A DNA stretch of 43,065 bases from NCBI GenBank assembly GCA_025451035.1, contig JANWLE010000039.1:1-43065 (forward strand), given 5' to 3'. The DNA is from Solirubrobacteraceae bacterium. GTDB taxonomy: Bacteria; Actinomycetota; Thermoleophilia; Solirubrobacterales; Solirubrobacteraceae. Positions 1 through 43,065 of this stretch are shown piece after piece. A model generated the notes under the pieces. The model did no database searches. It worked only from the letters and a program-made list of their open reading frames with translations, and had not been told where the DNA came from. The position numbers and the translations under genes were made by a program. Each line of letters begins with the position of its first letter. Position 1 is the first letter of the stretch.

Positions 1-134
1 CCGCCTTCGTTGATCGCTTCAACCAGCAACGGTTCAGAGCTAGCGACCCCCGGCAGCACCGCAAGCGCAGCACCGAGTACGGCCGCCAGCAGCAAATGGC
101 GCCTTGAGGGGAAGCTGCCTTTTGTCTTTCTCAC
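1..134 (-). CDS. Secreted protein, N-terminal part only (possible cupredoxin)
   Basis: This reading frame runs off the left edge, so only the first 44 codons are present. It begins with GTG at 134 and encodes a basic start, a hydrophobic core (LLLAAVLGAALAVLPG) and a likely signal-peptidase site after GVASSE, followed by a short mature stretch (PLLVEAINEGG). The frame has the codon use of a real gene and a classic signal peptide, so I accept it although it is partial. Small actinobacterial plastocyanin-like proteins often start their mature part in a similar way, and a full cupredoxin lies at 1826-2173. That functional idea is inference only. It is divergent from the sigma factor gene. Confidence 0.5.
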   Translation of the reverse strand, partial: MRKTKGSFPSRRHLLLAAVLGAALAVLPGVASSEPLLVEAINEG

Positions 135-152
135 CCGTCAGCCCGCCTTTCC

Positions 153-219
153 GCTCGACAGTCCGGGGCCGACGGCCCCACCGCACCCGCTCGACAGTCT
201 GGGGCCAACTGGCCCCACC
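153..219. repeat. Two tandem near-identical hairpin units
   Basis: Two units of about 30 bp (153-182 and 189-219) share the start GCTCGACAGTC and each contains a GC-rich palindrome. In the first, GGGGCC (165-170) pairs with GGCCCC (174-179). In the second, TGGGGCCA (200-207) pairs with TGGCCCCA (210-217). They lie in the divergent intergenic region before the sigma factor. The loops are very short and there is no T tract, so they may be operator-like or a transcription barrier. The function is not known. Confidence 0.6.
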
Positions 220-303
220 CCACCGGTGCCTGTGCCACTTACCTGTCCTGACGCCGCCGCGCCGCGATCCTTCCCGGAAATGGCCTTGCTCCCTCGACAG
301 CGC

Positions 304-309
304 TACAGT
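304..309 (+). promoter_or_regulatory. Putative -10 element (TACAGT) with a leaderless micro-ORF start
   Basis: TACAGT matches the TANNNT form of an actinobacterial -10 box. Exactly six bases separate it from an ATG at 316, so transcription would be expected to begin at or next to that ATG. No clear -35 box is visible at the usual distance. The same arrangement recurs before several genes in this window. Confidence 0.4.
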
Positions 310-315
310 CGCAGG

Positions 316-333
316 ATGGCCCCGAGCATCTAG
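316..333 (+). other. Possible leaderless 5-codon micro-ORF before the sigma factor
   Basis: ATG at 316 opens a five-residue frame (MAPSI) that stops at TAG 331-333. The GTG at 336 that can start the ECF sigma factor follows only two bases later. This spacing would permit termination-reinitiation coupling. It could also be chance, because such short frames are common, and the sigma factor might start at ATG 363 instead. Confidence 0.3.
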
Positions 334-335
334 CG

Positions 336-968
336 GTGGCGCGGCGGCCGCCCAGTCGACTTATGCGCACCCTCGATCCGCAGTCGCTCAGCACGCACAT
401 AGACCGCCTGTATCGGGCGGCATGGGCGCTGTGCGGCTCGCGCGAGGACGCTGAGGACATCGTCCAAGAGACGTTCGCGCGTGTGCTAGCTCGTCCACGC
501 GTGCTGCGCTCCGACGACGATCTGTCCTACTTGATGCGCGTGCTGCGCAACACCTTTCTGACCAGCAGGCGCACAGCCAGCCGCCGACCGGTGACCGCCG
601 CGACGCTGGATGAGGTCGTCGCGGCCGACCCGAAGCCGACGGCGCTGCCCGAGCAGGCAGTGGAAGTCCACGCGCTGTATGACGCGATCGCCACCCTGTC
701 GGATGATTTTCGCCTGGCGCTGGTCGCGGTCGACGTGCTCGGCCTCTCTTACCGCGAAGCGGCCCGGGCGCTGCGCGTACGCGAGGGCACGATCACCACG
801 CGCGTCTTTCGTGCGCGCAAGCAGGTGGTTATGCGCCTCGAAGGCACGCAAGCAGCACAGTCCGCCACACCGCCCCTGACCGGTGCAAGCAAACCGCAGA
901 GAATCAGTCCTCCCGCGCGGGAACTGAACAAGGCCAGCGGAGTCTTGTTTAGTGGAGAAGAGCAATGA
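336..968 (+). CDS. ECF-type RNA polymerase sigma factor
   Basis: This is an extracytoplasmic-function (group 4) sigma factor. The region 2 signature is visible near residues 34-51 (DAEDIVQETFARVLARP), and region 4 with its helix-turn-helix lies near residues 125-165 (LGLSYREAARALRVREGTI). Between them is the usual variable linker, and there is no region 1 or 3. The start is either GTG 336 (210 aa, two bases after a micro-ORF stop) or ATG 363 (201 aa); the second removes a basic, unconserved leader. Its stop overlaps the ATG of the anti-sigma gene (ATGA, 965-968), which implies translational coupling. After region 4 the C-terminus has a loose tail of about 40 residues. The family is sure; the stimulus is unknown. 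Confidence 0.93.
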   Translation: MARRPPSRLMRTLDPQSLSTHIDRLYRAAWALCGSREDAEDIVQETFARVLARPRVLRSDDDLSYLMRVLRNTFLTSRRTASRRPVTAATLDEVVAADPKPTALPEQAVEVHALYDAIATLSDDFRLALVAVDVLGLSYREAARALRVREGTITTRVFRARKQVVMRLEGTQAAQSATPPLTGASKPQRISPPARELNKASGVLFSGEEQ

Positions 969-1735
969 GCGACCGGTCACCCACAGAGTCAGAGCTCGCC
1001 GCACTAGCGGATGGGTCGCTCCCGCCCGAGCGCCGCGAGAGGCTGCTTGCAAGCGTGCGCAGCTCGCCGCAGCTGCAGGCGACGCTCGCGGCGCAGCATC
1101 GCGCGGTCGAGCTGATCCGCGCGGTTGACGTCACGGCGCCCGCTCGTTTGCACGAGCGGATCGCCGCGACCCGAGCGGCGCCCGCCCCCGCGCGGGCGCC
1201 GATACGACCATTCGCTCTAGGCGGCGCGCTCGGGGCGGCTCTCGCGGCCGCCTCGACGGTGATCGTCCTCGTGCTCGGCTCGGGGTCAGCTCACGTCCCC
1301 AACCTCACGCAGATCTCCGCACTCACGCTGGCGAGCGCGACGGCGCCCGCCCCGACCGAGAGCACCGTCGACAACAGCAAGCTGGCCGTCTCCGTGCAGG
1401 GTGTCGCGTTCCCCTACTGGGGCGGGCACATAGGCTGGCGCAGCACCGGCATCCGCGTCGACCGGGTGGCTGGCCGCAGCGTCACGACAGTCTTCTACGA
1501 AAACGAGCGGCACCTGCGGGTCGGCTACGCGATCCTCGCGGGTGGCGCACCGAACACGACGGGCGGCAGCGTCACTTGGCGGGACGGCACCCCGTTCAGG
1601 TCATTGAGCATGAACGGCGTGCCCACGGTCACCTGGCGCCGCGGCGGCCACCTGTGTGTGGTCTCCGGCCGTGGCATGGACGACGCGACGCTGCTTGCGC
1701 TTGCTAGCTGGAAAGGCCGGGAGACCGGGGCCTAA
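965..1735 (+). CDS. Membrane-anchored anti-sigma factor
   Basis: This 256-residue protein is coupled to the ECF sigma gene by an ATGA overlap, the normal arrangement for a cognate anti-sigma factor. Residues 1-75 form a charged cytoplasmic helical domain that should bind the sigma factor. One hydrophobic segment at about 84-106 crosses the membrane, after an Ala/Pro-rich linker. Residues 107-256 are external and read as a small beta-rich sensor domain with a single Cys (GGHLCVVSG). The HxxxCxxC zinc motif of ZAS anti-sigma factors is absent, so a zinc-thiol switch is unlikely. Release of the sigma factor would need proteolysis or a conformational signal from outside. The role is inferred from position and topology. 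Confidence 0.8.
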   Translation: MSDRSPTESELAALADGSLPPERRERLLASVRSSPQLQATLAAQHRAVELIRAVDVTAPARLHERIAATRAAPAPARAPIRPFALGGALGAALAAASTVIVLVLGSGSAHVPNLTQISALTLASATAPAPTESTVDNSKLAVSVQGVAFPYWGGHIGWRSTGIRVDRVAGRSVTTVFYENERHLRVGYAILAGGAPNTTGGSVTWRDGTPFRSLSMNGVPTVTWRRGGHLCVVSGRGMDDATLLALASWKGRETGA

Positions 1736-1825
1736 CGGCTCGCCGACAGTTTTCGCCTGCCGGCGGGAAGGTTTCGCGCGTCGCCGGGATCTTTCACAGC
1801 AGAGGCTAACGACAAGGAGCTCGAT

Positions 1826-2173
1826 ATGCGGTTCAGCGCAAAGGGACGCATGGCATTGGTGGCATTCGCGGCGACACTCGCCGTCGCGATTCCCGCGACC
1901 GCGTTCGGCGGTGGGAGGAGCGCCTCCACCCACACGGTTACGCTCAAGAACATCGCCTTTCATCCCGCCAACCTGTCGATCAAACGCGGCGATAGCGTCA
2001 CCTGGCAGTGGCGTGACGGCTCCACGCGGCACAACGTCACAGGTTCCGGCTTCAAATCGCGGACCATGTCGCGGGGGTCGTTCACGGTGCGCTTCACGCG
2101 CAAAGGCACGTTCAACTACCACTGCACGATCCACGTCTCGCTGGGCATGAAGGGCAAGATCGTCGTCCACTGA
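1826..2173 (+). CDS. Secreted cupredoxin (plastocyanin/azurin-like blue copper protein)
   Basis: This 115-residue exported protein has a signal peptide (residues 1-28, ending ATAFG) and one cupredoxin domain. The type 1 copper ligands are recognisable as His69 (TRHNVTG), then Cys100, His103 and Met108 in HCTIHVSLGM, in correct order and spacing. Family members shuttle electrons or bind copper outside the membrane. The ATG at 1826 is preceded by AAGGAG at 1814-1819 with six bases between. It lies 90 bp after the anti-sigma gene on the same strand and may be co-transcribed with it or be a target of that sigma factor. A strong hairpin terminator follows at 2226-2267. Confidence 0.9.
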   Translation: MRFSAKGRMALVAFAATLAVAIPATAFGGGRSASTHTVTLKNIAFHPANLSIKRGDSVTWQWRDGSTRHNVTGSGFKSRTMSRGSFTVRFTRKGTFNYHCTIHVSLGMKGKIVVH

Positions 2174-2225
2174 ACCGACGTGCGGAGAACCCCGGCCGAC
2201 GGGGTAGCTCGAGAATAGAGTCGAG

Positions 2226-2267
2226 AATAGAGGGGTCTGTCCCGCACGCGGGACGGACCCCTCTATT
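2226..2267. terminator. Strong bidirectional hairpin terminator
   Basis: An almost perfect inverted repeat of about 20 bp per arm surrounds a minimal loop at 2246-2247 (AATAGAGGGGTC... pairing with ...GACCCCTCTATT). It sits between two genes that converge, the cupredoxin (+) and the lipoprotein (-). The 12-mer TCGAGAATAGAG occurs twice in tandem at 2209-2220 and 2221-2232, the second copy running into the stem. Confidence 0.85.
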
Positions 2268-2287
2268 TCGACCATCTCTCTTCCGAG

Positions 2288-2827
2288 CTAGGAGAGGTCT
2301 ACCTTGGCGCCCTTGGCGTTGAGCACGTACCACCCGCCGCCGAAGGCGTTCACGCCCTCGCCGTAGGAGTCGCCCGCGTCTTTGTCCTTCATGAAGTAGT
2401 ACAGCGGGTGGCCCCTGTAGGTGAGCTGCTTGGTGCCATCCGGGCGGGTGATCACGCCGAGGTCGCTTGCGAGCGCGCCGCCCATCGCGTGTGGAGCGCC
2501 GCTAGTGGTGACCGGCGGCCATGCCTGCGCGCACGCGCCCTGGCACGCCGACTGGCCCTGCTTGTCGGCCTCGAACAGGTAGACGGTCAGCTTCTTCGGC
2601 CCGGCGTCGAGGATCTCGCCCAGCTTGCCGGCACGCTTGGTGGCGACAGCGACCGCGGGCTGGCCGGTGCTCGCGGCTGTCTGCCCGCCGCTGGAGGCGT
2701 TGACCGAGGCGCCGGGGGCTGGACTGGAGGTGCTCGAACTGCTCGATTTGCCGCTTGAGCCGCATCCGGCGAAGGCGAGCGCCGCGGCGCAACCGACGCC
2801 GAGCACGCGAACATCTGCTCTGATCAT
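2288..2827 (-). CDS. Lipoprotein with Yx[FWY]xxD repeats (COG4315-like)
   Basis: This 179-residue lipoprotein has a lipobox (LAFAGC, Cys near residue 22), a Ser/Gly/Ala-rich linker to about residue 60, and then a domain with two copies of the motif Y-x-[FWY]-x-x-D (YLFEAD and YYFMKD). It also has a Cys pair in QSACQGACAQAWPPV. These are the hallmarks of the predicted lipoproteins with conserved Yx(FWY)xxD motif, whose biochemical role is not settled. The ATG at 2827 has an AGGAG box (plus-strand 2834-2838) six bases away. It lies 77 bp downstream of folK on the same strand but probably has its own signals. With the cupredoxin and ECF pair it forms a group of envelope genes. Confidence 0.85.
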   Translation of the reverse strand: MIRADVRVLGVGCAAALAFAGCGSSGKSSSSSTSSPAPGASVNASSGGQTAASTGQPAVAVATKRAGKLGEILDAGPKKLTVYLFEADKQGQSACQGACAQAWPPVTTSGAPHAMGGALASDLGVITRPDGTKQLTYRGHPLYYFMKDKDAGDSYGEGVNAFGGGWYVLNAKGAKVDLS

Positions 2828-2904
2828 TGGGGTCTCCTGTGAACGTGGGTTTAGGCCTTCGAAAAGCTCAAGACCCCCACTGCGGGTGATCCTTCCCGGT
2901 CGCT

Positions 2905-3408
2905 CTAGACCTCGAGCGGCGGGCCGGCCCAGCGGACGCCTTCGCTCACAGGCAGCCGCGCAAGCGCGTCGGCGAGGATGCTGCCATCCGCCAGCGTCAT
3001 CTGAAAGTCGAGCTCGAGCGCTGGGATCAGCACGAAGCGCCGCTGCAAGAGCTGCTCGTGCGGAATCGAAATCCGCTCGTGCGAGAACTGCAGATCACCG
3101 AGCGCGAGGATGTCGATGTCGATCACCCGCGGGCCGTGCCTGACGCCGTCGCGGCGTCCCAGGGCGTGCTCTATTCCCTTCGCCACTTCCAGCAGCTGCA
3201 GCGGGTCAAGACCCGTACTCACTCGCAGGCAAACGTTCAAAAAGCTCGGTTGGTCTGTCACCTCGCCGACCGGGTCGGTGTCATACACCGAGGATGAGGC
3301 GAGCACCTCGATGCCGCGCTCGGCGAGCGCCCCGACGGCGTCTTGCAGGTGAGCGCGCCGCTCACCGACGTTCGAGCCCAGACCGAGTAGGCCGACGCGA
3401 TCGCTCAT
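2905..3408 (-). CDS. folK: 2-amino-4-hydroxy-6-hydroxymethyldihydropteridine pyrophosphokinase (HPPK)
   Basis: FolK transfers pyrophosphate from ATP to 6-hydroxymethyl-dihydropterin, the step before dihydropteroate synthase in folate synthesis. The 167-residue length is typical. Visible signatures are LGLGSNVGER at the N-terminus, the pterin-loop region VYDTDPVGEVTDQPSFLN, and HGPRVIDIDILALG near residues 91-104, which contains the two Mg-binding aspartates. It follows folB by 10 bp, and the two are surely co-transcribed. The gene order folP-folB-folK is the standard actinobacterial one. No unusual features were seen, and the call is firm. Confidence 0.96.
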   Translation of the reverse strand: MSDRVGLLGLGSNVGERRAHLQDAVGALAERGIEVLASSSVYDTDPVGEVTDQPSFLNVCLRVSTGLDPLQLLEVAKGIEHALGRRDGVRHGPRVIDIDILALGDLQFSHERISIPHEQLLQRRFVLIPALELDFQMTLADGSILADALARLPVSEGVRWAGPPLEV

Positions 3409-3418
3409 CCGCGCGCCG

Positions 3419-3958
3419 CTATTCGGACGCCTCGCGCCAGATCTCGACCGAGACTTCCTCGACGGCGAGCGGGATCGGCGGCTCGGGCTTGGCGGCCTTG
3501 ACCCACACGCCCTCTAGCTCGTAGTCGACCAGCAGGCGGTCGGCGATCGTCGAGCACAGCCGCTCGAGCGTCTTGTGAGAGCGCTGCTGGCAAACCAGCG
3601 CCACGAGCTGGCACACCTCGGCGTAGTCGATTGTGTCCTCCAGCCGGTCGGTCACGGTGGCGTCAGACTCGCCGATGTCCAGGCGTATGTCGAGCACCAG
3701 CCGCTGGCCGATCTCGCGCTCCGCCTCGCTGACACCGTGATGGGTGTACAGCGATAGGCCAGTGATCTCGATCGTTACCGACTCACGCGACTCGTCGTGC
3801 TCGCCGAGATCGTCTTCTTCGAGCTCGTGCTCTTCCTGGCGCTCGCCGCCATCGCCTTGGGGATCCTCGCGCTCACCCCCGCCGTGCTGGTGGCCGCCGA
3901 AGTCGAAGTGCTCGCCGGACCCCTGATCCTCCGGCCGCTCGGGCTGCTCGCTGTCCAT
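3419..3958 (-). CDS. folB: Dihydroneopterin aldolase with long acidic N-terminal extension
   Basis: Residues 60-179 are a complete FolB domain. They include the GLSLYTHHGVSEAEREIGQ segment with the conserved Glu, IDYAEV, and the KPEPPIP motif near the C-terminus that carries the catalytic Lys. FolB cleaves 7,8-dihydroneopterin to 6-hydroxymethyl-dihydropterin and glycolaldehyde. The first 59 residues are unusual: they are extremely rich in Asp, Glu, Gly and His and look disordered. Typical FolB proteins are about 120 residues long. No alternative start codon lies between the ATG and the domain, so the extension seems real. The ATG overlaps the folP stop (TGATG), so translation is coupled. The function is sure and the extension unexplained. 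Confidence 0.94.
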   Translation of the reverse strand: MDSEQPERPEDQGSGEHFDFGGHQHGGGEREDPQGDGGERQEEHELEEDDLGEHDESRESVTIEITGLSLYTHHGVSEAEREIGQRLVLDIRLDIGESDATVTDRLEDTIDYAEVCQLVALVCQQRSHKTLERLCSTIADRLLVDYELEGVWVKAAKPEPPIPLAVEEVSVEIWREASE

Positions 3959-4797
3959 CAGGCGCTCAACGTAGCAGCCGCCACGGCGAGCGCGTCGCGA
4001 ACCGGGGTGACGTCGTGCACGCGGAAGACGCGAGCGCCTCGCTCGAGCGCGATCACGCAGGTCGCGATCGTGCCCGCGAGGCGTTCCTCCGGCGGGGGCT
4101 GGCTGGCGTGCGGGGCGGCCTCGGCGAGCGTGCGGGCGATGAAGCTCTTGCGTGAGGGGCCAATCAGGATCGGCCTGCCGAGCGCGCAGAGCTCATCCAG
4201 GCGGCGTAGCAGTTCAAGGTTCTGGGCGACGGTCTTGCCGAAGCCGATACCGGGATCAAGCATGATGCGCTGCTCGTCGATGCCGCTTTCGACAGCGTGG
4301 CGCAGACGCTCCTCCAGAAACGCCTTGACGTCGTCGACGACGTCTGAGTAGCGTGGGTCGGCCTGCATCGTGCGGGGCTCGCCCTGCATGTGCATCAGAC
4401 AGCACTCCGCCCCGGCCGAGGCGATGACCCCGGCCATCGCGGGGTCTGAGCGCAGCGCGCTGACGTCGTTGACGAGGCTCGCTCCGGCGGTGAGCGCGGC
4501 GCGGGCGACCGCCGCCTTGCGTGTGTCGATCGAGATGCGCGGGGCCTCGAGCGCGGCGCCGAGAGCGTCGACCACCCCAATGACGCGCTCAAGCTCCTGC
4601 TCCAGAGAGACCGGCTCAGAGCCCGGACGTGTCGATTCCCCACCGATGTCGAGGATGTCAGCGCCCTGCGCGACGAGCTGCAGGCCGTGTGCGACCGCGG
4701 CGTCCCGGTCGAGGAACAGCCCGCCGTCTGAGAACGAGTCTGGGGTGACGTTGATGATCCCCATCACCTGAAAGCTGGGCGCCATATCGAAAGTCAT
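3958..4797 (-). CDS. folP: Dihydropteroate synthase
   Basis: FolP condenses 6-hydroxymethyl-dihydropterin pyrophosphate with para-aminobenzoate. It is a TIM barrel and the sulfonamide target. MGIINVTPDSFSDGG lies near the N-terminus, followed by DILDIGGESTRPGSE and, near the C-terminus, IGPSRKSF. I chose ATG 4797 (279 aa) because GGAGAG (plus-strand 4805-4810) lies seven bases before it. A longer frame reaching 4974 would overlap ftsH and add unconserved Arg/Ser-rich sequence. It lies 85 bp after ftsH and overlaps folB by one base. In many actinobacteria folE lies between ftsH and folP, but it is missing here. Confidence 0.96.
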   Translation of the reverse strand: MTFDMAPSFQVMGIINVTPDSFSDGGLFLDRDAAVAHGLQLVAQGADILDIGGESTRPGSEPVSLEQELERVIGVVDALGAALEAPRISIDTRKAAVARAALTAGASLVNDVSALRSDPAMAGVIASAGAECCLMHMQGEPRTMQADPRYSDVVDDVKAFLEERLRHAVESGIDEQRIMLDPGIGFGKTVAQNLELLRRLDELCALGRPILIGPSRKSFIARTLAEAAPHASQPPPEERLAGTIATCVIALERGARVFRVHDVTPVRDALAVAAATLSA

Positions 4798-4882
4798 GCT
4801 ATGGCTCTCCGCGCGGGAACGGCTCGCACCAGCCCTCGCCGCGGCGAGGGACTGGACGGGAGACGCCCTCGAGCTGGATCTT

Positions 4883-6856
4883 TCAGATGATTTCTGGCCG
4901 CCGCGGGCCGCTCGAGCGCATCTCGGCGGCCCCGCCGGCCAGACCAGGCCTGGGCAGCGGTCGCGGCGCTTCACGCCCGGGACGGTCCGCTGGCGTGGCG
5001 GGTGGAGCGTCGAGCTCGGGCTTGGTCTCCTCGGGCCCGAACACTTCCTCCTCGCTCTTGCCGGCGAGCAGGCCGAGGAACTCCTCCTTCTCGATCGTCT
5101 CGCGCTTGAGCAGGACTTCAGACAGGGTCGTGAGGTTTTCGCGGCGCTCTGTCAGGATCTCTGTCGCGCGCCGGTGCGCGGACTCAACGATGCGCCTGAC
5201 CTCGTCGTCGATCTCGCGGGCGATCTCGTTGGAGTAGTCCGGCTCGGTCGAGAACTCGCGGCCGAGGAACGGCTGGCCGTGCTCGTGACCGAAGACGCGC
5301 GGGCCGAGCTTGTCGCTCATGCCGAAGCGCATCACCATCTGCTTGGCGGTGGCGGTGACCTTCTCCAGGTCGTTGGAGGCGCCCGTCGTGATCTCGCTGA
5401 AGACGATCTCCTCCGCGGCGCGCCCGCCGAGCGTCATCGCCATCGTGTCGTTGAGTTCCGCGCGGGTGGTCAGGAAACGGTCCTCCTGGGGCATCGAGAT
5501 CGTGTAGCCGAGCGCTTGGCCACGAGAGATGACGGAGATCTTGTGCACGGGGTCTGAGTGCTCGAGGAAATGCGCGACGATCGCGTGGCCCATCTCGTGG
5601 TAGGCAGTGATCAGCCGCTCCTTCTCGCTCATCACTCGCGTCTTCTTCTCCGGGCCGGCGATCACGCGCATGATCCCCTCCTCGAGCTCGTCCTGCCCGA
5701 TCTCGCGCTGACCGGTGCGAGCGGCGAGCAGCGCCGCCTCGTTGATCAGGTTCGACAGGTCAGCGCCGGTGAAGCCGGGGGTCTGGCCGGCGAGCGCGTC
5801 GATGTCGATCACCTTCGCCAGCGGCTTGCCGCGCGTGTGGACTTCGAGGATCTTCGCGCGTCCCTTGCGGTCGGGGCGGTCAACCGCGATCTGGCGGTCA
5901 AAGCGACCGGGACGCAAGAGCGCCGGGTCGAGGATGTCGGGCCGGTTGGTGGCCGCGATCATGATGATGTTGTCCTTCGCCTCGAAGCCGTCCATCTCCA
6001 CCAGCAGCTGGTTGAGGGTCTGCTCGCGCTCGTCGTGGCCGCCGCCGAGGCCCGCGCCGCGGTGACGCCCGACGGCGTCGATCTCGTCCATGAAGATGAT
6101 GCACGGCGAGTTCTGCTTGGCCTGCTCGAACAGGTCCCTGACGCGGGAGGCGCCAACACCGACGAACATCTCGACGAAGTCCGAGCCTGAGATCGAGAAG
6201 AACGGCACGCCCGCCTCACCCGCGACGGCACGCGCGAGCAGCGTCTTGCCGGTGCCGGGCGGGCCGTAGAGCAGGACGCCGGTCGGGATCCTGGCGCCCA
6301 GCGCCTGGAACTTCTTGGGGTTCTCGAGGAATTCCTTGATCTCGTGCAGCTCCTCGACGGCCTCATCCACGCCCGCCACGTCACGGAAGGTGATCTTCGG
6401 CGAGTCGGCCGACATGCGCTTGGCGCGCGACTTGCCGAACGACATGACCTTCGAGCCGCCGCCCTGAACCTGGTTGATGAGGAAGAACCAGAAGCCGAGG
6501 ATCAAGACCAGCGGCAGGATGTAGGTCAAAAGCGACGGCCAGATCGAGGTCTTGTCCGACTCGATGTTGTAGGCGACCTTGGCTTCGTTGAGCTGCTTGA
6601 TCAGTTCCGGCACAGCCTGCGGGACGAAGCCCGTTTCATATTTTTCTTTGTTGGTCAGTTTGACTTCGACGACGCTGCCCTTGTTCTTGATGTCGACGGA
6701 TTCAACCCTGTGACCCGGGATGTCGCTCGTGACGAGCGTCTGGTAGGTGTGCGGGTGCGGGTTGGGCGAGCCCGAGACCAGGAACTTCGAGGCGAAGAAC
6801 GCCAGCACGAGGACGATCGCGATCGGGAACGCAGCGCTCTTGATGAAACGGCTCAT
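4883..6856 (-). CDS. ftsH: ATP-dependent zinc metalloprotease FtsH
   Basis: This membrane AAA+ protease degrades misfolded membrane proteins and short-lived regulators. In its 657 residues I see transmembrane helices at about 9-27 and 107-128 with an extracytoplasmic domain between. Walker A is GPPGTGKT (198-205), Walker B IIFMDEID (253-260), and the second region of homology is near 304-321. The zinc motif is HEMGH (420-424), with the third ligand expected at Asp496 (SNDLEK). HEMGH replaces the common HEAGH, which keeps the ligands. The tail from about 605 is Pro/Glu-rich and variable. It lies between hpt and folP in a conserved actinobacterial order. It is complete and confidently assigned. 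Confidence 0.97.
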
Positions 6857-6955
6857 GAAGGCATCCTAGTGACTGCGCCAGTACTTGAGATCAGTGCCGG
6901 CGATCTTCAGCGTACCATGGCAAGCCTGGCTCTCCGGCGGGCTGCGTGCGCTCGG

Positions 6956-7531
6956 CTACCGCTGCAATACGGCGACGTAGGGCAGGTTTCGGTAGCGCTC
7001 ACCGTGGTCCAAGCCGTAGCCGATGACGAACTGGTTTGGCACCTCGAAGCCGATGTAGCGGGTCGGCAGCTCGACCTTGCGCCGCTCGGGCTTGGTCAAC
7101 AGCGCGCACACTTCGAGCGAGGCGGGGTTGCGCGAGCCGAGGTTGCGCAGCAGGTATTGCAGCGTCAGGCCCGAGTCGACAATGTCCTCGACGATCAGCA
7201 CGTCGCGCCCCTCGATCGCGATGTCGAGGTCCTTGAGGATCCGCACGACACCGGAGGAGTCGGTCGCCGAGCCGTAGGAGGCGACCGCCATGAAGTCCAC
7301 CTCGACAGGAATGTCGATATAGCGCATGAGATCGGAGAGGAAGAACACCGCGCCCTTGAGCACCCCCACGAGCAGCAGGCGGCGTCCCTCGTAGTCGCGC
7401 GAGATGGCCTGTCCCAGTTCGCGTACGCGGCGCTGCAGGTCCTGCTCGCTGACGAGCACTTCGCCGATCTCAGAGGCGGTGCTGCTCGCGCCGTCTGCTA
7501 GCGGACGCGCACCGGTCTCAGGGCTGAACAC
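6956..7531 (-). CDS. hpt: Hypoxanthine phosphoribosyltransferase
   Basis: This enzyme salvages hypoxanthine and guanine with PRPP to IMP and GMP. The 191-residue protein has the PRPP-binding loop VLIVEDIVDSGLTL at 111-124, with the acidic pair Glu115-Asp116. It also has the flexible-loop region SYGSATDSSG (85-94), and LLTKPERRKVELP followed by YIGFEVPNQFVIGYG near the C-terminus, where the purine is recognised. All are standard for bacterial Hpt. The first 20 or so residues are unconserved and a later start is possible. The gene lies 10 bp after tilS, and the tilS-hpt-ftsH order is classic. Confidence 0.96.
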   Translation of the reverse strand: MFSPETGARPLADGASSTASEIGEVLVSEQDLQRRVRELGQAISRDYEGRRLLLVGVLKGAVFFLSDLMRYIDIPVEVDFMAVASYGSATDSSGVVRILKDLDIAIEGRDVLIVEDIVDSGLTLQYLLRNLGSRNPASLEVCALLTKPERRKVELPTRYIGFEVPNQFVIGYGLDHGERYRNLPYVAVLQR

Positions 7532-7541
7532 CGCTCGAAGT

Positions 7542-8540
7542 CTAGTGATCGCGCGAGGACGGGTAGTGCGGCTCGATCTTGACCATGCGCAGAGCGCCTT
7601 CCTCGACTACGGCGCTGACCAGGCCGCCGATGTGAAGCTGTGAGCGTCTGCCGCGGTCGGCTAGCTCGAGGATCTCCTTGACGCGGCCGCCGGCCTGCGG
7701 GACGAAGTCCCGGGCAGCGTCCTCGGCCAGGCGCACCACGACTAGCCGCGCCAGCGCCGTCGGCAGGCTTCGCAGGCGCTCGATCGAGATCGTCTGGCGG
7801 CCGTCGAGCTCGCGCTCGACGAGCCCCTCGAGTAGCTCGGTCTCCTCGCGCAAAAGCTGCGCGGTACGCAGCACGCTCGACAGCGCGGCGGGGTGTATCG
7901 CCTGCAGCGCCGGCAGCAGCCCGCGACGGACGCGCCCGCGCGCGTAGCGGTCGCTGTCGTTGCTCTCGTCGTCATACCAGCGCAGACCGAGCGCATCGCA
8001 GTAGGCGGCGGTCTGCTCGCGCGTGACGCCCAGCAGCGGCCTGATCAACGGCTCCTCCCTCGCGGGCATTCCGAGCAGCGCGCGCCGCCCCGGCGAGGCC
8101 GCCAGACGGTAGAGGATCGTCTCGACCTGGTCGGTGGCGGTGTGCCCCGTCGCATAAACACCGCCGCGGGCGCGCGCCGCGCGCTCAGCCGCATCGTAGC
8201 GGAGCTTGCGCGCCCACGCCTGTAGGTTGCCCGCGGGCGCCTGCGGGGCACGCACCACCTGCAGCGCCACGTCGTAGCGCTCGCACAGCTGCTCGCAGTA
8301 GCGCTCCTCCTCGCGCGCCTGCTCGCGTAGGCCGTAGTTGACGTGCAGCGCAGTCAGGCGCTGCACTGCGCACAGCGTCACGCACACGTCCAGCAGGCAG
8401 ACCGAGTCACGCCCCCCGGAGAGCATGACGATCACGCTCCGCTCACCCGAGAGCAGTCCCCCGTCGCGTACGAGCGCACGGACCTCTTCGACCACCGGCC
8501 GGGTCTGCCGCTGCGCGTCGGGAGGATCGCTCGAGCTCAT
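7542..8540 (-). CDS. tilS: tRNA(Ile)-lysidine synthetase
   Basis: TilS attaches lysine to C34 of the CAU-anticodon isoleucine tRNA, switching its codon from AUG to AUA; it is normally essential. The PP-loop ATP-pyrophosphatase motif SGGRDS is at residues 41-46, followed by LHVNYGLREQAREEERYC, ARKLRYDAAERAARARG and YATGHTATDQVETILYRL, all typical of TilS. At 332 residues it is the short actinobacterial form with a reduced C-terminal part. SGGRDS replaces the commoner SGGxDS with Arg in the variable position, so the motif is intact. It starts 14 bp after the cyclase stop and is in operon with hpt. Confidence 0.95.
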   Translation of the reverse strand: MSSSDPPDAQRQTRPVVEEVRALVRDGGLLSGERSVIVMLSGGRDSVCLLDVCVTLCAVQRLTALHVNYGLREQAREEERYCEQLCERYDVALQVVRAPQAPAGNLQAWARKLRYDAAERAARARGGVYATGHTATDQVETILYRLAASPGRRALLGMPAREEPLIRPLLGVTREQTAAYCDALGLRWYDDESNDSDRYARGRVRRGLLPALQAIHPAALSSVLRTAQLLREETELLEGLVERELDGRQTISIERLRSLPTALARLVVVRLAEDAARDFVPQAGGRVKEILELADRGRRSQLHIGGLVSAVVEEGALRMVKIEPHYPSSRDH

Positions 8541-8554
8541 GTCGCTCGCGTCGG

Positions 8555-9784
8555 CTAGACGTCTGACGGCAGCGCCAGATAGAGCTCGGTCGGCTCGGAG
8601 AAGCCCTTCAGGCGGATCTCGCCGATCAGGTCGAACCGCAACCGCTCGACCGCCGTCGCGGACTCGGCGACCGCCCTGGTCGCGAGCACCTCGCCGCCGG
8701 CCGCCCTGGCGACGACCCTGGCCGCCTGGTTGACCTCACGCCCGTAGTAGTCGCCGTCGCGGTAGAGCACCTCGCCGCAGTGGATGCCGATGCGCGGCGG
8801 CGGGGTGTCGGTCGGGTAGTTGCGCTGGAAGTCCACAGCCCATTCGATCAGCGCCACCGGGTCGGGCCCGACGACCATCACCTCGTCGCCGAGGGTCTTG
8901 ATCACCCGTGCGTCGTGCGGGAGGGTAGATTCGACCGCCTCGACGAAGCGCTCGACCATGCCGACGGCCTCCTCGTCGCCGCGCTCCTCGGTCAGGCGCG
9001 TGTAGCCGGCGAGGTCGGCGAAGGCGATGCCGACGCGCACCCGCCCGAGGTCGGGCGCGTGCTGGGCCATGTCGGTTTCCATGTGCCCGATCACGTCCTG
9101 TTCGATGAAGTGCCCCAGGTAGCGCCCGTGCGCATAATCCATGAAAGGCGAGGCGAGCGGCAAGAGCCGACTGACCAGCCCGGTCATCGCCTCGGCGATC
9201 TGCAAGCCGGGCACCCCGTCGCGCATCATCGGCTCGTGCACATAGATGTGAAACAGCCGGACCTCGGCGTCGGCGATCTGGGCGAGCGCCTGCCCATACA
9301 CGCGCAGCATCTGCAGCAGCGCGACGAGCGGCAGCCCGAGCTGCAGGGCCTGCTCGGCGTAGCGCAGGATCTCGATGTCCTGCTCGGTGAGAGCGTCGAG
9401 CGAGAGCGTGCTGAACCCCATCGCGGTGTACAGACGCTGGATCAGGGCGGCTTCCAGGCCTGTCACGCGCGCTGCCTGCTGCAGGTTGTAGCCGCCTTGC
9501 GAAGGTGCCAGCAAGTCGTCGATGTAGCCCGCCAGCGCGCCGCTGTCGACCGCCTGGCGGATCTCGCCGAGCGTGTGGCCACGGGCGCGCAGCCGCGCGA
9601 CGATGCGCACCTGGGCGGCGGCCGCCGCGGTCCAGTTCCCCTCGTACTGCGGCACGAGCCGTTCGCCGACCCAGCGCCGCACGGTGCTCACCGATACGCC
9701 GGCGCGCTCCGCGACCTGGGAGAGCGTGGGCTGTGGAGCCTGCTCGGCCTGGGCGTCCGCGAGCACCTGCGCCGTCGCACTCAT
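8555..9784 (-). CDS. Class III adenylate cyclase with MerR-type HTH and Rv1264-like regulatory domain
   Basis: The C-terminal part (about 248-405) is a class III cyclase domain with every expected catalytic residue. The metal-binding Asp are Asp257 (FADLAGYT) and Asp300 (KTLGDE). Lys296 and Asp345 are at the adenine-selecting positions, and Asn352 and Arg356 (NQAARV) are the transition-state residues. Residues 20-80 look like a MerR winged helix-turn-helix (LSQVAERAGVSVSTVRRW, then an RLRARGHTLGEI dimer-side helix). Residues about 99-240 resemble, from memory, the N-terminal autoinhibitory, pH-responsive domain of mycobacterial Rv1264. It should be a soluble cyclase making cAMP under control of a sensor, perhaps DNA-associated. 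It lies between an SCP2-like gene (4 bp gap) and tilS (14 bp gap). Confidence 0.88.
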   Translation of the reverse strand: MSATAQVLADAQAEQAPQPTLSQVAERAGVSVSTVRRWVGERLVPQYEGNWTAAAAAQVRIVARLRARGHTLGEIRQAVDSGALAGYIDDLLAPSQGGYNLQQAARVTGLEAALIQRLYTAMGFSTLSLDALTEQDIEILRYAEQALQLGLPLVALLQMLRVYGQALAQIADAEVRLFHIYVHEPMMRDGVPGLQIAEAMTGLVSRLLPLASPFMDYAHGRYLGHFIEQDVIGHMETDMAQHAPDLGRVRVGIAFADLAGYTRLTEERGDEEAVGMVERFVEAVESTLPHDARVIKTLGDEVMVVGPDPVALIEWAVDFQRNYPTDTPPPRIGIHCGEVLYRDGDYYGREVNQAARVVARAAGGEVLATRAVAESATAVERLRFDLIGEIRLKGFSEPTELYLALPSDV

Positions 9785-9788
9785 CTGC

Positions 9789-10214
9789 TCAGACCTCGAG
9801 ATGAGGGTACTCCGCTCTGATGATCTCCCTGTAGTGGGCGTAGACGGGCCTGGTGATCGGGATCAGCTCGAGCGCCGCCTTGATGTCTCCCCCGGTCTTG
9901 ATTCGTCGCCTGGCGATCGCGAGCGCCACGTTCTCCTTGCCCTGGAAGTAGCGGTTGGCGATCTCCGAGGACATCTTCATCCGCACCTTCGGCTTCCAGT
10001 CGACCTCGTCGGTCCACTCCCAGTAAAGGTTCCCCGGCTCGCCGGGGAGGGCGGCGCGGACGTTCATCACCATGTCGAGGTCCTCGAACTCGAAGCGCTG
10101 CGGCACGTCGGCGTCCCGCAGCGCGGGGCCCATCTCCGGATCCTCGCTCATGATCGCGAACAGCCTGTCCATGACTTCGCGGAATTCAGCGGGGCTTGTA
10201 AAGGACGCTGTCAT
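9789..10214 (-). CDS. SCP2 sterol-transfer-family-like protein
   Basis: This soluble protein of 141 residues has the pattern of SCP2-like lipid-binding domains: an N-terminal helix (EFREVMDRLFAIM), strands around FEFEDLDMVMNVRAALP, and a C-terminal segment (ALAIARRRIKTGGDIKAAL) like the last helix and strand of that fold. SCP2 proteins bind hydrophobic ligands such as acyl-CoA, but no ligand can be predicted here. I chose ATG 10214 over a GTG-type extension because a TAGACT -10-like element lies eight bases upstream, and the extra residues would overlap the divergent gene. It is the first gene of the long minus-strand run with the cyclase. The family call is moderate. Confidence 0.65.
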   Translation of the reverse strand: MTASFTSPAEFREVMDRLFAIMSEDPEMGPALRDADVPQRFEFEDLDMVMNVRAALPGEPGNLYWEWTDEVDWKPKVRMKMSSEIANRYFQGKENVALAIARRRIKTGGDIKAALELIPITRPVYAHYREIIRAEYPHLEV

Positions 10215-10222
10215 AGGTTGAG

Positions 10223-10232
10223 AGTCTAGAGT
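10223..10232. promoter_or_regulatory. Overlapping divergent -10 elements
   Basis: Two TANNNT boxes overlap by two bases on opposite strands: TAGACT on the minus strand (10228-10223) and TAGAGT on the plus strand (10227-10232). Each lies exactly eight bases before a start codon (ATG 10214 minus, GTG 10241 plus). The intergenic gap is only 26 bp, so both transcripts would be nearly leaderless and their promoters should compete for polymerase. Confidence 0.4.
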
Positions 10233-10240
10233 CGTAGCCG

Positions 10241-10951
10241 GTGAGCGACCAGCGAACATTTCATCTACGCCCTACCGCCGAGCTCGCCGAGCGGGTGCTG
10301 CTGCCGGGCGATCCGGGCCGGGCGCTGGAGCTGGCGCAGCTGTTGCTCGAGAAGCCGTTGATGTTCAACCACCACCGTGGCCTGTGGGGCTACACGGGCG
10401 TCGCGATCGACGGTCAGCCGTTGAGCATCCAGAGCACCGGCATGGGCGGCCCGTCCGCCGCGATCGTGCTGCATGAGCTGATCGTGCTCGGAGCTAGGCG
10501 GGCGATCAGGGTCGGCACCTGCGGAGCGCTCAGCGGGGAGCTGGCGCTTGGCGATCTGGTGATCGCGCACGAGGCGATCGTGGCGGACGGTACGAGTAGC
10601 AGGCTCGGGCGCTCGGAGCGCATCGCCGCCGACATGCAGATCAACCAGGCGCTCCTGCGGCTAAAGCCGCAGCGACAGTCGCATGCGGGCGCGGTCGTGA
10701 GCACCGACCTCTTCTATGAGCACGACGCCGAGCGTGAGCGTGACTGGCGCGCGGCGGGGGCGCTCGCTGTGGAGATGGAGGCCGCGACGCTGTTCTCGCT
10801 GGGTGAGCGCAGCGGCATCCAGGTCGGTTGTGTGCTGACGGTGTCGGACACCTTTGACGGCGAAGGCGCCCGTGAGCGGATCTCAGACGAACGGCTGCTC
10901 GCCGCGGCTGAGGCGATGGGGCGCCTTGCGCTGCAGGCGCTCGCCTGTTAG
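10241..10951 (+). CDS. Purine/uridine nucleoside phosphorylase (PNP_UDP_1 family)
   Basis: This 236-residue enzyme belongs to the hexameric DeoD/Udp class of nucleoside phosphorylases, which split nucleosides with phosphate into base and pentose-1-phosphate. Motifs in order are VLLPGDPGRA (phosphate-binding Gly and Arg near the N-terminus), STGMGGPSAAIVLHELI, RVGTCGAL, VEMEAATLF (ribose-binding Glu) and SDTFDGEG near the C-terminus. In DeoD the last region has Asp for purine N7, here SDTFDG, which favours a purine substrate; uridine cannot be ruled out. The start GTG 10241 follows a TAGAGT box. It is divergent from the SCP2-like gene. With hpt nearby it fits nucleoside salvage. Confidence 0.88.
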   Translation: MSDQRTFHLRPTAELAERVLLPGDPGRALELAQLLLEKPLMFNHHRGLWGYTGVAIDGQPLSIQSTGMGGPSAAIVLHELIVLGARRAIRVGTCGALSGELALGDLVIAHEAIVADGTSSRLGRSERIAADMQINQALLRLKPQRQSHAGAVVSTDLFYEHDAERERDWRAAGALAVEMEAATLFSLGERSGIQVGCVLTVSDTFDGEGARERISDERLLAAAEAMGRLALQALAC

Positions 10952-10991
10952 CGGGAGGCTGGCCCTACCTGTCGGGGGCGCCGCGCTGGCG

Positions 10992-11432
10992 CTAGCCGGC
11001 TGTCTTTGGCTTCGCGGAGGATCGCTTGGTGGCGCTCGCGCGCTTCTGCGTCGCCGGCTGGTCGTGCCGCTGCGCGACCAGCCCGGTCAGCTCCTTCAGC
11101 TGCTGCTCGATTCCCTCGAGGCGAGCCTCCACGCTCTGCGTCGCCGGCGGGCGATCGAGCCGGTGAATGGCGTCCTCGATTCCCTCCAGCCGCTGGGAGA
11201 TCGAGCGCAGCCTGCGCGTCAGGCGCTCGATGTCGGCGGCCGACGGGATGTTCAGCGCTCCCATCGCGAGCTCCTGCGCCTGCGCCGCCCGCTCGCGGGC
11301 GTCGAACGCTCGGCCGATCGCGCCGGTCAGGAGCGGGTTGTCGAGCAGCTCCGATAGCGCGCGCCCCAGCCTTTCCTCCGCGCTGTAGGTGAGCCGCTCC
11401 TTCAGGCCTTGGGGTGCGTTTGCGTTGGGCAT
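10992..11432 (-). CDS. Uncharacterised coiled-coil protein with Lys-rich tail
   Basis: I do not recognise a named family. The 146-residue product is almost entirely helical. Residues 10-60 are amphipathic (AEERLGRALSELLDNPLL, AFDARERAAQAQELAM), residues 66-120 form heptad-like coiled coil with repeated RLEGIE segments (ISQRLEGIEDAIHRL and ARLEGIEQQLKEL), and the C-terminus is a Lys/Ala/Thr/Ser-rich tail (KRASATKRSSAKPK). This layout resembles phasin-like or granule- and DNA-associated proteins of actinobacteria with lysine-rich tails, which is only analogy. ATG 11432 was chosen over an upstream extension that would overlap the divergent gene. It shares a 52-bp divergent promoter region with the next gene. 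Confidence 0.6.
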   Translation of the reverse strand: MPNANAPQGLKERLTYSAEERLGRALSELLDNPLLTGAIGRAFDARERAAQAQELAMGALNIPSAADIERLTRRLRSISQRLEGIEDAIHRLDRPPATQSVEARLEGIEQQLKELTGLVAQRHDQPATQKRASATKRSSAKPKTAG

Positions 11433-11472
11433 CTGGCGCTCCTGTTCGTCGTCAAGCGTGGGCCAGGAAGGA

Positions 11473-11478
11473 TACGGT
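11473..11478 (+). promoter_or_regulatory. Putative -10 element (TACGGT), leaderless start
   Basis: TACGGT lies six bases before GTG 11485, the same distance as in other apparently leaderless genes of this window. It supports the GTG as the true start rather than a longer frame that would overlap the divergent gene. Confidence 0.4.
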
Positions 11479-11484
11479 GCATTC

Positions 11485-12348
11485 GTGGCAGACCAGCTTT
11501 TCTTGTTCACGCAGATGGAGTTCCCATGGAAACTCGGGCCGGCGGACGGCCGTTACCTGCTGCGCAACTCCGCCGGGGAAATCGAGCACATCGTGGTGCT
11601 CACCACTATCGCGGCGCAGCGGCGGCGCCCGGGTCGGGGCGCCGGGCGCGTCGACCAGCCCGCCGCCCCGGTGCCGATTACGCGCGTGACGATCATCGAC
11701 CCGGCTCCGCTCGCCAGCGAGTCGCAGGCCCGCAGCTGGCTCGGCGGGCTCGACGAGGAGCTCCACGCCATGCGGCCGACAGTCGTGCTCGACCGTTTGC
11801 TGTTCGCGCAGCGTATCGCCGAGGCCGACCCTTACACACACGAGGTCTCCCCCGCCCAGGCGAGCGTGACCCGTGTCGGCTGGGGCAAGGGCCACGAGCT
11901 CGCCGAAGGGCGCTTCAGCCACGCACGCGAGCTCAAGCCGACGAGGTCGCCCAGACGCCGCCGGGTGGCGGCGCTGCGACCGCAGGAGCGCCTGGTTGAG
12001 CTGCTCGGCGGCCGCGACGACGGGCTGCTGTGCGAGGAGCTTGCGCTCAGAGCCCGCGCCGATCTTGACCAGGGTCGTTCTGCGCACGCCGCACTCGAGC
12101 TCGACCGGGCGCTCTCTGCCGCGCTGCGCGAGCTGCCGGCTGAGGGGCCGGCGGATTTGGGTGAGCGCCTGCGGGAGCTGGCGAGCCTTCACGAAGGCGT
12201 GAGCGAGGCCGCGCGCAGCGTGCTCGCCGGCGAGCTGCCGGACCTCCCAGGCGGGCCGGAGGAGCTCCTAGCCAAAGCCCTCGGCCGCCTGGAGGCCGCA
12301 TTGCGGGCACGCACCGCGGCTGGGTTCACCGGCAGACAGCCCCTGTAG
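11485..12348 (+). CDS. Uncharacterised soluble protein
   Basis: I do not recognise this 287-residue protein. The N-terminal half starts VADQLFLFTQMEFPWKLG and contains strands such as GRYLLRNSAGEIEHIVVLTT, an Arg-rich linker and VTIIDPAPL; this could be a small mixed alpha/beta domain. The C-terminal half is helical and charged (RPQERLVELLGGRDDGLLCEE, LELDRALSAALRELPAEG), with a tail rich in Leu and Glu. No signal peptide, membrane segment or catalytic motif is evident. GTG 11485 is supported by a TACGGT box six bases upstream; the open frame extends to 11389 but would then run into the divergent gene. There is no operon partner on either side. Confidence 0.6.
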   Translation: MADQLFLFTQMEFPWKLGPADGRYLLRNSAGEIEHIVVLTTIAAQRRRPGRGAGRVDQPAAPVPITRVTIIDPAPLASESQARSWLGGLDEELHAMRPTVVLDRLLFAQRIAEADPYTHEVSPAQASVTRVGWGKGHELAEGRFSHARELKPTRSPRRRRVAALRPQERLVELLGGRDDGLLCEELALRARADLDQGRSAHAALELDRALSAALRELPAEGPADLGERLRELASLHEGVSEAARSVLAGELPDLPGGPEELLAKALGRLEAALRARTAAGFTGRQPL

Positions 12349-12504
12349 GGCTTGCTGGCTCGCCGATGGGTGTATCGTCAGCCGGCGCCGGCACACGCCC
12401 CTGAACCAGTTCGCCAAGGGACTTTCGGGACGTCTGGAAGGCGTAGAGATAGGTGGGTAGCTCGACACCGTCGAGGGTTGCGGACACACAAGGGGGTCGT
12501 TGGG

Positions 12505-13320
12505 GTGAGCCTGGACAGAGACGCCTTCAAGCAGGGGCAGCGGACGATGTGGGCGATGGGCGACTACCCCCAGATCGCGCGCAGGATCAGGTCGGTCGGA
12601 GAGCTGCTCGTGGAGCGGCTCGGAGCCGGCCCGGGCATCGAGCTGCTCGACGTGGCGACGGGAGCGGGCAACGTCTCGATCCCCGCGGCCAGGACGGGAG
12701 CAAAGGTGAGCGGATTGGATCTCACGCCAGAGCTGCTGGAGGTTGCGCGCCGCCGGGCACGGGAGGCCGATGTCAAAGTCGACTTCGTCGAGGGCGACGC
12801 CGAGGCGCTCCCGTTCGGCGATGGCTCCTTCGACCGCGTGAGTTCTTGCTTCGGCGTGATATTCGCCCCGCACCACGAGCAGGCGGCCAGGGAGTTGTTG
12901 CGGGTGACGCGCCCCGGCGGGATGATCGCCGTCACGGCGTGGACCCCTGACGGCCTGATCGGGAGGATGTTCGCGCTGAACTCTTCCTTCATGCCTCCCC
13001 CGCCCCCGGAGTTCCAGTCGCCGGTGAAGTGGGGCGAGGAGGAGCACGTGCGCGCCCTCCTAGGTACGCCGGGCGGGGAGCTCTGCATCGAGCGCCGGGA
13101 GGTGGTCTTCGAGCACGACTCGGCTGAGGCGATCGTCGAGGAAGACGAGCGGCTGCTCGGACCGGCGATGATCGCGAAGGCGATGCTCGAGCCACAAGGC
13201 CGCTACGAGGAGGCCCGCAGCCAGCTTCTCGAGCTCTACGGCTCCGTCAACGAGTCACACGACGGCCGCTTCCGGGCACGGGCGGAGTACCTGCTCTCGA
13301 TCGCCCGCCTTCCCGCGTGA
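12505..13320 (+). CDS. Class I SAM-dependent methyltransferase
   Basis: This 271-residue methyltransferase has motif I as LLDVATGAGNVSIPAA near residues 43-58, followed by the acidic SAM-ribose-binding residue in VSGLDLTPELLEVA, motif II as VEGDAEALPFGDGSFD and motif III as VTRPGGMIAVTAWTP. These are typical of the UbiE/SmtA-like class I fold. The C-terminal part (from about 175) holds a substrate lid (MPPPPPEFQSPVKWGEEEHV) of the type seen in small-molecule methyltransferases; the substrate is unknown. GTG 12505 is preceded by AGGGGG about nine bases upstream. The 156 bp before it hold no other gene that I can see. It converges with the sirtuin gene. Confidence 0.88.
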   Translation: MSLDRDAFKQGQRTMWAMGDYPQIARRIRSVGELLVERLGAGPGIELLDVATGAGNVSIPAARTGAKVSGLDLTPELLEVARRRAREADVKVDFVEGDAEALPFGDGSFDRVSSCFGVIFAPHHEQAARELLRVTRPGGMIAVTAWTPDGLIGRMFALNSSFMPPPPPEFQSPVKWGEEEHVRALLGTPGGELCIERREVVFEHDSAEAIVEEDERLLGPAMIAKAMLEPQGRYEEARSQLLELYGSVNESHDGRFRARAEYLLSIARLPA

Positions 13321-13340
13321 GGCCCTCTCCGGCGGACCAG

Positions 13341-14114
13341 TCAGGCGGCCTTCAGCTCTGCGGCGAGCGCTGAGAGCTCCTCCTCGACCTCGCCGCCGAG
13401 GCGCACGACGGCGCGCTCGTCGAGGGGGGTGGGGCCCTTGGTGATGATCGCCACCCGGCCGCCAGCGCGATCTGTCAAGAGCGGCAGCCCGGCGACCGGG
13501 TGCACTTCGAGCGAGGTGCCTATGCACAGCAGCACCTCCGCGTCGGCGCACAGTTCCTGCGCACGGCTCATCTCGCTGGCGGGCAAGAGCTCGCCGAAGA
13601 GTACGACGCCGGGCTTCAGCGCCGCTACGCAATCGGAGCAGCGCGGCACGCCGTCCTCGGCCAGCTCGATGCGCCGCCTGACGTCCTGCAGGTGGACCTG
13701 CTTGCCGCAGTCCGGGCAGGCGCAGCGCTCGATCGAGCCGTGCACCTCGAGCAGTTCGCCGGTGCCGGCCTTGCGGTGCAGCGTGTCGATGTTCTGGGTG
13801 ATCACGGCTTGGAGCATGCCAGCCCGCTCGAGCTCCACAAGCGCCCGGTGGGCGGCGTTGGGCTGCTTGCTGGCGAGCGTCGCGAAGCGCTGCCCGTAGA
13901 AGCGCCAGAAACGCACCGGGTCAGAGCGGAACACGTCGATGTGGGCAACTTCGATCGGGTCGACGTTGCGCCACAGGCCACTCCCGGGAGTGCGGAAGTC
14001 CGGTATCCCAGATGGGACCGAGATGCCCGCTCCGGTCAACGCGACGACCGACCTCGCGCCGAGGATGAGCTCCGCCAGCGCCGCTACCGCGTCCGCGGCC
14101 AGCGTGTTGGCCAC
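13341..14114 (-). CDS. NAD-dependent protein deacylase (sirtuin)
   Basis: This 257-residue Sir2-family enzyme removes acyl groups from lysines using NAD. The NAD-binding signature is GAGISVPSGIPDFR (28-41), then TQNIDTLHRKAG (106-117), the catalytic His125 in EVHGS, the zinc site Cys133/Cys136 and Cys159/Cys162, and GTSLEVHPVAGLP near 199-211. All catalytic elements are present. The start is GTG 14114, three bases after the stop of the hydroxyacyl-CoA dehydrogenase/enoyl-CoA hydratase gene, so the two are co-transcribed. Sirtuins often control acyl-CoA enzymes by deacylation, which makes this pairing suggestive; that link is inference. Confidence 0.94.
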   Translation of the reverse strand: MANTLAADAVAALAELILGARSVVALTGAGISVPSGIPDFRTPGSGLWRNVDPIEVAHIDVFRSDPVRFWRFYGQRFATLASKQPNAAHRALVELERAGMLQAVITQNIDTLHRKAGTGELLEVHGSIERCACPDCGKQVHLQDVRRRIELAEDGVPRCSDCVAALKPGVVLFGELLPASEMSRAQELCADAEVLLCIGTSLEVHPVAGLPLLTDRAGGRVAIITKGPTPLDERAVVRLGGEVEEELSALAAELKAA

Positions 14115-14117
14115 CGC

Positions 14118-16127
14118 TCAGCGGCCTTCCCAGCTGGGGGCGCGCTTGCCCAGAAAAGCGGAGATTCCCTCCTTGGCGTCGGCGCTACCGAAGGCGGTCG
14201 CGAAGCCCTGCTTCTCCGCCTCGATGCCCTCGTCGAGGTCACCGCCGGTGGCACTGACACGCTTGATCTGCGCGACGGCGACGGGCGCCTGCGCGGCTAG
14301 CTTGCGCGCCCACGCGAGCGCCGTGTCGAGCAGCTCGTGGTCCTCGACGACGCGGTTGACGAGCCCGAACTCGAACGCGTCGCTGGCGAGTACGGGGTCC
14401 CCGATCAGGTTCATCTCCAGCGCCTTGTTGGCTCCGACGAGGCGCGGCAGGCGCTGCGTGCCGCCGAATCCCGGGATGATCCCGAGCTTGATCTCGGGCT
14501 GGCCGAACAGCGCCGAGCGTGCGGCGATCCGCACGTCGCACGCCATCGCTAGCTCGCAGCCGCCGCCAAACGCCAGGCCGTTCACCGCGGCGACGGTCGC
14601 GATGCCGTCTGAGCCGAGCTCGCGGAAGAGCGCGTGGGCGGTGTTGATGAGCTCCGCGCCCGCCGTCTCGTCCATCGAGGTGAACGCCTTGATGTCGGCG
14701 CCCGCCGAGTAGAGGAAAGGGTTGGAGGAAGCTATGACGAGCGCACGGACACCGGCCTGCTTCGCTGTCTCCCACACCTTGCCGAGGTCCTCGATGACCT
14801 GCGGTGAGATCGAGTTCATCTGCCCGTTCGCGAGCCACGCGATCGCGACGCCGTCGCCCCTGGTCTCGAGCTTGACGACCTCCGCCGGCTGCTCTGGATC
14901 GGCCTGCGGGTAGGCGTAGAAGCCCTGGCCGTGCTTCTGCCCAAGCCTCCCCTGCGCGACCATGCGCCTGAGAATCGTCGGCGGCTCAAACCGCTCGCCG
15001 TGGCGCTCGGCGGCCTGCTGTAGGCGCTCGAGCACCGTGTCGAGGCCTTCGATGTCGGCCTTCATGAACGGCGGCAGCAGACCCCTGCGCGGGTCGAGGC
15101 CGGCGCCCGCCATCAGCCCGAAGTCGATGTCGCGGTGGGTGGCGACGCCCTCCTCGAGCACCAGGCATGCCTCGAGGAACGTCTTCAGCGTCAGGAGCTC
15201 CACGAGCTCGGCGACGTCCGGCTCGTGCTCGCCCTCGATGTTCGGCTCCCCTTGGGTGTTGTAGAAGCCCTCGCCGCCGGTCTTGGCCCCGAGCTTGCCT
15301 TCCGAGACGAGCCTCTTCATCCCCTGGGGCACGTAGAAGCGCTCGTCTCCGTATGACTCCGCTAGATGCTCGGCGACATGCAGCACCGTGTCGAGCCCGA
15401 GCAGGTTGACGAGGAAGTAAGGGCCCATCGGCACGACGTTCGCGGCGCCAACGCCCTCGTCGATCTTCCTGATCGAAAGCCCCTTCTGCTCCTGCTCGCG
15501 CCATATCTCGGAGATCCCGGAATTCAGGATGCGGTTAACGACAAAGCCCGGCACCTCCATGCACGTGATCGGCTGCTTGCGGATCGCCTGCGCGAACGTG
15601 ACGGCGCCGGCCACGGTCTCGGCGGAGGTGTCCTCGCCTTCGACGATCTCGATCAACGGCATGATCGAGGCTGGGTAGAAGTAGTGAAAGCCGACGACCT
15701 GCTCTGGCCGGAGCGTCGCTTCGCCGATCTCGGTTATCGACAGCGAGGACGTGTTAGAGGCGAGGATCGCGTGCCCGGGGGTGACCGCGTCGAGCTCGGC
15801 GAACACCGTCTGCTTTATCTCCATGCGCTCGGGCACAGCCTCGACCACGAAATCGACATCCCCGAACTGCTCATAGGTGGTGGTGCCATGGATGCGCCCG
15901 AGGATCTCCTCGATCTGCTCCTGCGCCTGCTCAGAGGTGATCTTGCCCTTCTCGGCGAGCTTTGAGACTTGCCCACTGGTGACGTTGCGTGCCTCCTGCA
16001 GGCCGGCCTGCACGAGCTCCTCGTTTATGTCCTTCAGGACAACGGGTATCCCGGCGGCGGCGATCGTCTGCGCGATCTGTCCACCCATCGTTCCGGCACC
16101 GACGACGGCGGCTCTAAACACGAACAT
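14118..16127 (-). CDS. Bifunctional 3-hydroxyacyl-CoA dehydrogenase / enoyl-CoA hydratase
   Basis: A 669-residue fusion for two successive steps of beta-oxidation or of a crotonyl-CoA pathway. The N-terminal dehydrogenase (1-395) has the NAD motif GAGTMGG (10-16), catalytic His148 in FHYFYPAS, and two C-terminal dehydrogenase domains (about 190-290 and 310-405). The hydratase (about 415-669) has SAGADIKAF (474-482), both catalytic glutamates (Glu525 in GGGCELA, Glu545 in GQPEIKLG) and the conserved IPGFGGTQRLPR. The order is dehydrogenase then hydratase, the reverse of E. coli FadB. It resembles the crotonyl-CoA hydratase/3-hydroxybutyryl-CoA dehydrogenase of Crenarchaeota and some actinobacteria. 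A GAGGAG box lies 11 bases before ATG 16127. The sirtuin follows in the same transcript. Confidence 0.94.
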   Translation of the reverse strand: MFVFRAAVVGAGTMGGQIAQTIAAAGIPVVLKDINEELVQAGLQEARNVTSGQVSKLAEKGKITSEQAQEQIEEILGRIHGTTTYEQFGDVDFVVEAVPERMEIKQTVFAELDAVTPGHAILASNTSSLSITEIGEATLRPEQVVGFHYFYPASIMPLIEIVEGEDTSAETVAGAVTFAQAIRKQPITCMEVPGFVVNRILNSGISEIWREQEQKGLSIRKIDEGVGAANVVPMGPYFLVNLLGLDTVLHVAEHLAESYGDERFYVPQGMKRLVSEGKLGAKTGGEGFYNTQGEPNIEGEHEPDVAELVELLTLKTFLEACLVLEEGVATHRDIDFGLMAGAGLDPRRGLLPPFMKADIEGLDTVLERLQQAAERHGERFEPPTILRRMVAQGRLGQKHGQGFYAYPQADPEQPAEVVKLETRGDGVAIAWLANGQMNSISPQVIEDLGKVWETAKQAGVRALVIASSNPFLYSAGADIKAFTSMDETAGAELINTAHALFRELGSDGIATVAAVNGLAFGGGCELAMACDVRIAARSALFGQPEIKLGIIPGFGGTQRLPRLVGANKALEMNLIGDPVLASDAFEFGLVNRVVEDHELLDTALAWARKLAAQAPVAVAQIKRVSATGGDLDEGIEAEKQGFATAFGSADAKEGISAFLGKRAPSWEGR

Positions 16128-16236
16128 GCTCTATGCGTCTCCTCTGACAGTTTCCCGGGCACCGGAGCCTAGCGCCGCACCGGCGCTCGCGCCCTGCCCG
16201 CGTTAGCCAGGCACGCCAGCGGGTAATTGGGCTGCC

Positions 16237-17223
16237 ATGAGGGCGAGCAGAGCAGGATGGCGCGGCCGGCGCCTACCGACGGGAGCGGCGAGGCTGATCC
16301 TGCCCGCCGGCCTGACTGCGCTCGTACTCTGCGCGTCTGTCCAGAGCGCCTGGGCGGCGGGGCCCACCGTCGACACCGGCGCGGCGACCCAGGTCACCTA
16401 CAGCAGCGCGACTTTGAACGGGACGCTCGACCCGAACGGCCAGAGCACCACCTACTATTTCCAATACGGGCCGACCAAGGCCTATGGGCAGCAGACGCTG
16501 ATCGGCGGCGTGGCCGCTGGCCAGAGCCCGGTCCATGTGAGCGCGCAGATCACGGGGCTTCAGCCTGCGACCGTCTATCACTACCGGCTCGTCGCGCTCA
16601 ACAGCGCGGGCGCCCAGAGCGGCAAAGACAGAACGTTCACCACGCTGAAGGTCCCGCTGTCGCTGGCGATCCTGGGGGCCCCGAACCCCGTCCCCTACGG
16701 CACTCCCGTGACGATCGAGGGCACCCTCTCGGGGACCGGCAACGGTCAGCGCGAGGTAATCCTGCAGTCAAACCCATTCCCCTACACCCAGGGTTTTCTG
16801 AATGTCGGCAATCCGGAGCTGACGAGCTCGAGCGGCAGCTTCTCCTTCCCGGTGCTGGGGCTGACCGAGGCGACGCAGTTCCGTGTGCTGACCACGACAA
16901 AGTCGGTGGTTGTCAGCCCCGTGCTGACCGAGGGGGTCGCCGTCAGGGTGAGCGTCCACTACAGGCACACCCGCCGACGCCACCGGGTACGGATCTACGG
17001 CACTGTCGTGCCGTCCGAGCCCGGCATGCAGGTAGGGATCTTCAGGGTCAGGCGCGGGCACACCAGGCTCGTCGCCGGCACGATCCTGCACGCCAAGGGC
17101 ACGACCAGCTCAGCCTACAGCCGCGTCGTGCGGGTCGTCCGCGGCGGCGTCTACATCGTCCTGGCGCGTGTCACCGACGGCTCTCACACCTCCGCCTACA
17201 GCACGCCGATACGGATCCGCTGA
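16237..17223 (+). CDS. Secreted protein with fibronectin type III-like domain
   Basis: A 328-residue exported protein. A signal peptide spans about residues 1-41 (ending SAWAAG). Residues about 45-118 read as one Fn3-like domain with the features common in secreted actinobacterial proteins (TLNGTLDPNGQSTTYYFQYG, then GLQPATVYHYRLVALN). Residues 119-225 form a further beta-sandwich-like unit, and about 230-328 are strongly basic (HYRHTRRRHRVRIYG). There are no catalytic motifs. It likely acts at the cell surface in adhesion or wall binding. ATG 16237 gives the best signal peptide. A hairpin follows at 17227-17261, before the convergent acyl-CoA dehydrogenase gene. Confidence 0.82.
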   Translation: MRASRAGWRGRRLPTGAARLILPAGLTALVLCASVQSAWAAGPTVDTGAATQVTYSSATLNGTLDPNGQSTTYYFQYGPTKAYGQQTLIGGVAAGQSPVHVSAQITGLQPATVYHYRLVALNSAGAQSGKDRTFTTLKVPLSLAILGAPNPVPYGTPVTIEGTLSGTGNGQREVILQSNPFPYTQGFLNVGNPELTSSSGSFSFPVLGLTEATQFRVLTTTKSVVVSPVLTEGVAVRVSVHYRHTRRRHRVRIYGTVVPSEPGMQVGIFRVRRGHTRLVAGTILHAKGTTSSAYSRVVRVVRGGVYIVLARVTDGSHTSAYSTPIRIR

Positions 17224-17226
17224 CCC

Positions 17227-17261
17227 GGAGCGGGGACGCGCGAACGCTGCGCCCCCGCTCC
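17227..17261. terminator. Hairpin between convergent genes
   Basis: GGAGCGGGG (17227-17235) pairs with CCCCGCTCC (17253-17261), and a four-pair inner stem extends it. It has no T tract. It lies in the 48-bp gap where the Fn3 protein gene and the acyl-CoA dehydrogenase gene meet. Confidence 0.6.
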
Positions 17262-17271
17262 ACGCCGGCGT

Positions 17272-18444
17272 CTAGGCCATCGCGGCGGCGGGCTCCTCCG
17301 CGCGGCGCGGCAGTAGCGTCTCACGCGCGATCACCAGGCGCTGGATCTGGGAGGTTCCCTCGTACAGCTGCATGATCTTCGCGTCGCGGAAGAGCTTCTC
17401 GACGGGGTACTCCTTGATGAAGCCGTAGCCGCCGTAGACCTGCACAGCGTCGGTCGCGACCTTCATCGCGGTGTCGGCAGCGAAGCGCTTGGCGTGCGAG
17501 GAGACCAGCGTGTTGCGCTGCCCCTGGTCGAGCATAACCGCGGACTTCCACGTCAACAGGCGCGACGCTTCGATCTCGGTCGCCATGTCGGCGATCATGA
17601 ACTGGATCGCCTGGTGCATTGCGATCGGCACGCCGAACTGGACGCGTTCCTTGGAGTACTCGGTCGCGAACTCGAATGCCGCGCGGGCGATGCCCGTGGC
17701 CATCGCCGCAACCCCCGGGCGGGTGCGGTCGAGTGTCATCATCGCCAGCTTGAAGCCCTTGTTTTCCTCGCCGAGCAGGTTCTCAGCGGGAACCTCCACG
17801 TCGTTGAAGGAGATCGTCGCGGTGTTCGACGCACGCTGACCGAGCTTGTCCTCCTTCTTGTCGACGACCACGCCCCAGTCGCGCTCGACGACGAACGCGG
17901 AGATGCCGCGGTGGCCGGCCTCCTTATCGGTCTTCGCATACACCGTGTAGTAGTCGGCGTAGCCGCCGTTGGTGATGAAGCACTTCGAGCCGTTAATGAC
18001 GTACTTGTCGCCCTGCTTGACGGCGGTCGTGCGCATCCCCGAGACGTCGGAGCCGGCGTCGGGCTCGGTCAGGCAGAAGGAGGCCAGCTTCGGCTCCTCG
18101 GTGAGCATGCCGAGGTACTTCTTCTTGGTCTCCTCCGAGCCGCCGAGGGCGATCGGCGCGGTCGCCAGGCCGTTGCAGCCGAGCGACGTCTGGATCCCCG
18201 AGCAGCCCCAGGAGAGCTCCTCCTCGATCAGGCAGCCCTCTAGGTAACCGATCCCGGGGCCGCCGTACTCCTCCGGAATGTGCGTGTTCATCAAGCCGAC
18301 CTCCCAGGCCTTCTTGATGATCTCAGCCGGCCAGGTGCCGTCCTTGTCGTACTCCCAGGCGACGGGGCGAATCTCTTTCTCGGCGAAGTCGTGCGCCAAC
18401 TCGCGCAGGTTCTTCTGCTCATCGGTGAGCGTGAAATCGACCAT
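17272..18444 (-). CDS. Acyl-CoA dehydrogenase
   Basis: This 390-residue FAD enzyme oxidises an acyl-CoA to the trans-2-enoyl-CoA, the step before the hydratase/dehydrogenase fusion upstream. Features are FCLTEPDAGSDVSGMRTT (123-140, FAD and substrate), KCFITNGGYADYYTVYAKT, DRTRPGVAAMATGIARAAFE (239-258), ERVQFGVPIAMHQAIQF, and the catalytic base Glu362 in YEGTSQIQR. The chain-length preference cannot be read. Its GAGGAG box is 13 bases before ATG 18444, rather far. An inverted repeat at 18526-18541, some 80 bp upstream, looks like a TetR-type operator and implies regulation by an acyl-CoA-sensing repressor encoded elsewhere. Confidence 0.95.
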   Translation of the reverse strand: MVDFTLTDEQKNLRELAHDFAEKEIRPVAWEYDKDGTWPAEIIKKAWEVGLMNTHIPEEYGGPGIGYLEGCLIEEELSWGCSGIQTSLGCNGLATAPIALGGSEETKKKYLGMLTEEPKLASFCLTEPDAGSDVSGMRTTAVKQGDKYVINGSKCFITNGGYADYYTVYAKTDKEAGHRGISAFVVERDWGVVVDKKEDKLGQRASNTATISFNDVEVPAENLLGEENKGFKLAMMTLDRTRPGVAAMATGIARAAFEFATEYSKERVQFGVPIAMHQAIQFMIADMATEIEASRLLTWKSAVMLDQGQRNTLVSSHAKRFAADTAMKVATDAVQVYGGYGFIKEYPVEKLFRDAKIMQLYEGTSQIQRLVIARETLLPRRAEEPAAAMA

Positions 18445-18525
18445 GACTGTTTGTGATCTCCTCAGGCTGGCGCGGCTGAGCGCTCGCCGCTCACGACGGC
18501 TCGCGGCTCCCCGCGCGAAAATAGA

Positions 18526-18541
18526 TTGACTGGTCAGTCAA
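18526..18541. promoter_or_regulatory. Palindromic operator-like site (TTGACT-N4-AGTCAA)
   Basis: The 16-bp sequence TTGACTGGTCAGTCAA has perfect 6-bp arms around a GGTC centre. It lies between the divergent acyl-CoA dehydrogenase gene and the small membrane-protein gene at 18616. It is also nearly the only AT-rich patch nearby. TetR-family regulators of fatty-acid degradation bind sites of this kind; the regulator is not in the window. Confidence 0.55.
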
Positions 18542-18603
18542 CTTGGCTTTTGAAGCGTAGCGAAGGCGTTTGACGCCGACAAGCGCGCGAACGCGCACTG
18601 AGC

Positions 18604-18609
18604 GACAAT
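18604..18609 (+). promoter_or_regulatory. Putative -10 element (GACAAT), leaderless start
   Basis: GACAAT lies six bases before ATG 18616, the same spacing as other leaderless-looking starts here. The first base differs from TANNNT, but the conserved A and final T are kept. Confidence 0.3.
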
Positions 18610-18615
18610 CTGCGC

Positions 18616-19107
18616 ATGACAAATGGGCTGGCCGTCGTCGTCGCCGTCATCATCATCGTGGTCGTGCTGGTCGGCCTGATCTCCACGCTGCAGAGCTCCA
18701 GCGCATACGACCAGATCGGCCGGGGCGGAACCGAGCCCTCCCCTTCCCGGGGTGGCGGCGCGGCGCCGGCACCCCGGGCAGCCAGCGAGCCCCACGACGC
18801 GCGTCAGCAGGAGATCAGAGAAATCCTCACCGCGCGCAGCGAACGGCTGGTGCGCCAGGGCAAGGAGCCGCTGGATATCGAGGCGGAGATCAAGGGGCTC
18901 TCGGACGGCCACGGCCTGTCACCGCCGGGCGCCGAGGCGCAGGAGCAACACGATCCGCAGCTACTCGCCGAAGCACGTGCGCTGATCGCCGCGCGCAACG
19001 AGCGGCGTCTGCGCGCGGGGCTCGAGGCGCTGGACGTCGAGGAGGAGCTGGCGCGGACACTGAGCGCGCTGAGAGCAGGCGGCTCCACGCCGGGCGATCA
19101 TGGCTAG
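18616..19107 (+). CDS. Small membrane-anchored protein with two internal repeats
   Basis: This 163-residue protein is not a family I can name. Residues 5-24 are a membrane anchor (LAVVVAVIIIVVVLVGLI), followed by a Gly/Pro/Ser-rich linker to about 60. The rest is two copies of a helical unit of about 30 residues: ILTARSERLVRQGKEPLDIE at about 70-89 and LIAARNERRLRAGLEALDVE at about 122-141. Both share the pattern ARxERxxRxGxExLDxE. The soluble part would face the cytoplasm or outside depending on topology. A GACAAT box lies six bases before the ATG. The frame on the opposite strand here is not coding. Confidence 0.65.
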   Translation: MTNGLAVVVAVIIIVVVLVGLISTLQSSSAYDQIGRGGTEPSPSRGGGAAPAPRAASEPHDARQQEIREILTARSERLVRQGKEPLDIEAEIKGLSDGHGLSPPGAEAQEQHDPQLLAEARALIAARNERRLRAGLEALDVEEELARTLSALRAGGSTPGDHG

Positions 19108-19124
19108 AGCCCGGCCGAATCAGG

Positions 19125-19130
19125 TATAAA
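19125..19130 (+). promoter_or_regulatory. Putative -10 element (TATAAA)
   Basis: TATAAA lies eight bases before ATG 19139 and is the only A+T-rich stretch in this 31-bp gap. It suggests a leaderless or nearly leaderless transcript for the acidic protein gene. Confidence 0.35.
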
Positions 19131-19138
19131 GGCGCACG

Positions 19139-19465
19139 ATGGCCGAGCACCGTCGCTTTGAGCTCGAGGAGCTAACCAACCGCCCGGGGACCTATTTCAA
19201 CCCTGTGACGGAGGTGCTGATCGTCGTCGATGACTCACCCGTCGTCGACCACGAGATCTTCAGCGGCGAGGAGTTCGACAGCGACGAGTGGGTGCAGATC
19301 TCCGAAGAGACACCGCTCGACGAACGCGCTCGTGACGAGCTGCTGGAGCGCTTCCAGCTGAGCGGCAAGCGCGCGCTGGCGGTCGGCGAGGGCAGCGATG
19401 AGGAGGAGGAGCTCGACGAGGAGGACGAGCTCGAACCCGACGAGGAGAGCCCCGACTACGACTAG
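19139..19465 (+). CDS. Small acidic protein, uncharacterised
   Basis: A 108-residue soluble protein that I cannot assign. Residues 1-50 have a folded look (RRFELEELTNRPGTYFNPVTEV, then LIVVDDSPVVDHEIF). Residues 51-88 are a helix-rich acidic segment (EWVQISEETPLDERARDELLE). The last 25 residues are almost entirely Glu and Asp. There is no membrane segment or cysteine. Short acidic proteins like this are common and uncharacterised in actinobacteria. It follows the membrane-anchored repeat protein by 31 bp and may have its own promoter (TATAAA). A hairpin at 19469-19488 ends the transcript, facing the convergent lipoprotein gene. Confidence 0.7.
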   Translation: MAEHRRFELEELTNRPGTYFNPVTEVLIVVDDSPVVDHEIFSGEEFDSDEWVQISEETPLDERARDELLERFQLSGKRALAVGEGSDEEEELDEEDELEPDEESPDYD

Positions 19466-19468
19466 GGA

Positions 19469-19488
19469 CGCTCGCGGCGGCGCGAGCG
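19469..19488. terminator. Perfect 8-bp hairpin between convergent genes
   Basis: CGCTCGCG (19469-19476) and CGCGAGCG (19481-19488) form a perfect stem with a four-base loop, GCGG. It fills the 25-bp gap where two genes meet tail to tail, which fits a bidirectional terminator although a T tract is absent. Confidence 0.6.
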
Positions 19489-19490
19489 GA

Positions 19491-20549
19491 TCACAGTAGG
19501 CTCGTGCAGCGCTGCAACGCAGCGACGTTCTGGCCGGCGCGCCGGGCGCACGCCTGGTAGCCCTCTGCAGGTGCCGTCGCCGCGCCTGACGGCGGTGGCG
19601 AGACTTCGCTGGCGGCGGGCGCCAAGCCGAGCTGGCGCAGCGCCGACAGGAGCCTCGAGATCGGCTGGGGGTTCGCCGGCGCGAGAATCGTCTGCTTCTG
19701 GTTTACGCGCGTGAAGCTCACCGCCAGCCGCAGCGTCGCGCTGCGAAGACCGTGCAGCACGGTCCGCTCAGCGGGCGCGCCGAGCACCGACGCGTCCACC
19801 GACAGCGAGCGCAACAGGTGATCTTCGCTGCCGGTGTAGAGGTCCACGCGCGCTCTGCGCAGTGAGCGCACGAGCGCCCGGGTCTCACGCCCAGAGAGCA
19901 AACCCGCAGCCTGGCCCGAGGAGAGGCCGAGTGTGCTCGAGGCGCCCTGCAGGCGCGCGGCGTCGGCGAGGAAGCGGCCCAAATCGAGTGCGGCGACGAT
20001 GTGGATCACGCGTGTGCCCGCCAGCTCGCTGGTCCCGACCTGCGCCGGGTGTTTCAGCCACATCCCCGGGTCGATGCCCAGCGAGCTGAACGCCGCAACG
20101 CTCTGACGCGAGGAGGCCGCCCTGCCGGCCTGGGCGTAGCTCTGCTGCAGCGCGCTGCGCGTCTGGGGTGGCGTCAGGAACGCCACGCCACCCAGCTCGA
20201 GGAAGAAGGCGCCGGCGGTGGAGACCGCGCCGGCCTGCAGCTGCCGCTCGCCGCTGGAGAGGTCGAGGTTCAAGTCAAAGCGCGGCATCGCGGTCGAGCC
20301 CTCACTCTGAAACGGCCCGCTCAGGCGCAGCGACACAGGCGCGGCGAGACCCTGCAGGCCGTGGGCGGACAGCGAGAAGGAGAGGTCGAGCTCGCCGCTG
20401 TTGATCTGCCGGTGGGCGTTGAAGGTTTCATCGACGATCGACTGCGCGCTCTGCTTGGGACCGCACGCCTGCACGCCACCGGCCAAGAGCGCGGCCACGA
20501 GCAACGCAACTACGGCGCGGCGGCGTGTGTTTCTGTGGCGTGCGGCCAT
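19491..20549 (-). CDS. Lipoprotein, LppX/LprG-like
   Basis: This 352-residue lipoprotein has a signal peptide with lipobox VQAC (Cys at about residue 29). The mature start QSIVDETFNAHRQINSGELDLSFSLS and the long alternating strands that follow (PVSLRLSGPFQSEG, RFDLNLDLS) resemble the LppX/LprAFG half-barrel lipoproteins of actinobacteria, which carry lipids across the envelope. That is a fold-level guess. The C-terminal tail (AATAPAEGYQACARRAGQN) contains one Cys pair. I use ATG 20549; a TTG at 20570 would add seven residues. It is divergent from the C5-epimerase-like gene, the starts being only 65 bp apart, so the two may share regulation. Confidence 0.7.
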   Translation of the reverse strand: MAARHRNTRRRAVVALLVAALLAGGVQACGPKQSAQSIVDETFNAHRQINSGELDLSFSLSAHGLQGLAAPVSLRLSGPFQSEGSTAMPRFDLNLDLSSGERQLQAGAVSTAGAFFLELGGVAFLTPPQTRSALQQSYAQAGRAASSRQSVAAFSSLGIDPGMWLKHPAQVGTSELAGTRVIHIVAALDLGRFLADAARLQGASSTLGLSSGQAAGLLSGRETRALVRSLRRARVDLYTGSEDHLLRSLSVDASVLGAPAERTVLHGLRSATLRLAVSFTRVNQKQTILAPANPQPISRLLSALRQLGLAPAASEVSPPPSGAATAPAEGYQACARRAGQNVAALQRCTSLL

Positions 20550-20601
20550 GTTCTGAAGGGCGCGCTGCAAGTACGCGTGCAGCCCGAAAGCCGATCGAGC
20601 G

Positions 20602-20607
20602 TAGCAT
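20602..20607 (+). promoter_or_regulatory. Putative -10 element (TAGCAT), leaderless start
   Basis: TAGCAT lies seven bases before GTG 20615 and supports this codon as the start of the epimerase-like gene. It belongs to the recurrent leaderless pattern in this window. Confidence 0.4.
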
Positions 20608-20614
20608 CAGCCAA

Positions 20615-22276
20615 GTGCGCCGCAAGCTCACGCGGATAGTCGCTTCGGGCCTTGTGCTGGCCGTCGTCACCGGCGGCCAAGCCGCGCGCGCGCAGAGCCC
20701 AGTGGCGCGCGCCGACGCTCGCAGGCAGCTGCTGATCCTCACCCCGTCCGGGCGAACCTACCTGCGAGCGGCCCCGTTCCTGGCGGGCGCAGCGCGCGAG
20801 CCTATGCCTACCGCCTCCGCCGCCCCCGTGTCCAAGCGCGGGCGCGGCGGGCTGCGAGCACGGTCCAGCGCACACCGGCTGAGCGCGGCCGGCAGCCTTC
20901 AGCGTCTTGAGCGCAGCGGAGCGATCAGCTCGGTCGCATATCAGTCCTACCGTTCCAGCTACCTGGCGGCGCAGCACACGCTGCGCAAACTGTCGGGCAC
21001 CCGCCGCGGCGAACTTGGGGCTGTGCTCGCGAACATCGACGCGATGGCCGGCGCCGGGCAGTTCACACCGTCGCGGCTACCCGCGCTGATGCTCACCCTG
21101 GAGCGTAACCGCCAATGGTGGAGCACCGGGCCGCTGCTGGGCTCAGACCAGCGTGTCAGCTTCCCCGGCTCGCGCATCGTGTGGGAGTACTACCCCGGCC
21201 AGGGAATCGAGATCCAGTGGCTTGCCACGTTCGGCGAGGCCAACGGCTACTTCCTCTCGCATCAGGACAGCGCGCTCAAAGAGCTGCTTGACGAAGTGCT
21301 CGGACTCGCCACCCAGCGCGCGGGCGGGATCGCCTGGGAGTACCTGTTCTCTTTCGACGGCGGCTCGCCACCGTGGACGAGCGGCCTGTCCCAGGGAACG
21401 GCACTGCAGGCGTTCGCGCGTGGCTGGCAGCGCCTGCAGGAACCCGCCTACCTGCAGGCCGCCAAAGCGGCGGTGGGGATCTTCCAGACCGCGCCCCCGG
21501 CCGGCGTGCGCGTGCCCACCTCCGCCGGCGCGCACTACCTGGAGTACACCTACGCCCCGAGCGAGCGGATCATCAACGGATTCGTCCAAGCGGTGATCGG
21601 ACTGTATGACTACACCAAGATCACCGGCGACCCGCTCGGCCTGGAACTCTTTGAAGCCGGTGACGCGGAGGCGCGCGCCGAGCTGGTGCACTACAACACC
21701 GGCAGCTGGTCGATGTACGACCAGCACTCCGAATCCGACCTGAACTACCACGAACTGCTGACCGAATTCTTGGAGCACCTGTGCCAACGCACACGCCAGG
21801 GTCCGCCGATCGCCGCGCCCGCAGGCACACCGCCGAGCGGCCCGGCCAGCGGTACGCCCGTCGGGCAGAGCGGCGGCTCATCGCCCGCCAGCGCCAGCAC
21901 CGCCCACGCCGCCGCTGCCGCTGCCGCTGCCAGCGAAAACCAGATCCCGGGCGATGAGGTCTACTGCACGACAGCCGAAGAATTCAAGGCTGACTTGCAC
22001 ACGCCGCCGGCGATCACGCTGCTGAGCCACACGCTGCGGACCAGCTCGCGTGCGGGCGTGCAGTTCTCGCTGTCGAAGATCTCGAGCGTGAGCATCACCA
22101 TCCGCCGCGCCAACCACACCGTGTGGAGCAACAGCGCGAGCGTGGAAGGCGGCAAGCCGCGGATCCTGTGGGTGACGCCGTCCAAGCCCGGCGCTTACAC
22201 CCTCACCGCCCGCGCCGTGGACCTGACGGGCAACGCGACGACGACGAGCGCCACGATCAGGCTCAAGCGCCACTAG
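20615..22276 (+). CDS. Secreted D-glucuronyl C5-epimerase-like protein
   Basis: A 553-residue exported protein. A signal peptide covers about residues 1-26 (ending AARAQ). Residues about 185-395 match the C-terminal catalytic domain of D-glucuronyl C5-epimerases: WEYLFSFDGGSPPWTSGLSQ (241-260), ERIINGFVQAVIGLYDYTKI (317-336), and HYNTGSWSMYDQHSESDLNY (359-378). The tyrosines thought to act in catalysis lie in such segments. Such enzymes invert C5 of glucuronate in heparan-type or bacterial polysaccharides. A Pro/Ala/Ser-rich linker (396-440) leads to a C-terminal beta-sandwich (about 465-553). GTG 20615 follows TAGCAT by seven bases. The polysaccharide it acts on is unknown. It sits 54 bp before the ArsA-like gene. 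Confidence 0.8.
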   Translation: MRRKLTRIVASGLVLAVVTGGQAARAQSPVARADARRQLLILTPSGRTYLRAAPFLAGAAREPMPTASAAPVSKRGRGGLRARSSAHRLSAAGSLQRLERSGAISSVAYQSYRSSYLAAQHTLRKLSGTRRGELGAVLANIDAMAGAGQFTPSRLPALMLTLERNRQWWSTGPLLGSDQRVSFPGSRIVWEYYPGQGIEIQWLATFGEANGYFLSHQDSALKELLDEVLGLATQRAGGIAWEYLFSFDGGSPPWTSGLSQGTALQAFARGWQRLQEPAYLQAAKAAVGIFQTAPPAGVRVPTSAGAHYLEYTYAPSERIINGFVQAVIGLYDYTKITGDPLGLELFEAGDAEARAELVHYNTGSWSMYDQHSESDLNYHELLTEFLEHLCQRTRQGPPIAAPAGTPPSGPASGTPVGQSGGSSPASASTAHAAAAAAAASENQIPGDEVYCTTAEEFKADLHTPPAITLLSHTLRTSSRAGVQFSLSKISSVSITIRRANHTVWSNSASVEGGKPRILWVTPSKPGAYTLTARAVDLTGNATTTSATIRLKRH

Positions 22277-22329
22277 CCCGGCGGCTGCCGGCCAATCAGG
22301 CGCGGGTGAGCCGTAGACTGGCGTGACCG

Positions 22330-23529
22330 ATGGCACCCCGGACGATCCTCTACACGGGCAAGGGCGGCGTGGGCAAGACCTCGGTCGCGGCCGCGAGCGC
22401 GCTGCGCTGCGCGCAGGCGGGACAGCGTACGCTGCTGATGAGCACCGATCCCGCGCACAGCCTCGCAGACGCCTTGCAGGCGCCGCTCACAGGTGAGCCG
22501 ACGCTGGTCGCGGACTCGCTGTGGGCGCAGCAGATCTCCTCCCAGGAGCAGCTCGAGCGCAACTGGGCCGGCGTGCAGGACTGGCTCGGCGAGTTGCTGA
22601 TCTCACGCGGGGTGAACCGCATCTCGGCGGAGGAGCTCACGGTGCCACCGGGCATGGATGAGCTGTTCAGCCTGCTCGCGCTGCGCCGCCACCACGACAG
22701 CGGCGAGTTCGACGTGATCATCGTCGACTGCGCCCCTACGGGCGAGACGCTGCGGCTACTCGCCTTCCCGGACGTGGCGCGCTGGTGGCTCGAGCGCGTG
22801 ATGCCAGCGCAGGGACAGATCATGGCCGCCGCGCGGCCGTTCGCGCGCGCCGTGCTGGACCTCAGGCTGCCTGGCGATGAGGTACTCGATGAGGTCCAGC
22901 GGCTGGGACGGAGCCTCATCGCGCTGCACGAGATCCTCTCCGACCGCGAGCGGGTCACGATCCGCTTGGTGATGAACCCCGACCGCATGGTCATAGACGA
23001 GGCGCGACGCACTTTCACCTACCTGAATCTGTATGGCTATCTGACCGACGCTGTGGTGGTCAATCGGGTCTTCCCAGTGCAGGTCGGCGAGTACTTCGAG
23101 AACTGGCGCTCGCGCCAGCAGGAGCACTTGCAGACCGTGCGCGACGCGTTCGCGCCCGTGCCGGTGCTGTGCGCCCCCTACTTCGACGAGGAGATCATCG
23201 GCACGCTGATGCTCGAGCGCCTCGGCACGGAGCTGTTCGCCCAAGGCGACGCCGCGGCGGTGCTGCACGACCGCCTCGCGCACGAGCTGACGGTCACCGA
23301 GCAGGGCGCGACACTGCGTCTCGATTTGCCGTTCGCCGAGAAGGAGCGCATCTCGCTGAAGAAGATCGGCCTCGAGCTCGTGGTGAAGGTCGACTCGCAC
23401 AAGCGCACAATCATGCTGCCGTCCGCGCTAGCGGACCACCACCCCTCCGAGGCGCGCTTCGACGGCGGCTCGCTGCACGTGAGCTTCGTGGCGTGCGAGC
23501 AGACGATGGCGGCGAGGACAGTTGACTGA
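22330..23529 (+). CDS. ArsA/Get3-like ATPase with C-terminal HSP20-like domain
   Basis: A 399-residue protein with the deviant Walker A motif KGGVGKTS (residues 11-18), DPAHSLADAL, and switch II DCAPTGETLRLLAFPD (137-152), as in the ArsA/Get3 branch of the SIMIBI NTPases. These use ATP hydrolysis for membrane-protein delivery or metalloid pumping. There is one ATPase domain rather than the two of plasmid ArsA, and no CxC metalloid site is visible. The last 80 residues (LRLDLPFAEKERISLKKIG...) form the HSP20-like domain typical of actinobacterial ArsA-like proteins. The start lies about ten bases after TAGACT. It overlaps the small gene at 23522, so the two form one transcript. It is probably not for arsenic. 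Confidence 0.88.
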   Translation: MAPRTILYTGKGGVGKTSVAAASALRCAQAGQRTLLMSTDPAHSLADALQAPLTGEPTLVADSLWAQQISSQEQLERNWAGVQDWLGELLISRGVNRISAEELTVPPGMDELFSLLALRRHHDSGEFDVIIVDCAPTGETLRLLAFPDVARWWLERVMPAQGQIMAAARPFARAVLDLRLPGDEVLDEVQRLGRSLIALHEILSDRERVTIRLVMNPDRMVIDEARRTFTYLNLYGYLTDAVVVNRVFPVQVGEYFENWRSRQQEHLQTVRDAFAPVPVLCAPYFDEEIIGTLMLERLGTELFAQGDAAAVLHDRLAHELTVTEQGATLRLDLPFAEKERISLKKIGLELVVKVDSHKRTIMLPSALADHHPSEARFDGGSLHVSFVACEQTMAARTVD

Positions 23530-23869
23530 GAAGGACCCCGAGGACCCGCTGGAGGTGCTGCGAGCGCATCTGCGCAGCGCCCAGGCCGCCGCCCAGCGCC
23601 TGCTGGACGACAGCGAACGGACCCCGCCCGCGGGGTGGGAGCCGTTGAGTTCAGAGCAGGTGCACGAGCGGGCGAGCCAGCTGCATTCACTGACCGACCT
23701 CGTGCGTTCGATCCGCGAGGCGCTTCCGGAGGACGTGCTCGCCCAGCTGGCCGATCTGATCCGCGCCGTGCTGAATGTCCTGCGGGCGCTGGTGGACCTG
23801 CTGCTCTCACGTCTGAGCCCACAGGAGCACGCGCCGCGCAGCGACATACAGGAGATCCCGATCGTCTGA
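23522..23869 (+). CDS. Small helical protein coupled to the ArsA-like ATPase
   Basis: A 115-residue protein of unknown function, starting at TTG 23522, which overlaps the ArsA-like stop by eight bases. The sequence is helical and amphipathic (EVLRAHLRSAQAAAQRLL, then SEQVHERASQLHSLTDLVRSI). A hydrophobic stretch near residues 77-98 (LADLIRAVLNVLRALVDLLL) could be a membrane-binding amphipathic helix. Its coupling to an ArsA/Get3-like ATPase suggests a partner or client-side factor, which is inference. A GTG at 23555 is a possible later start. I see no other homology. Confidence 0.65.
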   Translation: MTEKDPEDPLEVLRAHLRSAQAAAQRLLDDSERTPPAGWEPLSSEQVHERASQLHSLTDLVRSIREALPEDVLAQLADLIRAVLNVLRALVDLLLSRLSPQEHAPRSDIQEIPIV

Positions 23870-23909
23870 CGCCGGCGGGCGCGCCGGATGTTCCGCGGGC
23901 CGCCCGCCG

Positions 23910-23915
23910 TACAAT
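23910..23915 (+). promoter_or_regulatory. Putative -10 element (TACAAT), leaderless start
   Basis: TACAAT is a near-consensus -10 box six bases before ATG 23922. The context TACAATCGAGCCATG is almost the same as TACAATCGCTCCATG at 24559-24573, which argues for a shared design. Confidence 0.5.
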
Positions 23916-23921
23916 CGAGCC

Positions 23922-24389
23922 ATGGCAAGCGAGAGCTCCCACACCTGGATCCTCACCGCCTCCCCCGAAAACCACGAAGCGACCCGTGCGCACGGGTTCT
24001 CGGTGATCGGTATCAAGGAGCGCAACCGCACGCGGGCGCTGCAGATCGAGCCCGGCGACCGCATCATCCTGTACCTGACGAAGGTGATGTGCTTCGCGGG
24101 CGCGATCAAGGTCACCGGGGAGATGTATGAAGACCGCAAGAAGCTGTGGCCGGGCAAGCCCGGCAAAGCCGACGCCTACCCTTGGCGCTTTCCCACCGAG
24201 CCAGAGATCGTCCTTGACGAAGACCAGTGGGTACCGGCTGAAACGCTTGCCACAAAGCTCGAGCACATCAAGAAGTGGCCCCGCGAGCACTGGAAGCTCG
24301 CCTTCCAGGGACAGTTGCGCACGGTCTCCGCGGCCGACTCGCGGCTGCTGCTGGAGCGCATGGGAGCGTCCGCCGCAGCACGGGCGTAG
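23922..24389 (+). CDS. EVE-domain protein
   Basis: A 155-residue single-domain protein of the EVE family in the PUA superfamily. The pattern is SHTWILTASPENHEATRAHG at the N-terminus, then a GIKERNRTRALQIEPGDRII region, an ILYLTKVMCFAGAIKVTGEM strand set, and PWRFPTEPEIVL. EVE domains bind modified bases, such as 5-methylcytosine derivatives, in DNA or RNA, and often occur in restriction or RNA-processing contexts. There is no restriction gene nearby. This one is a stand-alone domain with its own promoter (TACAAT). The family is confident; the ligand cannot be read. Confidence 0.9.
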   Translation: MASESSHTWILTASPENHEATRAHGFSVIGIKERNRTRALQIEPGDRIILYLTKVMCFAGAIKVTGEMYEDRKKLWPGKPGKADAYPWRFPTEPEIVLDEDQWVPAETLATKLEHIKKWPREHWKLAFQGQLRTVSAADSRLLLERMGASAAARA

Positions 24390-24432
24390 CCCGCACCAGA
24401 ACTCGGAGCAAACCCGACTCAACTCCAAGTTA

Positions 24433-24483
24433 TTACGAAGTCGGACTAAGTCGCTATCTATTCCGGCCTGGGCCACTTCGTAA
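24433..24483. repeat. 9-bp perfect inverted repeat in the 24.4-kb gap
   Basis: TTACGAAGT (24433-24441) and ACTTCGTAA (24475-24483) are exact reverse complements with 33 bases between. The sequence here is more AT-rich than its surroundings. It could be an operator pair or a long-loop terminator after the EVE gene. I see no gene in 24390-24570. Confidence 0.4.
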
Positions 24484-24558
24484 CCCACCGCTGAACCAAC
24501 CGGCACGCCCAGCGCCTCTCCTCAACTGAGCCAGCCCCGCGCCGCCCGCTTGCGCTCA

Positions 24559-24564
24559 TACAAT
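24559..24564 (+). promoter_or_regulatory. Putative -10 element (TACAAT), leaderless start
   Basis: TACAAT lies six bases before an ATG at 24571. That ATG begins a 10-codon frame whose TGA overlaps the ATG of the membrane protein gene at 24600. The arrangement is the same as before the EVE gene. Confidence 0.5.
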
Positions 24565-24570
24565 CGCTCC

Positions 24571-24603
24571 ATGCAGCTCAAACGCTCTCGGGCAAGAGCA
24601 TGA
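24571..24603 (+). other. Possible leaderless 10-codon micro-ORF before the membrane protein gene
   Basis: ATG 24571 encodes MQLKRSRARA and stops at TGA 24601-24603, which overlaps ATG 24600 (ATGA). Together with the TACAAT box six bases before it, it could be translated without a leader and couple to the downstream gene, which has no obvious Shine-Dalgarno sequence. The short basic peptide has no recognised role. Confidence 0.4.
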
Positions 24604-25310
24604 CGCGGATCGGACGGGCGTGGGGCGAGTTGCGCCCCGAGCAGCGTCTAGCGGGACTCACGGCGCTCGCGCTGTGGGTGACGCTGCTGTTCCCCTGGTA
24701 TCACGAGAACATCACCGAGAGCAGTCACGGCAAGCTTCAGGCCGTCGGTCACAACGTGACCGGGTTCGGGGCCTTCTCGTTCGTCGAGGCGGCGGTGCTG
24801 GTCGTCTCGCTCGGCGTGCTGACGATGCTCTTCGCGCGCGGCGAGCGGCGCGACTTTCACCTTCCGGGCAGCGACGGCCTGGTCGTCATGCTCGCCGGCG
24901 GCTGGACCGCGCTGCTGGTCTTCTACAGGACGCTTGACACGCCGTCGCTGTCGCAGAAGGGGTCGAGCATCGTGACCGACGTCGGTGTGCAGTGGGGCAT
25001 CTTCCTGGCGTTCTTGGCCGCCCTCGCGCTCACGTATGCCGGCTGGCGCATGCGCGCCGCCGCCAAGCCCGAACCACCCGCGTCTCGCGCCGGCGTGCGC
25101 CGCCGTCGCGAGGACGAGCCGACGGAGACGCTGGCGGGCCAACGCCCCATGCAGGCTGAGGCTGAGCGCTCGCGCTACCCGCCCGCGCCCGCCGCCGCGC
25201 GGCCGCTGCGCACGGCGCCCCGTGGCGGCCGTAGCAGCCCCGCGACGAAAGCTAGGCCAGCCGAGCAATTGTCACTGGAAGACGAGCCGCCGAGCGGGGA
25301 GCCCCGTTAG
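24600..25310 (+). CDS. Four-helix membrane protein with basic/Pro-rich tail
   Basis: A 236-residue membrane protein of unknown function. Hydrophobic helices are at about 18-34 (LAGLTALALWVTLLFPW), 61-79 (FVEAAVLVVSLGVLTMLFA), 92-108 and 127-147. The last 85 residues are Arg/Pro/Ala-rich and should lie in the cytoplasm. Similar proteins are common and uncharacterised in actinobacteria. The ATG at 24600 overlaps the stop of a micro-ORF (ATGA), and there is no SD. Its stop TAG (25308-25310) overlaps the stop of a 59-residue minus-strand gene by a few bases. Confidence 0.75.
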   Translation: MTRIGRAWGELRPEQRLAGLTALALWVTLLFPWYHENITESSHGKLQAVGHNVTGFGAFSFVEAAVLVVSLGVLTMLFARGERRDFHLPGSDGLVVMLAGGWTALLVFYRTLDTPSLSQKGSSIVTDVGVQWGIFLAFLAALALTYAGWRMRAAAKPEPPASRAGVRRRREDEPTETLAGQRPMQAEAERSRYPPAPAAARPLRTAPRGGRSSPATKARPAEQLSLEDEPPSGEPR

Positions 25311-25486
25311 GCGTTCGATAGCACGAAGACGGCTGCCGTAACGGCCACCAGCGCGATGCCAGTCACGATCATCACGGTCGCTTTGACCAGGTGCCCGATC
25401 GCGCCGACGAGAAAACCAAGGATCAACCCGGCGAGATAGAAGCTCACCGAGTACGCCGCGGCAAGCGGGGGAAGGAAGCTCGGCAC
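25307..25486 (-). CDS. 59-residue two-helix membrane protein
   Basis: This small frame is easy to miss. Starting at GTG 25486 it reads VPSFLPPLAAAYSVSF, then two hydrophobic segments: residues about 14-33 (VSFYLAGLILGFLVGAIGHL) and 37-56 (TVMIVTGIALVAVTAAVFVL), joined by a short GHLVK turn. It ends at TAA 25309-25307, which overlaps the plus-strand TAG by three bases. Hydrophobic content, Gly spacing and codon use fit a real gene, and it fills an otherwise empty 200-bp gap. AGG at nine bases before the GTG is a weak ribosome site. It is divergent from the MoxR gene. I know no named family. Confidence 0.6.
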   Translation of the reverse strand: MPSFLPPLAAAYSVSFYLAGLILGFLVGAIGHLVKATVMIVTGIALVAVTAAVFVLSNA

Positions 25487-25512
25487 AACTTGAGTCCTAT
25501 CATTCTCTGAGG

Positions 25513-26406
25513 ATGAGCACCGCAGCCGGCCCCGCCACCGCCAACGACGTCGCCGAGGGCCTGCGCTCGGTCGACTACCTCCCGAGTGAGGCGACCGCGC
25601 TCGTCTCGTTCCTCGCCTTCAAGCTCGGCAAGCCGGTGCTGGTCGAGGGCCCCGCGGGGGTTGGCAAGACCGAGCTTGCGAAGGCGCTCGCCCGCTACCT
25701 GCAGCGCGAGCTCGTGCGGCTGCAGTGCTACGAGGGCCTGGACGAGGCGAAGGCCTTGTATGAGTGGAACTACCGCAAGCAGCTGTTGCGCATACAGGCG
25801 GAGGCCTCCGACACCGGCTGGGAGGATGTCCAGGAGGACATCTTCAGCGAGGATTTCCTGCTGGCGCGCCCGTTGATGAGCGCAATCACCTCAGAGCGCC
25901 CGGTGGTGCTGTTGATCGACGAGATCGACAAGACAGACCAGGAGTTCGAGGCGATGCTGCTCGAGCTTTTGTCGGACTTCCAGATATCGATCCCGGAGCT
26001 GGGCCAGCTTTCCTCCCGCACCCATCCGCTGGTGCTGCTCACGTCGAACAACTCGCGTGAGCTGACCGAGGCACTCAAGCGTCGCTGCCTGTATTTGTGG
26101 CTGGACTACCCGGCGCTCGAGCACGAGCTCGCGATCGTGCGTCTGCACGCGCCGGGGCTCTCGCAGACCCTCGCCCGCCGCCTGGTCGAGGTGATCGGCA
26201 TGGTGCGCGAGCTGGACCTGAAGAAGCCGCCTTCGATCGCGGAGTCGATCGACTGGGCCAGGACGCTGCTGCTGCTCGGCGCGCGCGACCTGGACGCCGA
26301 CACGTTCAGGCAAACGATGTCTGTGATCGTCAAGCACCGAGCGGACATGGACATCGTCGCCGAGCGCGTGGGACTGAAGCTCCCCGGCGCACTCGATGCC
26401 GTCTGA
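25513..26406 (+). CDS. MoxR-family AAA+ ATPase
   Basis: A 297-residue AAA+ protein of the MoxR class, chaperone-like ATPases that work with a von Willebrand A partner in assembling or activating large enzymes. Walker A is GPAGVGKT (46-53), Walker B LLIDEIDK (133-140), sensor 1 TSNN (177-180), and RRCLYLWLDYP follows. The gene overlaps the VWA gene by 11 bases (26396-26406), the standard MoxR/VWA pairing. TATCAT nine bases before ATG 25513 is a likely -10 box. The CoxD/CoxE pair that matures CO dehydrogenase is the best-known relative, but no such enzyme is in the window, so the client is unknown. Confidence 0.92.
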   Translation: MSTAAGPATANDVAEGLRSVDYLPSEATALVSFLAFKLGKPVLVEGPAGVGKTELAKALARYLQRELVRLQCYEGLDEAKALYEWNYRKQLLRIQAEASDTGWEDVQEDIFSEDFLLARPLMSAITSERPVVLLIDEIDKTDQEFEAMLLELLSDFQISIPELGQLSSRTHPLVLLTSNNSRELTEALKRRCLYLWLDYPALEHELAIVRLHAPGLSQTLARRLVEVIGMVRELDLKKPPSIAESIDWARTLLLLGARDLDADTFRQTMSVIVKHRADMDIVAERVGLKLPGALDAV

Positions 26407-27793
26407 TGGCCTAGCCGCCGCTCTGCTTCAGTTCGGCGAGGAGCTCCGCCGCGAAGGGGTCGCGCTCGGGACCTCCGAGCTGCTCGACGCGTTCGCCGCG
26501 CTCGAACAGATCAGCTGGACAGAGCCGCAGGATTTCCGTGAGGCGCTGGCGGCGACGGTCGCCAAGAGCCAGGAGGACCGCCGTATCTTCGAGCTCTGTT
26601 TCGAGCGCTTCTTCTTCCGTGCAGCGGAGATCGCCGCGGTGCGCGAGGACATCCGCGAGGCCGAGCGCCACGGCGAGGGAGCGCTGCGGATCGAGGAGCT
26701 CTCCGCCGAGGAGCTCGACGCGCTGCGAATGCAGATCGCCGCGGCGCTGCGCGACGGCTCAGAGGGCGTGATGCGCGACATGGCGCGGATGGCGATAGCC
26801 GCGCTGGGGCGCGCGCAGGAAGGCTCGGGGGTGATCGGCGTAGATGTGCAGCGCATCCGCCGCGCGCTGAATTTGCGCTCAGAAGCGCAGCCGGATCTGC
26901 CGGCGGGCGACCCACGCCGTGACGGCGTGCCGCGGGCGGCGCTGCGTCGTTTCGAGTCGCTCTTGCGGCGCGAGCTCGAACGCGCGCAGATCGAGCGCAC
27001 CGGGACGCTGCCGGCGGCGCGCCCCTTGGGTGAGCTCGACCGGGCGTTGCCGTCCGGGCCGCTGGCCGACCTGGCGGCTGTGCATCGCGTCGTGGCGCAG
27101 CTGCGCCGGCGGCTTGCGACCCAGGGCCAGCAGCTGCGTGGCCAGCGCCGCCACGCCCACGTCGACGTCAGGCGCACGATCAGAGCATCGCTGCAGACGG
27201 GCGGCGTCCCGGTCGTGCTGAAGTACCGTCCGCGGCGCCCGCGGCGCCCGGAGCTGTATGTGCTGTGCGACGTGTCCACCAGCGTCACCTCCGCGTCGGT
27301 CTTCTTCCTGTCGGTGCTGCACGCGCTGCACGACTCGTTCCGCAAGATGCGCTCGTTCGTGTTCATCGAGCGCATCTCGGAGGTGACGGACATCTTCGAA
27401 CGCGAGCGGGACTTCAAGACGGTGAACGAGCTGATCTCCGCCGACGCGGGCGTCGCGGACATCTCCGGCTACACCGACTACGGCCGTGTGTGGTCGGAGT
27501 TCCTCGAGCAGGTGCAAGACGACCTGCACCCGCGGGCGAGCGTGATCGTGCTCGGCGACGCCCGCACCAACGGCCGCGACCCGCGCGCGGACATCTTTGC
27601 GCGCATCGCGGCCCGCGCCGGACGGACCTTCTGGTTGAACCCCGAGCCACGCCTGTACTGGAACTACGGTGACTCGGTGATCGCCGCCTACGCGCAGTAC
27701 TGCACCGCTTTTGAGTGCTGGACCACCTCTCAGCTCGAGGATTTCGTGCGCGCGCTGACGCGCCCGGGGCTGTCCACGAGCACGCCGCGCTAG
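26396..27793 (+). CDS. VWA-domain protein (CoxE-like), partner of MoxR
   Basis: A 465-residue cytoplasmic protein. The N-terminal half (1-280) is charged and helical, with no known motif. The C-terminal von Willebrand A domain (about 285-450) has the MIDAS signature DVSTS (Asp292, Ser294, Ser296), a Thr in SGYTDYG, and LGDARTNGRDPR for the last ligand. The overall plan matches the CoxE-like VWA proteins that act with MoxR/CoxD ATPases. It overlaps moxR by 11 bases, so the two are translated together. Nothing is missing from the metal site. No client enzyme lies nearby. The next element is the TPP riboswitch, about 55 bp on. Confidence 0.88.
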   Translation: MPSDGLAAALLQFGEELRREGVALGTSELLDAFAALEQISWTEPQDFREALAATVAKSQEDRRIFELCFERFFFRAAEIAAVREDIREAERHGEGALRIEELSAEELDALRMQIAAALRDGSEGVMRDMARMAIAALGRAQEGSGVIGVDVQRIRRALNLRSEAQPDLPAGDPRRDGVPRAALRRFESLLRRELERAQIERTGTLPAARPLGELDRALPSGPLADLAAVHRVVAQLRRRLATQGQQLRGQRRHAHVDVRRTIRASLQTGGVPVVLKYRPRRPRRPELYVLCDVSTSVTSASVFFLSVLHALHDSFRKMRSFVFIERISEVTDIFERERDFKTVNELISADAGVADISGYTDYGRVWSEFLEQVQDDLHPRASVIVLGDARTNGRDPRADIFARIAARAGRTFWLNPEPRLYWNYGDSVIAAYAQYCTAFECWTTSQLEDFVRALTRPGLSTSTPR

Positions 27794-27830
27794 GAGCGCC
27801 GGCCAGCGCGCTGCCGGCCTTCACGCCCGC

Positions 27831-27836
27831 TAAGAT
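27831..27836 (+). promoter_or_regulatory. Putative -10 element (TAAGAT) for the riboswitch transcript
   Basis: TAAGAT is a good TANNNT box. Transcription would start at about 27843, some 8-13 bases before the first aptamer bases (about 27851-27856). No strong -35 box is visible. Confidence 0.4.
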
Positions 27837-27850
27837 CGGCCCCCGTAAGA

Positions 27851-27954
27851 GAAAGCAGGGGAGCTGGCGGGAAGGCCGGCTGAGATGGCGCCACTGTATT
27901 TGTGCAGCCCGGCGTCGACCCTCAGAACCTGTGGGGTAATGCCCGCGAAGGGAG
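27851..27954 (+). promoter_or_regulatory. TPP (THI-box) riboswitch
   Basis: The conserved THI-element pieces occur in order: CAGGGGAGC at about 27856-27864, GGCTGAGA at 27878-27885, ACCCTCAGAACCTG at 27918-27931, then GGGGTAATGCCC at 27933-27944 and GCGAAGGGAG at 27945-27954. AGCTGGC can pair with GCCGGCT to form the P2/P3-side stem. The GAAGGGAG that closes the aptamer is also the only Shine-Dalgarno-like sequence, five bases before ATG 27959. TPP binding should therefore block translation start directly. The genes downstream are a thiamine-precursor transporter, which fits. Confidence 0.93.
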
Positions 27955-27958
27955 CGAC

Positions 27959-28747
27959 ATGACAACCGGACTGACTGATCGCGCGCTGGCGACGCCCGGG
28001 ACGATGAGCGACTACAGCGCGACGCTTACCTCGGTCACCCACGGCTACCGCGACGAGCGCGGCGAGGAGCTCACCGCGCTCGAGGATTTGTCGCTGCGCG
28101 TGCGCCGAGGGCGTGTGCTGGCGGTCGTCGGTCCGAGCGGCTGCGGCAAGACGACGCTGCTGGAGTTGATCTGCGGCCTGCAGCAGCCAGCAGCCGGCAC
28201 GATCGCGTGCCAGCCAGCGGCGCTGATGCCCCAGCGCGACCTGCTGATGGGCTGGCTGAGCGCGCTTGACAACGCGGCGCTGGCGCTGCGCATCGCCGGG
28301 CGCTCCCGAGCGCAGGCGCGCCTGCATGCCGGAGCGCTATTCGCCGAGTTCGGCCTGCAGGGCTTCGAGCGTGCGAAGCCGCACGAGCTTTCGGGCGGCA
28401 TGCGCCAGCGGGTCGCGTTCCTGCGGACGCTGCTTTCCGGCAAGGGACTCTTGTGCCTGGACGAGCCGTTCGGAGCGCTTGACGCGATCACCCGCCAGCA
28501 GATGCAGCGCTGGCTGATCGACGCGCTGCGCCGCCAGCCACGCACGGTCGTGCTGGTCACCCATGACGTCGAGGAGGCGATCCTGCTCGGCGACGAGCTG
28601 ATCGTGCTCTCGCCGCGCCCGGGCCGCGTCGTCGCCCACCTGCAGGTCGCGCTGGAGCACCCGCGTTCGCACACCGACCGGCGCGTGGTAGAGCTACGGT
28701 CCCGCGCGCTGCGCTCGCTTACAGCCTGCCAGGAGGCGCCCCGGTGA
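27959..28747 (+). CDS. thiZ: ABC transporter ATPase for thiamine precursor (ThiZ-like)
   Basis: A 262-residue ABC ATPase with Walker A GPSGCGKT (58-65), Q-loop PQRD (91-94), signature LSGGMRQR (144-151), Walker B LLCLDEP (164-170) and the H-loop His in VLVTHD. It belongs to the nitrate/sulfonate/taurine/pyrimidine group. The riboswitch and the ThiY-like binding protein make thiamine or a hydroxymethyl/aminomethyl pyrimidine precursor the likely substrate. ATG 27959 was chosen because the aptamer's AGGGAG is five bases upstream; a longer frame runs back through the riboswitch and is not real. It overlaps the permease start by four bases (GTGA). Confidence 0.85.
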   Translation: MTTGLTDRALATPGTMSDYSATLTSVTHGYRDERGEELTALEDLSLRVRRGRVLAVVGPSGCGKTTLLELICGLQQPAAGTIACQPAALMPQRDLLMGWLSALDNAALALRIAGRSRAQARLHAGALFAEFGLQGFERAKPHELSGGMRQRVAFLRTLLSGKGLLCLDEPFGALDAITRQQMQRWLIDALRRQPRTVVLVTHDVEEAILLGDELIVLSPRPGRVVAHLQVALEHPRSHTDRRVVELRSRALRSLTACQEAPR

Positions 28748-29556
28748 GGCGGCGGCTGCGCACGACACTACCGCCGCTGGCGGTGCTCGTCGCGATCTTC
28801 GCGCTGTGGGAGGCGTACGTTCAGGTGAGCGGCGTCAGCCCGATCCTGCTGCCCGCGCCGCACGAAATCGTGCCGGAACTGTGGCGCAACGCGGACCTGC
28901 TGTGGTCGAACTTCAAGGTCACCGCCGAGATCGTGGCCCTCGGCCTGGCGATCGCGCTGCTCGTCGGCTTCGTGCTGGCGCTCGCGATCCACCTCTCGCC
29001 GCCGGTGCGCCGCGGCGTCTACCCGCTGGTGGTGGGATCCCAGGCGATCCCGATCCCGGTGATCGGGGTGCTGCTGGTGTTCTGGCTCGGCTTCGGGTTG
29101 ACGCCAAAGCTCGCGGTGATCGTGCTGATCTGCTTCTTCCCCGTTGTCGTGACGACCGTCGACGGTCTGGCCTCGGTCGACGTCGAGCAGCTGAAGCTGC
29201 TGCGCACCTTCGACGCTTCGCGCTGGCAGCTGTTTCGTTTCGCGGAGCTGCCGGCGGCGCTGCCGGCGGCGCTGAGCGGCACGCGCATCGCTGTGGCGGT
29301 CGGCGTCATCGCAGCCTTCATCGCGGAAATCTCGACCGCCGGCACCTCGGCGGGATTGGGCTACGAGATCATCACCGACCTGCGCAACATCCAGCAGCCC
29401 CGGGCGTACGCCGCGGCGATCGTGCTGTTCGCGTTCGCGATCGCCTGCTTCGGGGTGCTGGGGCTGCTCGAGCGCAGGCTGACGCACCAGCCGGCGCGGC
29501 CGGTCCTCGCCTTCACCTACAGACAAAGACAACTACCGACAGGAGACAACAGTTGA
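28744..29556 (+). CDS. thiX: ABC transporter permease for thiamine precursor (ThiX-like)
   Basis: A 270-residue membrane permease with about six helices, of the binding-protein-dependent type. The coupling-loop EAA region lies around residues 135-190 (CFFPVVVTTVDGLASVDVEQ, then LRTFDASRWQLFRFAELPAA). GTG 28744 overlaps the ATPase stop by four bases and its TGA overlaps the TTG of the binding-protein gene, so the three genes form one translationally coupled operon. The substrate assignment rests on the riboswitch and on the third gene. The permease alone would only be placed in the nitrate/taurine/pyrimidine group. Confidence 0.85.
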   Translation: MRRRLRTTLPPLAVLVAIFALWEAYVQVSGVSPILLPAPHEIVPELWRNADLLWSNFKVTAEIVALGLAIALLVGFVLALAIHLSPPVRRGVYPLVVGSQAIPIPVIGVLLVFWLGFGLTPKLAVIVLICFFPVVVTTVDGLASVDVEQLKLLRTFDASRWQLFRFAELPAALPAALSGTRIAVAVGVIAAFIAEISTAGTSAGLGYEIITDLRNIQQPRAYAAAIVLFAFAIACFGVLGLLERRLTHQPARPVLAFTYRQRQLPTGDNS

Positions 29557-30587
29557 AACGCCTAGCAACCGCACGCCGCGGCGCCATCGCCGCCCCGCTG
29601 GTGACGCTGTGCCTCGTGCTCGCCGCCTGTGGGCAGAAGACCGACGTCATCACACCCGGGGCGAGCAAGCCGTTCACGGTCATGCTCGACTGGTTCCCCA
29701 ACGCAGACCACGCCGCGCTGTATTCAGCGATCGACCACGGCGACTTTCACGCCGCCGGGCTGGACGTGCAGCCGCAGGCGCCGGCTAACCCCGCCGAACC
29801 GCTCGAGCTGCTCGCGGCGGGGAAGGTGGACATGGCGATCTCCTATGAGCCTGAGCTGCTGCTGGCGCGCGACCAGGGCCAGAAGCTGGTGTCGGTCGCG
29901 GCGCTGGTGCAGCGGCCGTTGACGTCGATCATCGCGCTGCCGGGGCAGCACGTGCGCAGCGTCGCCGACCTCGCCGGCAAGCGGGTCGGCACCGCCGGCA
30001 TCAACTACCAGGCGGCGGAGCTCAGGACCGTGTTGCGCAAGGCGAAAGTCAACCCCGGCACGGTCAACGAAATCAATCTCGGCTCGGACCTGGTGGCGGC
30101 GATGCTCTCCGGCAAGGTCGCGGCGACGCTCGGCGGCTTCTGGAACTACGAGGCGCTGCAGCTAGAGCTGCTGCACAAGCACCCGGTGGTGATCCCGGTC
30201 GACCAGGCCGGGGTCCCCAGCTACAACGAGCTGGTGCTGGTGGTGCGCGAAGACGAGGTGCGCCACGACGGGCAGAACCTGCGCGCTTTCCTGGCGGCGC
30301 TGACGCGCGGCGAGAGCGAGGTGAAGGCCAACCCGGCGGCCGCCGCGAGTGCGCTGGCGCAAGCCAACCCGGCGCTGAAGAAGGAACAGAAGCTGCAGCA
30401 GGAGTCGATCGTACGCACGCTCGCCGACGTCTACCCGGCGACGACGAGCGAGCCGTTCGGCTACCAGGATCCGCTCGCCTGGGCGTCGTTCTCGCACTGG
30501 ATGTTCGCCGAAGGGCTCCTGCACACCGACCCGGCAAGCCTCCCCCAGCCATACACCAACGAGTTCCTCCCGGGCCAGGGCGCCTGA
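29553..30587 (+). CDS. thiY: Thiamine-precursor-binding lipoprotein (ThiY-like, NMT1/THI5 family)
   Basis: A 344-residue substrate-binding lipoprotein. The lipobox is LVLAAC, with Cys at about residue 26. The mature start VMLDWFPNADHAALYSAIDH is the signature of NMT1/THI5-like and ThiY proteins, which bind formylaminopyrimidine or hydroxymethyl-pyrimidine. It has the two-lobe pattern of such proteins, with GKRVGTAGINYQAAEL and LGGFWNYEA inside. I chose TTG 29553 because AGGAG at 29541-29545 lies seven bases before it and a lipoprotein signal follows at once. The longer open frame upstream lies inside the permease gene. A hairpin at 30600-30629 follows. Confidence 0.88.
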   Translation: MKRLATARRGAIAAPLVTLCLVLAACGQKTDVITPGASKPFTVMLDWFPNADHAALYSAIDHGDFHAAGLDVQPQAPANPAEPLELLAAGKVDMAISYEPELLLARDQGQKLVSVAALVQRPLTSIIALPGQHVRSVADLAGKRVGTAGINYQAAELRTVLRKAKVNPGTVNEINLGSDLVAAMLSGKVAATLGGFWNYEALQLELLHKHPVVIPVDQAGVPSYNELVLVVREDEVRHDGQNLRAFLAALTRGESEVKANPAAAASALAQANPALKKEQKLQQESIVRTLADVYPATTSEPFGYQDPLAWASFSHWMFAEGLLHTDPASLPQPYTNEFLPGQGA

Positions 30588-30599
30588 GGCCTTCTTGCG

Positions 30600-30629
30600 C
30601 GCGGGGTGCGGCGCTGGCCGCGCCCCGCG
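30600..30629. terminator. GC-rich hairpin between convergent genes
   Basis: A 13-bp stem with one G-U pair (CGCGGGGTGCGGC against GCCGCGCCCCGCG) closes a GCTG loop. It lies 12 bases after the binding-protein stop and just before the end of the convergent glycosylase gene. There is no T tract. Confidence 0.6.
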
Positions 30630-30635
30630 TGCTGC

Positions 30636-31436
30636 TCAGCCGATCAGATGGGCGGCCGCGAGCGCGGCCCAGCGCCCATACGGCGCGAAGAAGGCGCGTA
30701 CTTCGCGTTCGCCCACGCGGGCCTTCGGGTCGCCGCCGCTGAGCATCCGCCCGACGAGCTTGAGCAGCCCGACGTCGCCGGCGGGGAGCTGATCGTGACG
30801 GCCCTGCCCGTACAGCGCGAGCATCTCTACGGTCCACGCCCCGACGTGCGGGATCGCGCGCAGCCGCGCCCAGCCCCGCTCGTGGTCTGGGTGGTGCAGA
30901 TCGACGCGGCCGCTCGCTACCTCGCGCGCGACGCGCCGCAGCGCCAGCGCCCGGGCGCCGGCGAGGTCGAACGACTCAAGCCGCGCGGGCGCGACCGCGG
31001 CCAGCGTCGCGGCGGACGGCAGGTCGCGCAGCAGCGTCCCGTCAGGCGAGCGCCAGCTGCGTCCGAGGCGGTAGACCACGCGCCGCTCGATCGCGGCGGC
31101 GCGCTCGAACTCGATCAGCTGCTCGCAGACCGCCCATGCCAGCGCCTCGAACGGCTCGGGGCGGCGCGTGACGCGCAGCCAAGGGCGCCGTCGCAGCGAG
31201 GAGCCGATCAGCGGATCACGCTCAAAGCGCTTGCGGAAGGAGTCGAGATCCTCATCTACGGCGAGCGCGAAGCGCATCCGCTCGATCCCATGAGCGGCGG
31301 CCCAGCGGCTCGCTGCCAGCGCACCGAACAGCACCGTGTCCGGCGCCGGCTGGCAGACCCGCACCCGCACCGGCTCGTGCTCGTGGTGGAGCAGGCGTTC
31401 GAGCACGCCTGCTCGGCGTCGCAGCACGCCGTCCAT
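30636..31436 (-). CDS. AlkA-type DNA-3-methyladenine glycosylase
   Basis: A HhH-GPD base-excision glycosylase of the AlkA group, for removal of alkylated bases. The helix-hairpin-helix is near 193-206 (RAIPHVGAWTVEML), with the catalytic Asp221 in PAGDVGLLKLVG, and RPEPFEALAWAVCEQLIEFE (92-111) is typical of the family. There is no C-terminal iron-sulfur cluster. ATG 31436 is the first ordinary start codon (266 aa), but homologous-looking sequence continues upstream in frame (VRPPGPFRLPLRAG), so the true start may be CTG 31499, which overlaps the stop of the preceding gene (CTGA). It converges with the thiamine transporter operon. Confidence 0.85.
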   Translation of the reverse strand: MDGVLRRRAGVLERLLHHEHEPVRVRVCQPAPDTVLFGALAASRWAAAHGIERMRFALAVDEDLDSFRKRFERDPLIGSSLRRRPWLRVTRRPEPFEALAWAVCEQLIEFERAAAIERRVVYRLGRSWRSPDGTLLRDLPSAATLAAVAPARLESFDLAGARALALRRVAREVASGRVDLHHPDHERGWARLRAIPHVGAWTVEMLALYGQGRHDQLPAGDVGLLKLVGRMLSGGDPKARVGEREVRAFFAPYGRWAALAAAHLIG

Positions 31437-31495
31437 GCCGGCCCGCAGCGGCAGGCGAAAGGGGCCGGGCGGCCGGACCTCGACCCGCAGCTCGT

Positions 31496-31870
31496 TCAGC
31501 TGTTCCTGCCAGGGCTGCCGAGCAGGTGCACGTCCACGAGCAGCGAGCGGGAGGCGACGATCTGCGCGATCTCGCGGCCACCCGTGCGGCGGCGAGACCG
31601 CCCGCCGCGCCCGAGCGCGCGCTGGCCACGGCGGTGCGCGAGGGAGACGACCGTCGCGCCCGCCACGAAGCCGGTCGCGGCGACGGCGGCGGCGAGCGCG
31701 ACCTGCGTCGGGGCGATCAGCGCGCGCACGGGCAGCGAGCCGGAACGGTAGGGCTCGAGCTCGGCCTCGCCGCCGACGATGACCGCATCCAGCTCCTCGG
31801 TGTCCCCGCTGCGCGGCGCCGGCGCGCCCTGCGCTGCGTGAGGCGAATCGTCGTGCGGAGGCTCGCTCAC
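31496..31870 (-). CDS. Small membrane protein, uncharacterised
   Basis: A 124-residue protein with an acidic N-terminus (1-40), one clear membrane helix at about 49-77 (RALIAPTQVALAAAVAATGF and on) and a strongly basic region after it (RRGQRALGRGGRSRRR). This gives a likely N-out, C-in topology by the positive-inside rule. It ends with SLLVDVHLLGSPGRNS. I know no family. Start GTG 31870 is preceded by TACACT seven bases upstream, a leaderless pattern. Its stop may overlap the true start of the glycosylase gene, so the two could be one transcript. Confidence 0.6.
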   Translation of the reverse strand: MSEPPHDDSPHAAQGAPAPRSGDTEELDAVIVGGEAELEPYRSGSLPVRALIAPTQVALAAAVAATGFVAGATVVSLAHRRGQRALGRGGRSRRRTGGREIAQIVASRSLLVDVHLLGSPGRNS

Positions 31871-31877
31871 CCGCCGA

Positions 31878-31883
31878 AGTGTA
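31878..31883 (-). promoter_or_regulatory. Putative -10 element (TACACT), leaderless start
   Basis: On the minus strand TACACT is followed by seven bases and then GTG 31870. It fits the recurrent TANNNT-N6-8-start pattern and supports the GTG as the first codon. Confidence 0.4.
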
Positions 31884-31904
31884 GAGGGCGCACCCGACCG
31901 CTAG

Positions 31905-33062
31905 TCAGAGCAGGCGCTCGTACACGCGGTAGCGCTTGACGATCCGCCCACTCATCGCCTCCATGCCGCGGTTCATGGCGGTGTTCGTCTCGAGGATCCA
32001 GCCCATCTCCCCGCCCTTCTGCGGGCGCGCTTCGGCGGCGTTGAAATGCTCGACATACAGCTTCGCAGCAACCCCGGTGTGCTGATACTGCGGCTTTACG
32101 CCAAGAAAGCCGACGCGCACGCGATCCATGATGCGACCCTTGCGCAGGAAGTGCCACCAGCCGAAGGGCAGCACTTTGCCTTTCATCTTTTCGAGCACCT
32201 GGTTGATGTCGGGGATCGTGATCGCCATGCCGACAACCTCCCCGTCGGATTCGCGCTCGGCGATCATGAACCAGTGCTTGTCGAACACCAGGTGCAAATC
32301 CCAGGCGTAGGCGTCGAGGTCCTTCTTGGAGTACGGCACGAAACCCCAGTTGCGCGACCACGCGGAGTTGTAGACCTCGGCGAAGGCGTCCATGTCTTTG
32401 CGCAGCTGACGACGGCGCATCGGCCGTACGCGGATCCCGTGCTCGCTTGAGACCTTCTCGGCCAGGTCGAACATGACCGGCAGCACCTTCTCCCGGTTGT
32501 GCACCTCGACGTTCCACATCAACAGGTCCATCGCCTTGGCCATCCCCGCCTCCTCCATGCGCTGCTGGTAGTAGGGGGGGTGCCAGGGCTGCCGGATCAT
32601 CGGGCGCAGGTCGAAGCCGTCGATCAGGATGCCGCTCTCGTCGTTCATCGAGAAGTCGGCGGGGCCGACCATCCGCTCGCAGCCGCGCTGCTTGAGCCAG
32701 CCTTCGGCGGCGGCGAGCAGGCTTTCCAGCGCCTCGATGTCGTCCTCGAACTCCAAAAAGCCGAACCAGCCCCATTTGGAGTCGTGGTACTCGTTGTAGG
32801 CGTGGTCGATCTGCGCACTGACGCGGCCCACCACGCGACCGCGGCGGCGGGCGAGGAAGTACGCCGCTTCGCCGTGGCTGAAATAGGCGTTGATGCGACG
32901 GTTCAAGAACAGGCGGCGCTCGATCTTCAGCGGCGGTACCCACACCGGGTGCTGGGCGTGCAGCCGGAAGGGCAGGTTGATGAACTCTTTGAGCCCACGC
33001 CCGCGGGAGACCTCCTGCACTTCGATGCTGCTCGAGGAAACGTCGCTCAGCTGGACGCTCAT
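31905..33062 (-). CDS. GNAT-like acyltransferase of the YghO/BcerS-like family
   Basis: A 385-residue protein that from memory matches the YghO/BcerS-like family. Characteristic stretches are FINLPFRLHAQHPVWVPPLK (27-46), HGEAAYFLARRRGRVVGRVS, a GPADFSMNDESGILIDGF block and HPPYYQQRMEEAGMAKAMDL. A GNAT-like C-terminal half (about 215-380) has VGFLGVKPQYQHTGVAAKLY as the acyl-CoA-binding part. One family member, the bacterial ceramide synthase of Caulobacter, N-acylates a sphingoid base; others have no known substrate. The divergent neighbour is a serine-palmitoyltransferase-like enzyme, so an N-acyl long-chain base is a reasonable product guess. A TAGGGT box lies eight bases upstream of the ATG. 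Confidence 0.82.
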   Translation of the reverse strand: MSVQLSDVSSSSIEVQEVSRGRGLKEFINLPFRLHAQHPVWVPPLKIERRLFLNRRINAYFSHGEAAYFLARRRGRVVGRVSAQIDHAYNEYHDSKWGWFGFLEFEDDIEALESLLAAAEGWLKQRGCERMVGPADFSMNDESGILIDGFDLRPMIRQPWHPPYYQQRMEEAGMAKAMDLLMWNVEVHNREKVLPVMFDLAEKVSSEHGIRVRPMRRRQLRKDMDAFAEVYNSAWSRNWGFVPYSKKDLDAYAWDLHLVFDKHWFMIAERESDGEVVGMAITIPDINQVLEKMKGKVLPFGWWHFLRKGRIMDRVRVGFLGVKPQYQHTGVAAKLYVEHFNAAEARPQKGGEMGWILETNTAMNRGMEAMSGRIVKRYRVYERLL

Positions 33063-33070
33063 GGTCGCGC

Positions 33071-33076
33071 ACCCTA
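33071..33076 (-). promoter_or_regulatory. Putative -10 element (TAGGGT)
   Basis: On the minus strand TAGGGT lies eight bases before ATG 33062. It sits in the 115-bp divergent gap before the alpha-oxoamine synthase, where TACGAT (33131-33136) may serve the other direction. Confidence 0.3.
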
Positions 33077-33177
33077 TACCGCTCAGCGGAATCGTGCGTC
33101 CCCCAAAGGCGGGTCAGGGTGGCCGCTCGTTACGATGCAGCCAACAGCCCCGCTCTGCGCGCGGAACTGTTTTTCCG

Positions 33178-34461
33178 ATGCCCACGTCGATCGATCTTTT
33201 CGCGAAGGTCTCAGGCCACGAGCGGGCCGAGATGCTGCGCGCCGCCCGCGAAGCGGACCTGCTGCCGTTCTTCAGGACGGTCGAGTCGCCCGCGATGCCG
33301 GTCGTGGAGATGGAAGGCGCGCCGCGGATCATGCTCGCCTCCAACAACTACCTGGGGCTGACCGGCGATGAGCGTGTGATGAGGGGCGCCGAGGATGCGC
33401 TCCACCGCTACGGCACGGGGCTGACCGGCTCGCGCCTGATGAACGGGACGACGCCGCTTCATCTGCAGCTCGAGGCCGAGCTCGCGGACTGGATGGGCAC
33501 CGATGACGCGCTGGTGTTCACGACCGGCCATCAGGCGAACGTTGGCACGCTCGGCACGCTGCTGGACGCGAAAGACACGGTGATCGTCGACTCCGCTGAC
33601 CACGCCTCGATCCTCGACGGGGTGCAGCTCTCGAAAGCGAAGATGCGGCCGTTCCGGCACAGCCGCCTGGACAAGCTCGAGCGTGCGCTGCAGCGCGCGG
33701 CGCTCGACGGCGGCGGCGTGCTGGTGGTCGTCGACGGGGTCTTTTCGATGGAGGGGGACGTCGCGCCGCTGGTGGATGTCGTCGAGCTGTGCGAGCGCCA
33801 CGGGGCGCGGCTGATGGTCGACGAGGCGCACGGTGCGGGCGTGCTCGGCGCCCGCGGCGCTGGCGCCTGCGAGCTGCTCGGCGTCGAGGAGCGCGTCGAT
33901 TTGCGCATGGGCACGTTCTCCAAGTCGCTGGCCGCCTGCGGCGGTTTCATCGCCGGCTCCGCCGAGGTCATCGACTACCTGCGCTTCTCCAGCCGCGCCT
34001 TCTTGTTCACCGCCTCGGGCGTGCCGGCCGCGCTCGGCGCGGCGCTCGCGGCGCTGCGCATCATCCGCTCCGAGGAGGGCCCGGCGCTGTTGGCGAAAGC
34101 GCTGGAGAACGCGAGCTACCTGCGCGAGGGCCTGACCAGCCTCGGCTTTCTGACGTTGGCGGGCGAGCCGGTGCGCGTCGCCGGGCAGGACGCTCCGCGG
34201 TCGGTCATCACGCCGATCGTGCCGGTCGTCGTCGGCGACGACTGGAAGGCGGGGCTGTTGTGGCGTGCGCTGTATGACCGCGGCGTGTTCACGAACTGCG
34301 CGCTTCACCCTGCGGTGCCGCCGGGCGGGGCGTTGCTGCGCACGAGCGTTATGGCCACCCATGACCGCGCGACACTCGACCGTGCACTGGACGCGTTCGC
34401 TCACGTCAAGCGCGAGTTCGAGGCCGAGCACGGCCCGCTGCCCGCTCCCGGCGAGCACTAG
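33178..34461 (+). CDS. Alpha-oxoamine synthase, serine-palmitoyltransferase-like
   Basis: A 427-residue PLP enzyme of the alpha-oxoamine synthase group, which joins an amino acid and an acyl-CoA with loss of CO2. Key features are SNNYLGL (55-61), YGTGLTGSRLMNGTTPLHLQ (78-97), His142 in SADHAS (PLP stacking), DEAHGAGVLG (215-224) and the Schiff-base Lys249 in GTFSKSLAACGGFIAG. The TFSKS context and the GTG..GSR..NGT block are more like serine palmitoyltransferase than BioF (8-amino-7-oxononanoate synthase) or glycine C-acetyltransferase (Kbl), where TLGKA/TLGKAL is usual. ATG 33178 gives a normal N-terminus; the longer open frame overlaps the divergent promoter. The divergent neighbour is a BcerS-like acyltransferase. 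Confidence 0.85.
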   Translation: MPTSIDLFAKVSGHERAEMLRAAREADLLPFFRTVESPAMPVVEMEGAPRIMLASNNYLGLTGDERVMRGAEDALHRYGTGLTGSRLMNGTTPLHLQLEAELADWMGTDDALVFTTGHQANVGTLGTLLDAKDTVIVDSADHASILDGVQLSKAKMRPFRHSRLDKLERALQRAALDGGGVLVVVDGVFSMEGDVAPLVDVVELCERHGARLMVDEAHGAGVLGARGAGACELLGVEERVDLRMGTFSKSLAACGGFIAGSAEVIDYLRFSSRAFLFTASGVPAALGAALAALRIIRSEEGPALLAKALENASYLREGLTSLGFLTLAGEPVRVAGQDAPRSVITPIVPVVVGDDWKAGLLWRALYDRGVFTNCALHPAVPPGGALLRTSVMATHDRATLDRALDAFAHVKREFEAEHGPLPAPGEH

Positions 34462-34795
34462 CGCTCGGACTGTCTCGGCATCCTTCGGCGGCGGCGATGG
34501 TCAATTGAACTTGTCCGTTTCTTCACAAGTCCGATCGACAACAAAAAGGTCGCTTTTAGCGTACGAAGCGGACGTCATGCTGTTGACCGCCGACCCCCTG
34601 CTGGCGTAGCTTCCGAATTCGTTCCGCAAGACCGCTGAGGCTCCGCCCGGGGCAGTGCCCAGGCGAAGAAAACGGTGGGGTCGCCGTGCCTGGCACAGAA
34701 GGGGTTGGGGCCGGTTTTGCGGACGTGGACTACCTGCAAATACCTAGCATGTCGGCCGCGGCGGGACCCGCGTGCGCGACGGGGAGTGAGTACAC
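34462..34795. other. Intergenic region of 334 bp
   Basis: No gene is supported here. The first half has an AT-rich patch at about 34500-34560 with a small inverted repeat, ACTTGT (34509-34514) and ACAAGT (34525-34530). The middle has GTGCCCAGGC and GCCTGGCAC, a bulged hairpin around 34650-34695. TAGCAT at 34745-34750 is a plausible -10 box for the IHF gene with a leader of about 39 bases. Confidence 0.5.
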
Positions 34796-35200
34796 ATGAC
34801 CGCGACAGCGACGATTGCCCCTGCCGATCCTCAATACATGCGCGCACTGGAACGAGCTAACAAGGTGCGACTCGCCCGCGCCGAGCTCAAGCGCGGCGTA
34901 GCCACGGGGGAGATCGATGTCGCTGATGTGATCCTCCGGTGCCCGTGGGAGGCGAGCAGCATGGCTGTCGCCGACCTATTGATGAGCCAGCGCCGCTGGG
35001 GACAGACGCGTTGCCGCAAGTTCCTGACGCAGATCCCGATGTCGGAGAACAAGACGGTCGGCTCGATGACAGAGCGCCAGCGCAACACGCTCGCCGCGCT
35101 GCTGTCGAGCACCCGGCGCCGCGAGGACTCACTGACCGCGACCCACACGGTTTCCGCCGCGGGCGGCTACTCCCCCGCTCGCGCCCTGGCGGCGGTCTAG
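34796..35200 (+). CDS. Actinobacterial integration host factor (mIHF-like)
   Basis: A 134-residue DNA-binding protein of the mIHF/sIHF type, nucleoid proteins of actinobacteria that are unrelated to E. coli IHF. Recognisable parts are the basic helix ALERANKVRLARAELKRGVA (17-36), VADLLMSQRRWGQTRCRKFL near 58-77 (the helix-two-turn-helix with Gly and Arg contacts) and TERQRNTLAALL. Here the Gly-rich turn reads WGQTRC, where GVGKVRA is usual, and the C-terminus has a 30-residue Ser/Ala-rich extension. GGGGAG lies nine bases before the ATG. It ends in a CTAG that is shared with the stop of the convergent thioredoxin-like gene. Confidence 0.82.
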   Translation: MTATATIAPADPQYMRALERANKVRLARAELKRGVATGEIDVADVILRCPWEASSMAVADLLMSQRRWGQTRCRKFLTQIPMSENKTVGSMTERQRNTLAALLSSTRRREDSLTATHTVSAAGGYSPARALAAV

Positions 35201-35910
35201 CCGCCGCGCGCTCGGCCACGCGGAGGCGCTTTGGCGGCGCCTGTGTGGCTCGACGCGGGCGCGTGCTGGGAGGCGGCGCTCCCGGCGAGTAGTTCGCTCG
35301 CGTGCATGCGCAGCTGTGCCAGCGGCGGGGTGAGCGCCGGCGGGACGCTCTGCAGCGCCCCGCCGGGGTAGATGAAGTCGACCTGGGGGCAGCTCGCGAG
35401 CCTGTAGAGGCCGGCGAGTGCGCCATCGCGGTCGTAGCCGACCGGGATCGTGAGGCGGCGCTTGGCCACAAGCGCCCGCAGCGAGGCGCGCTGCCCCCTT
35501 ATGGCGACGGCGGCGAAACGCACGGACGGCATCGACCGAGCAAGCGCCTGCAGCTCGTCGAGGATCTTCGTGCAGTCGCCGCCATCGACGAACAGCGCGA
35601 GCACCACCGGATGGTGTTCGTAGAGTTCGCAGATGTTGAGGATCTGCGCGCCACGGACCGTGCACGCCGGCTTGGCGCCGGCCTGGCCTTCGTGTGAATG
35701 GGTCGCGATATTGGCGTCACCTTCGAGGCTTGCGGCCGCCAGGGGCACCGCGAACGGCGGCGCGTGCTGCCCGGGCCGCAGGCCGCTGAAGCCGCTTGTT
35801 TTGGCCAATAGCGCGCCGAGCGTCAGCGCCACGAATGCGATCAGCCCGAGCAGACTGACGTAGTGGCGGTAGCGGGGTGCGTCTTTGGACTGTGACTCAG
35901 GCTGGCTCAT
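35197..35910 (-). CDS. Membrane-anchored thioredoxin-fold protein
   Basis: A 237-residue protein with an N-terminal membrane anchor (about 17-36, YVSLLGLIAFVALTLGALL) and an extracytoplasmic domain that reads like the AhpC/TlpA thioredoxin fold: GQHAPPFAVPLA, then VVLALFVDGGDCTKILDEL (about 102-120). In place of CxxC there is a single Cys (DCTKI), so classical disulfide exchange is not possible. Two further cysteines lie just upstream (PACTV and NICEL). The C-terminal 40 residues are low complexity. Its ATG at 35910 is inside the last codons of the RND gene (14-base overlap), so it is made with it. The role is unknown; a peroxiredoxin-like or redox-sensing role is possible. Confidence 0.72.
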   Translation of the reverse strand: MSQPESQSKDAPRYRHYVSLLGLIAFVALTLGALLAKTSGFSGLRPGQHAPPFAVPLAAASLEGDANIATHSHEGQAGAKPACTVRGAQILNICELYEHHPVVLALFVDGGDCTKILDELQALARSMPSVRFAAVAIRGQRASLRALVAKRRLTIPVGYDRDGALAGLYRLASCPQVDFIYPGGALQSVPPALTPPLAQLRMHASELLAGSAASQHAPASSHTGAAKAPPRGRARGG

Positions 35911-38602
35911 GGCGCGCCCTGCCGCGCAGGCGAAGGCGAGCGATCTGCGCCCCGCGGCGCTCGCGCTCGGCGAACACCAGTGCCGAGGGCAGCAGCAGCA
36001 GCACGCCCAGCAAGGAAACGCTCAGGTCGATCAGTGTGACCAGGCCAAAGTCGCGCAGCATCGTGATGTTCGAGAGCACAAGCACGCCGAAGCCGGCGAT
36101 CGCCGTCACACCCGAGGCGGCGACGGCGGCGCCCGTACGGCGGTAGCTGCGCTCGAGCGCCTGTGCGAGATCGTGGCCCGCGCTGCGCTCCTGGCGATGA
36201 CGCTCGCACAGAAGCACGCTGAACTCGGTCGAGATCGCGGTCACGAGCGCCGCGAGCGTGACCGACATCGGGTTCAGCGGCACCCGTGTCAGGAACAGCA
36301 CGAGCGCGGACCAGCCGGTCGCGAAGACGACGGGCACGATCGGCACGAGCGCTCTGCGGCGGTCCCCACCGAAGGCGACCAGCAGCACCAGCGCGACGGC
36401 CGCGATCCCAGCCAGGCCCATCACCAGCCGGCGAGTGTTGGAGGCGACCGCGGCGGCTGATTGCGCGGCCAGCACAGGCAGTCCGACGAACTGAGCGCTG
36501 ATGCCCTTCGGCGGGTGCAGGTTCGCGCGCAGCCGTTCGATCAGCCGCTGCTGCTCCTGGAGGGACATCAGGCGGATCCCGAAGGCGAGCGTCGCGACCC
36601 GCCGGTCGGGGCTGATCACGTCCTGGGAGAAATAGGGTGGTATCAGCTTCAGCAGTTCGTTCACTTCGGCCTGGGTCGGCGTGGGCCCGCTGGCGGGACT
36701 GTGCTTGCCCGCGGCGCCCGCCGGCGTGCCCTGACTTACCTGGAACAGGTCGGGGAGCGAGAAGGCGGGGCAAAGCTGCGCCTGGCCGCAGCCATTGGAG
36801 TCCGAGTAGTGCAGTTGCGCGAGCACCGATCGCTCATAGGACGCCATCCATCTGATCACCGAGGCGTTGGTCAGGTCCGCGCCGCTGACCATCAGGTCGA
36901 TCTGGCCGCCGACGCCGGAGTCACGCTCGAGCGTTTTGAGGTTTTCCAGCGAGGAGGTGTTCTGCGGCACGAGCTTGGCGATGTCCGTCTGCACCGGCGT
37001 CTGGGTGCCGAGCCCCCAGCCGGCGAGCGCAAGTACAAACCCGACCAGCAGCACGCGGCCTGGGTTTCGCATGGCGGCGCGCAGCGCTGTTTGTGAGACG
37101 AGGCGGTTGAGCGGGTTCTCGAGCAAGAGCTCGCGTGCCCCGCGCCAGGCGGCGCCCAGGCGCGCGTCAAGGTTCAAAGCTACACGTGAGCCCGAGCGCC
37201 GCGAGCTCACGCCCGCTGGCCTGGTGGCGGTGAGCGCGAGCACTGCCGAGCCGATGCCAAAGGCGCATATGAGCGCGATCGCGATCCCCGCGACCAGCAG
37301 CAGCCCGAAGCCGCGCACCATCGGCACCGGGCTGAGCAGGAGCACCAGCAGCGCCGCGGCGCTCGCGATCCCGGCGGTGCCGATGACGCTCGCCGCGCTC
37401 CTTGCCGCCCGGCGTACCGCCGCGGCGGCCTGCAGGCCCCCCTCGTCCGCAGCCTCCTGCACCCGAGACTGGAATTGGATCGCGTAGTCGACGGCGAGGC
37501 CGACGAGGACTGGCAGCACCGCGACCGAGGCGACGGTCAGCGAAGCTCCCGAGAGCGACAGCGCACCGAAGCTGATCGCCGTCGCGCAGAGCGCGATCGC
37601 GAGCGGCAAAAGCCGCGGCAGCACTCTGAATATCAGCGCCAGCGTGAGTGCCATCACGATCAGCACGGCGATCGCCAGCAGCGTCAGCGAGTCGGTGATC
37701 GAGCTCGTCAGATCCGCCACGATCACGGGCTCGCCGGTCAGCAGATAGGACTCGCCGTGCGCGAGGTGCCACTGGGGCATCGCGATCGCCTCGCGGATGA
37801 GCCCGATCGTGCGCCGGCGCTGCTCTTCTGAGAGGCCGGCCTTCAGGCGCACCGAGACGAGCGCCGCTTCACGGTTGGGGAACAGGTAGGCGAACCGTTT
37901 CTTGGGGGTACCGGCGCGCTTGGTCCTGTCAAACACGAGCGCTTCGACGAAGTTCGGGTTCTGCAGGCTCGGCCGCGAGGTGATCCCGTAGCGCAGGGCG
38001 AGCACGGTGAGCCCTTCCGCGAACCGCTGCAGCGTCAGCTTGCTCGCCTCCTTGCCGAGCGCCGCGGCTTCAGCCGCGCTGCGGTGCTGGGCCAGAGCCG
38101 CGACCGAGACTGCGTGTTCGGCCTGCTTGGCTTGCCTGCGCGCCTGCGCTTCGCCGCTCGCGAGCTGGCTTGAGATCTCTTCGGCGGCCTCGTTGACGAA
38201 CGTACCGGGCCCGAAGACGACCTTCACCGTCCGCTCGCGCGCGAGCGCCGCGCAGGGACCCGAGCGCCCGCCCTCCTTGCCGAGCGCCGAGGCCGGAACG
38301 TTGCCGGACAAGCAGCCCTCCAACCCGAGCAGCCGGTCGATGTCGGAGCTCAGCACGAGCTTGCGCAGATCGCCCTTGACGAGCAGCTCGATCGGCTCTT
38401 CGCCGAAGCTCCGGTAGAAGGTCTGTGTGGCGCGGTAGGTCCCGCTCGTGCGAGCGACGAAGGTGTCGCTCGCCGCGCTCGGGTGAAGCCGCAGCGCCAG
38501 GGCGCCGCCGGCGAGCGCGAGCACCACGGCGCCCACCAGCAGGCTGCGGGGCCTGCGTGTCGCGAGGCTCGCAAGCGCGGCGAGCAGGCGGGTGGGGCTC
38601 AT
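35897..38602 (-). CDS. RND-type transporter, HAE3/MmpL-like lipid exporter
   Basis: A 901-residue RND-superfamily membrane protein. Helix 1 is at about 20-38, a large external loop follows (40-300), then helices 2-6 (about 303-460) with the family motif GLAVDYAIQF (368-377). The second half repeats the plan, with a helix near 515, a loop to about 715, and a last helix bundle to about 890. This is the HAE3 group, which includes hopanoid transporter HpnN and is close to the mycobacterial MmpL proteins; it likely moves hydrophobic molecules. It follows the Mla-type permease and ATPase genes by 81 bp. The substrate is unknown. Confidence 0.85.
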   Translation of the reverse strand: MSPTRLLAALASLATRRPRSLLVGAVVLALAGGALALRLHPSAASDTFVARTSGTYRATQTFYRSFGEEPIELLVKGDLRKLVLSSDIDRLLGLEGCLSGNVPASALGKEGGRSGPCAALARERTVKVVFGPGTFVNEAAEEISSQLASGEAQARRQAKQAEHAVSVAALAQHRSAAEAAALGKEASKLTLQRFAEGLTVLALRYGITSRPSLQNPNFVEALVFDRTKRAGTPKKRFAYLFPNREAALVSVRLKAGLSEEQRRRTIGLIREAIAMPQWHLAHGESYLLTGEPVIVADLTSSITDSLTLLAIAVLIVMALTLALIFRVLPRLLPLAIALCATAISFGALSLSGASLTVASVAVLPVLVGLAVDYAIQFQSRVQEAADEGGLQAAAAVRRAARSAASVIGTAGIASAAALLVLLLSPVPMVRGFGLLLVAGIAIALICAFGIGSAVLALTATRPAGVSSRRSGSRVALNLDARLGAAWRGARELLLENPLNRLVSQTALRAAMRNPGRVLLVGFVLALAGWGLGTQTPVQTDIAKLVPQNTSSLENLKTLERDSGVGGQIDLMVSGADLTNASVIRWMASYERSVLAQLHYSDSNGCGQAQLCPAFSLPDLFQVSQGTPAGAAGKHSPASGPTPTQAEVNELLKLIPPYFSQDVISPDRRVATLAFGIRLMSLQEQQRLIERLRANLHPPKGISAQFVGLPVLAAQSAAAVASNTRRLVMGLAGIAAVALVLLVAFGGDRRRALVPIVPVVFATGWSALVLFLTRVPLNPMSVTLAALVTAISTEFSVLLCERHRQERSAGHDLAQALERSYRRTGAAVAASGVTAIAGFGVLVLSNITMLRDFGLVTLIDLSVSLLGVLLLLPSALVFAERERRGAQIARLRLRGRARHEPA

Positions 38603-38683
38603 CGCGCCGGGGAGATCATGGTGGACGTCAAGTCACCGCGGGAGGCGACGTGAGCGCCGTTTGCTCGGGCCGCGCACCGGGCG

Positions 38684-39532
38684 CTAATCCATTCCCAGCG
38701 GCCCGTGCGATTCTCCCGAGAGGAACTGGCGCACGAAGGGGTTCTCCGACTCGAACAGCTCGGCTGAGGGGCCGGACTGGACGATCTGTCCGCGCCACAG
38801 TACAGAGATGTGCTCGGCGATTCGCCGGGCGCTCATGATGTCGTGGGTGATCACGACGTATGTGCCGCCGTTCTCGGCGTGGACTTCCTTGATCAGCTCG
38901 CACAACAGCGCGGTGCGGACCGGGTCGATGCCGGAGTCGGGCTCATCGAACAGGACGATCTCGGGGTCGAGCACGAGCGAGCGCGCGAAGCCGGCGCGCT
39001 TGCGCATCCCGCCGGAGAGCTGGTTGGGCATCTTCTGGTTGGCGTTGGCGAGACCGACCTCGCGCAGGCGGCGGTTCACGATGTCCGCGATCTCGTCCTC
39101 GCCCTTCTCGGTGTGCTGGCGCAGCGGGAAGGCGACGTTGTCGTACAGGTTCAGCGAGCCGAACAGCGCGCCGTCCTGGAACAGCACGCCGAACTTCTTG
39201 CGCAGCTCGAACAGCTCGTCGTCGGCCAGCGACGGGATCGAGTGACCGGCGACGACGACGTCGCCGCTATCGGGGTAAAGCAGCCCGACGATGTGCTTGA
39301 TGCAGACCGACTTGCCGGTGCCCGATGGGCCGATGATCATCGAGATCTTGCCCTTCGGCAGACCCATGTTCAGGCCACGCAGCACGCGGTTACGCCCGAA
39401 CGCCTTGTGCACGTCGATGAACTCGATCACGTCCTCGGCGCCGGTCGGTCGCCGCGCACCGGTGTGGTAGCGAAACTCGTCCCCCTCGGCGTGAGGCTGC
39501 TGGCCCTGCGGATCCTGCTCGCTCGCCGCCAT
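38684..39532 (-). CDS. MlaF/Mkl-type ABC ATPase
   Basis: A 282-residue ABC ATPase for MlaE/YrbE permeases. Walker A is GPSGTGKS (68-75), the signature LSGGMRKR (172-179) and Walker B IVLFDEP (192-198); the SGIDPVR block after Walker B and the F-x-D-G-A-L Q-loop region (FQDGALFGSL) are typical of the Mkl/MlaF group. ATG 39532 was chosen (the longer frame runs into the permease gene), and it starts two bases after the permease stop. In mycobacteria this ATPase (Mkl/MceG) energises Mce lipid importers. It shows no sign of decay. Confidence 0.92.
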   Translation of the reverse strand: MAASEQDPQGQQPHAEGDEFRYHTGARRPTGAEDVIEFIDVHKAFGRNRVLRGLNMGLPKGKISMIIGPSGTGKSVCIKHIVGLLYPDSGDVVVAGHSIPSLADDELFELRKKFGVLFQDGALFGSLNLYDNVAFPLRQHTEKGEDEIADIVNRRLREVGLANANQKMPNQLSGGMRKRAGFARSLVLDPEIVLFDEPDSGIDPVRTALLCELIKEVHAENGGTYVVITHDIMSARRIAEHISVLWRGQIVQSGPSAELFESENPFVRQFLSGESHGPLGMD

Positions 39533-39534
39533 GC

Positions 39535-40335
39535 TCACCCGCCGATGGGGGCGCGTGGGTTGCCGCCCCAGAAGACCTGGGTGCCGAGCATGCCGATCAA
39601 GGTCACCAACACGAGGTTGAGCACCATCGACTTCGCCGTCGCGGTCCCCACCCCCACCGGGCCACCCGAGGCGTTGTAGCCGTAATAGCAGCCGACGAGC
39701 ACGATCGCGGTCGCCATGAACATCCCCTTGATCAGGCTGAACAACAGATCGGGGGCGTTCTGGAACTGCCAGAAGATCAGCAGATAGCCGCCGGAGGAGA
39801 CGAACCCGAGCTGCTTCACGACCGCTATGTATGAGGCTAGGTAGGCGACGCCGATCGCCCCCAGGTACATGAACGGCAGCACGACCCAGGCGGCCAGCAG
39901 GCGCGTGGCGCACAGGAACGTCACCGAGTCCAGCCCCATCACCTCGAGCGCGTCGATCTCCTCCGAGATCCGCATCGCGCCGAGCTCAGCGACGATGCCG
40001 GTACCGACCTTCGCCGACATCATGTACCCGAACGCGTACGGGATCGCCTCGCGCAGGTTGCACCACGCCGCGAACACGCCGGCGTACGCGGTGGTGCCTG
40101 TCGCCTCGTTGAAATACCCCGCCTCGATGCCGCACGTGCCGAGACCGGTGATGAACACCAGTCCCCAGATGACGAGCGTCGAGCCGACGATCAGGATCCC
40201 AGCCTGGCGCAGCGTCTCACCAAAGAATTTCAGTACCCGCAGCCCGTAGACGTCGCCGGCGACGTTGGTGACGAAGCGACCGATCTCACCGGTCGCCGCG
40301 AACCATTCGCGCGGCAGCGCAAGCAGTTCGTTCAT
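39535..40335 (-). CDS. MlaE/YrbE-family permease (second of pair)
   Basis: A 266-residue ABC permease of the MlaE/YrbE family. It carries the usual AYGFGYMMSAKVGTG-like segment (here AFGYMMSAKVGTGIVAELGA at about 101-120) and MRISEEIDALEVMGLDSV, the hallmark coupling region. The sequence has about five membrane helices. It follows the other permease gene by 25 bp and precedes the ATPase gene by two. Mce operons have two such permeases with MCE-domain proteins after them; here the MCE genes are missing. It probably forms the membrane channel with the other permease and MlaF. Confidence 0.93.
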   Translation of the reverse strand: MNELLALPREWFAATGEIGRFVTNVAGDVYGLRVLKFFGETLRQAGILIVGSTLVIWGLVFITGLGTCGIEAGYFNEATGTTAYAGVFAAWCNLREAIPYAFGYMMSAKVGTGIVAELGAMRISEEIDALEVMGLDSVTFLCATRLLAAWVVLPFMYLGAIGVAYLASYIAVVKQLGFVSSGGYLLIFWQFQNAPDLLFSLIKGMFMATAIVLVGCYYGYNASGGPVGVGTATAKSMVLNLVLVTLIGMLGTQVFWGGNPRAPIGG

Positions 40336-40360
40336 TGCGCTCGCCTCAGGGCCGGAGTGC

Positions 40361-41188
40361 TCACTTGATCACCAGGATGTTGGGATGGGTGGCGAGCAGT
40401 GTCTGCGTGAAGACGTAATTGAACGCGCCGAACGCGAGGAACGAGATGACGACCGCCTGGTTGACCGCGCGGCCGACGCCCTCGGCGCCGCCCGAGGCGG
40501 TCATGCCCTTGTAGCAGCAGACGATCGCGATGATCGCGCCGAAACACATCGACTTCACCACCGACCCCCACAGGTCGACCGTGGTCGTGTTCGCGAAGAA
40601 CGTGTCCCAGAACGGCCCGAGCGGCTGGCCAAAGACAAGCGCGGCGAGGATCCCGCCGAAGATGCCGAACAAGAGCGCGAACAAATCGAACAGGCCGGTG
40701 ATCAGCATCAGCGAGAGAAAGCGCGGCACGACGAGGTTCTTGACCGGGTCAACGCCGAGCACCTGCAGCGCGTCGAGCTCCTCGCGGATCTTGCGCGCGC
40801 CCAGATCGGCGGTGATAGCCGTGCCGGCGATTCCGGCGACGACGAGCGAGGTGATGAGCGGCCCGATTTCCCTGACCGCGGCGAGCACGAAGAACCCGCC
40901 GAGGCGGTCCAGCGCGCCGAACAGCGTGAGGAAGTTGCCGGCCTGCAGTCCCGGCGCGCCGTAGCTGATCGCGATCGTCGTGACCAGCAGCGGGAACCAC
41001 ACCAGCCGCAGCACGAAGAGGAACTGGGAGACGAACTCGCCGCCATAGGGGTAGGGCGGGCGCAGCGCGGAGGTGATCGTCCGGCCGGTCAGGATCATCA
41101 TGTCGCCCACCTCCTCCATCAGATTCCTGGTGGGAAGCCAGACGCGATCAGCGACACTGCGAACCAAACTCACCCCCTCCTCGGGCAT
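40361..41188 (-). CDS. MlaE/YrbE-family permease (first of pair)
   Basis: A 275-residue permease of the same family as the next gene. It has VREIGPLITSLVVAGIAGTA, ITADLGARKIREELDALQVL and LGVDPVKNLVVPRFLS, all standard for the YrbEA type. Its N-terminal 40 residues are hydrophilic and amphipathic. It is the first gene of the minus-strand run; the 87-bp gap to the divergent lipoprotein gene should hold the promoter. It does not start with a signal peptide. The pair is presumed to form a heterodimeric permease for lipids, as in Mce transporters. Confidence 0.93.
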   Translation of the reverse strand: MPEEGVSLVRSVADRVWLPTRNLMEEVGDMMILTGRTITSALRPPYPYGGEFVSQFLFVLRLVWFPLLVTTIAISYGAPGLQAGNFLTLFGALDRLGGFFVLAAVREIGPLITSLVVAGIAGTAITADLGARKIREELDALQVLGVDPVKNLVVPRFLSLMLITGLFDLFALLFGIFGGILAALVFGQPLGPFWDTFFANTTTVDLWGSVVKSMCFGAIIAIVCCYKGMTASGGAEGVGRAVNQAVVISFLAFGAFNYVFTQTLLATHPNILVIK

Positions 41189-41275
41189 ACCTCGACCGCA
41201 AAGAAGCGCTTTGCAGCGGAACTCTACGCTATGCCATGACGGGATGCTTCATGCGCTGGTATCCTGCCGTGGCTG

Positions 41276-41911
41276 ATGAGGAGGAGTAGAAGTCGATGGT
41301 TCGCTCCGCTGCTGGCCGTTGCCGTGCTCGTCTCTGGCTGCGGCAGCGCCAGAGAGGACGCGCACGAACCCAACGAAACGTTCTCGGTGCAGGTGCTGCG
41401 AGCCAGCTTCCCGCAGAGCCAGGCGGTATCGCACTCGACGAAGCTCGAGCTGGAAGTGCGCAACACCTCCTCGCACACGATCCCTAACCTCGCGGTCACG
41501 ATCGGGTCGTTTATCTACCGCAGCGACTACCCGGGGCTCGCCGATCCGCGACGCCCGGTGTGGATAGTCGACCAGGGGCCAGGCGCGATCCCAAAGATCC
41601 CGGTGCGCACGGTGCCGTTCGACAGCCCTGGTAACGACGTCACGGCGAACGCCAGCACGTGGTCGACAGGGGCCGTCAGGTCTGGGCAGACGCGCACGTT
41701 CGTGTGGGATGTCACGCCGGTGAGGTCGGGGTCGCGCACCGTTACGTACACGTTCGCGGCCGGCTTGAACGGCAAGGCGCGCGCCGAGCTTCAGAGCGGC
41801 AGCCCGGCGAGTGGCAGCTTCACCGTGAACGTGTCGCCGGCGCCGCGCGTCTCGCACGTGAGCCCGCGCACCGGGGCACTTGTCCCGGGGCCTTTGCTGG
41901 TCGCCCCCTAA
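41276..41911 (+). CDS. Lipoprotein, uncharacterised
   Basis: A 211-residue lipoprotein with lipobox VSGC (Cys at about residue 22, followed by GSARED). The mature part looks like one immunoglobulin-like beta sandwich: LELEVRNTSSHTIPNLAVTI (about 57-76) is the pattern of DUF4352/FxLYD-like domains, which adopt such a fold, and GQTRTFVWDVTPVRSGSRTV follows. I cannot name its role. TATCCT lies ten bases before ATG 41276. It is divergent from the lipid-permease operon and 87 bp away, so it may belong with it functionally. A clear terminator follows. Confidence 0.78.
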   Translation: MRRSRSRWFAPLLAVAVLVSGCGSAREDAHEPNETFSVQVLRASFPQSQAVSHSTKLELEVRNTSSHTIPNLAVTIGSFIYRSDYPGLADPRRPVWIVDQGPGAIPKIPVRTVPFDSPGNDVTANASTWSTGAVRSGQTRTFVWDVTPVRSGSRTVTYTFAAGLNGKARAELQSGSPASGSFTVNVSPAPRVSHVSPRTGALVPGPLLVAP

Positions 41912-41931
41912 CGCCGCGCTCGAGCCGCGCA

Positions 41932-41961
41932 ACGGTGTTTGGCCGTCTGTCCAAACACCGT
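41932..41961 (+). terminator. Rho-independent terminator after the lipoprotein gene
   Basis: ACGGTGTTTGG (41932-41942) and CCAAACACCGT (41951-41961) form a perfect 11-bp stem with an eight-base loop. It is followed by a T-rich tract (GAGTTTGTTTTT). This is the only textbook intrinsic terminator in the window. Confidence 0.9.
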
Positions 41962-42009
41962 GAGTTTGTTTTTCGCCATCTGACCGCCACCCGAGGGCGC
42001 GTAGAGCAT

Positions 42010-42015
42010 TACGAT
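42010..42015 (+). promoter_or_regulatory. Putative -10 element (TACGAT) for glutamine synthetase
   Basis: TACGAT would give a transcription start near 42022 and a leader of about 46 bases. GAGGAGGA at 42048-42055 is a strong ribosome site, 13 bases before ATG 42069, which is longer than usual. Confidence 0.3.
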
Positions 42016-42068
42016 GCTGTTCGGCCCCACGCCAAAAAACGAACGCCGAGGAGGAATCGAGCGACCCC

Positions 42069-43065
42069 ATGCCAAGGACCCGTCAGCACAACGTCACAGC
42101 AGCACAGTGGAGCGCCAACGGAAGCGCGCTCGGCTCGGTCGACCTGACCCACCCGAGCAACCAGATATTCGGGTCCAACGTGTTCAGCGTGGCGGTGCAG
42201 CGCCAACGGCTGCCCAAGCACGTCTTCAAGGCGCTGCAGCGCACGCTTGCGCGCGGCGAGGCGCTGGACACCTCGCTCGCGGACGCCATTGCCCAGGCGA
42301 TGAAGGAATGGGCGATGGAGAAGGGCGCCACCCATTACACGCACTGGTTTCAGCCGCTGACCGGCTCGACCGCGGAGAAGCACGACTCCTTCTATGGTCC
42401 CGCCGGTGACGGCTCGGCGATCGCCGAGTTCTCCGGCAAGGAGCTGATCCAGGGCGAGCCGGACGCTTCGAGCTTCCCGACGGGAGGGATCCGCGCGACG
42501 TTCGAGGCCCGCGGCTACACAGCCTGGGACCCGACCTCGCCCGCGTTCATTCTCGAGAACCCGAATGGGGCGCTGTTGTGCATCCCGACGGCGTTCACCT
42601 CGTGGACGGGTGAGGCGCTCGACCACAAGATCCCGCTGCTGCGCTCGATGGACGCCCTCTCCGGCGCTGCCGTGCGCGCCCTGCGTCTGCTCGGCGAGGA
42701 GCAGGCGCACCGTGTGTTTACGACGATCGGCTGCGAGCAGGAGTACTTCCTGATCGACGAGCAGTACTACTTCGAGCGTCCGGACCTACTGACGACCGGC
42801 CGCACGCTGTTCGGCGCCAAGCCGCCGAAGGGCCATGAGCTGGACGACCACTATTTCGGCTCGATCCCGGAGCGCATCCTCGCCTGCATGCTCGAGACGG
42901 AGCTCGAGCTGGCGAGGCTCGGCGTGCCGGTGAAGACCCGCCACAACGAGGTGGCGCCCAACCAGTACGAGAGCGCCCCGATCTTCGAGAACTCGAACGG
43001 CGGCGCCGACCACCAGCAGCGGACCAGGCAGGTGATGTGGAACGTGGCCCGGCGCTACGGACTCG
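42069..43065 (+). CDS. glnN: Glutamine synthetase type III (GlnN), N-terminal part
   Basis: The gene runs off the right edge, leaving 332 codons. The sequence matches the large type III glutamine synthetases rather than type [21 protein letters not shown] near residues 87-106, then [30 protein letters not shown] (metal-binding Glu pair), and [19 protein letters not shown]. GlnN makes glutamine from glutamate, ammonia and ATP. Full-length members have about 700 residues. ATG 42069 is the only start near the strong GAGGAGGA site. The start is sure at the family level; the C-terminal part cannot be judged. Confidence 0.94.

Follow-up and report, generated by a model that had tools for sequence, protein, structure and literature searches.

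An alpha-oxoamine synthase (AOS) and a YghO/bCerS-type acyltransferase, encoded directly back to back in a Solirubrobacteraceae genome, probably act as the first and second enzymes of a ceramide-type pathway, which would be a core trait of the Solirubrobacterales. This order includes the soil genera Conexibacter and Patulibacter. Solirubrobacter is a further soil genus of the order (see also PMC10722151). If such an order-wide pathway is true, the sphingolipid makers would gain a whole Gram-positive clade, and soil ceramides a bacterial source.

We analyzed a window of 43,065 nucleotides, which is the whole contig C39 (JANWLE010000039.1) of assembly GCA_025451035.1. The assembly (genome label G000, the source genome below) has 2.87 Mb in 122 contigs and is 94% complete. 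The features are as follows.

31905..33062, minus strand: YghO/bCerS-type tandem-GNAT acyltransferase (YghO), 385 aa, belonging to one of several YghO subtypes of the order
33063..33177, no strand: divergent intergenic region between AOS and YghO, 115 bp
33178..34461, plus strand: SPT-like alpha-oxoamine synthase (AOS), 427 aa, PLP lysine Lys249
35897..38602, minus strand: MMPL-family transporter, neighbour of the pair, also close by in 16 of the 27 order loci compared (which include many short ones)

The divergent gene pair

The AOS frame was uninterrupted from the ATG at 33178 to the stop at 34461. It contained both motifs that a first-pass annotation had claimed, the lysine motif and the GTG..GSR..NGT block: GTFSKSLAACGGFIAG at 33910-33957 contains Lys249, and GSRLMNGT is at 33427-33450. 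The annotation had also described a full YghO/BcerS-like GNAT protein 115 bp away on the opposite strand, and this gene was indeed intact at 31905-33062 (minus strand) and divergent from the AOS. The 115-bp gap presumably holds the promoters of both genes; no sigma-70-like site was found in it. The MMPL-family transporter may be functionally linked to the pair.

The acyltransferase passed only one Pfam cut-off, that of Acetyltransf_1. No NCBIfam model matched it at E ≤ 1e-5, and no sequence relative was found in PDB (best E 1.2). Its structure, predicted from a 60-row alignment, was a tandem GNAT fold with a mean pLDDT of 92.7. The closest solved folds (2wpw, 7q3a, and 5kf1) were tandem-GNAT as well, with a TM of about 0.6 and 9-13% identity. 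The protein showed full-length homology of 33-38% to the SPT-adjacent copies of E. coli, Pseudomonas, Rubrobacter, Streptomyces, and Nonomuraea, which made up the comparison set.

Placement of the synthase

The AOS was compared with NCBIfam models. The serine palmitoyltransferase (SPT) models gave 372, 364, and 284 bits (best E 2.9e-111); their cut-offs are 640, 500, and 670 bits, and none was passed. The SPTs of complete Rubrobacter and Streptomyces operons reached at best 444 and 377 bits with the first SPT model and were below its cut-off too, so the failed cut-offs are not a strong argument against SPT. The cut-offs seem to be lineage-bound. The top PDB match was the Sphingobacterium SPT (E 4.9e-86), and across the 23 genomes of its genus that were searched, the AOS shared 70-84% identity with the corresponding proteins. 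As SPT was the top match in both NCBIfam and PDB and the protein is this well kept within the genus, a chance origin of the putative identification can be excluded. The ALAS and autoinducer-synthase models gave 221 and 203 bits versus 372 bits for SPT; CqsA and ALAS were set aside, judged solely by score, as not being the best-scoring family.

The Kbl and BioF models gave 345 and 337 bits. Two SPT models ranked ahead of them, but both scores trailed the best SPT score by no more than about 10%, as would be the case if the AOS were a Kbl (glycine C-acetyltransferase) or a BioF. Phylogenetic analysis argued against this identity. In a quick tree of 76 rows, the AOS proteins of the order formed one clade within the SPT side, with a support of 97 versus Kbl and BioF. 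In careful trees, the AOS proteins and SPTs were split from Kbl and BioF with supports of 100/97 (50 rows) and 100/99 (47 rows, with L243, L241, and E. coli BioF removed). The SPTs in the trees were operon-linked ones (E. coli-type, Bacteroides, and others). AU tests with the 47 rows rejected a grouping of AOS with Kbl (p = 0.00096) and with BioF (p = 0.017). In addition, the source genome has a separate BioF gene, which scored 461 bits over a cut-off of 426 and lies beside bioB, bioD, and bioA. Another order genome (G029) has three such genes: the AOS, a BioF accompanied by bio genes, and one more copy, which clustered with Kbl but showed no adjacent tdh match. A Kbl or BioF identity was thus rejected and is highly improbable, and the SPT-like reading of the first-pass annotation held in that the synthase clustered with neither family.

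The AOS sits on the SPT side, either as sister to the SPTs or nested inside them. The 31 SPTs were on one side without the AOS clade with a support of 90/85 in the 50-row tree and 70/28 in the 47-row tree. A sequence from G097, a genome of the same class, branched next to the AOS proteins of the order in the 50-row tree (99/97) and was flagged as a long branch.

When aligned to 3a2b (Sphingobacterium SPT), the AOS kept H142, D215, H218, K249, and R388, which we take to be PLP and substrate-site residues. We defined 15 SPT-signature columns, in which ≥90% of 48 operon-side SPT rows share a letter that hardly occurs in 9 Kbl and BioF rows. The window AOS had the SPT letter in 9 of them and the majority of 65 order rows in 11; four columns deviated in most of the order. 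The window AOS matched one of three columns typical of Kbl/BioF. Judging from residue conservation, L-serine is most likely the amino acid substrate. The same chemistry with another amino acid (alanine, glycine, or other) would give 1-deoxyceramide-like or other N-acyl aminoketone lipids. This fits the separate, deep lineage of the order's AOS and its changes at the near-invariant SPT positions 82 and 287. Both of these positions, and 105 as well, were altered in nearly all rows of the lineage. Spt can also take alanine, and lysine has been suggested (PMC11334938). A cysteate-using AOS homologue is among the solved PDB structures (28eh). However, the five-residue pattern of the Sphingobacterium SPT and most SPT-signature columns are kept, and we regard another amino acid as unlikely.

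Conservation of the pair within and outside the order

We searched 41 genomes (the source genome and its relatives) and 249 genomes of the class; 20 order genomes were in both sets. Among the matches listed, both AOS and YghO were present in 99 of 99 order genomes. They were divergent with a gap of ≤264 bp in 83 of the 99, so the pair singled out by the first-pass annotation is conserved in relatives. In four genomes, the pair was divergent but 2.8-3.8 kb apart; in five, a long distance on a single contig separated the genes, and in seven, they were on different contigs. Two of the loci with wider gaps, L077 (= G035) and L168, had ABC-2-type transporter genes between AOS and YghO. Some draft copies were imperfect, with a stop within the match at 4 YghO and 5 AOS places, and the YghO of G005 and the AOS of G006 were each in two pieces. 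Among the remaining 171 genomes of the class sample (249 minus 78 of the order), 9 had YghO and 6 had AOS (E ≤ 1e-80). In a phylum sample, 34 of 296 genomes had YghO, nine of these being from the order. Among the best 80 of at least 577 relatives, the named ones from Solirubrobacterales were Conexibacter, Svornostia, Patulibacter, and Thermoleophilaceae or Solirubrobacteraceae MAGs. In a quick YghO tree, the order formed one clade (100), adjoined by G097 and G194, which belong to another family of the class (89). The YghO and AOS trees concur in that G097 is next to the order in both.

A whole block was syntenic across the order: ABC transporter/SBP, AlkA-like, YghO, AOS, mIHF-like, Rdx-like, and MMPL genes. 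AlkA-like, mIHF-like, and Rdx-like are provisional labels, as Pfam gave no match at 1e-5. The comparison covered 27 order loci, which included many short ones and some with second YghO copies; the counts were YghO 27, AOS 23, SBP 19, mIHF-like 18, AlkA-like 17, Rdx-like 17, and MMPL 16. The adjacency of AOS and YghO within the order is therefore partly inherited and says little about a link between them. We did not accept synteny within the order as proving a link, because the neighbours out to MMPL were syntenic as well.

The loci compared outside the order came from the best 80 of at least 577 relatives, 66 non-order and 14 order loci, and the counts depend on kinship. Among the 66 non-order YghO loci, an SPT-side AOS was within 5 kb in 40, CerR in 34, and both in 33. 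Restricting the count to the 29 non-order loci that extend ≥5 kb in both directions gave 20, 19, and 19. The AOS was within 5 kb in 12 of the 14 order loci and in all 8 of those that extend equally far, and neither set had a locus with CerR or with both. All 12 order pairs were divergent. In the 40 non-order loci, the SPT was upstream on the same strand in 34 and downstream in 6, and none was divergent. The divergent layout was nevertheless rejected as a hallmark of the order, since YghO is divergent from SPT in plasmid records of E. coli, P. veronii, and Nonomuraea. Runs of SPT, YghO, and CerR were found in plasmid records of Rubrobacter radiotolerans and Streptomyces NBC_01001, and a three-gene run of this kind was present in G294, G319, and G409 of one other actinobacterial family; the genes of G319 were a 100% match to the Rubrobacter genes. 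SPT–YghO(–CerR) neighbourhoods occur in many phyla, other actinobacteria included.

These neighbourhoods bear on whether the two genes share a pathway at all. The AOS might make a small aminoketone and YghO acylate another target, with the two co-located by block conservation. The synteny of the whole block would fit this, as would the YghO-type genes without a nearby SPT, found at 26 of the 66 loci outside the order (some of these 26 being on short contigs) and as a second YghO-type copy on contig C111 of the source genome. It is made quite improbable by the SPT–YghO association in other phyla, where the layouts differ (34/40 upstream on the same strand and 6/40 downstream), by the keeping of both genes in the 12 genomes where they are separated (contig breaks are possible for 7), and by the largely congruent AOS and YghO trees.

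The CerR reductase, the proposed pathway, and known systems

CerR was searched with 6-row and 30-row alignments. The 30-row model gave 333 and 319 bits for the CerRs of G294 and G409, neither of which is in the model. The first-pass annotation had stated that the window has no ketoreductase gene. This stood for CerR-like proteins, to which we restrict the statement: none of the five matches in the source genome (E ≤ 1e-25) is on C39. It had also asked whether a CerR-like reductase exists elsewhere; no CerR orthologue was found in the source genome or 40 relatives. The best score in the source genome was 128 bits, with no match at 1e-40. In total, 27 of the 41 genomes had a match at 1e-40, with up to 228 bits (G024). 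These strong-looking matches were discarded because they fell outside the CerR clade: in a quick tree, a branch with an SH-aLRT of 92 separated 39 operon CerRs from all 31 order candidates. The tree took in these stronger candidates, and it is quite possible that a reductase unrelated to CerR exists in the order genomes.

Seven SDR candidates of the order were compared with NCBIfam, and six resembled HpnA, OleD, or other SDRs below the cut-off. The best full-length CerR match of the source genome (C17) looked HpnA-like, yet it was below the HpnA cut-off (259 of 368). In G097, an NAD-epimerase gene directly follows the AOS, and a convergent YghO and a glycosyltransferase gene come next. A clear orthologue of this epimerase was not found in every order genome; 29-40% matches occurred in 31 of 41 genomes and gave no assignment as a replacement reductase. 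The source-genome candidate from this search (C10) matched no NCBIfam model at 1e-20. No CerR match above 169 bits was found in G061, G072, G083, and G111, genomes of the class in which a canonical SPT is encoded apart from YghO.

In Caulobacter, Spt and bCerS are cytoplasmic and CerR is periplasmic, and a cerR deletion leads to accumulation of oxidized ceramide (PMC11087976). A lineage with Spt and bCerS and without CerR would therefore be expected to reach the N-acyl-3-oxo base. We infer the substrates, product, step order, and any export of the pathway as follows. In a decarboxylating condensation, the AOS would join an amino acid to a long-chain acyl-CoA or acyl-ACP and so form a 3-oxo long-chain base. 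Cytoplasmic N-acylation of this base by YghO/bCerS would then yield an oxidized (3-oxo) ceramide. As no CerR orthologue was found, the lipid would stay in the 3-oxo form or be reduced by an unrelated enzyme. The N-acylated long-chain amine proposed by the first-pass annotation thus gains support from the SPT-side tree, the presence of both genes in 99/99 order genomes, and the SPT–YghO(–CerR) neighbourhoods in many phyla. It is conceivable, though doubtful, that the whole order makes a CerR-less oxidized ceramide or a derivative as a core membrane constituent, with the pathway halting after the second step.

Bacterial sphingolipids commonly contain 2-hydroxy acids. One of the major fatty acids of Solirubrobacter is iso-C16:0 2-OH, and its polar lipids include an aminophospholipid and a phospholipid, both described as unidentified (PMC10722151). 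The main text of that description has no occurrence of "sphingo" or "ceramide". Among open-licence papers, searched by titles and abstract starts, none on sphingolipids of Solirubrobacterales was found. The three-gene phylogeny of an earlier paper includes several Gram-positive Actinobacteria (PMC12134224), so the idea of actinobacterial sphingolipids is already in print. The order-wide fixation of the pair without CerR seems to be new. The order of the bacterial ceramide steps is disputed, another group holding a eukaryote-like order (PMC11087976). If the pathway is true, a naturally CerR-less lineage would inform this dispute on acylation before or after reduction.

The Spt–bCerS–CerR pathway is known from Caulobacter and the E. 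coli BL21 cluster (PMC9386255, PMC11087976). The genes native to BL21 may use 3-oxosphinganine as a substrate (PMC9386255). As in these systems, an SPT-side AOS and a full-length YghO/bCerS-family acyltransferase are encoded together in the order. Unlike in them, AOS and YghO are immediate divergent neighbours, a CerR orthologue was not found, and the AOS is a separate lineage. The E. coli and P. veronii records share the divergence of YghO from the SPT-bearing run. By description, the order's AOS can be likened to the Spt-like "clade B", which also represents Spt-like diversity beyond known Spt, some of it near bCerS and CerR (PMC11334938); the main text of that paper contains no actinobacteri- or actinomycetota terms. 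The SPT–YghO–CerR runs of Rubrobacter, Streptomyces NBC_01001, and Nonomuraea have actinobacterial hosts and the same two families, and in Nonomuraea, SPT and YghO are divergent as well. They differ from the order's pair in that CerR adjoins their YghO, and the Rubrobacter and Streptomyces SPTs lie outside the AOS branch of the order in the 50-row tree.

Transporter genes at the AOS–YghO pair

In the window, transporter genes adjoin the pair formed by the SPT-like alpha-oxoamine synthase (AOS) and the tandem-GNAT acyltransferase YghO; we labeled this group a Mce-like set. At two loci of the order, L077 and L168, putative ABC-2-type genes, so labeled from their translations, lie between divergent AOS and YghO. 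They possibly encode a lipid exporter.

Window 35897-40335: MMPL transporter, ABC ATPase and MlaE-type permease
L077 1917-4512: ABC-2-type transporter genes
L168 5201-7913: ABC-2-type transporter genes

Additional YghO and AOS copies

C111 (L069) 3546-4697: second YghO copy of the window's genome, 52% identical
L310 420-1568: further AOS of G003

YghO copies were observed at loci L069, L309, L179 and L206. In the window's genome, AOS and the second copy are not together. In G007, G019 and G021, the YghO adjoining AOS is of the second-copy subtype, and in G212 a tandem YghO pair adjoins AOS. In two Myxococcota loci, the reductase gene CerR is flanked by two YghO genes. These patterns hint that acylation proceeds in two steps or that paralogues have been swapped unnoticed.

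The further AOS was found in one same-genus genome (G003). In the 50-row careful tree, it (row L241_420) branched between Kbl/BioF and SPT.

Gene neighborhoods in Nonomuraea and G097

L135 6325-13196: SPT, YghO, CerR-like epimerase, PAP2_3 protein and MMPL-like frame (Nonomuraea)
L243 1412-7163: AOS, NAD-epimerase, convergent YghO and GT4 glycosyltransferase, in this order (G097)

In Nonomuraea, SPT, which is split over two frames, and YghO are divergent, and a CerR-like epimerase and a PAP2_3 protein are also encoded. The MMPL-like frame is putative. In G097, of the same class and outside the order, an LPG_synthase_TM protein is encoded close to the AOS cluster. The L243 genes may constitute a glycosylated ceramide-like lipid cluster.
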